44,065 bases of DNA from Nostoc sp. CENA543. GTDB lineage: Bacteria; Cyanobacteriota; Cyanobacteriia; Cyanobacteriales; Nostocaceae. Location of the stretch: assembly GCF_002896875.1 (NCBI RefSeq), contig NZ_CP023282.1, forward strand, positions 1 to 44,065. Reading direction: 5' to 3'. Position 1 is the first letter of the stretch; every line of letters starts with the position of its first letter. Below are positions 1-44,065 of the stretch, in pieces. Made by a program: the position numbers and the translations under genes. A model generated the notes under the pieces. That model did not search any database, was not told the DNA's origin, and saw nothing but the letters and a program-made list of their open reading frames with translations.

Positions 1-1962
1 GGACGTACTGTTTATCTATACGTTACAGAAGAGTTAATTAATTCTTTGGGTGCGGACAATGGAGTTGGCTGCCAAGAATTTATCCAAACAGTAAAAAATG
101 CCACTAGTATAAATGGTATCTGCAAAAAAGCTTTGGGAAGTATGCAAAATCCTAAATGGCGATACCAACGGCAAGGTTATCCTCCATACATAGGCTACTT
201 AGCTTTATTTGTTTTGGCAGCAGGTACTGAAGGTGATTTTTCTCCTAACGCTTACTATCCCCGCTTACGGGAATTGCTGGGAGAAAAGCCCACTTCAGGA
301 CAATATCCTGACTTTGACAAGATGCAAACACTTTGGAAAGATTTAGAAAAATGGGCAAATGTCGATAAATCGGGCGAACTGGGCATTTTCAAAGTCAACA
401 TAACAGGCAAGTGGGTTCATGTTGGTATACCCATTGCCCAAACACTTTTAACTGAGAAGGAACTGAAGGTGCTACCCATTATTTTTGCAGAGGCAGGTTT
501 AGAAACAATTTCTCTTCCTTCTGAAAGACACATAGCATCTTTGTTAGTAAAGTATGGGCGTAGCTATCTGCGAACCCGAACGCTGCAATTGTTGGAAGAA
601 ACTAGCGAAGATAATAAATTACATCAGGCACTAATTGAAAGAATTGTAGATGAGTTATGCACTTGGGATGGAACCACAGAATTCCAATCTGAGGGGAAAA
701 CGCAGAAGTATGGAATCTTAAGACTGTGTTGCAAACTCGACTTGATTGCTAAACGTGCTAGCTTTACCTTACGTTGTACGACAAAGCATGATTTTCCTGA
801 AGATGGTTTGATTTTAAATTTTAATAATGAATTTTATTACTGTGATGAATATGGTAATGGTTGGTCTTCATCCATATTAAAAGGCAAAATTTTTGATGCT
901 TCTATGCTGGATTGGGGCCGTAGTTATCGGATGGAATCTACTGATAATAAATGGTGCTTTAAGCTTCCAAATTCCAAAATCCGAATATTTGTTGAAGGCA
1001 GAAGTATGGGACTACCTGGAATTGTAGAAATAGGGCAACTGCCTAAAGGTTCCCCATTTTATTTAGCTGCTCGTCAAGAGTGTTGTAGTTTTCTAGAAAG
1101 ATGGGGAACATCCAGTTGTGAAGGGTTTGAAAAGTTGCATATTCTAAAAGGATTACCAGATGGTTGGTACTTATTTAAAGCGACTGCTGCTCATAGTGAT
1201 GAAATAATAAATAACGAATATCCTATATTATCATTTTCTACTGGTACCAGGCTTTATTTAGAAGGTGGTTTACGCGTTGATAAAGGAAATTGGTTTTTTA
1301 GGTTCGCACCCCCCAAATTAGTTCTACAATGCAGTGATGGGACAGCCAAATTATATTGTAATGGCAGACTGTTAGAAGATAGCTCTGGACGAGGTATTTA
1401 TGAACTACCTCCAGATCTTCCAGTAGATAAAAATATTAAAATCGAAGCCCGGAAAGAAGACAATATTATTAATAATTTATCTTTATTATTATTAAAGGAC
1501 TTCCCTTTAATTACAAGTATAAAAACACCCAATATTGATTGTTTTGGTTTTGTTAAAACCAATAAAAGTGAACATTCTCCAGAGGTGAGAGGAGCATTAG
1601 TAAAAGGAATTGATTGCCCTCCTTTTAACTTCAATACTCTCCTACCAATACAAGGTAAGCAATGTGTTGTCTTTGTGGGCAAAGAAGCGGGACAAGTAGC
1701 AATTTATCCAGAAGAATCAATACTTATTGATTGGTGTCCAGTTTGGGCTATTGCTAAAGGAAGGCTTTTTGATAGAGCTATTTTTTGTGGCACAAGTTTA
1801 AAAGAATGTAAGCCTAAGCCATCAATTTGTAAGGATATAATAAAACTTAATTTATGGAAAAAAATCTTATTAGATAACCATAAGAGAACTTTGCCTCCTA
1901 TCGGCGATATTCGCCTTAAAAAATTATGGTTAGAATTCCAAAAAGGGGCAAAAAATGTATAG
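1..1962 (+). CDS. Druantia-like operon gene 1, uncharacterised large protein (3' portion)
   Basis: The reading frame is open from base 1, so the TTG at 46 is not a real start; the beginning lies at 43976 if the molecule is circular. The visible 653 residues carry an N-terminal block near residues 55-90 (YPPYIGYLALFVLAAGTEGD, then AYYPRLRELLG) that looks like a structured conserved region. The rest is beta-rich with scattered cysteines and has no nuclease, methyltransferase or ATPase motif that I can see. It overlaps the next gene by 8 bases and is followed by a 1912-residue helicase, so the three are surely one operon. By position it is an accessory subunit of a helicase-based defence system, comparable to the uncharacterised proteins ahead of DruE in Druantia loci; that link is inference. 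Confidence 0.85.
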   Translation, partial: GRTVYLYVTEELINSLGADNGVGCQEFIQTVKNATSINGICKKALGSMQNPKWRYQRQGYPPYIGYLALFVLAAGTEGDFSPNAYYPRLRELLGEKPTSGQYPDFDKMQTLWKDLEKWANVDKSGELGIFKVNITGKWVHVGIPIAQTLLTEKELKVLPIIFAEAGLETISLPSERHIASLLVKYGRSYLRTRTLQLLEETSEDNKLHQALIERIVDELCTWDGTTEFQSEGKTQKYGILRLCCKLDLIAKRASFTLRCTTKHDFPEDGLILNFNNEFYYCDEYGNGWSSSILKGKIFDASMLDWGRSYRMESTDNKWCFKLPNSKIRIFVEGRSMGLPGIVEIGQLPKGSPFYLAARQECCSFLERWGTSSCEGFEKLHILKGLPDGWYLFKATAAHSDEIINNEYPILSFSTGTRLYLEGGLRVDKGNWFFRFAPPKLVLQCSDGTAKLYCNGRLLEDSSGRGIYELPPDLPVDKNIKIEARKEDNIINNLSLLLLKDFPLITSIKTPNIDCFGFVKTNKSEHSPEVRGALVKGIDCPPFNFNTLLPIQGKQCVVFVGKEAGQVAIYPEESILIDWCPVWAIAKGRLFDRAIFCGTSLKECKPKPSICKDIIKLNLWKKILLDNHKRTLPPIGDIRLKKLWLEFQKGAKNV

Positions 1963-3040
1963 AGATAGAGATGAACTACTTTATGTAGTCTCCGCTAAGA
2001 AAGAAATGTCCTGGTTATCGTTTAAACAGGCATTTAATTATCTTCATAGTCTTAATAAAACAGCTAACAGTGATAACGAAGATGATATAAAAAAGGAAAT
2101 ATTATCGACCGTTCGTATCCTTAATTCACTCGGTCACTGTGAATTTGATTTTACTGATAACCATAGAAGAGTCTATATTGCGCCACCTGTATTAGTAAGA
2201 TTACCTAGCGGTGGGTTTCCTCAAGCTATATTAGCAGGATTTAGAACACCAACCACTATAGATAAATTAAGAAGTGCTTGCAAATCTGTTGGAAAATACA
2301 TAAATATTGATGTAACTGAACAAAAGAGTGGATTAATTTTAGTACCTAAACGGGTATTAATACAAACTGAGGATGTATCAGAGTTACAAGAAATCGCTGC
2401 CAAATTAGCCATAGATTTTATAGAAACACCATCTTCTTGGTCACTTTTACATTTTTCAGCCTCCCTTGAGGATTATTTAATTAATTGTCACTGGTCTGAT
2501 GAGCCAGAACTTAATTGGAAAAGGAAAACATTTGACGAAAATATTTTACGCTTTATCCTCTCTCCTACATCAATCAGAGGTGACGGAAGCGATGCAGGAA
2601 AGAGTAAATTGGATATCCGTCTCAGCCAATATCAACACCCTTATCGGAATACTAAAATATATTATCTGTGGCAAGAAGAAAGATGTACACAAGTTGAACG
2701 TGATTGGGGACGATATGCTGTTATTAAAGCTGCTAAGATTCAAGTTCTTATTTACGACCAACATCGATTTCTTATGGCAGTACCAGTTGGTGCTAAACTG
2801 CCACAACTCCTAGAAAGAAGTTTAACTTTATGCTCAGGATATGCTCCTATTTTTATAGAAGAATTACCGTTACAACAACTTGCTATCAATCTCTCTATCC
2901 CGAAAAGGGAGGTAGCAGTTACTAATTTGAACGTTACAGGTTTTAATTTATTTCGAGATGTTCCCCCTCAAATAGCAGAAATTACTGCGGCTAAGTTAGA
3001 TCAAAGTCTATTATTTCAATCTTTGGATATTAAATTGTGA
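1955..3040 (+). CDS. Druantia-like operon gene 2, putative winged-helix protein
   Basis: A 361-residue protein whose ATG overlaps the end of gene 1 by 8 bases and is preceded by AAGGGG. Residues about 15-75 (MSWLSFKQAFNYLHSL, then ILNSLGHCEFDF and RRVYIAPPVLVRLP) look like a winged-helix or similar DNA-binding fold with a beta-wing. The remainder is mixed alpha/beta with no catalytic motif visible. It ends 6 bases before the helicase start, so it is translationally linked to it. A role as DNA-recognition or adaptor subunit for the helicase is inference from position; it could be a counterpart of DruD, but I cannot establish homology by eye. Confidence 0.85.
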   Translation: MYRDRDELLYVVSAKKEMSWLSFKQAFNYLHSLNKTANSDNEDDIKKEILSTVRILNSLGHCEFDFTDNHRRVYIAPPVLVRLPSGGFPQAILAGFRTPTTIDKLRSACKSVGKYINIDVTEQKSGLILVPKRVLIQTEDVSELQEIAAKLAIDFIETPSSWSLLHFSASLEDYLINCHWSDEPELNWKRKTFDENILRFILSPTSIRGDGSDAGKSKLDIRLSQYQHPYRNTKIYYLWQEERCTQVERDWGRYAVIKAAKIQVLIYDQHRFLMAVPVGAKLPQLLERSLTLCSGYAPIFIEELPLQQLAINLSIPKREVAVTNLNVTGFNLFRDVPPQIAEITAAKLDQSLLFQSLDIKL

Positions 3041-3046
3041 GGACAA

Positions 3047-6000
3047 ATGAAAAACCCAATTGGTGCTTTTGAAAAGTTACGCGACAACTTAATTCTTTAT
3101 ATTAAAACAGCTTTTGGTACACAATTTCCTGAAATTGAGAGGGAGCGAGAGCGACGTTTACGTGAAACAGGTGTCTTTTATCAAGAACCTTGGATTGAGC
3201 CTTTACCTCGTTATAAAAAATCTGGAAAAACAATTAATAATTTACAAATTTCAGATGTTCCAAGTTTAGATAATTCTTCACTACTAGATTTTAAAGAATT
3301 AGCTACCTGTGGGTTGGTTGGTGATTTTGAATTATATACCCACCAATTAGAAATGCTATGTAAAGGATTAACTGGACAAAATGCAGTTGTTACTGCTGGG
3401 ACTGGTTCAGGTAAAACTGAATCTTTCCTCTTACCTTTGTTTGCTTACCTTGCTAAAGAATCAAAAAATTGGCAATTACCAGAAGAACCACCACTTCATA
3501 TAAATGATTGGTGGAACAATAAAGAGTGGCAGAATGAATGTAAACCACTTGTAAATAAAAGGCGCAGTTTTAAGCGGTCTTACCGCGTACCTCAAAGGAG
3601 CCACGAAAAACGTGATGCTGCGATGAGAGCATTAATTCTATACCCCATGAATGCCTTAGTTGAAGACCAGCTTACCAGGTTACGTCGCGCTTTAGATTCT
3701 GACGAGGCACGAGAGTGGTTTCAGAAGAATAGAAACGGCAATAGAATCTACTTTGGCAGATACAACGGCGTTACACCTGTACCAGGACATGAGCAGAAAG
3801 AAAATGGGAAACCTAATGGGGAAAAAATAGAAGAACTTCTTAAAGAAATGCAGCGGATGCAAAAATCAGTATTAGCTGCTGAAAAACACACTAACAACGA
3901 GCGTGAAAAACTGATAAATCAAGGTTACAGCCCTGAAGAAGCAACCAATATATCCCAGGATGTGAAATTCTTTTTCCCACAATTAGATGGAGCAGAAATG
4001 CGTTGTCGTTGGGATATGCAAGATGCTCCACCTGACATTTTAATTACTAATTATTCCATGCTCAGTATAATGCTGATGCGTGATATTGATAAAAATATTT
4101 TTGAGAAAACACGGCATTGGTTAAATAAAGAAGACAGTATTTTTCACTTAATTCTTGATGAATTGCATCTTTATCGCGGCACTGCTGGAACAGAAGTTGC
4201 TTATCTAATTCGCCTATTATTGCAACGTTTAGGGCTTTACCCTGGTCATCCTAAATTAAGAATTCTTGCCTCTAGTGCATCTCTTGAGCCGGATGATCCA
4301 GAAAGCTTAAAATTCTTATCTGAATTTTTTGGTACAGAATGGTATTCCAACCAAATTATCCCTGGCTATCCTGAGCAAATCGCAGCAGTTTCTACCCAAA
4401 AAAATTTAGATAGTAAACCGTTTATTGCCTTAGCGAATGCACCAGAGGACGCTAGTTCTATCAAAGCTTGTTTGCAAATTTTGTCATCAGAAAATGATAC
4501 TTTTGGTGCTAGAATGCTTAACGCTTGTAAACTATATGATAAAATTCGTGCTGTATCTATTACACAATTTGCAAAGGGTATTTTTGGTGAAAATTTAGAT
4601 CAAAAAAATCTTAGTTTAGCAGCAAAAGGATTGCTAATTGCGCGGGGTCTATCAGAAGATAAATCTTTAGAATCATTTCGGTTTAGGTTGCATTGGTTTT
4701 TCAGAAATATTGATGGACTTTGGTCTTGCACTCAACCAAATTATGATTGTCATAAAGATGAAAGTAGTAATAGCCGACCAGTCGGTAGACTATTTGTAGA
4801 AAATCCCCCAATAGTTTATGATGGCTTCCGAGTACTAGAAATGTTATTGTGCGAACAGTGTAGTACTGTCTTTTATGGTGGAAACCGCTTGGATTTAAAA
4901 GAAGATGGCTGGGAACTTCTACCTACAGAACCAAATATTGAAGCAATTCCTGACAAACAAATTGGTAGTTTTTTAGAACGGCGAACATATCGTGAATATG
5001 CTATTTTCTATCCTTTTAGAAATATTTATGACCAAGAATTTAGTAAAAAAGGCTGGTTTCAACCCTCAAGAAGAGGTGGTGGTAAAGAGACAGGATGGTG
5101 GGATAAAGCATCATTAAATACCCGCACTGGTCGAGTTATTCTTGGAGACCCAGACCCAGATGCACTAAATAATCAATGGGTTAAAGGCTACATTTATAAC
5201 TTGCGGAAGACATCGCTAGAAATGCAAGAATCTATGGCAGCGCAACCTTCTATTTGCCCATGTTGCGGTACAGATTATAGTAAACGAAAATCTCGCCTAT
5301 CTCCAATTCGAGGCTTCCGTACTGCCTTTTCTAGATTGAGCCAACTGCTTTCTAAGGAAATATTTTATCAGTTACCTGAAAAATTAGGTTCTCGTAAATT
5401 AGTTGTCTTTTCTGACAGCCGTGAAAATGCTGCTTCAATATCAAATGGAATTGAACGTATTCATTACTATGATCTTGTTCGTGAAGCAATATTTGATGTA
5501 CTCAACAACTTAGCTGTTGGTGAAGCCTATTTGTTGGAAGATATTCAAAAGCATGGTCAAGCAGTTCGACCAGAAGCAATAAAATTTGCTTTACGTAAGT
5601 CTAATGCTGTCGAAGATTTTAAAAAAGCTCTAAAAAACGCTAATAAACCTTTGCCAAATGGACTTGATCCTGACGATTTAGAAGTATTACAAAATCGGCG
5701 AGATGAAGCGCAAAATCTCATCGCTAAAACTCAAGAAAAAGCAAAAACACGGATAGTTCCACTCAAAGTTTTATTTGAAGGGGAAAAAGACACTCCAGGA
5801 CTACTTATTCAGAGATTAGCAGCGTTAGGTATCAATCCTGCTGGTAACGATATCAATGACCAAAATTTTGATTATGATCATGAATCACATCATTGGACAG
5901 AATTCTTTGATTTTACATCTCAACCACCTAAATGGAAAGCTAACTCTTCTAGGGAAGCAATCGACAAGCGATATACTCTTATATCAAAAGTACAGACTGA

Positions 6001-8785
6001 GTTATGCGAGGCATTTTTTGAGCGGTTATTTTACAGTATTGAAGCATCTGGCTTAGGTTATGCTTGTCTGAATTTACCACCAGAAGAGGTAACAAAACTA
6101 GCACAAAAATGCAAACTTTCACCGGAAGTTTTTCTCGAAATATGCAATGGATGTGTGCGTGTCATAGGTGACTTATACCGCTATCCTTCTAAGTATTCTA
6201 TTGATGACTGGAACAGTTGGCAAGATGCAAAAGTCCGATTAAAAGAATATGTCAATGAATGCGTAACACACAATAACCTTTCAGAAAGAGAGTTATTTGA
6301 TGCTTTGTGGTCAGCTATTTGCCAACATGGTAAGCACGACCATCTAAAAATTAATCCACTGCATTTATGGGTTAGAGTTGCAGATCCAGACGATTTGGTT
6401 TGGCAATGTATATCCTGTGGTCGCCCTCACTTACATCGTGCTGGCGGTATCTGTACAAATTGTCGGACAGAATTACCCACTTCTCCCAACCTAAAGTGTA
6501 AAGATTTATATGACAGTCATTATTACGCTACTGAAGCGGTTAATAAGCGTCAACCTGTGCGCTTACATTGTGAAGAATTGACAGGACAAACCGACGACCA
6601 AGCAGAAAGACAACGACATTTTCGTAATATTGTTGTCAATGTTGATGAACAAGATAGAGATTTTATTCCAGTCGTAGATACTATAGATATTCTCAGCGTT
6701 ACTACTACTATGGAAGTAGGAATTGATATTGGTAGTTTAATGGCTGTAGTAATGGCGAATATGCCACCTATGCGTTTTAATTACCAACAAAGAGCAGGGC
6801 GAGCAGGTCGTAGGGGTCAAACTTTCGCCATCGTATTAACTATTTGTCGTGGTAACAGCCATGATGAATTTTATTATAAACATCCTGAAAAAATTACAGG
6901 CGACCCACCACCAGTTCCCTTTCTTTCAATGTCACAAATTGAAATTGCACGACGTTTACTAGCAAAAGAATGTCTACGACGTGCGTTTATATTTGCTAAT
7001 GTTAAATGCTGGGATGCTCCAATACCACCAGATAGTCATGGGGAATTTGGCACAGTAAAAGATTGGCTAGAAAATGAATCCCGTCGTGAAAAAGTTAGCC
7101 AGTGGTTGCAAAGTTCACCTGAAGTGACTGAAATAGTAAAAGATTTGCTCATTGGTGTGAAAATAATTGACTCTAATATCTTAGAAAATTATGCGCGTCA
7201 GGAATTGTTTAAGAACATAAACAATTGTGTAAATAATAAAGAATTGACAGGGAAGGGATTAGCAGAACGACTGGCAGAAGGTGGTGTTCTACCCATGTTT
7301 GGTATGCCATCCAGAGTTCGGGATTTATATCATCACAATCCATCAAAAAACAAGAATATTGCTACTATCGACCGTGATTTAGATTTAGCCATTGCGGAAT
7401 TTGCCCCTGGTGCTGAAAAGACTAAAGATAAACGAATTTACACTTCTATTGGATTTACTGCACCGTTACTTCCAGACAATAAAAACGGCTTTGTTCCTGC
7501 TGATAATAATCCGCTTTCTCAACGCAAATGGATGTTGAGATGTCAACGCTGCCAACATACAGAAACTTCAGACCATGAACTTGAACATCCGGTCTGTCCC
7601 AAGTGTGAAGCAAAGCCAGAGGAAGGTTTTAGAGTTTTTAAATGGGCAGTACCTCTGGCTTTTCGTACTAGCCTCGGTCGTGGCTCAGATGCAAAAGAAG
7701 AACATGATGTATTGATCTCAGGTGCAGGTAGTGTTGCTGAGTCACAACCTCAAGATTTTTCCTTCGTAGATAATACAAATACTCAGACCGCTTTTTCTGA
7801 AACTGGTAGAGTTTTCCGTGTAAATGATAATAGAGGACTATTGTTTCAAGGAGCGGTGGGCAAAGCCTCCTTTGGACGTAGTGAAAAATTTTTAGAATTT
7901 CAATGGATTGATAAACAATTTCAAAATAAATCCAATGGAGTAAATTTTAAAGACGGTAGCGAACCTGAAGCACTGGCTATTGTTGCTCCGAAAACAACTG
8001 GCGTTCTCCGCATCAAACCAGCATCTGTACCCACTGGATTATGTCTCGACCCCATTGCATCCGGTTCGGCTATTAAAGCTGCTTTCTATTCTGCGGCCTT
8101 TATTATCCGCGCTGTAGCAGCACAGGAACTAGATATTGACCCAGATGAATTAGATGTGAGTGGTTTACGGCAGGTTGAACTAGAAAAAACTGGCGGAAAA
8201 GTGGGAGAAATTGTAATTAGTGACCGCCTTCCCAATGGTTCTGGTTTTACATTATGGCTTGCCCAACATTGGCAAGACATCCTCATAGAAAAAATCATCA
8301 AAGGACAAAATAATTTTGTTGATGCCATGATGTCACAGCAACATCGTCATAAATGTGATTCTTCTTGTTATGAGTGCTTACGGCACTACCGCAATATAAA
8401 CTATCACGGCTTGCTCGATTGGCGATTGGGTCTATCTTTACTCAGAGCATTAGCTGATAATAATTTTCGGTGCGGCTTGCACAACGACTTTTCTGCTCCA
8501 GACTTAGAAAACTGGTTACAAAAAGCAATTGAACTTCGAGATGCTTTCTGTACATCTTTTAGCAGTTGTTCCGCACAAAATATGGGAGGTCTGCCTGGTT
8601 TTATAGTGGGTGATATAACAGTTATCATTGTTCATCCGTTGTGGAACCTCAATAACCGCATTGGCTTATTAACTGATGCTGTTGTTACAGTAGCACCAGA
8701 CAGCCCAATTCGTTACATTGATACCTTTAATCTTTTGCGCCGTCCTAGTTGGTGTTATCAAGCACTGGGTTCGTCACAGGCATAA
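3047..8785 (+). CDS. Large DEAD/DEAH-box helicase with DUF1998-like C-terminus (DruE-like)
   Basis: A 1912-residue superfamily 2 helicase, with GAGGA just before its ATG. Motif I is TAGTGSGKT near residues 117-125, motif II is DELH at 371-374 followed by a TAGTEV loop, LASSASL is motif III, and motif VI is QRAGRAGRRGQ from residue 1248. Between and after these lie several zinc-ribbon-like cysteine clusters: C602/C605, C737/C740, C1121/C1124 with a later CTNC, and C1499/C1502 with C1517/C1520. The C-terminus has CDSSCYECLRHYRN (C1770, C1774, C1777), typical of DUF1998 regions. Size and architecture match DruE of Druantia anti-phage systems better than the shorter DISARM DrmA or DrmB proteins. 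It presumably translocates on DNA in the cytoplasm with the two upstream proteins. No DruA (DUF4338) or methyltransferase gene accompanies it, so the subtype is unclear. Confidence 0.9.
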   Translation: MKNPIGAFEKLRDNLILYIKTAFGTQFPEIERERERRLRETGVFYQEPWIEPLPRYKKSGKTINNLQISDVPSLDNSSLLDFKELATCGLVGDFELYTHQLEMLCKGLTGQNAVVTAGTGSGKTESFLLPLFAYLAKESKNWQLPEEPPLHINDWWNNKEWQNECKPLVNKRRSFKRSYRVPQRSHEKRDAAMRALILYPMNALVEDQLTRLRRALDSDEAREWFQKNRNGNRIYFGRYNGVTPVPGHEQKENGKPNGEKIEELLKEMQRMQKSVLAAEKHTNNEREKLINQGYSPEEATNISQDVKFFFPQLDGAEMRCRWDMQDAPPDILITNYSMLSIMLMRDIDKNIFEKTRHWLNKEDSIFHLILDELHLYRGTAGTEVAYLIRLLLQRLGLYPGHPKLRILASSASLEPDDPESLKFLSEFFGTEWYSNQIIPGYPEQIAAVSTQKNLDSKPFIALANAPEDASSIKACLQILSSENDTFGARMLNACKLYDKIRAVSITQFAKGIFGENLDQKNLSLAAKGLLIARGLSEDKSLESFRFRLHWFFRNIDGLWSCTQPNYDCHKDESSNSRPVGRLFVENPPIVYDGFRVLEMLLCEQCSTVFYGGNRLDLKEDGWELLPTEPNIEAIPDKQIGSFLERRTYREYAIFYPFRNIYDQEFSKKGWFQPSRRGGGKETGWWDKASLNTRTGRVILGDPDPDALNNQWVKGYIYNLRKTSLEMQESMAAQPSICPCCGTDYSKRKSRLSPIRGFRTAFSRLSQLLSKEIFYQLPEKLGSRKLVVFSDSRENAASISNGIERIHYYDLVREAIFDVLNNLAVGEAYLLEDIQKHGQAVRPEAIKFALRKSNAVEDFKKALKNANKPLPNGLDPDDLEVLQNRRDEAQNLIAKTQEKAKTRIVPLKVLFEGEKDTPGLLIQRLAALGINPAGNDINDQNFDYDHESHHWTEFFDFTSQPPKWKANSSREAIDKRYTLISKVQTELCEAFFERLFYSIEASGLGYACLNLPPEEVTKLAQKCKLSPEVFLEICNGCVRVIGDLYRYPSKYSIDDWNSWQDAKVRLKEYVNECVTHNNLSERELFDALWSAICQHGKHDHLKINPLHLWVRVADPDDLVWQCISCGRPHLHRAGGICTNCRTELPTSPNLKCKDLYDSHYYATEAVNKRQPVRLHCEELTGQTDDQAERQRHFRNIVVNVDEQDRDFIPVVDTIDILSVTTTMEVGIDIGSLMAVVMANMPPMRFNYQQRAGRAGRRGQTFAIVLTICRGNSHDEFYYKHPEKITGDPPPVPFLSMSQIEIARRLLAKECLRRAFIFANVKCWDAPIPPDSHGEFGTVKDWLENESRREKVSQWLQSSPEVTEIVKDLLIGVKIIDSNILENYARQELFKNINNCVNNKELTGKGLAERLAEGGVLPMFGMPSRVRDLYHHNPSKNKNIATIDRDLDLAIAEFAPGAEKTKDKRIYTSIGFTAPLLPDNKNGFVPADNNPLSQRKWMLRCQRCQHTETSDHELEHPVCPKCEAKPEEGFRVFKWAVPLAFRTSLGRGSDAKEEHDVLISGAGSVAESQPQDFSFVDNTNTQTAFSETGRVFRVNDNRGLLFQGAVGKASFGRSEKFLEFQWIDKQFQNKSNGVNFKDGSEPEALAIVAPKTTGVLRIKPASVPTGLCLDPIASGSAIKAAFYSAAFIIRAVAAQELDIDPDELDVSGLRQVELEKTGGKVGEIVISDRLPNGSGFTLWLAQHWQDILIEKIIKGQNNFVDAMMSQQHRHKCDSSCYECLRHYRNINYHGLLDWRLGLSLLRALADNNFRCGLHNDFSAPDLENWLQKAIELRDAFCTSFSSCSAQNMGGLPGFIVGDITVIIVHPLWNLNNRIGLLTDAVVTVAPDSPIRYIDTFNLLRRPSWCYQALGSSQA

Positions 8786-8962
8786 TCAAATCAGTATCTT
8801 TTGCTATTTATGGAGCAGAGGGACATATCACCATGTGATTTGAACTAAACAATGAGATTTTAACTCATGATATGCGATACTCCAGTAACTACGGTGAGTA
8901 TTGCTGAAATTGATGACATGATTTTCAGCCTCTAAAAGTGCAAAATAGCCTCAAAAATGTGA

Positions 8963-9060
8963 TTCTTTCTCCCAAAAACTGCCCAGATTTCTCCCATTAT
9001 TTGTCAAGTTAGAACCAAGATTTTGAAAACTTGACAAGATTATGGAGAAATATGGGAAAT
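8963..9060. repeat. 11-bp phased repeats around a dyad (array L1)
   Basis: Consecutive 11-mers such as TTTCTCCCAAA, AACTGCCCAGA and TTTCTCCCATT run into the 10-bp inverted repeat TTGTCAAGTT (9001-9010) and AACTTGACAA (9028-9037). The same C-rich 11-mers then continue on the other strand (TTCTCCATAAT, ATTTCCCATAT). The whole is an imperfect palindrome centred near 9019. The 11-base period puts each core on the same DNA face, as expected for a cooperative DNA-binding protein. Confidence 0.65.
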
Positions 9061-9123
9061 TCTCTCGTGGAATTATATTCTATTGACAATATTCTCAATA
9101 AACCTGGGATATAAGGAATAAAA

Positions 9124-9219
9124 AACTGCCCAAAAGTTTCCCAATTATTGCCCAACTATGGTCAGAAATTACCCAGAAATTACCATGATTTAAAAAACAT
9201 GGCGAAAGTTGGGAAACTT
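9124..9219. repeat. 11-bp phased repeats around a dyad (array L2)
   Basis: Six contiguous 11-mers run from 9124 to 9189: AACTGCCCAAA, AGTTTCCCAAT, TATTGCCCAAC, TATGGTCAGAA, ATTACCCAGAA, ATTACCATGAT. They are followed by inverted copies, and AAGTTTCCCAA (9134-9144) pairs exactly with TTGGGAAACTT (9209-9219). An inner CCATG/CATGG pair marks the dyad near 9193. Same design as array L1. Confidence 0.7.
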
Positions 9220-9236
9220 CTGATCAACTCTAAAAA

Positions 9237-9261
9237 TCTTCGCACAGTACGCCAAAATTTT
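9237..9261 (+). repeat. 25-bp inverted repeat, left copy
   Basis: A 25-base sequence with core CGCACAGTACGCC is present in perfect inverted orientation at 14480-14504. The two copies bracket the relaxase operon and each lies next to an 11-bp repeat array. It could be a binding site, a nick-region arm, or the boundary of an exchangeable module. Confidence 0.75.
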
Positions 9262-9331
9262 TGTGCAGAAAAAACGAGTTGGATTTACAATTTCATTGGG
9301 TGAAAAAACTCGTATTAAGTAATATAAAATT

Positions 9332-9781
9332 TTGAATTACTCAATACTACAGACCATATCTCTCACGCTTTTAATAGCTCAAGCGTGCCAAATTACCTCG
9401 GCTTGTCTCTGGAATAATAGCTGTTACTGGAGTAGCTGCCCATCTCCTAGAAAGAAAGAATTAGCTGATGTAGTAATTCGCTTTATCTGTTTTAAAAGAG
9501 AAAAAGAGGTAAAGTTTAACTTCTGTAAATATCATGTCCAGGCAGTGGAAGTATTTAAAAGACTGCCAAATAATGAAAAATTCTTTGATGAAATAAAGCT
9601 CAACTGTTATGCAGTATTAAAATTGTGGTGCTTTGCAGTTAAGCAGTTTGAAAAAACTCCGACCAGACTCAACAATTATGTCAAAACAGAACTGGCATCT
9701 GTGAGCCACAATTCTAGTCAAGCTGCTAACGCATTACTGTTGACATCTGCCCTCAAAAGAAGGGGTGTAGCCAAATGCTGA
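9332..9781 (+). CDS. Small cysteine-rich protein preceding relaxase
   Basis: An open frame of 149 codons from a TTG at 9332 that overlaps the relaxase start by 7 bases (stop TGA at 9779-9781, relaxase ATG at 9775), which suggests translational coupling. The first 40 residues are rich in cysteine and tryptophan. A central part, VIRFICFKREKEVKFNFCKYHVQAVEVF, contains C and CxxH spacing that could bind zinc. The C-terminal half looks helical. The start is uncertain because no ATG or good ribosome site is available. It may be a relaxosome accessory protein or a regulator of the relaxase; I do not recognise a family. Confidence 0.55.
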   Translation: MNYSILQTISLTLLIAQACQITSACLWNNSCYWSSCPSPRKKELADVVIRFICFKREKEVKFNFCKYHVQAVEVFKRLPNNEKFFDEIKLNCYAVLKLWCFAVKQFEKTPTRLNNYVKTELASVSHNSSQAANALLLTSALKRRGVAKC

Positions 9782-12700
9782 CAGGAAAGAACACCGAGCC
9801 ACAGCAAGCAGTACATTACTTCATGGAAGGGTATTACCAGGAAGGTACTTCACGCTGGTCTGGTAAAGGTGCAGAAATATTAGGACTTGAGGGGCCAGTA
9901 GATGATCAAGAAACATTCTTTAATATCGTCAATGGACTGTCACCAGATGGCAGTGAACATTTGACTCAAAGAAAGTTGGAATCATCGCAACGACGGGCAG
10001 CAACAGACTTTACATTCTCCGCACCAAAAAGTGTCAGCCTGCAATCGTTGGTAGGTGGGGATGAAAGGTTAATTACTGCTCACCAGTTAGCAGTACAAAA
10101 AACTCTAGAACTAATAGAAGAACGCTACAGCTACACTAGGGTAACAACAGATACAGGACGAGAGGCTACCAGAACAGGAAATTTAGTAGTTGCAGAGTTT
10201 GACCACATTGAAACCAGGGAACTAGACCCGCATTTACATACTCATGCCCTGGTTATGAATATGACACAGCTAGATAACGGGGAATGGTATAGCCTTCTCA
10301 ATGATGAGATTTTCAAAAACAAGAAATTTCTCGGCATAGTGTACCAGAACTACCTAGCTCTTGAGGTACAGAAGTTAGGGTATGAGGTAGAAGCTAGAAA
10401 ACACGGACAGTTTGAAATCAAAGGCTTTAGAGAAGAAGACCTGGAAGAATTTTCTAAACGAAGGCAGCAGATATTAAATGCAGCCGGAGAAAACGCAACA
10501 TGGGCAGAGAGAGAAGCCGCCTGGACTGCCACCCGTAATATCAAGCAGAAAATTAACCCCCAGGAGTTAAAAGCTAAGTGGAGAGAAGAAGCCTTAGCAC
10601 TGGGTATCAAGTTTGTACAACCAGGAACTGCACAACCTCTACAAAAGCCCCGGTTAGTTAGCAATGAGAATTTAGAAGACGCGATCGCTCACTGCTCAGA
10701 AAGAAATGTAGCGTTCACCCAGGAAGATTTAGAGAAATTCATCCTCAATCAAGGGTTAGCCACAGATGTAAGCCAAATTTCGCCATTAGTTCAAGCCAAC
10801 CCCGAATTACTCAGCCTATCTCCAGAAAAACGCGACTTTACGACTTTGGCAGCAGTCAACCGGGAACTAGCAACCATTAAATTGATGCAGTCAGGGCAAG
10901 GTCAAGTTAGCCCACTCGCCCACCCAGAAATAGTTGATAGTCACCTAGAAAAAACAGCTTTAAACCCAGACCAGCGTCGAGCCGTCCTGGATGCAGCAAC
11001 TACAACCGACCAATTTACAGCATGGCAGGGGGTAGCCGGTGCTGGTAAAACTTTTGCACTCAAGGAACTAAAAGCGATCGCCGCCGCAAGTGGCTACACT
11101 ATCAAAGGCTTTGCCCCCAGTGCGATGGCGGCTAAAGTCCTGAGTCAAGAGTTAGAAGTTCAAGCAGAAACTGTTGCTAGGTTACTGGTGTCTGAACCGC
11201 CCCAAGATACTGAACCCCATCAAATTTGGGTGGTGGATGAAGCCGGGTTACTAGGTGCTAAAGATGCCCTTGCCCTTTTAGAACGGGCAACCCTTGAACA
11301 AGCCAGAGTGTTATTAGTGGGAGACACAAAACAGTTATCAGCTGTAGAAGCTGGCAACCCATTTAAATCGCTGCAACAGGCAGGAATCAATACCAGTTAT
11401 TTAAACGAATCTAATAGACAACGTGCGCCGAAACTGAAATTGGCAGTAGACTTAATAGCCCAAAATCGGATTGAGGAGGGATTTTCACGACTTGATGAAA
11501 ATGGTTGTATTGAGATTGTTACGCCAGAATCTAAAATTCAGGCGATCGCCAATGACTATATAACAGCCACACCCGAACAGAGAGCGCGAACCCTGGTATT
11601 AGCAGGAACAAACTTTGAGCGTTTGGCAATCACCCAAAAGATTAGAGAGCAGTTAAAAACCGAGGGCAGCTTAGGGACTGCCAGCACCATCACCCAACTG
11701 CAAGCCAAAGACCTAACATCGGTACAAATGTGCTACACCCACAACTATGAATTGGGTGAACTGGTCATGCCCACCCGCAATTACAAACGCCGGGGTTTGG
11801 AAAAAGGTCAGCTGTATGAAGTCGTGGGGAAGGACAATGACCAACTAACGCTCAAAGCTAGTGATGGTCAATATCTTCATGTAGATACGGGATTTGATAA
11901 GGCTGTTTACCAACGTCAGGATATTGAAATTGCTGAAGGCGATCACTTGCGCTGGACAAAAAACGACCGTCAATTAGGACGGCGCAACGGTCAGGAGTTT
12001 ATAATTAAAGCCATTGCTGGCTCTAAGGCTCAAATCGAGTATTTAGATAGTGGTCGAACTGAATTTATCAACCTGCAACAAGCGCAGCACTTAGATTATG
12101 CGATTGTCAGCACTACATATAGTAGTCAAGGTAAAACTGCTGACCGAGTGCTGATGGTTGCTGACCATACCATTGGGCAAGAAAGCTTTTATGTAGCGGT
12201 TAGTCGTGCTAGGTATTCATTGAAACTCTATACGGAAGATAAAGACAGTTTACTTGCCCTGGCGCAGTCGAGTAGGGCTAAAGAAAATGCGCTGGTGCTG
12301 CTAAGACAGAAGGAATTAGAGAAACAGCACCAGTCAAAGCTTGAAAGAAAAACGGTTGCAAATGCTGTGATTGTAGCCCAAAAGCCAACCAAAGAAGCAG
12401 AGGAGCTACTCAGGAGCGGAGGAGCGGAGGAGCAATCTTACAGTCAGTCCTCAGCTTTACACCCCTGCACCTCTCCACCTCTGCCCATTTCTTCCCCTGT
12501 GCAACCCTACATTCCCATACCAGAGCCGAGTCCTTCCCCTCTGCCCCCCTGCACCTCTGCACCTCTGCCCAGTTCTACTCAAAAGCCTGTTATTAAAAAA
12601 CCAGTTCCCAAAACAGTACAGCCAAAGGTAGCATTTTGGACTCCTAGTAATGTGGATGAAGTCCCTGAACAACTCGACTCTGTTCACTGGCGAGAATTGG

Positions 12701-14220
12701 TAGAAGGCAGTGCCATTCACCCGGAAATTGCCACTCGTAACTTCAAAAGTCTGCATCAGACTCTTGATTGGGAACATGAAGCTTGGGAATATCTTATGTA
12801 CAGTGAGGGGTTGCCACGCACCAACACAGGTAGGCTCTCCAATGGCATGATCAGCAAATATGGTCACATTGAATATGGGGGCTGGTGGTGTGATGCTGGT
12901 GTCAATCCCAAATCATTTGCTGACCTACAGCCTGGAGATAAACCAGATAGGAAGTTATGGGGATGCTACAAACCTAATAATCCCAGGGAAAAAGCCGATA
13001 AACCCGGTAAACTCATTAAATATGAGCATCCGCCTAAAACTGAACTGAGTATCTTTCTATTAGATGTGCCAGATGATATAGCAGGGCGTATCTATGAAAA
13101 ATATGGGGTACAGCCCAGCGAAAGTGTTCGCCAAAGTGGATTTTGGTATTGTGTTTGGAAGCACAACCTCCCGGTCACTATCACTGAGGGAGCTAAAAAA
13201 GCAGCCAGTCTGTTGAGCCAGGGTTACGCTGCCATCGGACTGCCAGGAATTTATGCTGGTTATCGCAGTAAGGATGATAGGGGTGAGCAGGTCAAAGCTA
13301 GGCTCATGGACGAGTTAGCTATTTTCGCCACGCCAGAACGGGAGTGTACTTTCTGCTTTGATTACGAGACAAGAGAAGAGACAAAGCGAAATGTAGAGAT
13401 TGCTATCTCGCGCACTGGGCGACTGCTAGAGGAAAGGGGAGCTTCTGTCAGTGTGGTGACATTGCCAGGGCCAAATAAAGGCGTTGATGATTTGATTGTG
13501 GCTCAGGGAGCTTTGGCTTACGAAAAGACATATTCTGAAGCATTAACCCTCAAAGCATGGCGGGATAATCAAAATCAACAACGGCATTCACCACCAGCAC
13601 CACCTAAAAAGTTAAGTGACTTTGAGCGTAAACAACTGCTACTACAACGTTTTAGAGGTCAACTGACTCAATTGGCATTTCAGAAGGCCATCGATGCACT
13701 GACTGACCAAGAGTTACTGTACTTAGAACAAGCGGTCAAGGAATATTTTGCTCAACCTGTGGCTCAAGCCCCAATACCTATTAATAAAGAAGCAATTGAA
13801 AACGAAATTAATCAGCTTCAGCCACAAATTGATAGTTTGTGGTTAGAACACGCTCAACAAGAGAAAGCTATCAGATTCATGGAGCGTTTTCCGCTTCATA
13901 AGTTGAGTAACAAGTACAACTCGACCCTAGATCAGCAGTTGCAAACTATCGGGGCTATTAAAGAATTATTTACGCATAAACAACAGCTTGAGTTAAAAAT
14001 TCAGGACTATGAAACCCTCGTTGAAAATCATCACTCTTGGGAGAAAGAACAGCAAACTGTTGAAATGAAAACTATGGCTGAAATACTCAACTCTCCTGGG
14101 TTCCAGTCACGATTAACTTTGATTAAGGATGAGATAGAACTCAAGCAACAGCAACGTCAAGCTAGGTTGTCTATTTCTCGACAGACCTCACCACAACCGC
14201 GTCGAGGTTTGAGAAGGTAG
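9775..14220 (+). CDS. MobF conjugative relaxase-helicase fused to a DUF3854 Toprim-like domain
   Basis: A 1481-residue TrwC/TraI-type relaxase that nicks one strand at oriT and unwinds it for transfer. Residues 1-300 form the relaxase domain: candidate catalytic tyrosines at Y15 and Y20/Y21, the W.GKGA..LGL.G block, and the metal-binding triad H153, H155, H157 (HLHTH). Residues about 400-860 are a RecD-like helicase with GVAGAGKT near 419 and WVVDEAG. A proline/serine linker at about 878-930 comes from an inserted repeat. Residues about 1120-1245 match a Toprim-like DUF3854 region: ITEGAKKA, CFDYE and GVDDLI. The tail is coiled-coil. The added DUF3854 module is absent from classical TrwC/TraI; it hints at primase or topoisomerase-like chemistry, which is inference. 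There are several GCGATCGC sites in the gene. Confidence 0.93.
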   Translation: MLTGKNTEPQQAVHYFMEGYYQEGTSRWSGKGAEILGLEGPVDDQETFFNIVNGLSPDGSEHLTQRKLESSQRRAATDFTFSAPKSVSLQSLVGGDERLITAHQLAVQKTLELIEERYSYTRVTTDTGREATRTGNLVVAEFDHIETRELDPHLHTHALVMNMTQLDNGEWYSLLNDEIFKNKKFLGIVYQNYLALEVQKLGYEVEARKHGQFEIKGFREEDLEEFSKRRQQILNAAGENATWAEREAAWTATRNIKQKINPQELKAKWREEALALGIKFVQPGTAQPLQKPRLVSNENLEDAIAHCSERNVAFTQEDLEKFILNQGLATDVSQISPLVQANPELLSLSPEKRDFTTLAAVNRELATIKLMQSGQGQVSPLAHPEIVDSHLEKTALNPDQRRAVLDAATTTDQFTAWQGVAGAGKTFALKELKAIAAASGYTIKGFAPSAMAAKVLSQELEVQAETVARLLVSEPPQDTEPHQIWVVDEAGLLGAKDALALLERATLEQARVLLVGDTKQLSAVEAGNPFKSLQQAGINTSYLNESNRQRAPKLKLAVDLIAQNRIEEGFSRLDENGCIEIVTPESKIQAIANDYITATPEQRARTLVLAGTNFERLAITQKIREQLKTEGSLGTASTITQLQAKDLTSVQMCYTHNYELGELVMPTRNYKRRGLEKGQLYEVVGKDNDQLTLKASDGQYLHVDTGFDKAVYQRQDIEIAEGDHLRWTKNDRQLGRRNGQEFIIKAIAGSKAQIEYLDSGRTEFINLQQAQHLDYAIVSTTYSSQGKTADRVLMVADHTIGQESFYVAVSRARYSLKLYTEDKDSLLALAQSSRAKENALVLLRQKELEKQHQSKLERKTVANAVIVAQKPTKEAEELLRSGGAEEQSYSQSSALHPCTSPPLPISSPVQPYIPIPEPSPSPLPPCTSAPLPSSTQKPVIKKPVPKTVQPKVAFWTPSNVDEVPEQLDSVHWRELVEGSAIHPEIATRNFKSLHQTLDWEHEAWEYLMYSEGLPRTNTGRLSNGMISKYGHIEYGGWWCDAGVNPKSFADLQPGDKPDRKLWGCYKPNNPREKADKPGKLIKYEHPPKTELSIFLLDVPDDIAGRIYEKYGVQPSESVRQSGFWYCVWKHNLPVTITEGAKKAASLLSQGYAAIGLPGIYAGYRSKDDRGEQVKARLMDELAIFATPERECTFCFDYETREETKRNVEIAISRTGRLLEERGASVSVVTLPGPNKGVDDLIVAQGALAYEKTYSEALTLKAWRDNQNQQRHSPPAPPKKLSDFERKQLLLQRFRGQLTQLAFQKAIDALTDQELLYLEQAVKEYFAQPVAQAPIPINKEAIENEINQLQPQIDSLWLEHAQQEKAIRFMERFPLHKLSNKYNSTLDQQLQTIGAIKELFTHKQQLELKIQDYETLVENHHSWEKEQQTVEMKTMAEILNSPGFQSRLTLIKDEIELKQQQRQARLSISRQTSPQPRRGLRR
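12408..12590. repeat. Low-complexity interspersed repeat inserted in frame in the relaxase gene
   Basis: The DNA changes to GGAGGAGCGGAGGAG followed by repeated CACCTCTGCACC / CTCTGCCC units, a composition seen in dispersed short repeats of Nostoc-type genomes. It is read in frame as a Pro/Ser/Cys-rich linker (LHPCTSPPLP, PLPPCTSAPLP) between the helicase and C-terminal domains. Confidence 0.65.
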
Positions 14221-14479
14221 ATACATTATTAGTTATGTTAGCTGTCTTCTAGTAATGTTTTGCTGTCATCAGGCATTGTCAATCCTTATCCTGATGTCAT
14301 CTGTTCTGGGTTTATATTGACTCGTTTGTTATCTATCACCATTCAAAATACTTCCAAGATTCATCAATGAGTTAAAGTTCTAAACCATTGACTCATTTTG
14401 TGTTACGAATGTAGTTTTTAGTATTATATTTGTGATTTCTATTTTTCTAAAATTATTTTTTGACTCAAAAACTTGTTTC

Positions 14480-14504
14480 AAAATTTTGGCGTACTGTGCG
14501 AAGA
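14480..14504 (-). repeat. 25-bp inverted repeat, right copy
   Basis: Exact reverse complement of 9237-9261 (core GGCGTACTGTGCG). It is placed 14 bases before the right 11-bp repeat array, mirroring the left side, so the relaxase transcription unit sits between two mirror-image site clusters. Confidence 0.75.
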
Positions 14505-14517
14505 GAATTTTTCACAA

Positions 14518-14670
14518 AAATGCCATAGATTCACCATGAAACTGACATGAATTTACCACAGATTTAACATAGCCTTTTTGAAAAATGCCACATTTTTACC
14601 ATAGATTTACCATAGAAATTACATAAAACTGCCACAAAATTACCACAGATTTACCATGAATCTGACATAG
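14518..14670. repeat. Thirteen 11-bp tandem iterons (array R)
   Basis: Five contiguous 11-mers (14518-14572), a 10-base gap, then eight more (14583-14670). Examples are ATTCACCATGA, ATTTACCACAG, ATTTAACATAG, ATTTACCATAG, AATTACCACAG, ATTTACCATGA and ATCTGACATAG. The core is (T/G)(A/C)C(A/C)A or TGACAT at a fixed position. Two blocks of exact 11-bp units resemble the layout of ParR-binding parC sites or relaxosome iterons. No ParM/ParR pair is seen here, so relaxase or accessory-protein binding is more likely. Confidence 0.75.
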
Positions 14671-15015
14671 CGTACTGATGTGTTTTATTACTGACTTTTT
14701 CGCTATACTGACATGAAAATTTTTGAGCATTAATTTTTTGAAATGCTCTTATTTCTGCTTAAACAGCAATGACTTTTTTCACTGTTGTCTGAGTACAGCA
14801 GTCAATCGATTTTAGATTTTGGATTTTAGATTGACTGCACCCATAAAGGGATGCAACTTGGGGATTGAAGAAAAAAAGAGTGAGTCAATTGAAATCAGTC
14901 CCGTTGAATGTCAGTCCATCAGATCATCGCTATGACGGATAGCCGCCGAGATACCGATACCGTTGGCGAAATACCTTCACGAGTTTTTCTTAGAGGCGGG
15001 TCAGGCACAAGCTGC

Positions 15016-15115
15016 GAAAAAAATGCCCAGCCGACGCTTTCGCCCTGGGGGCGAAAGCGTCAGAAGTATAGTTGTTTAGCAGCAATATCCTTGATACGGT
15101 TGGGCATTTTTTTAT
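15016..15115. terminator. Nested stem-loop terminator between relaxase region and dnaB
   Basis: An outer stem pairs AAAAAAATGCCCAGCC (15016-15031) with GGTTGGGCATTTTTTT (about 15098-15113), 16 pairs with one wobble. Inside it is a perfect 12-bp hairpin, GACGCTTTCGCC (15033-15044) with GGCGAAAGCGTC (15050-15061). Each strand ends in a T-run, so it can terminate from both sides. It lies about 40 bases beyond the dnaB stop on the minus strand. An 18-bp perfect palindrome (15127-15144) separates it from dnaB. Confidence 0.65.
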
Positions 15116-15154
15116 TGGATCTCCCTCAGAGAAACGTTTCTCTGACCATGCTTT

Positions 15155-16543
15155 TTAGTCCCAAACACTTCGTTCTGGCTGCGCTCGCACCATATTTTTA
15201 AATTTTGTAAATTGTGCATCAAACAGCAGTTTGATTGTACCTGTAGCCCCATCGCGGTTTTTAGCAAGGATAATCTCTGCTACTCCTCTATCTTCCGTAT
15301 TTGGGTCGTAATATTCGTCACGATATAACATTATTACTTTGTCCCCGTCCTGCTCAATTCCCCCACTGTCACGTAAATCTGAGAGCATGGGGCGTTTGTT
15401 ATTCCGGCTCTCTACTGCTCTTGATAGTTGTGATAGGCACATTACAGGAGTCTGTAACTTCATCGCTAAACGCTTCAGGGAGCGTGTGAGCTTTTCTATC
15501 TCATTGTTCCTGTTACCCCCACCGAAGCCATCCATCAGTTGCAGGTAATCTACGACAATTAACCCTAAATCGCGGCACTCTCGTGCCATGATTTTACGAC
15601 ACTCAGCCTCAATGTAGCTTAATGGTGGGTCTGGGCGGTCATCCAGGTATACAGGTAGCTCTGATAGTGTACTAATACCCTGTGATAGCGATTGCCATTG
15701 CGTGTTTGAGATGCGTCCTGATTTCAAACAGCTGCTTTCTATCTTCGCTTCACTTGAAAGCTCTCGCATGGCGATTTGCAACTTTGACATTTCCAGACTG
15801 AACACAACCACTGGAAACCGATATGCGGATGCCAGATGAAAAGCTATCTGAGCCGCAAACGCCGACTTGCCCATTGCCGGACGACCTGCAACGATGATTA
15901 AATCAGTACGATTAAATCCACCAGTTAGAGCATCAAGGTCATAAAAGCCTGTGGGAATGCCGGGTAACACCCTACCTTGGCTACGGTCTTCAATTTCCTG
16001 AAATAAATTAACAACTACATCTGAAATATGACTAGCCCCCGTAGCATTAGACGATCGCTGCAACTGGTAGATAAAGTCCTGCAATTGTTCAAAGGCTTGC
16101 TCTAAAGGCATTTCTTCATGTCCTTTGTGCTGCAACTCGATTGCCAGGCTTCCCAGTCTACCCAGTTCCCGACGCTTCCACTTATCCACAACCACAGCTG
16201 CAAGCGCATCAATGTTAACTGCTGATACTGTTCTATCAACCAGCGATGCTAGTTTGTTTCGTCCGCCGATTATTTCTAAATCGCCATTATCAGCTAGATA
16301 ATTCGTTACCATCAGCAAATCTGTAGGCAATTCCAGTGCATTGAGTTTCAGGGCGGCACTGTAGATCCGACCATGAGTGCTGATATAGAAGTGATGCGGC
16401 TTCAAAATGTCACGGACACGTTCTATGGCTACGGGGTCAAGCAAGATACCCCCAAGTATCGCCTCTTCAGATTCAATGCTTTGTGGTGGTAGCTTATTGG
16501 CTGTGCTGCCAAAAGGAATTACGTTGTCGTCACTGGCGTACAT
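15155..16543 (-). CDS. dnaB: Replicative DNA helicase DnaB, plasmid copy
   Basis: A 462-residue hexameric 5'-3' helicase of the DnaB family, close to normal bacterial length. The N-terminal domain (about residues 20-160, PPQSIESEEAILGGILLDP) interacts with primase, and a RecA-like C-terminal domain follows. Walker A is GRPAMGKSAFAAQ at about 217-229, and Walker B is LGLIVVDYLQLM. SQLSRAVESR and RDSGGIEQDGDKVIMLYRDEYY are typical DnaB blocks. There is no intein. It starts at ATG 16543, 82 bases after the rep stop on the same strand, so rep and dnaB are likely cotranscribed. Carrying its own DnaB suggests the Rep protein may load this helicase rather than the chromosomal one. Confidence 0.96.
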   Translation of the reverse strand: MYASDDNVIPFGSTANKLPPQSIESEEAILGGILLDPVAIERVRDILKPHHFYISTHGRIYSAALKLNALELPTDLLMVTNYLADNGDLEIIGGRNKLASLVDRTVSAVNIDALAAVVVDKWKRRELGRLGSLAIELQHKGHEEMPLEQAFEQLQDFIYQLQRSSNATGASHISDVVVNLFQEIEDRSQGRVLPGIPTGFYDLDALTGGFNRTDLIIVAGRPAMGKSAFAAQIAFHLASAYRFPVVVFSLEMSKLQIAMRELSSEAKIESSCLKSGRISNTQWQSLSQGISTLSELPVYLDDRPDPPLSYIEAECRKIMARECRDLGLIVVDYLQLMDGFGGGNRNNEIEKLTRSLKRLAMKLQTPVMCLSQLSRAVESRNNKRPMLSDLRDSGGIEQDGDKVIMLYRDEYYDPNTEDRGVAEIILAKNRDGATGTIKLLFDAQFTKFKNMVRAQPERSVWD

Positions 16544-16625
16544 ATTAATCTTTGATTCCCATTAAGTCTAAAGTTTTATAGCCATACACTTGGCAAATAC
16601 GAGCAGTGGTGTGATTCTCGTTCCA

Positions 16626-17858
16626 TCAATCGAGAATATCTACAAATCTTTCAGGAAACTTGGCACAAGCCCATTCGTACCACTTAGCAGATACTAGGCT
16701 GGTAGAGCAGAACTTAGCCAACCCAATGCTCTTCAGTGTTTCGTATTGCCCTATGTGCTGATACTCTTGCCAGTTTTGAAAGTCATACTTCTTGCGCTGT
16801 TTTTCTTTCTCTGCGGGGTCATCAGCGAAGTTGTTAATTTTGTATTTTCTAGTCCGGCAAGCCGCCTTCCATTGCTCAAATATGCAAAGTATTTCTGTAC
16901 TTCCTTCATCTTGCTTAGAAAGCACTGTAGTCACGTATGAAGCAACGTTGTTAATATCTTTGCCTTGCTTTAGCTGATAAGTTTGATAGTAAAGCAGGAA
17001 ATCGACTTCTTTAATTGGGGAAGAGCTAAAAACTAAACTTTGAGAATCGTTCTCACACGCCGCACCAGCATTTTGGTCTTCATGAGTGGATTGGTCGTTA
17101 GTTGCAGAGACTTTTTCCTTGTTAACAGCGTAGTGATTATTTTGAACTGCTTTGTCTTGGGCAGTGGCTTTGCTCCCCTCTTCCTTTTTTTTCTCTGTCC
17201 CTCCAGTGATCGATTGAGTTAATTTAATATATTGATCTAATAGAGAAGCTGAAACCCTTTCTGTGACTGGCTTTGATGGGGTTAGTACGTCACTAATAGT
17301 GACTACCCCATCACTATTAGTGACTACCCCATCACTATTAGTGACTATCGGTGCTTCTGTATAAAATAGCTCGTCACTATTAGTGACCACGGATAAAATA
17401 TTCGGTGCTTCTGTATAAAATGGCTCGTCACTATTAGTGACCACGGTTAGATCATGAAGAATCAGCGTTCCTACTTTGACGGCATCCACACGGTAGAATT
17501 TGGTGCTACTACCCTCTTTCTTCCTGGGCTGGCAAGAAATAACATAGCCAAGTTTTTCTAGGGCTAGTAGCCTTTTTTGAATACTTTTCTGTGTACCCAG
17601 TGCCGGATATTTTTCTGCCCATACGCTGTAAGTAGCACTAGTCCACCATTCATCATCGTGTAAGTATCCACGCTTGTTATTCTTAGCGTTCGCAATACAC
17701 CAGCTTTCAATAATTTGAATTAACAAAGCCTCGCAAATACCTACTTCGTTTGCGACACACCAGTAAAGCTTGGTAAATGAAGGTTCGTAGCCGTGGGTTG
17801 CTCTATACGCTGCTAATGCCTGATTAGCGATCGCACTGTCTGCGCTTTGATATTTCAT
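16626..17858 (-). CDS. Putative plasmid replication initiator with N-terminal winged helix
   Basis: A 410-residue protein. Residues 1-130 have the helix pattern and wing of a replication-initiator winged-helix domain (FTKLYWCVANEVGICEALLIQ, then YSVWAEKYPALGTQKSIQKR, LLALEKLGYVIS, STKFYRV). Residues about 135-195 are a repetitive linker (VVTNSD repeats) whose DNA carries five palindromes. A basic, low-complexity stretch follows, and a C-terminal domain (about 295-410) is rich in aromatic residues. The gene sits directly upstream of dnaB and downstream of a ribbon-helix-helix gene, the expected context for rep. The layout (wHTH, iterons inside the gene, C-terminal domain) resembles RepA_N replicons of Gram-positive plasmids. 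Sequence homology to RepA_N is not claimed; a DnaD-like helicase loader is an alternative. Confidence 0.75.
   Translation of the reverse strand: MKYQSADSAIANQALAAYRATHGYEPSFTKLYWCVANEVGICEALLIQIIESWCIANAKNNKRGYLHDDEWWTSATYSVWAEKYPALGTQKSIQKRLLALEKLGYVISCQPRKKEGSSTKFYRVDAVKVGTLILHDLTVVTNSDEPFYTEAPNILSVVTNSDELFYTEAPIVTNSDGVVTNSDGVVTISDVLTPSKPVTERVSASLLDQYIKLTQSITGGTEKKKEEGSKATAQDKAVQNNHYAVNKEKVSATNDQSTHEDQNAGAACENDSQSLVFSSSPIKEVDFLLYYQTYQLKQGKDINNVASYVTTVLSKQDEGSTEILCIFEQWKAACRTRKYKINNFADDPAEKEKQRKKYDFQNWQEYQHIGQYETLKSIGLAKFCSTSLVSAKWYEWACAKFPERFVDILD
17290..17440. repeat. Five 13-bp palindromic iterons inside the rep gene (candidate oriV)
   Basis: TCACTATTAGTGA, a palindrome with a central T, occurs at 17311-17323, 17332-17344, 17374-17386 and 17428-17440, and as TCACTAATAGTGA at 17290-17302. 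The first four start-to-start distances are 21, 21 and 42 bases, multiples of two helical turns; the last is 54. The longer units also repeat GGTGCTTCTGTATAAAAT. Palindrome conservation is stricter than the encoded VTNSD peptide requires, which points to a DNA-level function such as Rep binding. Confidence 0.65.
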
Positions 17859-18146
17859 TTTTTAACATTCCGAAATTTCCTAGTGATTTCGGATAACTTC
17901 TTGCACGGCGACCGCAGAGCTAGTTATTATAGAAATGCGATCGCGGTTCCGAAAAGTCTTGCAGGACATTTTCAGTTCGGAGTTACCCGCGTTATGACAA
18001 GACAATTAATGAAAATCCAGTCTCCACTGGTACGCATCCCCTCTAGCTCCCACTAGTGGGGATTTGTGTATGAGAGATACTAAATCTGTTTATTGTTTGT
18101 TGCCTCCCGTCTTATATCGTTTTTGATTTGGTCAGTGTTAGTCATC
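17859..18146. other. Structured leader region of rep
   Basis: Non-coding, with three stem-loops. CCGAAAT (17870-17876) pairs with ATTTCGG (17886-17892) 12 bases before the rep start codon, with AGGAAA on the minus strand in its loop and flank. TCCGAA (17948-17953) pairs with TTCGGA (17976-17981). The 18036-18063 hairpin has an 11-position stem with one mismatch and a CTCCCA loop. GCGATCGC lies between. The shared CCGAA/TTCGG arms could form alternative pairings, so antisense-RNA or attenuation control of Rep is possible. Confidence 0.5.
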
Positions 18147-18308
18147 TTACTTCTTGCTTGATTTTTTTTCGTGGTCTGTTACTGCTTGCTGGGCGATTAG
18201 CTCGACTAAGTTTGATAGAGTTCGGTTCTCGCTGTCCGCCCATTCTTGTAGTTTTTCTTTTAACTCAGGACTGCATGTAAAAGTTACTTTTGCCTTAGAC
18301 GTTGCCAT
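18147..18308 (-). CDS. Small ribbon-helix-helix (CopG-like) DNA-binding protein
   Basis: A 53-residue frame from ATG 18308 to TAA at 18147-18149. It reads MATSKAKVTFTCSPELKEK, then LQEWADSENRTLSNLVELIA and a lysine-rich tail. This is the classic ribbon-helix-helix pattern: a short beta strand (AKVTFT), helix 1 (ELKEKLQEWADSE), a turn with RTLSNL, and helix 2. Such dimers repress their own promoter and often control plasmid copy number or antitoxin operons. It lies 288 bases upstream of rep on the same strand, and no toxin gene is adjacent, so copy-number control is the most likely role. Confidence 0.8.
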   Translation of the reverse strand: MATSKAKVTFTCSPELKEKLQEWADSENRTLSNLVELIAQQAVTDHEKKSSKK

Positions 18309-18703
18309 TAATTAGAAAAGTTCTGATATATTATGACACCTTCAGTTAACATCAAAACTTATCAAAAAGCATCTGGTTCTAAACAGTTCTGATTTAAGTT
18401 GACAAGTTCTGAACTCATCAACTAATATATTAGTGTCAAGGTTATCGATACGTCAAATAACTCAGAACAGACACAAGTAAGAGCCAAGCGTAAAACGCAC
18501 TTGGCGAGTTCCTTTTGAGGGTTGCTCCTCTTGCGACTACTGTTTTGACAACATTCAACTATTCACAGCAATATCTGCAAAGCGTCCGCTCTATATTTGC
18601 GGTCGCGGTAATTGTGCGCGTCTTTTTTATGACAGAGGATTCATGTCTATCAATTTACGCAACGCCAGAAGCAATTAATGAACTACCAAACAAAGGAGAA
18701 ATA
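18309..18703. promoter_or_regulatory. Operator-like AGTTCTGA repeats and leader hairpin
   Basis: AGTTCTGA occurs at 18319-18326, 18385-18392 and 18405-18412, with a near-inverted TCAGAACA at 18462-18469 and the palindrome ACTAATATATTAGT at 18421. These surround the likely promoter of the ribbon-helix-helix gene and are candidate operators for its product. GCCAAG (18483-18488) and CTTGGC (18500-18505) form a small stem on the side leading to the 18704 gene. Nothing else is recognised here; upstream in-frame codons before 18704 lack a ribosome site. Confidence 0.5.
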
Positions 18704-19216
18704 ATGCTGACATCTCATCAGATTAGATGTTTACAAACTACAGAACGTTGCCTCAGAGAAATTCAATCTTCAGAAGAATTTAGGCAATTAAACTACTATC
18801 CAGACATAACGCTTAGTGATGCAATTCAAGCAGTGAGTGAATTACTTGATGAACACCAGATTGGTAATTACAACTCCCCAAACTTTACTAATAAAGACTT
18901 GCTCAAGTATCTAGAACAAAAACCAGTTATGCACATTCGCCGTGTAAATAATTGGCATGAAAAGATTAACTTATTCATACTAGATGCAGCCAAAGAAGTA
19001 GCAATTCTGAGCTTACTAACTACTGGTTTTATGGTTGTTGGTACTATCTTTTGTCGTGGTATTGACCGCATTGAACGCAGCAGAGGCGAGGAATATCAAC
19101 CCACATGGATTAACAACGCTAAAGTATTTGAAGGAAGTGCCATTGCATCTATTGCTGTCTTCTTGGGTGCGAGTCTAACTGGTGCGTGTGCATCTGGAGA
19201 TAAGAATGATGATTGA
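18704..19216 (+). CDS. Small membrane protein of unknown function
   Basis: The frame is open from 18515, but the ATG at 18704 has AAAGGAG 7 bases upstream and begins MLTSHQIRCLQTTERCLREI, so I take it as the start (170 residues). The N-terminal ~110 residues are hydrophilic and helical (EIQSSEEFRQ, SDAIQAVSELLDEHQIG). Two hydrophobic segments follow: AILSLLTTGFMVVGTIFC and GSAIASIAVFLGASLTGACA. The protein is probably inner-membrane anchored with a cytoplasmic N-terminus. It overlaps by 8 bases the start of the next gene, which a transposon has broken. No family recognised. Confidence 0.7.
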   Translation: MLTSHQIRCLQTTERCLREIQSSEEFRQLNYYPDITLSDAIQAVSELLDEHQIGNYNSPNFTNKDLLKYLEQKPVMHIRRVNNWHEKINLFILDAAKEVAILSLLTTGFMVVGTIFCRGIDRIERSRGEEYQPTWINNAKVFEGSAIASIAVFLGASLTGACASGDKNDD

Positions 19217-19427
19217 TCAAGAGCTAGTCAGATGTGTCACACTATTAACCCAAAGTAAGACTTACTGGATTGATGGAACACTGTACAGATACCTAACCTG
19301 TAGCGACAGCATCCAACACACACAATATTATTTTCGTCCTTTACCGCATCAATCAAAAAGAGTTGACTTAAAGCTCAATCGTGACAAAGTGCTAAGACGC
19401 TGCTATGAAATCCCTAGCTTATATAGA
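19209..19427 (+). pseudogene. 5' part of 89-residue gene split by the transposon
   Basis: Starts at ATG 19209, overlapping the upstream gene by 8 bases, and encodes 73 residues (MIDQELVRCVTLLTQSKTYW...) up to the transposon boundary at 19427. The last two codons, TAT AGA, are the target duplication. Removing the element and one duplicate copy restores an uninterrupted 89-codon frame ending at 23410. The frame as it stands instead reads a few codons into the transposon end. Function unknown. Confidence 0.7.
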
Positions 19428-19682
19428 TGTAGCGAACTGCAAACATAAACGCTTCAAACTGCAAACAAGTCAATTTTCAAACCACATTAACTGCAAATAA
19501 GAGGGGTCTTCAAACCACAATAATTGCAAATGAAACCACATTATCTGCAAACAAACCACAATAACTGCAAATGAAACCACATTAACTGCAAATAAGCCGT
19601 AACCCATGCTGTGATTGGGCTAGAAGATTTATCACTGCAAAAGTGTCCAATTTATACGAACTTTTACACCGAACATATATGT
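19428..19682 (+). repeat. Left terminal inverted repeat of transposon
   Basis: 255 bp, identical to the inverted right end except one base (CGAACATAT here, CGGACATAT there). Five copies of the 19-bp unit AAACCACAWTAWCTGCAAA (one has ATTGCAAA) start at 19479, 19512, 19533, 19553 and 19574. Two half-units, ACTGCAAAC, sit near the tip. Spacing of about 20-21 bases places the units on one face, as expected for transposase binding. The inner part (about 19640-19682) may hold the resolvase site. Confidence 0.9.
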
Positions 19683-19761
19683 ACGCTTTTCGTGGTTTAA
19701 TTTGAACTAATACCGTTCGATTAAATCTAGAAAGCTGTTTTTACCGACAGCCAGTTTGGTC

Positions 19762-20397
19762 ATGGCCATTTACGCTTATCTGAGGGTCTCCAGCGACAAA
19801 CAAGACGTACACAACCAACGACATGGCATTTTAGAATATGCCAATATCCACGCTTTAAGTCCCATCCAGTTTGTAGAGGACACAATTTCTGGACGGGAGA
19901 AATGGTTAGAGCGAGGTGTAGGACAACTACTGAATCAAACAGCCCAAGCAAAAGATATAGTCATTTTTTCAGAAGTTAGTCGGATGGCACGCTCCACCCT
20001 ACAAGTATTAGAAATGCTGGAGTGTTGCGTGCGTCGAGGAATCAACGTCCATATCGCCAAACAAGGTATGGTACTGGATGACTCAATGCAAAGCCGAATT
20101 ACAGCAACGGTTTTAGGCTTGGCAGCAGAAATCGAACGGGAATTGATTGTACTCAGAACAACCGAAGCACTAGCTAAACGTAAAGCTGAAGGAAAAACTT
20201 TAGGGCGACCCAAAGGACGACAATCTGCACATTTGAAACTGGACACCAGGGAAGCAGAAATTCGCAGTTATTTAGCCAAAGGAATCAGCAAACGCTCAAT
20301 TGCCAAACTGGTCGATTGTTCACCTTCCACCCTCTACGATTGGTTGTCACGCAAACATCTCCACCCACGCCACGATAAATTGGTGGAGAAATCATAG
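19762..20397 (+). CDS. Serine recombinase / resolvase (TniR-like)
   Basis: A 211-residue resolvase/invertase family protein. The ATG at 19762 gives MAIYAYLRVSSDKQD, the standard N-terminus, with catalytic serine S10; the upstream TTG at 19756 adds only two residues and is less likely. Conserved blocks include FVEDTISGRE, VIFSEVSRMARS and LGLAAEIERELIVLRTTEALAKRKAEGKTLGRPKG. A helix-turn-helix follows (GISKRSIAKLVDCSPSTLYDWL). It probably resolves cointegrates formed during replicative transposition, acting at a site in the inner transposon end. Its TAG is one base before the transposase start, so the three transposon genes form one operon. Confidence 0.93.
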   Translation: MAIYAYLRVSSDKQDVHNQRHGILEYANIHALSPIQFVEDTISGREKWLERGVGQLLNQTAQAKDIVIFSEVSRMARSTLQVLEMLECCVRRGINVHIAKQGMVLDDSMQSRITATVLGLAAEIERELIVLRTTEALAKRKAEGKTLGRPKGRQSAHLKLDTREAEIRSYLAKGISKRSIAKLVDCSPSTLYDWLSRKHLHPRHDKLVEKS

Positions 20398-20398
20398 G

Positions 20399-22048
20399 AT
20401 GCCAAAGAAACAAATACCAATTGATGCAATCGTAGACCTACGTCGCCGCTTAGACCAACTACCACCGCGCAGTCCATCTCGTCGGGAATTAGTCCAAGAA
20501 ATAGCTCAACTGTATGGCATTTCTGAAGATACAGTGTATCGAACACTACGATCCGGGAATGTAGTTCGCCCAGTACGTCGCGTTGATTGTGATGTACCGC
20601 GTGTAATTCCAAAAGGAACTCTTGAGCGATACTGCGAAATTATTGCTGCGATTAAAATACGTACATCTAACCGCAAAGGTCGCCATTTATCTACCGTACA
20701 AGCAATTCGCTTATTGGAAGAAGATGGCATCAACACACCAGATGGTCATCTTCGCGTTCCAGTAGGTTTGCTCAAACCAACCACCGTCAATCGTTATCTC
20801 AACAAATGGGGCTACGACCGCGATACCCTTCTACGGCAACCGCCTGCTGTTCGCTTTCAGGCAGAATATAGCAATCAATGTTGGCATTTTGACCTCAGCC
20901 CATCAGACCTCAAGCACGTTAAAGCACCAGCCTTCCTAGAACCGGGGCGGGGGCATCCCTTGTTAATGCTTTATAGTGTTGTGGATGACCGAAGTGGTGT
21001 TGCATACCAAGAATACCACTGTGTTTACGGTGAGGATGTGGAAGCAGCACTGCGGTTTATGTTTGCTGCCATGTCACCCAAACCGGGGAGCGACTTTCCC
21101 TTTCAAGGCATTCCCCAAATGCTGTACATGGACAATGGCCCCATTGCTAAGAGCTTAGTGTTTCAAAAAGTCATGGGTTATTTGGGGATTGAAGTACGTA
21201 CTCATTTACCTGCGGGCAAAGATGGGCAACGAGTGACGGCTCGTTCTAAGGGGAAAGTGGAAAGACCCTTTCGCACGGTCAAAGAAATGCACGAAACCCT
21301 TTACCACCTGCATGAACCGGAGACGGAAGCTGAGGCGAACGCTTGGTTGATGAAGTTTTTGCTCCATTACAATAGCCGACCCCATCGCAGCGAACCTCAT
21401 TCCCGGCTGGACGATTGGCTCTTACACTTACCCAAGGCGGGAATTCGACAAATGTGTACCTGGGAACGTTTTTGTACATTTGCACGCGAACCAGAACGTC
21501 GCAAAGTCGGCATCGATGCTCACGTTATGGTTGAGGGGGTGGCTTATGAGGTTGAGCCAGATTTGGCTGGAGAAACTGTAGTTTTGTGGTGGGGTTTATT
21601 TGACAACGAATTGTACGTAGAACACAAAGAACGGCGCTATGGACCATTTCTACCTGTAGATGGGCCAATCCCCCTACATCGCTACCGTAGTTTTAAGAAA
21701 ACACGTACACAGAAACGGGCAGAGCGAATTGAATCTTTAGCTAAAGAGTTGTCTTTACCGAATTCTGTGATTGGTAAAGGCAATAACCCAGATTTCGGGA
21801 GTAATACAACCCCACTAAAGGTGCAGCCTTTTGTTGACCCTAACCCATTTCAAGAACTGACATTCAGCACGGTGATTGCAGCCAAATTAGCGATCGCTGA
21901 TTATTTGGCACGCCCATTAGCAAAACTTACCCCTGAACAAATGGCTTATATTGATGCGGTTCTGGTGACTACTCTCAATAAGCAGGAGGTAATCAAACAA
22001 ATTCGAGATTTCTTCCACCCCTTATCAGGTACGAGCGATGTTGAGTGA
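20399..22048 (+). CDS. DDE transposase, TniA/TnsB-like
   Basis: 549 residues from ATG 20399, one base after the resolvase stop; the open upstream frame overlaps that gene and is not used. An N-terminal helix-turn-helix region (ELVQEIAQLYGISEDTVYRTL) and a second DNA-binding region precede an RNase H-fold core with D165 (HFDLSPSD), D245 (MDNGP) and E288 (KVERPF). A Mu-type C-terminal beta domain (VMVEGVAYEVEPDLAG) and a C-terminal tail likely to contact the ATPase follow. It cuts and joins the transposon ends. The coding end overlaps the ATPase gene by 11 bases. No TnsA endonuclease is present, which predicts copy-and-paste transposition with cointegrates, consistent with the resolvase. Confidence 0.92.
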   Translation: MPKKQIPIDAIVDLRRRLDQLPPRSPSRRELVQEIAQLYGISEDTVYRTLRSGNVVRPVRRVDCDVPRVIPKGTLERYCEIIAAIKIRTSNRKGRHLSTVQAIRLLEEDGINTPDGHLRVPVGLLKPTTVNRYLNKWGYDRDTLLRQPPAVRFQAEYSNQCWHFDLSPSDLKHVKAPAFLEPGRGHPLLMLYSVVDDRSGVAYQEYHCVYGEDVEAALRFMFAAMSPKPGSDFPFQGIPQMLYMDNGPIAKSLVFQKVMGYLGIEVRTHLPAGKDGQRVTARSKGKVERPFRTVKEMHETLYHLHEPETEAEANAWLMKFLLHYNSRPHRSEPHSRLDDWLLHLPKAGIRQMCTWERFCTFAREPERRKVGIDAHVMVEGVAYEVEPDLAGETVVLWWGLFDNELYVEHKERRYGPFLPVDGPIPLHRYRSFKKTRTQKRAERIESLAKELSLPNSVIGKGNNPDFGSNTTPLKVQPFVDPNPFQELTFSTVIAAKLAIADYLARPLAKLTPEQMAYIDAVLVTTLNKQEVIKQIRDFFHPLSGTSDVE

Positions 22049-23027
22049 TGTCATGACTTATTTTGGTCTGAAACGTACCTTAGACCATGTGGGGTATTTT
22101 GAGACCCAAGAGCAGACAAATCTATTCAAAGAACTGAAACCCCAAATTAGGCAAGGTCGTTTGATTGCGATAACAGGTGTTGTTGGTTGTGGTAAAACAA
22201 CGACTTTACAACGACTGCAATTGGAATTGTCCTCTGAAAAAGACATAATTATTTCTCGTTGCCTTGCAATTGACAAAGATAAGGTCAACGTCGGGGTTTT
22301 GATGAGTGCTTTGTTTTTGGATTTAAGCACAGAAAAGGATGCTAAACCACCGACTCACCCAGAACTTAGAGAACGAAAATTATTAGCTTTGATTCAAAAA
22401 TGCCGTAAGCCTATAGTGCTGTTTGTCGATGAAGCTCATGACATTCATCACAGTACGTTAGTCAAAATTAAGCGTTTAATTGAATTGGTACGCCAGAATG
22501 GTTGCACTTTATCTGTAGTGTTGCTGGGTCATCCCAAGTTGAAAAATGATCTGCGCCGACCATCTTTGGAAGAGATTGGTGCTAGAACCAATATTTTTAG
22601 TTTAGAAGGTATTAGAGGACATCAAGTTGAGTATATAAAATGGCTATTGAGTGAGTGTATTTACGATGATTATCTACCTGAAGATTTGATTACCGATGAG
22701 GCTATTGAATTTTTGGCTCAACGACTGACGACTCCCTTGCAAATTGAACATTATTTGCAGAGGGCTTTTGAAGACGCTTATCAAGCAGCAACTAAGCCTG
22801 TCACCCGTGATATGGCTGAAGCGGTCTTGAACGTAGGACTTAACGATTTAGAACCCCGCTTAATACGGCATGGTTACAATGCTAAAGTTCTAGCTGAGTT
22901 ATTAAATATACGAGTAAGTGAAGTAAATTCTTTTATACACGCTCAGTTACCTCCAGGTCGAACCCAAGATTTGAGAGACCAGATGTTAAAAATGGGAATT
23001 CCTTTGTATGCGTCAGAGGGAAATTAA
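22038..23027 (+). CDS. AAA ATPase, TniB/TnsC-like
   Basis: 329 residues. Walker A is TGVVGCGKTT at about 45-54 and Walker B is IVLFVDEAHD at about 127-136. RTNIFSLEGI and a C-terminal winged-helix-like region follow. The family includes TniB, TnsC, MuB and ExeA-like ATPases that bind target DNA and activate the transposase. It is slightly longer than typical TnsC of type V-K elements (about 275 residues). With no TniQ encoded, target choice may depend on this protein alone, as with MuB. The last 50 residues contain a possible extra helical domain (LAELLNIRVSEVNSFIHAQL). Confidence 0.88.
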   Translation: MLSDVMTYFGLKRTLDHVGYFETQEQTNLFKELKPQIRQGRLIAITGVVGCGKTTTLQRLQLELSSEKDIIISRCLAIDKDKVNVGVLMSALFLDLSTEKDAKPPTHPELRERKLLALIQKCRKPIVLFVDEAHDIHHSTLVKIKRLIELVRQNGCTLSVVLLGHPKLKNDLRRPSLEEIGARTNIFSLEGIRGHQVEYIKWLLSECIYDDYLPEDLITDEAIEFLAQRLTTPLQIEHYLQRAFEDAYQAATKPVTRDMAEAVLNVGLNDLEPRLIRHGYNAKVLAELLNIRVSEVNSFIHAQLPPGRTQDLRDQMLKMGIPLYASEGN

Positions 23028-23098
23028 GTCAAAACAAGAAATACCCCATATAAAATTTTTCTGTTTTATTAGTGTTTGATTTATATCTAAATAAATAG

Positions 23099-23353
23099 AC
23101 ATATATGTCCGGTGTAAAAGTTCGTATAAATTGGACACTTTTGCAGTGATAAATCTTCTAGCCCAATCACAGCATGGGTTACGGCTTATTTGCAGTTAAT
23201 GTGGTTTCATTTGCAGTTATTGTGGTTTGTTTGCAGATAATGTGGTTTCATTTGCAATTATTGTGGTTTGAAGACCCCTCTTATTTGCAGTTAATGTGGT
23301 TTGAAAATTGACTTGTTTGCAGTTTGAAGCGTTTATGTTTGCAGTTCGCTACA
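23099..23353 (-). repeat. Right terminal inverted repeat of transposon
   Basis: Mirror image of the left end with the same five 19-bp units and the same spacing, ending in GCTACA at 23353. The preserved symmetry suggests both ends bind transposase identically and that the element has not decayed. Confidence 0.9.
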
Positions 23354-23410
23354 TATAGACAGCACACAGCACAGATAACTAACAACTCAATACAGTTGAG
23401 TTTGTTCTAA
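23354..23410 (+). pseudogene. 3' part of 89-residue gene split by the transposon
   Basis: Starting with the second TATAGA copy, the frame continues CAG CAC ACA and encodes about 16 further residues to TAA at 23408-23410, in phase with the part before the element. This phase match supports a recent, precise insertion. Confidence 0.65.
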
Positions 23411-23725
23411 ATCGAAGTAACAAATATTTTCTAACGCAGTGTGATGACTGCATCAAATACACGATTAGAGGGCATATACACAGGGGAAAATCAAAAAGTG
23501 TCAGTATGTCAGGAAAACTGACAAACTCTGTTATTACGTGGTTATAGCCTCTCAGTCCAAAGCTAAAACATTTGTCTAAAGTCAAAAATCCCAGGTTATT
23601 GATAGTCCCTAGCTAATTTAGCGGATCAAGATAACTGTTTCTACCTAATTTAGCTATACAAATAACCTGAATCTCAGGATAGTCAGTCAATTCTATACAC
23701 ACTTAAGTAATCAAACAGAATCAAT
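23411..23725. other. Spacer with stem-loop before the IS701-split gene
   Basis: No gene seen. CAGGTTATT (23592-23600) can pair with AATAACCTG (23661-23669) around inner CTAATTTAGC direct repeats, and TGTCAG/CTGACA lie near 23499-23523. This may be the control region of the 23726-29275 gene cluster. Confidence 0.4.
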
Positions 23726-24041
23726 GTGGCAACAAAAAGATATGTAACTAAGTATCGCTTTCTCAAAGAAACTTACGAACGCATTACAGCCAAAAGCATT
23801 TCAGATATCACTTGGTATCGGTTAGTTGCATCCTTAAAGCAATATTTCTCACTGGAAATTGAATCACCAAATGCTCAAAGCATTGTTGAAACCTACGCTT
23901 ATTTGAAGCGCAAATGTCCAGCCTTTTCATTTAGAACCTCTGACTTTAACGAACGCTGGCAAGCCTTCAAACACTTCTATGATGCACAGTTAGTTCGATA
24001 CACAGGTCAGCAATTTCTAGTCGCACTTGCAGACTATTTAA
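23726..24041 (+). pseudogene. 5' part of 170-residue gene split by IS701-family element
   Basis: A GTG start at 23726 gives MATKRYVTKYRFLKETYERI and about 105 codons before the insertion at 24041. Past that point the frame runs into the element and stops at 24100. Joining across the TTAA duplication restores 513 bases (170 residues) ending at 25631. The protein is basic and aromatic-rich (RTSDFNERWQAFKHFYDAQ) and of unknown function. It was the first gene of the cluster that follows, so the insertion may also alter expression downstream. Confidence 0.75.
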
Positions 24042-25430
24042 CCCTGTTTTGTCACTCTAGGCAGAGGAAAAGTAGAAATCAGGGTGAGTCAGGAAAATAA
24101 ATATTGAACTGGTGAGGTGATAAATAATAGATTGAAGTTTAGAAAAACCCAAGGACAATTGGGGAATAGGAAAAACTGTTAACCAGGGATATATTAGGTT
24201 AAATAAAGTAAAAGGTTGAATTATTAAACGGAGATTGTTAAGAATGTTCTTCCAACCCTTTCCATCATCCCACCAAGGATGAACAGCAAATTTTGATGGA
24301 GATTCAGGCACAGAAAACTGCATTTGTTCAGAGTGAAGGCTAACCATTAAATAGCTACTACAAACAATCTCCCACCAGCGTTCAATATCCGCATAGTGAG
24401 TCAGACGATAATCTGCCCAACCTAATTCATTCTTACTTTGCTTCAAGCCATATTCAACCCATGTTCTTAACCCATAGAAATTCCCAACTTCCCTGGGTGT
24501 AATATCGGGATATTTAGTCATGACATACCAAGTAGAGTTTCCTGGCAACTTTTCAACGTCTGTGGTGATCTGCCAATATCTATGTTCGCTACGTTTTCCG
24601 TAAATTATTTCTCTAATATATCGATTTTCACTGTCGAGGTCAGAAAATACACGTTTAAATCTCTGCCACTCTAGATATTGAGTATGCTGTCGTGGAAGTA
24701 GCTTTACATCGTGGTTTGAGCGAATTGCCACTATATAGTTTAGATTCATTTCATCTAACACTGATACAAAATTAGTTCCGCTTTCTCCATACAAACTATC
24801 TGCCAATACTAAATTAAATTTAAAGCCTAGTGACTTGAGCTTTCTGATTAAATTAGCGGCTATTTGTGGCTTGGTTAGATACTTATCTTCTGGTTTTAAT
24901 CTTTCACGCGGCTTGTATACTTCAAACAGCAGAGGAAAGGTCATTCCGCAGAATACACCGTATGCTGTAACCACTACAATTCCATTGTCAACCTTTCCTA
25001 AGTTTCCTATATATTGTCTTTTGACATAATCTGTTGATGAGCCTTTCTTTCTATCTCCAGTTTCGTCAATAATTAAAACGATTGGTCTACCTTTTATGAT
25101 TTCTAAAATTAGTTCTAAACGTAAAGCTCTTAGCTTCTCTATTTCCCAAGGTGATTTAGTTAAGAAATGATGTAAGCCTTGCTGATTATCTAATCCTACA
25201 ATTTTGGCTATTTCTGGTAATGTTTTCCGTTTTAGTTCGGAAATGCAACCTATATGCAGGTATTTAAATGCTTCAAAGCTTCTAACATCTGAAAACAGAC
25301 TTTTATACCACTGGCAATATTCGTCCACGAATTTGATCGTTTTCACGGGTGAACGAGGCTCTACCATTCTCTGTGCTTACGTTCTAGAGTTTTTACGTTC
25401 TTATACTACCGCGAAAGTGACAAATCAGGG
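24042..25430 (-). mobile_element. IS701-family insertion sequence
   Basis: A 1389-bp element with ends CCCTGTTTTGTCACT (left) and, inverted, CCCTGATTTGTCACT (right), 14 of 15 matching. It is flanked by TTAA at 24038-24041 and 25431-25434, which fits the 4-bp YTAR-type duplication known for IS701. It carries one transposase on the minus strand and looks intact. Confidence 0.9.
24057..25367 (-). CDS. IS701-family DDE transposase
   Basis: 436 residues, the usual family length, nearly filling the element. RNase H-fold motifs are present: LIIDETGDRKKG (first Asp), LVLADSLYGES (second Asp), and a C-terminal block WVEYGLKQSKNELGWADYRLTHYADIERWWEIV containing the catalytic Glu and the family's Y...R...E region. 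Its stop codon lies only 16 bases inside the left end. The full-length frame and good ends suggest an active copy. Confidence 0.92.
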   Translation of the reverse strand: MVEPRSPVKTIKFVDEYCQWYKSLFSDVRSFEAFKYLHIGCISELKRKTLPEIAKIVGLDNQQGLHHFLTKSPWEIEKLRALRLELILEIIKGRPIVLIIDETGDRKKGSSTDYVKRQYIGNLGKVDNGIVVVTAYGVFCGMTFPLLFEVYKPRERLKPEDKYLTKPQIAANLIRKLKSLGFKFNLVLADSLYGESGTNFVSVLDEMNLNYIVAIRSNHDVKLLPRQHTQYLEWQRFKRVFSDLDSENRYIREIIYGKRSEHRYWQITTDVEKLPGNSTWYVMTKYPDITPREVGNFYGLRTWVEYGLKQSKNELGWADYRLTHYADIERWWEIVCSSYLMVSLHSEQMQFSVPESPSKFAVHPWWDDGKGWKNILNNLRLIIQPFTLFNLIYPWLTVFPIPQLSLGFSKLQSIIYHLTSSIFIFLTHPDFYFSSA

Positions 25431-25631
25431 TTAAAAATCAACCTAGATGCTGTACCTCGCAGCACTCGTTATTACTGGTTTAGTCAAGCAACGCTAAGTT
25501 ATAAGGCTGAGAAACTCTATCAGAGCAAAGATTTAGCACTTGTGGCATTTGTAGCAACGCAATGGGCAATCAATAAGCGTTCGCAACCAGTAAAATCTGC
25601 TGACCCAAAAGTTTTAACACTAACCAAATAA
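25431..25631 (+). pseudogene. 3' part of 170-residue gene split by IS701-family element
   Basis: From the second TTAA copy the frame reads KINLDAVPRSTRYYWFSQA to SADPKVLTLTK and stops TAA at 25629-25631, in phase with the 5' part. It ends 12 bases before the next gene, ATG 25644. Confidence 0.75.
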
Positions 25632-25643
25632 AGAGTAATCACC

Positions 25644-26288
25644 ATGTCTGACAAATTTACCAATAACGTCCGCGCTCGCTTGTACAAACAGGGTTATCAA
25701 GGATTTACTAAAGACGACTACACAACAGCTGCCCTGGCTGTAGGATGCGATGACATTAACAATCCCACCAAAGAACAATTGAGCCAAGCCGTTGACTATC
25801 TCAAAGCCAAAGCCACAAGCCAATTATCCGTAACAGATGAACCCATTGAAGAAAAATTTCTTACCCAAGTAGAGTCCCAACAGACCGAGACTGAAATTGA
25901 AACAGGTGCGCTCACGGTGGCCCCTCAAGATGTAGGCGAGATGATCACGAATAAGGCCGCTTTCCTGGGTGTAATCCTGTCAGAGCAACAAATCAATGAC
26001 ATAGCCGATAGCGTTGACACCTCAGCCAGCACCTTTGACGAAATTTTAGAGCAGGTAGAAACAGCATTACTCGCTTATGCGGACTTTTCAGCCAATCAAG
26101 TTGATGCAAAGATTGACCAGACGTTAACCAGAGTACAAGAGCGGGTAGTTAATCGTCATCAACAAAGCAGAGACAAACTATCCCTTGGGCTAACGGGCAT
26201 TAGTACGGCTCTGGAGGATAGCCGTAATCAAACTAAAAGCCAACTCTCAGGTATCCTCACCAGACTCAACGCGGCTCAGGCTCAGTAG
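25644..26288 (+). CDS. Coiled-coil protein of unknown function
   Basis: 214 residues from ATG 25644. The first 60 residues look globular (FTNNVRARLYKQGYQGFTKDDYTTAALAVGCDD). An acidic linker follows, then a long helical region (IADSVDTSASTFDEILEQVETALLAYADF, LTRVQERVVNRHQQSRDKL) with coiled-coil character. No signal peptide or membrane segment. It is part of a same-strand cluster with membrane proteins and an ATPase. Function unknown; possibly a structural partner of that ATPase. Confidence 0.75.
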   Translation: MSDKFTNNVRARLYKQGYQGFTKDDYTTAALAVGCDDINNPTKEQLSQAVDYLKAKATSQLSVTDEPIEEKFLTQVESQQTETEIETGALTVAPQDVGEMITNKAAFLGVILSEQQINDIADSVDTSASTFDEILEQVETALLAYADFSANQVDAKIDQTLTRVQERVVNRHQQSRDKLSLGLTGISTALEDSRNQTKSQLSGILTRLNAAQAQ

Positions 26289-26382
26289 TGATGACTTCAC
26301 ACTCCTTGAGTGCTTAGTAATTCGCTGGTCAAAACTAAGCTACTTCTCAAGAATTGCTGTTAGTTTAAGTGCGCTGGCTGCG

Positions 26383-26610
26383 GTGATTATGCCCTTACAT
26401 TACTGGGTCTATCTGCCAATACAAGAACATTATAACTATCAGCAATATCTCAAAAGAAAGCAAGCTATTGAGCAATACGTCAGGCGAATGGAGTATCACT
26501 GCCACAAAATATTTACCCCCCTAAAAGAGTATCACTGTGAAAAATTCAATGAAGCTCAAAAATCAGGTAACTTCCAAATCTCGCCACCTGGAACGCCAGT
26601 TAAAAAATAA
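26383..26610 (+). CDS. Short membrane-anchored protein, start uncertain
   Basis: About 75 residues from a GTG at 26383 or 73 from ATG 26389. The frame stays open upstream without a usable start and would add a sensible stretch (RIAVSLSALAAVIMPLHYWVYL), one membrane helix, so the true start may be a rare codon or a frameshift from ATG 26291. The soluble part is basic and helical (YQQYLKRKQAIEQYVRRMEYHCHKIF) with a proline-rich end. Its 3' end overlaps the next gene by about 60 bases. Confidence 0.5.
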   Translation: MIMPLHYWVYLPIQEHYNYQQYLKRKQAIEQYVRRMEYHCHKIFTPLKEYHCEKFNEAQKSGNFQISPPGTPVKK

Positions 26611-27190
26611 ATTTAACGTCTCTACTAACTTAGTAGTCAGAGCGTTAACAGGTGATAAATCAGCCCTAAAGCTGATAGGACAAATGGGTAATGACGGCGC
26701 AAAGATTAGTGAATTCGCCCCCCAAGTCAGAGAGCAAATGTTAGCTGCTATCAAAGGGACTGAGGACTTAAATCTAGTCCTGGGGGACATCTATAAACAA
26801 GCAGGTGTAAGCGGCGAGAAGATTGAAAGAGCAGTGCAGTCAGCAATCTTAGCTGACACTCATCTAGCCAATATCCTAGAAGAAATGAAACTTGATTTCG
26901 CTTCATCCCAGGATAAAGAAGCTCTACGTCATCAACAAGCGACCGACCACATCAAGTTGAAAGCATGGGTGGATAAACACATGATGCAAGTTGATGGTGA
27001 ATATAAGATGTTGCAGACGGAATTACAGACAGACATTAGACAACAAACAATTGACCTGCAACATGATAAAGAACTGGGCAAGTATTACCTAGAAATGGGT
27101 GATAACGCTCGTGATGACTTCAAGCCAAAGAAACAGTATGCTCTGCGTTCGATAGTACAAAAAATTAAAGATGCCTTATTAGGTTTCTGA
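26549..27190 (+). CDS. Helical protein of unknown function
   Basis: 213 residues from ATG 26549 (a GTG at 26537 would add four). Highly charged and almost wholly helical: KIERAVQSAILADTHLANIL, then EALRHQQATDHIKLKAWVDK and LQTELQTDIRQQTIDL. No signal sequence or membrane segment. It overlaps the preceding small membrane protein gene. Like the 25644 product, it resembles a coiled-coil structural component rather than an enzyme. No family recognised. Confidence 0.7.
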   Translation: MKLKNQVTSKSRHLERQLKNKFNVSTNLVVRALTGDKSALKLIGQMGNDGAKISEFAPQVREQMLAAIKGTEDLNLVLGDIYKQAGVSGEKIERAVQSAILADTHLANILEEMKLDFASSQDKEALRHQQATDHIKLKAWVDKHMMQVDGEYKMLQTELQTDIRQQTIDLQHDKELGKYYLEMGDNARDDFKPKKQYALRSIVQKIKDALLGF

Positions 27191-27254
27191 CAGTTAAAGC
27201 CCGACAGCTACCGCCTAAATTTACTGTCGGGCAAGCAAATATTCTAACAGGAAT

Positions 27255-27827
27255 ATGACATACGACATTGATGAGGATGGACAAGAAGAATTAGCCAGTG
27301 AAATTGCCCCAGATACGCCGTTACCCAAAGACTTAATAGAACATCTGGAATCGCGCAAGCAGCACCGTAAAGATGTTATCAATACAACTGACAAATTGAC
27401 CAGATTTTTTATTGGCTGGTCACTAAATTCCACAGGATTCTTTCTAGCTAAATATCTCTTAATAACTGGTGGTGGCGTTAACTTGTGGCTGGCAATTACG
27501 CTCTCGTTTTCTATATGCAGTGTTGGCTCTCTGACTGGGTTAACGGGCTTGAGAGTTAATTACAACAGTGACGGATTAGAGGTAGATAATATGCAAAATA
27601 TTTTTAAAACTGCTGGGGGTTTAGTGGTTGCAGGTATCACAACTTGGTTAGCAGTCAAAGACTATCAATATTTTGAGAATTTGACTAAAGAAACAGTCTC
27701 CCAGATTAGCCAAGACATCCAAACCATTGAAAAACAGAATCCACAATCAGACCCTTGGTTAAGCATTGCAGTTGCGTTGGCTTTATTCATTGGTTCTATT
27801 GCAATTATTTTTAGGGGACGAGAATGA
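27255..27827 (+). CDS. Multi-pass membrane protein
   Basis: 190 residues. An acidic N-terminus precedes hydrophobic segments at about 50-70 (FFIGWSLNSTGFFLAKYLLI), 75-95 (NLWLAITLSFSICSVGSLTG), 118-135 (TAGGLVVAGITTWLAV) and 170-186 (LSIAVALALFIGSIAIIF), so probably four helices. Its TGA overlaps the ATG of the ATPase gene by 4 bases, implying coupled synthesis and probably a physical partnership at the membrane. Function unknown. Confidence 0.75.
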   Translation: MTYDIDEDGQEELASEIAPDTPLPKDLIEHLESRKQHRKDVINTTDKLTRFFIGWSLNSTGFFLAKYLLITGGGVNLWLAITLSFSICSVGSLTGLTGLRVNYNSDGLEVDNMQNIFKTAGGLVVAGITTWLAVKDYQYFENLTKETVSQISQDIQTIEKQNPQSDPWLSIAVALALFIGSIAIIFRGRE

Positions 27828-29275
27828 AACAAGGTGTTTTCGAGTTAACGCTGGCTGGTGTGTGTGGTGTAGCCGCAATCATCGGACTGGCAACATCGCA
27901 AACACGCCAGCCTTATGATTTGACACAGATTCAGTTCTGCCCCAGGTCAATTAATGGTGTAGAAAGTCAAATAGCACTAGATAAACGTTTTTGTAACCAG
28001 CCACGTTTTGTCCTGACTGAAGAATGGCTTCGCTACGGGTTGTATGGTAGTATCATTCCTTACAAGGGGGATGCCATTCAATGGGTACGTGATTTACCCA
28101 CAGACAACCCTAATCAGTTATTAGGATATGGGATTGCTGTTACTGGGTTATGGGGTATTGTGGGCTGTTTGGTCGTGCGTTCGCAAAGGCTCAAGCGCAT
28201 AGATTATGAATTGGGCGAACTGGAAAAGACTGGTGATTATGCAATTTGGCAGCACAATTTGCATAAACGGGAAGTTAAGCAACATTCGACCCAGCTTTAC
28301 ACTGAACGCCTGAAAGATGGACTGTCAGGACTGGATACAGAGGAACGTTTAGCATTGGGATTGACTGACTCAGAAAACGAACGGGCTAAGGCACGTATTC
28401 AGCTTGAGGATTTTTTGAAAGCCCGTGCTGTTAATCATTCTGTGATGGATAAAACTATTGCTGAAAATTTGAGGGATAAGGCGAAGGCGGATCAAGAACG
28501 TGGCAAGATTGAGGGGAAGACCAAGGGAGCGATCGCAAACAGTGACAATCATCCTTTGACTGACCAGCGTCTCATCAGTGATTTAATCGAAGCACTCAAA
28601 AATCATGAAGACGGCTGGCTGTGGAAGATTATCGATAATCAAAAACCTGTTTGGGTGTTAGGAGAAGCAGGAAGCGGTAAATCAACTTTAGCAGCTTCAA
28701 TTGTTATGCTCCGAGAATATTTATTTGATATGCCTTTGTATCAGCTGATAGATGCACACGCCGGGGATAATCTGAGAAACGCATGGAAATATTTAAGTCC
28801 TCAGTTGATAGCTAAAACAGAAGCAGAGATAGGACAAGCTTTTGATGATGCGCGTGAGCGTTGGCTGGACAGAATTAATAATCAACCTGATAAGCTACCG
28901 CAACAGTTATTAGTTGATGAATTTACTAACTATTCTGAGTCAGATATCACCAAGGAACCTGCTAAAAAGTTTGTTAAAGCATCTCTTAGCGACCCTAGAA
29001 AAGCGGAAGAAAGAATAGTCTGTATTGCCCATTTCTTTACTAATACTGCTGTAGGTGGCAGTGATGGAACTGCCAAAGGTAGAGCTAGAGGTACTATTCA
29101 AATTGACCGCAAAACTGCTGACGGTAAGACACCTTTAAAGGTGGCAATAGTTAACGGTTTAAATAATTCAGATGGGGATGCCGAAGTAGATAAAAAGGTG
29201 ACAATTCCTAATTGGTTGACTCCTGAAAGCATTCATAAACATTTCAACGGACAGCCAATTGATTTTGATGATTAA
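27824..29275 (+). CDS. Membrane-anchored P-loop ATPase, candidate coupling-type protein
   Basis: 483 residues. An N-terminal membrane helix (VFELTLAGVCGVAAIIGLA), a loop with two cysteines, and a second helix (YGIAVTGLWGIVGCLVV) precede a coiled region. A P-loop domain follows: WVLGEAGSGKSTLAASIV (Walker A, about 279-296) and QQLLVDEFTNYSE (Walker B). CIAHFFTNTAVGG may be the sensor strand. Two N-terminal helices followed by an ATPase is the plan of VirD4/TraD coupling proteins, and the plasmid encodes a relaxase, so coupling is plausible. The order of motifs also fits an AAA-like or DNA-pump ATPase. No VirB-type genes accompany it. Confidence 0.8.
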   Translation: MKQGVFELTLAGVCGVAAIIGLATSQTRQPYDLTQIQFCPRSINGVESQIALDKRFCNQPRFVLTEEWLRYGLYGSIIPYKGDAIQWVRDLPTDNPNQLLGYGIAVTGLWGIVGCLVVRSQRLKRIDYELGELEKTGDYAIWQHNLHKREVKQHSTQLYTERLKDGLSGLDTEERLALGLTDSENERAKARIQLEDFLKARAVNHSVMDKTIAENLRDKAKADQERGKIEGKTKGAIANSDNHPLTDQRLISDLIEALKNHEDGWLWKIIDNQKPVWVLGEAGSGKSTLAASIVMLREYLFDMPLYQLIDAHAGDNLRNAWKYLSPQLIAKTEAEIGQAFDDARERWLDRINNQPDKLPQQLLVDEFTNYSESDITKEPAKKFVKASLSDPRKAEERIVCIAHFFTNTAVGGSDGTAKGRARGTIQIDRKTADGKTPLKVAIVNGLNNSDGDAEVDKKVTIPNWLTPESIHKHFNGQPIDFDD

Positions 29276-29305
29276 TCGTTATAAAAATGTTTTTTTAGCT
29301 GTTAA

Positions 29306-29429
29306 GAACTGGGGTAGAGCGGGTGGCGTAGCGGAGTGTCGGGGGCGGGCTACCGAGTGAGTGGCCACTCTACGAGAATTTCTTGCCCGTCCCCGACACC
29401 ACCCGCTCTAAACGAAGTGTCTCCAGTTC
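29306..29429. other. Large GC-rich nested stem-loop
   Basis: Three co-axial stems nest around a 36-base loop: GAACTGG (29306-29312) with CCAGTTC (29423-29429), TAGAGCGGGTGG (29315-29326) with CCACCCGCTCTA (29399-29410), and TGTCGGGGGCGGG (29337-29349) with CCCGTCCCCGACA (29386-29398, one mismatch). The loop holds the palindrome GAGTGGCCACTC (29359-29370). It is far richer in GC than its surroundings. It may be a structured RNA, a palindromic mobile element, or a nick/transfer site; it has no T-run and is not a plain terminator. Confidence 0.8.
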
Positions 29430-29512
29430 GGCGGGGCATCACGAGATAGTGAGGTTGAAGTAATTGTGATACCACAGTTGATATTAAAGACAACAATCAA
29501 ATAAAAAATAAG

Positions 29513-29558
29513 AAACGCTTGTGCTGTCAAACTTCAAATTGCTTTACCACAAGCGTTT
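29513..29558 (-). terminator. Terminator of the Argonaute operon
   Basis: AAACGCTTGTG (29513-29523) pairs perfectly with CACAAGCGTTT (29548-29558). On the minus strand the stem is followed by CTTATTTTTTATTTG, a good intrinsic terminator 68 bases after the Argonaute stop. Confidence 0.7.
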
Positions 29559-29625
29559 TGAGTGCCAACGCTGTTTACTCCTATTGCTCGGCACTGGCTT
29601 TCTTACTTGCAGTCATTGGTCTTCT

Positions 29626-31860
29626 CTATAACCAAAATTGGCGATCGCCTTCCAGCATACTCGTAGGATAAATCCCATTTAAGCGCAGATAAGCCATACG
29701 ATCTGCTCCGTAGAGAGGCATTGGCAACCGAGGTGTTTGTAACGCTCCATGATGCAGCAATGTCAGTTTTAAAGTAGTTTCTAGAATGTTTTCAATTGAT
29801 ACTTGGTGTCCTTCTTCACGCACAGTCAAACGCAGAGGACGAGCTAAACCTACCCGATCTGAAATTTTAGTTGTTACTAGAACCGCTTCACGGGATGATA
29901 AACGAAGTGCCAACCCTTTTTCTGGAGAAGTCACAATTTTTTGCTGATTTAAGTTGTAAAGTCTAGGATTCCCAGACTTTCTGCACTCCACTAAAATAAA
30001 TTTTGAGTTAATTGCTCTAGCCCATTCCAGTAAATGGTCAACTTCTTGACCGCAAAAAGGGCCATCCCGGTAAATTAAAACTGTTTTGTTTTTCAGTTCA
30101 GATGCTGGAAGTAATGTTTCTAAAAGTCTTTGAGGTATTTCTTCACCTGGAATTAAAGCATCTTCTAGCCGATATCGAATAAACTTTCCTTGTCTATCAT
30201 AGAAACGCACACTTGCACAGGCGTTTAGAGTTCCGGGTAACTTTTCCTTTGACTCTCTAGAAATATCCAATCCAATAAAATAGTCAGCAATCTCTAAAGG
30301 TTCAGCCAAAACGAAAGGTAAATTACCCAACTTTGCTAAAATTCCGGGAATTACTTGATTAAGAATTTGTCTGTGGTCAACGCTGGTTAATGTATCAGAA
30401 TAAATTACCTGACTAGCAATTCCACGTCTGAGTAACTGCGAATATACCCGTTGATATAAACTACCGCCTTCATCATTATCAGCATTACGATCACTCTCTG
30501 GCAGAAAGGTTAGAAAAATATCAGTTGGAACAGTAATTAATTCATTGACAGCAGTCTCTAATTCATCAATGGCTTTCTCTAGTTCAGCCCTGGCTTCAGC
30601 ACCACTCAACTCAGGCAATTCTTTTCTATGAACAATCTCACTTTGAAATCCGTATATTTTTAACCTTTGCCGAACTTCCTCTAAAAATTTATCTACTTTT
30701 AAATTACAAAGCTTTAAAGCAGCAATACGAATTACTCTTGATGGCTGTTGATAATCATAATGACGGCTGTAAACACCACCTTTAGACAGTCCCTTAAGGA
30801 CTTCACCTCTAATGCCTTTAACACCTCTACCAAAAAGGAGTGGAGTTTGCTCAATTGCTACTGGTGGTTTCCAGAATAATGTCGGGTAATTACGGCTGTT
30901 GATACTACGCCCTAACTGAAATCCATATGCAGATAGAGAAATATCTGCTTGTGTTTTATAGGTAATTAAAAGTCTCTGTCGCTCCTGGTGAGTAATTTTA
31001 GTTGCCTTGAGTAGGTCTCCATATTTAACTTGTAGTTGCTCAGATGTTTGGGCAGTAATGCTAGGACGCAAAGCCATTAGCGGATAATGAAATTGCTTTT
31101 TATTCTTGCCAAATTGTACAGAAACGAGGGGCTGTTCGTCAGGTGCGTCCTCTAGTTTTTGTTTACTAATTGAACCAGTTGCTTTTTCTTTTAGTTCCTC
31201 TCTATGTTCCCCTACTGTTCCCACAATCCCAGTAATAATACAGTTACCACCTCGTTCAATTTCTTGAACTTTCAAACCAATTAAAAGCTTTTCTAAGTTG
31301 TGCCGATAGGGGTGATTCTCTAAAAAATCAGCTAAATCACCCTTTGATATAATGCTGCTGTGAATCGTTAAAGTTAAAGCAGGTTTTAACCCCTCTGGCA
31401 ATTCAATAGTTTCTGCCCAAAAATCGGGTTCTCGTATGACTTCTACGCCGTTATCAGAACGGATAGTTACAGTTGAAAATGGACGAGTAACTTTTAATAC
31501 TTGAATAGCAAGAAAGGCAAGAATTAACGGTGTTGGCTGTGGCTGACGTACCCATTGAATTGAGTAGTAGCGATCTCCAATATCTTCTTTCAATTCCTCT
31601 AAAATTTCTAAAAGTGCTTTTCGCCATTCATCTTGGCTAGGCATAGGTTGACCCGGCCTAGCTAAAACAAAAAAATCTCCATTATGCCAAGTGACAATAA
31701 TCTCAGGAAATTTGCGACTAAACCGGAAGCTGAAACGATTGCCATCCTGTCGTTCAACTTCTGGAGTCAATCGAAAGCATATTAAATTTGGTTGGGAGAT
31801 AGTAAGGGGAAAAATTTCACTTAGAGATGTTGGTTCTAGAGAAACGGGCGCAACAGTCAT
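29626..31860 (-). CDS. Long prokaryotic Argonaute, catalytic residues present
   Basis: 744 residues, the usual size of long pAgo with N, PAZ, MID and PIWI domains. In [14 protein letters not shown] carries D532, [12 protein letters not shown] carries D599, and the C-terminal [12 protein letters not shown] carries D720, so three residues of a DEDD/DEDX tetrad are visible; the glutamate finger should lie near 555-575 ([10 protein letters not shown]). The protein is therefore expected to be a guide-directed nuclease rather than an inactive binder. Cyanobacterial pAgos such as those of Synechococcus elongatus and Limnothrix use short DNA guides. Its ATG overlaps the upstream nuclease stop by 4 bases, with TTGAGG as ribosome site. 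It probably defends against or limits invading plasmids and phages, or helps replicon decatenation. Confidence 0.93.
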
Positions 31861-32678
31861 GCAGAAACCTCAATATTAGAGAATTCACAAATTGAATTGA
31901 ATGAGCATTGTTGGCAGTTAATGCCTGGATTAGGAGGGAAAATTCGTTTAAACTCAGACGGAGAATGCCTATAACGTTGCAAATCTTTTTGATGCTGTTG
32001 GGATATTCGCGCCAGTTCAATCCGAAAAGCGTTTAGCTGACTAGCTGTTGCAGTGATGGGATCAGACCATTTCTCACTTTCCAAGTTGTAAAACGATGCC
32101 ACAGAGGGTTGAGTAGGATAGAGTAAGTTCGCTGCTAGTAAGTAAACATACGCTTGTCGTTTGTCAAAATTAGCTTGACCCGTCTTAAAATCCAATATAT
32201 GCAGTGTGCCATGTTGTTCTTCAAAAATACAGTCAATAGCAGCAAATAAGTTAAATTGATAATTATCCTGCTCAATTAAAATTGGTTCTGGAAATCCTTC
32301 ATCACCTCGACTCAATGTGATAATGTTCTTCCCAAAGAGAATGGGATTTAAATGGTAATTTTTCAAGATAGAAATCACTCGTTCTTGAATTATCTCTGAC
32401 TCTTGGTCTAATTGTAGAATCTCTGCCACTTTTGTAACAGCATCACTGTGGTATAAGATAAAGGGGTCTCGATGAAATTCATAAACTCCTCGTTGTGCCA
32501 GTAGACCAATCCGTTGTGGTATCGTATCAGTTGCCAAGAGTGCTGCAACCAATGGTTCGCGTGATCTTGCTTTAGTAAAACCTCGCTTCATGTCACAATG
32601 CCAGTGTTCTTGTCCTATTGGTGGAGCAAACTGTAACCATAGGTTGTAACTAGCAAACGGTCGCCAAGGTGTTGGCAT
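31857..32678 (-). CDS. Cas4-like PD-(D/E)XK nuclease paired with Argonaute
   Basis: 273 residues from ATG 32678, which has GGAG 7 bases upstream and begins [14 protein letters not shown]; the frame is open 16 codons further upstream, but that region lacks a ribosome site. The nuclease core shows [11 protein letters not shown], then [10 protein letters not shown] (D-x-K) and [10 protein letters not shown] (QxxxY-type motif). C28 near the N-terminus and [10 protein letters not shown] at the C-terminus supply four cysteines, as in iron-sulphur Cas4/AddB-type nucleases. It likely cleaves or resects DNA single strands, perhaps to supply guides or to destroy Argonaute-marked DNA. The pair is cotranscribed on the minus strand. 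Confidence 0.88.
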
Positions 32679-32795
32679 TTTCAAACTCCGATAAATAATT
32701 GCAAATCTGTTTTTGGTTTTCTCCAACCGTGTTCCGCATTTGTCTTGATGCTAGGAAAGTTTTTTATGTACACCATATTCAGTGTTCAATTTTTT

Positions 32796-32856
32796 GTTGA
32801 CTTACATAGTCAACCTGTTTTTTAGATACTAACTTATGTTGACTTCCATAGTCAAC
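32796..32856. promoter_or_regulatory. Two 19-bp palindromic operators and an overlapping promoter
   Basis: GTTGACTTACATAGTCAAC (32796-32814) and GTTGACTTCCATAGTCAAC (32838-32856) lie 42 bases apart, four helical turns, between the Argonaute operon and the divergent XRE gene. The second contains the -35 TTGACT (32839-32844) of a promoter whose -10 TATAAT is at 32863-32868 with an 18-base spacer, reading into the XRE gene. The XRE protein probably represses itself here and may also control the nuclease/Argonaute promoter. Confidence 0.8.
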
Positions 32857-32891
32857 AATTGATATAATTTACAGGTAAGTAGGAAAAAAAA

Positions 32892-33266
32892 GTGAATCAA
32901 ACTTTTGGCAGGGTTATTCGTCAAGCCCGTAAGGACAAGGGATACAGCCAGCGTGAGCTAGCAAAATTAATAGAAGTAGATTACACTTATCTGTCCAAAC
33001 TGGAGAACGACCACGCCGCGTATCCTCCTAGTAAAGAGGTCATTCGGTTGTTAGTGCGTTACCTAGATTTAGCCGAACGAGAAGAGGAGCTAATCTATCT
33101 TGCTGGTCGAATCACAGCCGATGACGAGAGAATTTTTCAGGAGTTGGTTAAACAGAATTACAAGCAGATGCCTGCTTTGTTTCGTATGTGGCGTGACAAT
33201 CCTCATTCTGTTCAAAAACTCCTTGAAGAACCTATCCAACCAGAAAATGAGGAGAAGGAAAGTTGA
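32892..33266 (+). CDS. XRE-family transcriptional regulator
   Basis: 124 residues from GTG 32892 with TAGGAAAA upstream. The N-terminal Cro/C1 helix-turn-helix is clear: FGRVIRQARKDKGYSQRELAKLIEVDYTYLSKLEND. The C-terminal half is helical and may sense or bind the partner protease. It overlaps the ImmA-like gene by 4 bases. Paired XRE/ImmA regulators control integrative elements and defence or toxin operons: the repressor is removed when the protease is triggered. Here it is transcribed away from the Argonaute operon across two shared operators. Confidence 0.93.
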   Translation: MNQTFGRVIRQARKDKGYSQRELAKLIEVDYTYLSKLENDHAAYPPSKEVIRLLVRYLDLAEREEELIYLAGRITADDERIFQELVKQNYKQMPALFRMWRDNPHSVQKLLEEPIQPENEEKES

Positions 33267-33952
33267 GTGTAATTAAGCCGGAACAGCGATATAGCAAAAA
33301 GGAGATTGAACGTAGGGCTAATGACCTTCTCAATAAGATGCAAGCTAAACCTAATTATGCTGGTAACGGACGACGAATTGATGCTAGCCGTGTCGCTGAC
33401 TTTCTGGATATAGGTGTTGTGTGGGAAAGTTTACCGTCTGATGACCAAGGGCAGATAGCAGCTATGATTTTGCCACTGCAACGGGAAATTGTCATTAATA
33501 ATGACATTCCCAAACTGCGTGAAGGATATGGACAATCCACGATTGCTCATGAAATTGGACACTGGTTACTTCACATCAACCAAGAAGATGTGGAAAAATT
33601 TGTAGATCGGATGGAGCGTGATATCGAGGTAAATATACCGCCGTTCTTATGCCGTAGTGCTAGTGATCAAGTTTATCAAAGTATTGCTAACACTCAGATA
33701 GATTGGAGAGAATGGCAGGCTCAGTATCTCGCTAGTTGCTTGTTGATGCCTGTGCATATATTGGAACAAGCACAAAAGGCGCGTGATTTAACAAAATGGC
33801 CTCACCTTTATGCAATGGCAGATGAACTTGGTGTAACTATATCTAATCTGACAAATCGTTTGAAAGGTCTGGGCTGGATTCGCTTGACTGAAAACTCTAA
33901 GCAAATTTATTTAGGTAATACCGCACCTAGCAGGACAGGTGCGTTTAAGTAG
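33263..33952 (+). CDS. ImmA/IrrE-type zinc metallopeptidase
   Basis: 229 residues from a TTG at 33263 that overlaps the regulator's TGA and has AGGAGAAGG upstream, supporting the unusual start. The metallopeptidase signature is TIAHEIGHWLLH (HEIGH at 96-100), with a downstream glutamate-rich region (REWQAQYLASCLLMP) typical of ImmA/IrrE proteins. A C-terminal winged-helix-like stretch (ADELGVTISNLTNRLKGLGWI) follows. It is expected to cleave or inactivate the adjacent XRE repressor on a signal such as DNA damage or invasion, derepressing nearby genes. Confidence 0.9.
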   Translation: MSVIKPEQRYSKKEIERRANDLLNKMQAKPNYAGNGRRIDASRVADFLDIGVVWESLPSDDQGQIAAMILPLQREIVINNDIPKLREGYGQSTIAHEIGHWLLHINQEDVEKFVDRMERDIEVNIPPFLCRSASDQVYQSIANTQIDWREWQAQYLASCLLMPVHILEQAQKARDLTKWPHLYAMADELGVTISNLTNRLKGLGWIRLTENSKQIYLGNTAPSRTGAFK

Positions 33953-34107
33953 AAAGTTATCGCATATTTTAATTTGAAACTACTTTACGCGATACGGCAC
34001 AAAGTGCCAGCTTCTCTAACATTGCTCCATATTTAAGTATTATTACTGAACCTTTTTTGTTTTAACTAGACAATCCTATAAAACAAAGATGAATGGAATA
34101 AAAACAG

Positions 34108-34521
34108 ATGTGGTTTAAATTTTCACAGCAAAAGCTTATTGTAATTATCGTAAGTTGGTTATTTGCTTTAACTGTAATGATTTGGGCTAATCCTGTTTTT
34201 GCTGCTGGAGATGATGATTTATTCTTGCAGAAATTCAATGATTATATTCCAGAAGAGTTAATAGATTTATTTGGAGGAGTTCCCTTTCCAGCGATTACTG
34301 ATTCTGAAAAAATTGAAGCTGCTCAATTTGCTTGTCGTGCTTTAAATAGAGGTAATACTCTAACAGATTTAAATTTATTGGGCATGAAGATTAATCGGAG
34401 TCTAGTATCTGAACAAAAATACATTGCAGCACTAATGCAAGCAGCTGTTGAAACTTACTGCCCTACCGATAAATATTTATATCAAGCAGCAGTAATACGT
34501 CGTTACACCGACAACTTATAA
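34108..34521 (+). CDS. Secreted DUF732-like small protein
   Basis: 137 residues. A signal peptide (LIVIIVSWLFALTVMIWANPVFA, cleavage after FAA) precedes a mature region: DYIPEELIDLFGGVPFPAITDSEKIEAAQFACRALNRG then AAVETYCPTDKYLYQAAV. Two cysteines spaced this way, in helices, recall DUF732 exported proteins. Probably periplasmic. A weak leader with no clear promoter lies upstream. It ends tail-to-tail, overlapping the nucA fragment by 19 bases. Confidence 0.7.
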   Translation: MWFKFSQQKLIVIIVSWLFALTVMIWANPVFAAGDDDLFLQKFNDYIPEELIDLFGGVPFPAITDSEKIEAAQFACRALNRGNTLTDLNLLGMKINRSLVSEQKYIAALMQAAVETYCPTDKYLYQAAVIRRYTDNL

Positions 34522-34838
34522 CCAAGCCGATGGATAGTTTGTCCATTTTTTTCGATCATCTTCAGTTGGTACCCCTGACTGTGCATCTGCGTTAAGCTAG
34601 TGCTGCGGAAGCTATTGTTGTAGGAGAGTGCATATTGATTTTTGACCATCAGGTAATTATCAGGTGTAAGCTTTGTTGGCGTTGCACCACTGGGATTTCC
34701 CAGCAGTAAATGCAAGCTGATTGATGGGGAAAGTTCAGTTAATGGTGGTACTTGGGACTGGGCTGGTGAACACCCAACAATAAACGCCACCAAAGCCGCT
34801 ACACCCAAATTTCGACAAATTCCCATAAATTGACGCAC
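34503..34838 (-). pseudogene. nucA: Truncated nucA, secreted sugar-nonspecific nuclease fragment
   Basis: The first 75 or so residues match the N-terminus of Anabaena NucA as I recall it: MGICRNLGVAALVAFIVGCS signal with lipobox-like end, PPLTELSPSISLHLLLGNPS, LTPDNYLMVKNQYALSYNNS. After that point (about 34605) the frame switches to an unrelated tail, FRSTSLTQMHSQGYQLKMIE, and stops. The catalytic DRGH region and all of the nuclease domain are missing, so it cannot be a nuclease. The tail may be the end of another gene fused by deletion. An intact signal peptide means a short exported peptide could still be made. Confidence 0.85.
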
Positions 34839-34984
34839 CCTTAGCGATTTATTTCACTTCAGCATTTCTGATTGTATTTCCTGGCTTTCACTAAGCTTTG
34901 CTTCAAATTGTAAAGTCTCCTGCCCTACCTCCAGGTGTTCGGAGGTGGGGCGTAACCCATGTGAAGGATAATAAATGGTTGTTG

Positions 34985-35566
34985 TCAACGTACAGGGTGA
35001 TACAGCCCTGAATCAGAGTTATACCTCCAACCCAAACCACTAGGGTCGCGTCCCCGACTCCAGCTAATAAACTCCTCCGGCTTTTTGGCTGTCACTCGCA
35101 TCCGCTCTAGAGAATCCGAATCAACCCCCAAACGCTTGGCTAGGTTTTGGGGTGTATAAGTATCTATTTTGACCTCACCTTGCCCTTGATAGTACCGCGA
35201 TGATGATTGCTTGCGTTTACTGATGCTATTGAGGTAGATAATCAGTTGGTTATACGCCGACTCTAGCTGCTCGATACGCTCCCTCATGGTAGCCAGTTGT
35301 TCTGACAATTCACCAGCAGAGTTTGACTCCAGGCGCGATTCTAGTTGGGCTACCCGTTGCGTTAACTGTTGTATGCCAGCATTGCTATCGATATCAGCAG
35401 TGCTATCTAGTTTGTTAACTAATTCTTGGATTCCTTGCAGCACCTCGACTGTGCGGCCTTGTCTGTGCAACCGAGACAACTCCCGTACAGCATCTTTTAA
35501 GGCAACGGGGACGCGGAGCATCTCGCTGGGCGGCGGTTTTTTGCTTTGTTTTTTCTGTGCGGGCAT
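34985..35566 (-). CDS. Plasmid coiled-coil DNA-binding-type protein
   Basis: 193 residues. A basic N-terminus and a short helix-rich domain (PPSEMLRVPVALKDAVRELSRLHRQGRT) resemble a ribbon-helix-helix or related DNA binder. A coiled coil follows (about 65-115, IQQLTQRVAQLESRLES and MRERIEQLESAYNQL). The C-terminal domain contains a helix-turn-helix-like segment (YTPQNLAKRLGVDSDSLERM) and WSRGRDPSGLGWRY. Two direct GTGATATC copies (35568-35575, 35580-35587) just upstream may be its operator. It diverges from a tyrosine recombinase gene 178 bases away, so it could be an accessory factor for recombination or partition. Confidence 0.7.
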   Translation of the reverse strand: MPAQKKQSKKPPPSEMLRVPVALKDAVRELSRLHRQGRTVEVLQGIQELVNKLDSTADIDSNAGIQQLTQRVAQLESRLESNSAGELSEQLATMRERIEQLESAYNQLIIYLNSISKRKQSSSRYYQGQGEVKIDTYTPQNLAKRLGVDSDSLERMRVTAKKPEEFISWSRGRDPSGLGWRYNSDSGLYHPVR

Positions 35567-35743
35567 GGTGATATCTGGGGTGATATCGCTATTGTAGGCA
35601 AAAACCAGGGCATTATATTTTCAAGAGTTTTAGTGATTGGGGTTGATGTAATGGCAGAGCGTGAATGTGTTTTGTGCTGTAAAGGAAACACCACAGAATA
35701 CGTGATAAATTAATTATCGAAAAGATTTATTTTCGGTAATGTT

Positions 35744-36709
35744 ATGTCGTCTGCTGATGATTCACATTCACTCTCCTTGGTCAATCCCTTCCAAGTGGCG
35801 GCCGAGCGTGACCTGTTGGCAGAACTGTTGGTGGGTAAGCGCAATAAAAGCACTCGTCATGAGTACGCTAAAGATTTAAAAAAATTTTTCATGGCGGTAT
35901 GCGCCCAAGAACCTACACCCGCTTTGGTGGCACAGTTCTTGCAGATGGACAGATACTCGGCTGTAACTTTGGTTTTGCGCTACAAAGCGGAGTTGATTGA
36001 CCAAGGGTTGAAGGAAGCAACTGTGAATCGGCGGTTGGCAGCAATTAAGTCACTGGTTAACTATGCCTATAAGGTGGGTAAGTGTGACTGGACTTTGGCT
36101 GATATTCAAAATGAGAAAATCAAACCTTACCGCGATACGACGGGCATTAGTCCAGAAGCATTTAAAAAGATATTAGCAATACCAGACCGGGAAACTTTAA
36201 AAGGTAAACGCGATTATGCAATTCTGCGGCTGTTGTGGGCTAATGCTCTGCGCCGGGAGGAAATTTCCCTGTGCAATATTGAGGATTTGGATTTAGAAGC
36301 TAGGACTTTGAGTATTTTAGGCAAGGGTAGGGGAACTCAAAAGGAAAATATCGATTTGCATCCCAAGAGCTGCAAGGCCCTTCAGGATTGGTTGTGGGAG
36401 AGGAAGGAATTAGACATTAAGCAACCGTTGTTTATTTCGTTACGCCCTTACTACGGGCATCGGCTGACGGGGGATGGCATCCGTAAGATTGTGGTAGCCT
36501 ACGCCAAGGAAGCGGGTATTTCTAAAATTGTCAGCCCGCACAAGATTAGGCATTCGTCGGTGACGGCGGCACTGGATGTAAGTGGAGGAGATGTGAGAAG
36601 TGTGCAAAAGTTGAGCCGTCACGCGAATTTAAATACTTTAATGATTTATGATGACAACCGCACTAAAGCGCAGGGGAAAATTACAGCTCTATTGGAAGAT
36701 TTGGTGTGA
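35744..36709 (+). CDS. Tyrosine recombinase (XerC/D-like integrase)
   Basis: 321 residues with a SAM-like N-terminal domain (NKSTRHEYAKDLKKFFMAV) and a catalytic domain. Visible catalytic residues are R in ANALRREEIS, the HxxR box HKIRH, H in LSRHANLNTL, and Tyr in MIYDDN. The usual GHAS reads RHAN. Plasmid-encoded recombinases of this type resolve multimers or act as integrases. No att or dif-like core was identified with confidence; the 178-bp spacer upstream is the first place to look. No excisionase is adjacent. Confidence 0.92.
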   Translation: MSSADDSHSLSLVNPFQVAAERDLLAELLVGKRNKSTRHEYAKDLKKFFMAVCAQEPTPALVAQFLQMDRYSAVTLVLRYKAELIDQGLKEATVNRRLAAIKSLVNYAYKVGKCDWTLADIQNEKIKPYRDTTGISPEAFKKILAIPDRETLKGKRDYAILRLLWANALRREEISLCNIEDLDLEARTLSILGKGRGTQKENIDLHPKSCKALQDWLWERKELDIKQPLFISLRPYYGHRLTGDGIRKIVVAYAKEAGISKIVSPHKIRHSSVTAALDVSGGDVRSVQKLSRHANLNTLMIYDDNRTKAQGKITALLEDLV

Positions 36710-36841
36710 AATTTATCAAGGGTTTGCGGAGATGATTTCACAGTTGAGGAGTTTATGGGCTTGTATGCTAGTGACTCAACCACAGAGGAAGATTAGCCTA
36801 GTCTCTCTACTGAGTTTACGGAAGAAAGGCAGATAAATTTG

Positions 36842-37999
36842 ATGAGCAGTGACGTTGTAAAACTACCTCAATTTGATGGGCTAGATGTTTCTGCTCTCTC
36901 TCGATTATTTGCCAACACTACCAATTCATACAAGTACATTTTTTTCTTATCTCTTTTAGATATCTTGATTAGGCGTAAATTTGATGCGTCTTTACCAATT
37001 AGCTTTAGAGAAATCACAATTGAAATGTTAGCTAATGCTTGGTATCCCCATAGTTACTTTCACTTATCTTTTGGAGTACAAGACCAGATTGCTAACAAAC
37101 TAAATTTATTAGATATAACACTTAGTGATACTAGTTTTAAAGATTCTGATAAAAGCGAGTTAAGAGCAAAAATAAGTCAACAAAATTTAGATGATATGCT
37201 AATCAGGCAATCATCTTTAATGAGATATGTACCCTTTCGATTAATCAGACCATTCTTTACGCATTTATTAGGTAAAATCAAAAGTGATGATGAAGTAAAT
37301 AAAAAAATCATACCTTTAGCTAATACTTACTTTGATACTCTCAAGCCTCTGTATCGGTTTGATGGGAGTTCGCCTAATCAATGCCAGTTTATAAATTTTC
37401 ATCCAGAATGGGTTTCATATATAAAACACAATTATATAATTGTGCGTTCTTGGGTATCTTGGGAATGGCTAAAATATATGCAAAGGCGTAATCCTAGCGT
37501 TCCCGCCCTTAGTAATAAACTATTTCCACCACAAAAAAGAGAATCTTTAGAAAGACAGACAGAATATTGGAAATTAATATTACAATTTACTAATCTCCAC
37601 TGTATTTATTCTGGTGAACTGATAAATATAAATGATTTTTCTCTTGACCATTACTTACCTTGGTCATTTGTAACACACGATAATCTTTGGAATTTAATTC
37701 CAACTTTGCCAGATGTTAATTCATCTAAATCTAATAAGCTACCTGCAAGTATTTATTTTAATGCTTTCGTAGCAATGCAGCACGAAGGGCTGAAGATTTC
37801 TCATGAAAATATGAAATTGCAACAATGGAATAAATATATTGAGTCATATATAACTGAACTCAAAATCACTGATACGAATGACATTCTTAACATTGAAAAG
37901 CTGAGAAATGCTTATGAGTTGATCATCATGCCTCAAATATCTTTAGCAACCATCCAGGGATTTACACCTAACTGGTCTTACAGTAGGACGATACGATAA
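36842..37999 (+). CDS. HNH-type nuclease-like protein of unknown family
   Basis: 385 residues from ATG 36842 (a TTG sits one codon earlier). The N-terminal 250 residues are helical without an obvious motif (YKYIFFLSLLDILIRRKFD, SYFHLSFGVQDQIANKLN). The C-terminal region holds an HNH-like core: CIYSGELI at 254, SLDHYLPWSFV (D269, H270) and DNLWNLIPTL with the Asn, then SKSNKLP. It probably cuts DNA. It precedes the ATPase/DUF4276 pair by 55 bases and may belong to the same defence cluster. The architecture is seen in defence neighbourhoods but I cannot name a system. Confidence 0.8.
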   Translation: MSSDVVKLPQFDGLDVSALSRLFANTTNSYKYIFFLSLLDILIRRKFDASLPISFREITIEMLANAWYPHSYFHLSFGVQDQIANKLNLLDITLSDTSFKDSDKSELRAKISQQNLDDMLIRQSSLMRYVPFRLIRPFFTHLLGKIKSDDEVNKKIIPLANTYFDTLKPLYRFDGSSPNQCQFINFHPEWVSYIKHNYIIVRSWVSWEWLKYMQRRNPSVPALSNKLFPPQKRESLERQTEYWKLILQFTNLHCIYSGELININDFSLDHYLPWSFVTHDNLWNLIPTLPDVNSSKSNKLPASIYFNAFVAMQHEGLKISHENMKLQQWNKYIESYITELKITDTNDILNIEKLRNAYELIIMPQISLATIQGFTPNWSYSRTIR

Positions 38000-38054
38000 C
38001 TCCAAGCAAATAAAATGAAACCAGCAGATAAAAAGCCTGTATATTGGGAGACTG

Positions 38055-39143
38055 ATGACAGAAACGAACCGTGATCAACAACTGTCGAGAATAGTTTTAA
38101 AAGGCTTCAAGTCTATCGCCAAGTGTGACCTTGAACTCTCCAGAGTGAACATTTTAATTGGTGCTAATGGGGCGGGAAAATCCAATTTTATCGGCTTCTT
38201 CCGCATGGTTGGGCAATTACTGGAGGAAAACCTGCAAGTTTTTGTGAGTCGCCAAGGCAGCCCTGATGCCATACTGCATTTTGGACGCAAAACAACTGAA
38301 CAATTAGAGTTTCAGTTATACTTTGGCAATAATGGATACTTCGCTACCCTTGAACCAACCCAGGATAATCGCTTGATGTTCGCCAAGGAATCTTTCTGGT
38401 GGAACGTGAATGGTGAGCATGAAATAGGTAGGGGTCATTTCGAGACCAAGGCTTTCACCGGCACAGGTACGGGAATTGATGAGTACGTTTTGTCTGCCAT
38501 GCAGCAGTGGCGAGTTTATCATTTTCATGACACGAGTGATACTGCTTACATAAAACAGCCGCAGGGTATCAATGACAACGCTTATCTGCGTCCTGATGCC
38601 CGCAACCTTGCATCCTTTCTGTATTTGTTGCGTGACAGCTACCCAGCCTCCTATCAAAGAATTGTCAAAACTATTCGACTTGTTGCTCCGTTTTTTGGAG
38701 ACTTTTACCTGCGTCCGTCTCCAAAAAACAAGGAGGTTATTGAGTTGGAATGGTTCGAGCGGGGCCAGGACATTCCATTTAAGGCACACCTGCTTTCGGA
38801 TGGCACACTGCGTTTTATGTGTCTAGCCACGGTTTTTTTACAACCTGAAGACCTCCAGCCCCAAACAATTCTAGTTGATGAGCCAGAATTAGGTCTTCAT
38901 CCCTATGCTATTACGGTACTGGCTTCGTTGATCCGTACTGCCTCCAAACAGGTGATTGTTTCTACTCAGTCCGTCGAATTGCTCAATGAATTTGAGTCCA
39001 GCGATGTGATTGTTGTAGACCGCGATGAAGGAAAGTCTTACCTTCACAGGCTGAATCAGCAGGAGTTGGAAGCATGGCTGGAAGACTATAGCTTGGGTGA
39101 GCTTTGGCGGAAGAACATCCTGGGCGGGAGACCAGCACGATGA
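38055..39143 (+). CDS. AAA/ABC-type ATPase (OLD/RloA-like) of a two-gene system
   Basis: 362 residues; GGGAG precedes the ATG. Walker A is GANGAGKSNF from G36, within the SMC/ABC-like beginning LKGFKSIAKCDLELSRVNILIG. A signature-like LLSDGTLRFMCLA and Walker B ILVDEPELGLHP (about 272-283) follow, then QVIVSTQSVELL and a C-terminal VVDRDEG. These are AAA_21-type features. The stop overlaps the DUF4276 start by 4 bases. Such ATPase plus Toprim-like partners include PARIS (AriA/AriB) and other abortive systems; the partner family differs from the usual DUF4435, so PARIS-like is only a comparison. Confidence 0.88.
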   Translation: MTETNRDQQLSRIVLKGFKSIAKCDLELSRVNILIGANGAGKSNFIGFFRMVGQLLEENLQVFVSRQGSPDAILHFGRKTTEQLEFQLYFGNNGYFATLEPTQDNRLMFAKESFWWNVNGEHEIGRGHFETKAFTGTGTGIDEYVLSAMQQWRVYHFHDTSDTAYIKQPQGINDNAYLRPDARNLASFLYLLRDSYPASYQRIVKTIRLVAPFFGDFYLRPSPKNKEVIELEWFERGQDIPFKAHLLSDGTLRFMCLATVFLQPEDLQPQTILVDEPELGLHPYAITVLASLIRTASKQVIVSTQSVELLNEFESSDVIVVDRDEGKSYLHRLNQQELEAWLEDYSLGELWRKNILGGRPAR

Positions 39144-39790
39144 TGCGGATTAATGTTTTCGTGGAAGGGCAAACTGAAGAAACTTTTGTCAGGGAACTGC
39201 TCTATGGGTATTTTCTGGAAAAAAATATTTATCTGAATCCGATTCTCGTCAAAACCAGTTCCACAGGTAAGGGCGGGGTGGTAAGTTATGCCAAAATCAA
39301 GCCGCAATTAAATCGCAAGTGTCTGGAAGATAAAACTGCGATCGTCACTACCATGTTTGATATGTACGCCTTGCCTAATGATTTCCCAGGAAGTAATTCC
39401 ATACCCCAAACTAGCGACCCATTCCAGAAGGCTGAACATTTGGAACGGGAGATGTCCAAGGATATTGGTCACAAGAATTTTATCCCGAATTTGCTGGTAC
39501 ATGAATTTGAAGGGTTGCTGTACAGTCAGCCACAAGCGTTTGCCCTGTGGTTCGATGAAAGTGTGGTGAATATTTTGCAAGCCGAGCGTAACGCCTTTCC
39601 TTCTCCTGAGCATATTAATGATCATCCACAGAAAGCACCATCAAAACGAATTCGTAATTGTTGCAATGGCTACGACAAAGCACTACATGGTTCACTGCTG
39701 GCGATTGATATCGGGCTGGATACAATACGTCAGGAATGTCAGCATTTTCACCAGTGGTTGTTGCGTCTGGAAAATATAGTTCCAAGTTGA
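39140..39790 (+). CDS. DUF4276 (Toprim-like) partner protein
   Basis: 216 residues from ATG 39140, overlapping the ATPase stop (ATGATG; the second ATG is equally possible). MRINVFVEGQTEETFVREL at the start carries the Toprim-like E-G-x-T/S-E pattern. TTMFDMYALPNDFPG and LLVHEFEGLLYSQPQAF add the conserved acidic D and E...E of DUF4276. It probably is a metal-dependent nuclease effector or regulatory subunit held in check by the ATPase. Both genes look full length. Confidence 0.87.
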   Translation: MMRINVFVEGQTEETFVRELLYGYFLEKNIYLNPILVKTSSTGKGGVVSYAKIKPQLNRKCLEDKTAIVTTMFDMYALPNDFPGSNSIPQTSDPFQKAEHLEREMSKDIGHKNFIPNLLVHEFEGLLYSQPQAFALWFDESVVNILQAERNAFPSPEHINDHPQKAPSKRIRNCCNGYDKALHGSLLAIDIGLDTIRQECQHFHQWLLRLENIVPS

Positions 39791-39857
39791 CTTGATTTTA
39801 TGCCTACGTCAAAGTGACCTATTAATCCATGCACAATAAAACTATGCGAACGCTCGT

Positions 39858-40127
39858 GCCTTGGTGTAATCAAGTTTCCCTACCTAAACGCAATACTTCT
39901 AAAACATCACCAGGAAGATTGAGCAGAGGTAGGCAATTGCGAACGAAGGAATCCCACTTCATGCTCCCTAATGCTGTAAATACTTCCTCAATCAGCAGCG
40001 TTTGAGAGTTACCCATAACGTTACGGGTAATTTTCCCTTTAGCTTCGTTTTCCATTTTTTGCAGCAGTTTGATGGTTTCATCAACGCTAATTGCGAGGCG
40101 CAAGGCCAACAGTTCGAGGATGCCTTC
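39858..40127 (-). pseudogene. Duplicated internal fragment of parB
   Basis: 270 bases strongly match 41221-41486 of the plasmid's own parB (for example ENEAKGKITRNVMG and LIEEVFTALGSMKWDSFVRN). A 4-base insertion, CCTA within TTTCCCTACCTAAACGC, breaks the frame near the end. The flanks are unrelated. The copy spans the central DNA-binding region of ParB and cannot make a functional protein. It has diverged at several points, so the duplication is not recent. Confidence 0.88.
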
Positions 40128-40192
40128 ATCGAATAAACTATGATCATTGATTAATTGAGGCACAATAGAATCAAAGACAATATGAACACGCG

Positions 40193-40462
40193 ATGACTAC
40201 TCAATTGATGATTCAACCCTCATCCTTAATACCTTCTGGTATCAAGATGAGCGAATTTGGTGATATTTATCTTTTTAAATTTACCGATGAGCTACAGTCT
40301 CGCTTTGAAGAACTGTTAGAGAAGAAAAAAGCTGATGCGCTCACGCCTGAAGAAGAAGCCGAATATGTAGGCATTTCCGAATTACAGCGAATCTTTACCT
40401 TAATTAACGCTCAACTAGCGGCGAAAAGTAAATGGTGTCCGAACCAACTCGAAAATTTGTAA
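40193..40462 (+). CDS. Small partner protein of an HNH endonuclease
   Basis: 89 residues from ATG 40193; an internal ATG at 40247 (MSEFGDIYLFKFTDELQSRF) is a possible alternative start. Acidic and helical: FEELLEKKKADALTPEEEAE and YVGISELQRIFTLINAQLA. It overlaps the following HNH gene by 31 bases. In cyanobacterial genomes, similar small helical proteins often precede HNH genes of this size. It could be an inhibitor or specificity partner. No promoter is clear. Confidence 0.7.
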   Translation: MTTQLMIQPSSLIPSGIKMSEFGDIYLFKFTDELQSRFEELLEKKKADALTPEEEAEYVGISELQRIFTLINAQLAAKSKWCPNQLENL

Positions 40463-40878
40463 GACAACGAGCTAAATATCTTTGCGAATACTGCCACTCT
40501 CCAGAATACTTAAGCCCAGACCGCTTTACCATTGACCATATTCTGCCACAGTCTTTGGGTGGCTCTGATGAACTGGATAATTTAGCTTTAGCTTGTCATC
40601 GCTGTAATGAGCGTCACTATAATTTTACAGTCGCTACTGATCCCGAAACCCAAGAACAAGTCCCGCTATTCCATCCCCGTCAGCAACAATGGTCTGACCA
40701 TTTTATCTGGACAAAAGACGGCATAAAAATTTTAGGGACAACTCCCACAGGGAGAGCCACTCACTCTCGCTTTGACTTCAATGATGAGCGTCGAGATGAG
40801 CCTTCAATTCAAGTAGCTCGTCGTTTTTGGGTAGAAGCGGGTTGGCATCCCCCGCAATCAGATCCACGTCTTGAATAA
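40432..40878 (+). CDS. HNH endonuclease
   Basis: 148 residues with a complete HNH motif. RQRAKYLCEYCHSPEY gives the first CxxC pair, FTIDHILPQSLGGSDELDNLALACHRCNERH gives DH, N and the second CxxC. These should form a zinc-stabilised beta-beta-alpha-metal nuclease. After it comes a C-terminal region (ILGTTPTGRATHSRFDFND). It is coupled to the small upstream gene and converges with parB. It may act in defence or as a homing-like nuclease; no intron or intein surrounds it. Confidence 0.92.
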   Translation: MVSEPTRKFVRQRAKYLCEYCHSPEYLSPDRFTIDHILPQSLGGSDELDNLALACHRCNERHYNFTVATDPETQEQVPLFHPRQQQWSDHFIWTKDGIKILGTTPTGRATHSRFDFNDERRDEPSIQVARRFWVEAGWHPPQSDPRLE

Positions 40879-40937
40879 AGGTAAAATTCCCTCCCGCTAT
40901 ATCATTTACGGCTAAGTGAGTGCCAAATCCCCAATAG

Positions 40938-41900
40938 TCAATCATCTTTCATCAAAGCTTCCAATTGCGCCAGCACCTTTTCTATTCGTGCTTTTTTCTT
41001 GGGGTCGTCCCACACTTTAGCTTGTTTGAACCGTCGCCAAGTATCATCTACACGTTCTTTTAGAGATGTTGACTCAGTAAGCGAGGATAGCTGTGAAGAG
41101 GACTCTTGCTCAATTTCTTTGACTTTCTGTTTAATTTCAGTCAGTGACAGGTTATAGTCAATTGCTGTCTGCAAAAGTTCAATTCTGACTTCCTCATCTT
41201 TTACCCGTGCGATCGCCCTAGCCTTGGTGTACTCAAGTTTCCCTAAACGCAATACTTCTAAAACATCAGCAGGAAGATTCAGCAGGGGTAGGCGATTGCG
41301 AACAAACGAATCCCACTTCATGCTCCCTAATGCTGTAAATACTTCCTCAATCAGCAACGTTTGAGATTTACCCATAACGTTACGGGTAATTTTCCCTTTA
41401 GCTTCGTTTTCCATTTTTTGCAGCAGTTTGATGGTTTCATCAACGCTGATTCCTAACCGCAACGCTAAAAGTTCCAGGATACCTTCGGTTTCTTCCAGGG
41501 TGTTAAGGTCTTCACGCTGGAGGTTTTCAACGAGGCGCACTTGATGTGTAGTCACATCGTCCATAACCCTGACAACAACCGGGACTTCGGTTAATCCTGC
41601 CATTGTTGCTGCTCTGTAGCGTCGTTCCCCGGCTACTAATTCATAATTGCCACCAGGAAGTGGTCGCACCAACAGGGGTTCGATAATACCCAGTTCTTTG
41701 ATTGAGCGTGATAGTTCTTCCAGCTTGTGTTCGTCAAAGTAGCGACGGGGTTGTGAAGGAGGCAGATGGATTTTATTAATGTCAACAGTGTTGGTAGCAT
41801 TGGCTGTACTGTCAGGCTGCGTACCAGCTGTACTGCTGCCAAACAGCAGTTCGACAGGTTTTTTAATGGCGGCGTAGGGTTCGTTGCGTTTGCTGCTCAC
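40938..41900 (-). CDS. parB: ParB-family partition protein
   Basis: 320 residues from GTG 41900, overlapping the parA stop (GTGA). The ParB N-terminal CTP-binding domain is clear: KIHLPPSQPRRYFDEHKLEE, GGNYELVAGERRYRAATMAG and VRLVENLQREDLN. A helix-turn-helix region follows (about 130-230), then a charged C-terminal tail for dimerisation. It binds parS sites on the plasmid and spreads, working with ParA to move plasmid copies to daughter cells. A decayed duplicate of its central region lies at 39858-40127. Confidence 0.94.
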   Translation of the reverse strand: MSSKRNEPYAAIKKPVELLFGSSTAGTQPDSTANATNTVDINKIHLPPSQPRRYFDEHKLEELSRSIKELGIIEPLLVRPLPGGNYELVAGERRYRAATMAGLTEVPVVVRVMDDVTTHQVRLVENLQREDLNTLEETEGILELLALRLGISVDETIKLLQKMENEAKGKITRNVMGKSQTLLIEEVFTALGSMKWDSFVRNRLPLLNLPADVLEVLRLGKLEYTKARAIARVKDEEVRIELLQTAIDYNLSLTEIKQKVKEIEQESSSQLSSLTESTSLKERVDDTWRRFKQAKVWDDPKKKARIEKVLAQLEALMKDD

Positions 41901-42670
41901 GGTAGAACTTCGAGTTTATCTAAACTGTTCGCAATTTTTTTGAGTACGCTGACGGCGGGATGATTTTTCTCAAATAATGTTAAGGGTACTCTACGTTCTG
42001 ACGCATCGGCAAAGGCAATAGTTTTGGGAATAGGTGGGTAGACAGTGCCAATATCTGATAGTTGTTCTTGTACAGCTTTGACGGTGCGTGATTCTTGAGC
42101 GGTGCGGCTATCGAACATTGTAGGAACAAACCCAGCAATTTGTAAATCTGGGTTGGTGTGACTGCGAACTTGGGCAACGGTACTAAGTAAAAGTTCTGTC
42201 CCCTTGAATGATTTAAATTGGCACTGGATAGGGACGAGAATGTGAGTTGCAGCAGTCAGACTGATGATACTGAGTAACCCCAAGGAAGGGGGACAGTCAA
42301 TCAGAATAAAGTCGTATTTATCTTGTACTGTAGCCAGCGCATTTTTGAGCCGATATTCTCTGGCGATCGCACCTGCTAGCTGCATTTCGCTGGCAGCGAG
42401 ATTAATATCAGCAGGGACAAGTGCCATACCATGAATTAATTCCGGATGGATGGGCAATGGCTGATTATCAACAATTGCTAGCTGGATAGTTTGGTCTAAT
42501 TCATCGGGTTCAAGCCCCATGAATGTGGTCAAGCTGGCCTGCGGGTCTAGATCCACAAGCAGAACCCGACGTTTTTTGAGTGCTAAATGATAGCCCAAGT
42601 TTTGAGTCAGTGTTGTTTTGGCAACACCACCACTTTGATTAAATAGCGCAATAATGCGGGTTTTGCTCAC
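41897..42670 (-). CDS. parA: ParA-family partition ATPase
   Basis: 257 residues from GTG 42670. The deviant Walker A reads NQSGGVAKTTLTQNLG, with Ser where the usual signature lysine of KGGVGKT stands. Walker A' (VLLVDLDPQASLT) and Walker B (FILIDCPPSLG) are standard. It lacks an N-terminal DNA-binding extension, so it is a short type Ib-like ParA, but its ParB is full length. It is cotranscribed with parB and acts at the nucleoid. Confidence 0.94.
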   Translation of the reverse strand: MSKTRIIALFNQSGGVAKTTLTQNLGYHLALKKRRVLLVDLDPQASLTTFMGLEPDELDQTIQLAIVDNQPLPIHPELIHGMALVPADINLAASEMQLAGAIAREYRLKNALATVQDKYDFILIDCPPSLGLLSIISLTAATHILVPIQCQFKSFKGTELLLSTVAQVRSHTNPDLQIAGFVPTMFDSRTAQESRTVKAVQEQLSDIGTVYPPIPKTIAFADASERRVPLTLFEKNHPAVSVLKKIANSLDKLEVLP

Positions 42671-42748
42671 GAGCGTAAATTGTAGTTCCTAAATATTGAT
42701 AGCCTCTAATACGGCAGATTTTAACGTTGGGTAGGGACTAACACAACT

Positions 42749-42794
42749 AGTTAATTGGCAATCACCAGAGTGTGGATACTCTACGCAATTAACT
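42749..42794. promoter_or_regulatory. Nested inverted repeat upstream of parA (candidate operator/parS)
   Basis: AGTTAATTG (42749-42757) pairs with CAATTAACT (42786-42794) around an inner stem AGAGT (42767-42771) and ACTCT (42778-42782). It lies 79 bases before the parA start codon. It could be the ParA operator, a parS site, or both. Confidence 0.5.
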
Positions 42795-42955
42795 ATAGTT
42801 TTTGGTGCAAGTAAGAAGAAAAAAAAGAAAAAATTTTTCTTACTACCTTAAAAGATTGATTAACAAGGGATTTAGCAACCAATGCAGTATACCTTTGTTG
42901 CACGGTCGCACCTCACGGCGGCGATCGCATGGGGGCAAGAATGAAGTGAGAAGAG

Positions 42956-43118
42956 TTTGAGCCACCCATTCAACGAAATGGCTCAAAAGTAGAATCAAAA
43001 GCGAAAATTATTGATTCTACGTTGTTACCATTTTTGAGAATCCCTGTATGATACCTAGCCAAGAAATTTGTATAGATATAAATGAATGCCCTCATAAATA
43101 CTATGAGGGTTTTATTTA
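42956..43118 (+). ncRNA. Candidate small RNA: three hairpins ending in an intrinsic terminator
   Basis: Stem 1 is TTTGAGCCA (42956-42964) with TGGCTCAAA (42979-42987), and stem 2 is TAGAATCAA (42990-42998) with TTGATTCTA (43011-43019). The terminator CCCTCATA (43089-43096) with TATGAGGG (43102-43109) is followed by TTTTATTT. There is no open frame across it. Three perfect stems in 160 bases with a terminator suggest a plus-strand transcript; no clear promoter was located. Confidence 0.45.
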
Positions 43119-43367
43119 TAGAATTAAGCAGCAGTAAGCACAAATTAAGCAATGCTAGTTCTTAGTGGCTTCAAAGATATATATACCAAGAGTTGTAGAA
43201 TCCAATGCGGTGTACCGTTCTTGCGCTGTCGCGATTGAATAGGTTTTTTAATGATTTTTATGACGACAACATCAGCAAAGGTCTATATAAAAAATATATT
43301 TATCAAAGAATAATTAGGACGTACAACAAAATATTAAAATTTACAATAAAGCATTTATACGCACTTC

Positions 43368-43472
43368 ATGAGAACACTGCCTTTACTTTTCATCTTGGGA
43401 TTATCCTTGATTCCTTCCATAGCCCAAGCAGATACTTATGTTCGTGGGTCTTATCGTAAAGACGGAAGTTAA
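43368..43472 (+). pseudogene. Tiny secreted peptide, likely truncated
   Basis: 34 codons from ATG 43368: a clean signal peptide (MRTLPLLFILGLSLIPSIAQA) followed by DTYVRGSYRKDGS and TAA at 43470. The DTYVRGxYRKDG motif is the beginning of a common small exported protein family that normally continues for 50-100 residues, so this is probably a truncated copy. It could still give a short secreted peptide. Confidence 0.55.
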
Positions 43473-43760
43473 GAACGAAATTTTTAGGCAATAATTCAAT
43501 ATTGAAGTGTGATTCCACTCCACGTTTGTATTCTGCAAGGAGGAATCACAAATTACGTGTAGATTCCTGTTTTGTAAATTCTGGTGCGGTAACCTTGATT
43601 CACAAAATAATAACCGCAAGCATGGCACATCAATAAATTGCATTCCGCTTGGTGTAAGTTATTGTCTAGACCTGTAACGCTTATTAGATTTACGTTTTGG
43701 CGGTTGAGTATTCATTTGGGAAGAAGATTACTGTCCGGTTTACGTAATCAAATTACACTT

Positions 43761-43845
43761 GCGAACTGCAAATATAAATCGTCAAAACTGTAAACAAGGC
43801 GATTTTGAAGTGATGAACAACTGCCAGAGCAGTATCTGCAATAAG
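43761..43845 (+). repeat. Diverged solo end of the same transposon family
   Basis: GCGAACTGCAAATATAAATC, then TCAAAACTGTAAACAAGGCG and ATTTTGAA align with the tip of the intact transposon (GCGAACTGCAAACATAAACG, TTCAAACTGCAAACAAGTCA, ATTTTCAA). Later CTGCC (43821) and CTGCAATAAG (43836) keep roughly the unit spacing. No matching second end or transposase was seen nearby, so it is probably a relic. Confidence 0.6.
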
Positions 43846-43921
43846 TGTTGCACTATGTTCAAAAGCTTGCAGGTACCGAAAAATCATCAAGCATCAACTC
43901 ATACAACAACAGTGGACTCCC

Positions 43922-43949
43922 CTTACAAACTTCATCAGCATAGTATAAT
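43922..43949 (+). promoter_or_regulatory. Candidate promoter of the Druantia-like operon
   Basis: A perfect TATAAT lies at 43944-43949, 26 bases before the ATG at 43976. The best upstream -35 is weak (CTTACA at 43922-43927, spacer 16). The short leader has no clear ribosome site. Confidence 0.45.
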
Positions 43950-43975
43950 TAAAATATATTTGTAACAAAAATTAC

Positions 43976-44065
43976 ATGAAAAATAATGCTTTACAAAGGA
44001 ATACTATACACTACTCAGAGTGGAACGATAAAATCGCACAGTATTTCTTCAAACCAGAAAAAGCT
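43976..44065 (+). CDS. 5' end of Druantia-like operon gene 1 (continues at base 1)
   Basis: The ATG at 43976 opens 30 codons that reach the last base in phase, and translation continues without a stop from base 1 in the same frame, giving a 683-residue protein ending at 1962. The junction reads smoothly (FFKPEKA then GRTVYLYVTEEL), so the window is best read as a circle cut inside this gene. No strong Shine-Dalgarno sequence precedes the ATG. A TATAAT box lies 26 bases upstream. The function is described with the 3' part of the gene. Confidence 0.8.
   Translation, partial: MKNNALQRNTIHYSEWNDKIAQYFFKPEKA

Follow-up and report, generated by a model that had tools for sequence, protein, structure and literature searches.

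Type V-K CRISPR-associated transposons (CASTs) are guided by TniQ and Cas12k, elements of the Tn552 type lack TniQ and make 6–7 bp duplications, and IS481 elements are insertion sequences with a single gene. Published accounts describe 5-bp repeats around a Tn402-like integron (PMC4739549), a module of Tn6049 that "could not be categorized" (PMC6210171), D3112-group phages with a TGT start and an ACA end (PMC5977238), and the production of 6-bp duplications by the phage B3 (PMC8705779). The element we describe here from Nostoc sp. CENA543 is probably a replicative transposon that moves autonomously, has been active recently and uses a transposition module of the B3-phage type.

The element is 3,926 bp long and occupies positions 19428–23353 of contig NZ_CP023282.1, within the 44,065-nucleotide stretch analysed (the window). 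Its features are as follows:

19422–19427, no strand: target duplication TATAGA (NNTANN), left copy (flanks and empty sites)
19428–19682, + strand: left terminal inverted repeat, 255 bp (arm comparison)
19428–19597, + strand: array of seven motifs resembling transposase-binding sites (TGCAA cores; binding putative)
19673–19682, no strand: inner palindrome ACATATATGT, closing the left repeat on its inner side
19762–20397, + strand: serine recombinase (PF00239; alternative ORF start at 19756)
20399–22048, + strand: DDE transposase TnpA, 549 aa (ORF and alignment)
22038–23027, + strand: AAA ATPase, TnpB-like, 329 aa (5' end overlaps the 3' end of tnpA)
23099–23353, − strand: right terminal inverted repeat, 255 bp (arm comparison)
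23099–23108, no strand: inner palindrome ACATATATGT, closing the right repeat on its inner side
23354–23359, no strand: target duplication TATAGA, right copy (flanks and empty sites)

The sequence-only reading of this locus had the extent of the element right, as both the arm alignment and the flanking 6-mers indicate, and its symmetrical 255-bp ends were also confirmed, with 254/255 positions identical and the sole mismatch at position 245. Each end consists of the seven-site array followed by an inner block that closes in the palindrome. The TGCAA cores of the array lie at element positions 11, 33, 65, 98, 119, 139 and 160, with an eighth further inward at position 209, and against these eight in 255 bp, 2,000 single-base shuffles contained 0.29 on average. 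The right inner palindrome is contained within a 12-bp palindrome, GACATATATGTC, at 23098–23109, and ACATATATGT is a possible crossover site for the recombinase. TATAGA abuts both ends on the outer side where a 5-bp reading does not match, and the 6-bp duplication that had been proposed is upheld by these flanks and by three element-free plasmids (L047, L048 and L049) which carry a single 6-mer where the window has two. The 6-mer is TATAGA in L048, where the alignments of the two flanks share exactly 6 bp, and has diverged to TATAAA in L047 and TATAAC in L049; in both of these the left alignment is 2 bases short and the 6-bp overlap is reached only by extending it.

In the case of the three genes, the recombinase is nearest to the Mpi invertase family among NCBIfam models with a score under that model's cut-off, TnpA has D165, D245 and E288 invariant in 46/46 aligned sequences, which we take as the presumed catalytic triad, and the ATPase carries GVVGCGKT, presumably its Walker A motif. 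No TniQ was found in the element using a local TniQ profile, in agreement with its earlier description as TniQ-less, and this copy leaves no room for TnsA or cargo. An Rfam search over 18900–24000 gave no match, and PDB sequence searches with TnpA and the ATPase returned only weak integrase or generic P-loop matches.

The host genome holds five copies of the element, three of which are identical over 3,926 bp at sites with different flanks, one on the 6.99-Mb contig and two on small contigs, and chance is therefore excluded as an explanation. Each flank of copy C2 occurs natively elsewhere without the other, and when mismatched flanks were cross-matched by eye among the host-genome copies no pair was found. 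Copy C3 sits within a CRISPR array from which 18 bp of one repeat are missing. Targeting of CRISPR arrays was considered and rejected, as CRISPR-like repeats lie beside only 1/48 of the elements surveyed below.

Relatives are found in cyanobacteria, proteobacteria, Desulfobacterota-type bacteria and acidobacteria, including hundreds of plasmid records, and two loci of the family are on viral contigs. We collected 129 loci with tnpA, of which 60 have no inverted repeat of at least 80 bp around the gene (short contigs and truncated copies account for many of these). From the remaining 69 we removed 12 for want of a clear terminus, four as duplicates and five that were cut by an edge, and kept 48. 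These 48 sites represent 45 distinct sequences and include near-identical copies from the same genome (L093, L121, L122 and L126), and their TGT start is by construction because termini were picked by TGTA or TGTT. (Set A3 is without L110, L129 and L131, and set A4 without L108 among others.) The transposase–ATPase pair is kept in 82/82 loci, and in each of them the ATPase start lies between −7 and +51 bases relative to the point where the tnpA match ends. A serine recombinase is present in 45/48 elements, and of the other three, two have a tyrosine recombinase and one has neither that we could see.

An exact 6-bp duplication was found at 21/48 delimited sites and all 21 are NNTANN, while a 5-bp duplication was seen at 0/48. 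The two flanks differ at the remaining 27 sites, but 53/54 of these flanks are still NNTANN (chance ~0.057 each), and the 27 copies therefore look rearranged after insertion. Transposition within a replicon, or recombination between copies, would produce elements with flanks from different NNTANN targets such as these.

The sequence-only reading had pointed to other copies as the place to look for an adjacent TniQ as well as for 5-bp duplications. When the local TniQ profile was run over the 892 ORFs of the 48 elements (the profile recovers 17/18 known TniQ proteins when each is left out in turn, missing that of R751 at 0.0016), there were two matches and neither reached the Pfam TniQ cut-off, one having 25.4 bits against 27 and the other no TniQ match in Pfam. 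The matches in L109 (1.6e-8), L144 (4e-4) and the edge-cut L107 (2.2e-6) were rejected as TniQ and represent an XRE/zinc-ribbon protein. In addition, L170 has a 260-aa ORF at its start which matches the TniQ HMM (3e-22) and no Pfam family at 0.01, and this is a possible TniQ fragment lying outside any delimited element. The absence of cargo claimed for the Nostoc copy does not extend to its relatives, which where delimited range from 3.2 to 7.9 kb, with L143 carrying ORFs that we take from their residues to be mercury-resistance-like.

We compared the family with reference sets to place its transposase and ATPase. The IS481 and IS21 references were taken from eight other genomes, since 15 relatives had yielded at most the element itself. 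Among all sets compared by profile, TnpA and TnpB of B3-like phages were the best matches, with P 99.7 and E 2e-25 over 416 columns for TnpA against the family transposase, and P 98.2 and E 3e-14 for TnpB against the family ATPase. A phylogenetic analysis of 12/46 family transposases, two B3-like proteins and one Tn552-like protein (IS481_L188 and IstA_L198 were excluded) placed the family and B3-like transposases together with a split of 99%, apart from TnsB, TniA, Tn552, MuA, IS481, Tn6049 and IS21. The deep branches are poorly resolved, with support for TnsB + TniA + Tn552 + MuA of 82 in one tree and 63 in another.

The element had been suggested to be a Tn7-like transposon without TniQ, perhaps an ancestral-like or stripped relative of the CAST lineage, with a transposase and ATPase derived from TnsB/TnsC and TniQ either lost or acquired later. 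The AAA ATPase partner and the arrays of ~20-bp sites in both ends agree with this, and such arrays and TGT...ACA ends are described for Tn7-like elements in PMC8649781. One protein in the Okeania copies also falls just short of the Pfam TniQ cut-off (25.4 against 27 bits). The structure model of TnpA, itself of moderate quality (pLDDT 73, pTM 0.48), has ShCAST TnsB as its best PDB fold match, then IstA, with MuA at rank 20; MuB filaments and TnsC are among the fold matches of the ATPase. Fold is shared with type V-K TnsB/TnsC, and the family matches V-K-like TnsB at a profile probability of 96.6% and 13 TnsB/TniA proteins together at 97.5%, but the sequences are distant. The TnsB/TniA profile matches the Tn552-like transposase at E 3e-41 and the element family only at E 5e-12, and PF00665 is detected in 10/46 family members at E 1e-3. 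The better match to B3, the grouping with B3 outside TnsB/TniA/Tn552 (in a small sample), and a TA-centred duplication of 6 bp rather than 5 also argue against a Tn7-like origin, and we found neither a TniQ/TnsD selector nor a TnsB-clade transposase. The comparison of transposase and ATPase that had been proposed as a check thus bears out a distant kinship with TnsB, which judging from profile and modelled fold is real at the superfamily level only, but not membership of the TnsB clade. We consider descent from the Tn7-like or CAST lineage to be unlikely, and the profiles and tree disfavour a stripped or ancestral-like CAST relative.

A Tn552-like element would also have a recombinase or resolvase, a DDE transposase and an ATPase without TniQ, and the Enterococcus unit L203 has the same recombinase–transposase–ATPase gene order ("Tn552-like" is a label we assigned from its match and this order). 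The Tn552 transposase is called related to B3 TnpA in PMC8705779, which we count in favour of this alternative. However, the L203 transposase, our one Tn552-like sequence, groups with TnsB/TniA by profile and matches the element family only at 1e-9, and its ATPase is a weak match to the family ATPase (P 22), making this explanation very unlikely.

The remaining alternative, that this is an ordinary IS481-family insertion sequence, follows NCBI naming, in which an Azospirillum relative is annotated as an "IS481-like element ISAzs36 family transposase". The IS481 model NF033577 is NCBIfam's best for TnpA (1e-22), but the score of 81 bits is well under the cut-off of 224, and the model also matches a TniA-like protein. 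Five proteins taken from IS481-model matches, a small and mixed set, are poorer matches to the family than TnsB or B3, and the invariable ATPase partner contrasts with the single gene of IS481, such that this is the least credible of the alternatives and most improbable. Nor does the element belong with IS21, as NF033546 gave 32.8 of the 160 bits required and the ATPase matched IstB at P 9.

Returning to a transposon of the B3 type, we infer the following biochemical roles and replicative route. TnpA would bind the array of seven sites at each end and join the 3' ends to the target at positions separated by 6 bp with TA in the middle, with the ATPase selecting or activating target DNA in the manner of MuB/TnsC without TniQ or a guide. 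As this copy has no TnsA-like second-strand cutter, the product would be a cointegrate, which the element's own serine recombinase (or a tyrosine recombinase in some relatives) would resolve, judging from the gene set and the linked recombinases. In one subclade, the inner ends form an inverted pair of palindromic sites at which the recombinase could flip the element.

The Nostoc element is an under-described variant of the ATPase-assisted, probably replicative transposons. We give roughly even odds to the broader reading that it represents a widespread but, in the literature searched, unrecognised family of free-living transposons, which share an engine with B3-like phages and combine an ATPase-assisted DDE transposase with a fixed TA-centred 6-bp target, no targeting subunit and, in one subclade, the inner sites. 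B3-type transposable phages may have acquired their engine from this family, or the family may have taken it from them, and the element links these phages to plasmid transposons. With three genes and no need for TniQ, a guide RNA or phage growth, it also offers a compact setting in which the part played by the ATPase in target choice could be tested. Our results suggest that many plasmid elements named "IS481 family" belong to a distinct type of transposon, linked to an ATPase and with defined ends; their annotation could be corrected accordingly and insertions recognised by the 6-bp NNTANN footprint.

Amongst known systems, the elements labelled ISAzs36 on proteobacterial plasmids have the same three genes (recombinase, transposase and an ExeA/AAA ATPase), transposases 57–64% identical to TnpA in the rows listed (59–62% in those aligned), and, in those whose ends were located (L050, for example), termini of the same kind. 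They differ in their recombinases (23–29% identical or undetected by BLAST) and repeats (~165–172 bp where measured), and some are longer with extra ORFs; no repeat was found for L051, L054, L091, L094 and L095. Tn402/Tn5053 (R751) shares the serine resolvase, DDE transposase and ATPase, but has TniQ and a transposase undetected by phmmer at E 1e-3. Tn6049 of Cupriavidus metallidurans, which we recognise in pMOL28 from gene order, has an IS481-like transposase beside an ExeA/GspA-like ATPase, but identities are only 23–26% and 26–28%, respectively, over part of the length, and no serine recombinase is listed adjacent in an incomplete gene table. We rejected Tn6049 as the identity of the Nostoc element, given this distance in pMOL28 bases 1–150000 of 171,459 and the accounts in PMC2864759, PMC4739549, PMC6210171 and PMC3414803 (PMC9952335 had no bearing on the family).

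The B3-like phages (Beetrevirus; PM105 and SS2019XII) encode homologues of both the transposase and the ATPase, arranged in the same order, have TG...CA ends, and share the 6-bp duplication reported for B3. In PMC8705779, two duplications are quoted for Leptospira B3-like elements, of which CCTACT fits NNTANN and AGATGG does not. The phages are 36–39 kb, whereas the Nostoc element is 3.9 kb with three genes and no virion genes, its inverted ends are symmetric and it carries a recombinase of its own; B3 TnpB also has an extra N-terminal part, with the ATPase match beginning at residue 146. The left end of PM105 has only TG in common with the family, but its right end starts TGTAGCG, seven bases identical to the start of the family consensus TGTAGCGACCTGCAA.

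The element in the window (19428-23353, 3,926 bp) is bounded by inverted repeats at 19428-19682 and 23099-23353 which are identical at 254 of 255 positions, and TATAGA abuts it on both sides. The empty-site backbone was found with a single 6-mer in three plasmids of other cyanobacteria (TATAGA in L048, TATAAA in L047 and TATAAC in L049), and together these observations bear out the sequence-only reading of an element with near-perfect 255-bp ends and a 6-bp duplication. Between the ends are genes for a serine recombinase, a DDE transposase (549 aa; tnpA) and an AAA ATPase (329 aa). An intact IS701-family transposase gene (24057-25367; NCBIfam match above cut-off) lies 0.7 kb away, its end overlapping an ORF at 23726-24100.

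The 7.2 Mb host genome, of which the window is one complete contig of 44,065 bp (C5), contains five copies of the family, by which we mean relatives keeping tnpA and the adjoining ATPase gene. Movement has been recent, as the copies on C5, C2 and C1 (the 6.99-Mb contig) do not differ across 3,926 bp. The copy on C3 is 94% identical and is located within a CRISPR array, and a further transposase gene lying within its ATPase gene brings the C4 copy to 5,433 bp:

L014, 3993-7916 (stretch read 3292-10618): C3 copy on a small contig, with 47 CRISPR repeats, 10 to the left and 37 to the right
L015, 7625-9129: insertion of about 1.5 kb in the C4 ATPase gene, with a 435-aa transposase-like ORF

We note that the window also carries a family-end remnant with no attached element (43761-43809; 94% identity to bases 5-53 of the left end of the C3 copy), perhaps left behind by an earlier insertion.

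Both termini could be delimited at 48 sites among 129 tnpA-bearing loci. TGTA accounts for 98% of termini, though it should be noted that termini were chosen by TGTA or TGTT and such a start is by construction; the consensus further in is TGTAGCGACCTGCAA. The flanking 6-mers are identical at 21 of the 48 sites, all 21 with a central TA, and no duplication of 3, 4, 5, 7, 8 or 9 bp was seen at any of the 48. At the other 27 sites the flanks are unlike each other, and because 53 of these 54 flanks carry TA in the corresponding position (for each, a chance probability of about 0.057), nearly every end looks to be at a genuine target, with more than half of the sites having apparently lost the original partner flank. 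For the C2 copy, one genome has the left flank in its native state but not the right, and others (two checked) have the native right flank but not the left, which could reflect deletion or recombination. Similarly, 18 bp of one CRISPR repeat is missing between the two junctions of the C3 copy, a loss that adjacent deletion through intramolecular transposition would explain.

The family is broad. At least 80 loci were kept from a genome scan, with record titles naming cyanobacteria, alpha-, beta-, gamma- and deltaproteobacteria (Geobacteraceae and Desulforhopalus among the loci listed) and one acidobacterium, and 32 of 291 genomes of the host's order gave a match at E 1e-20. A protein search of 72,556 plasmid records matched the transposase in 815 (E 1e-3), 610 of them having one location that spans 80% or more of the query, and relatives are common on enterobacterial plasmids since Salmonella contributed 391 and Klebsiella 150 of the 815. 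The ATPase gene starts between -7 and +51 bases from the end of the tnpA match at all 82 loci, and the three presumed catalytic residues are unchanged in all 46 aligned transposases. Among the open-access papers listed by our literature searches we saw no description of the family as a unit, although one may exist in subscription papers or ISfinder; ISAzs36 is named in two papers, and in the one consulted it serves only to label a feature beside a resistance gene.

Pfam (E 0.001) finds only HTH domains in the window transposase, with Mu-transpos_C_2 at 0.006, and among 46 relatives it detects rve in 10; the NCBIfam label, IS481, scores well below cut-off and carries little weight because a TniA-like protein matches the same model. 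By profile comparison the family transposase matched TnsB/TniA at 97.5% (E 5e-12), IS21 at 95.5%, IS481 at 93% and MuA at 0.4%. A Tn552-like transposase reaches E 3e-41 against the TnsB/TniA profile, which places the family outside the TnsB/TniA group. Among the sets compared the best matches were the transposase and ATPase of two Beetrevirus (B3-like) phages, PM105 and SS2019XII (transposase, P 99.7, E 2e-25 over 416 columns; ATPase, P 98.2, E 3e-14). A tblastn search matched 55 of 50,697 phage records, these two phages included and 49 from Pseudomonas phages (best 4e-16, with 27% identity across 65% of the length), and a 39-sequence tree with few B3 and few Tn552 sequences set the family plus B3 apart from all other sequences (ultrafast bootstrap 99%), the other deep branches being weak. 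The Tn7-like placement of the sequence-only reading is disfavoured by the profile result and this split, and the element offers no direct evidence on how CRISPR-associated transposons arose, although the sequence-only reading had suggested that it may be an ancestral-like or stripped relative of that lineage. In Foldseek the top-ranking matches of the transposase model (pLDDT 73) were ShCAST TnsB, IstA, Tn7 TnsB and MuA, and the leading ones of the ATPase model (pLDDT 89) included Orc/Cdc6, clamp loaders, MuB and TnsC; the 50 listed PDB matches contain no B3-phage chain. The host also has separate TnsB/TniQ loci on C1 near 3734300 (L073) and 5324126 (L072), the former with a TnsC-like ORF and a TnsB grouping with V-K-like TnsB in trees.

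TniQ beside other copies would have refuted the sequence-only reading, but its absence held with one borderline exception: a profile from 18 TniQ proteins (leave-one-out recovery 17/18) matched two of 892 ORFs across the 48 delimited elements, in L109 and L144, and neither passed the Pfam cut-off, L109 being borderline (25.4 bits against 27) and L144 having no Pfam TniQ match listed. Both are one kind of protein, an XRE HTH plus double-zinc-ribbon protein that L107 carries too:

L109, 3297-3764
L107, 3167-3634 (edge-cut locus)
L144, 3042-3488, minus strand

A tyrosine recombinase replaces the serine one in all three, and the protein may be a clue to the way in which a TniQ-like component is acquired. 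A further profile match, in L170, is outside any delimited element.

In the first 170 bp of the 255-bp repeat of the element in the window, a motif resembling AAACCACATTAACTGCAAAT recurs seven times, and an extra block then continues as far as position 246-255, where there is an inner palindrome, ACATATATGT. The ungapped repeat measures about 165-172 bp in most of the remaining delimited relatives, the others covering a range of smaller sizes and, in a few cases, larger ones. Using a search pattern that permitted variants, we found palindrome-type motifs at both ends in all nine rows whose recombinase shares 88% identity or more with that of the window (three being identical copies). One row at 86% has such a motif on the left alone, and three rows at 70-74% lack it on both sides. 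The stretch from array to palindrome varies among C3, C4 and C5, yet left equals right within each copy; in L018, L102 and L053 the two are unlike. We infer from these patterns a putative recombinase site.

Overall, we consider it likely that this is a recently mobile, TniQ-less, ATPase-linked and probably replicative transposon with a B3-phage-type engine, our confidence being slightly lowered by the few B3 and Tn552 sequences in the tree. A locus in Cupriavidus (NC_007972 22386-25312), which we take to be Tn6049, is a second type of ATPase-linked transposon, with an IS481-like transposase and ExeA-like ATPase distant from the window family. PMC8705779 gives a 6-bp duplication for phage B3 and 5 bp for Mu, relates the Tn552 transposase to B3 TnpA, and quotes two Leptospira duplications, of which CCTACT conforms to NNTANN and AGATGG departs from it. 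The phage link is in keeping with the transposition chemistry, and the right end of PM105 starts TGTAGCG as the transposon does, but the left end does not start in this way. The seven-motif array resembles ends that bind multiple transposase molecules, and the element works in like manner to Mu/Tn7-type elements, yet our tests do not put it in the Tn7-like group.
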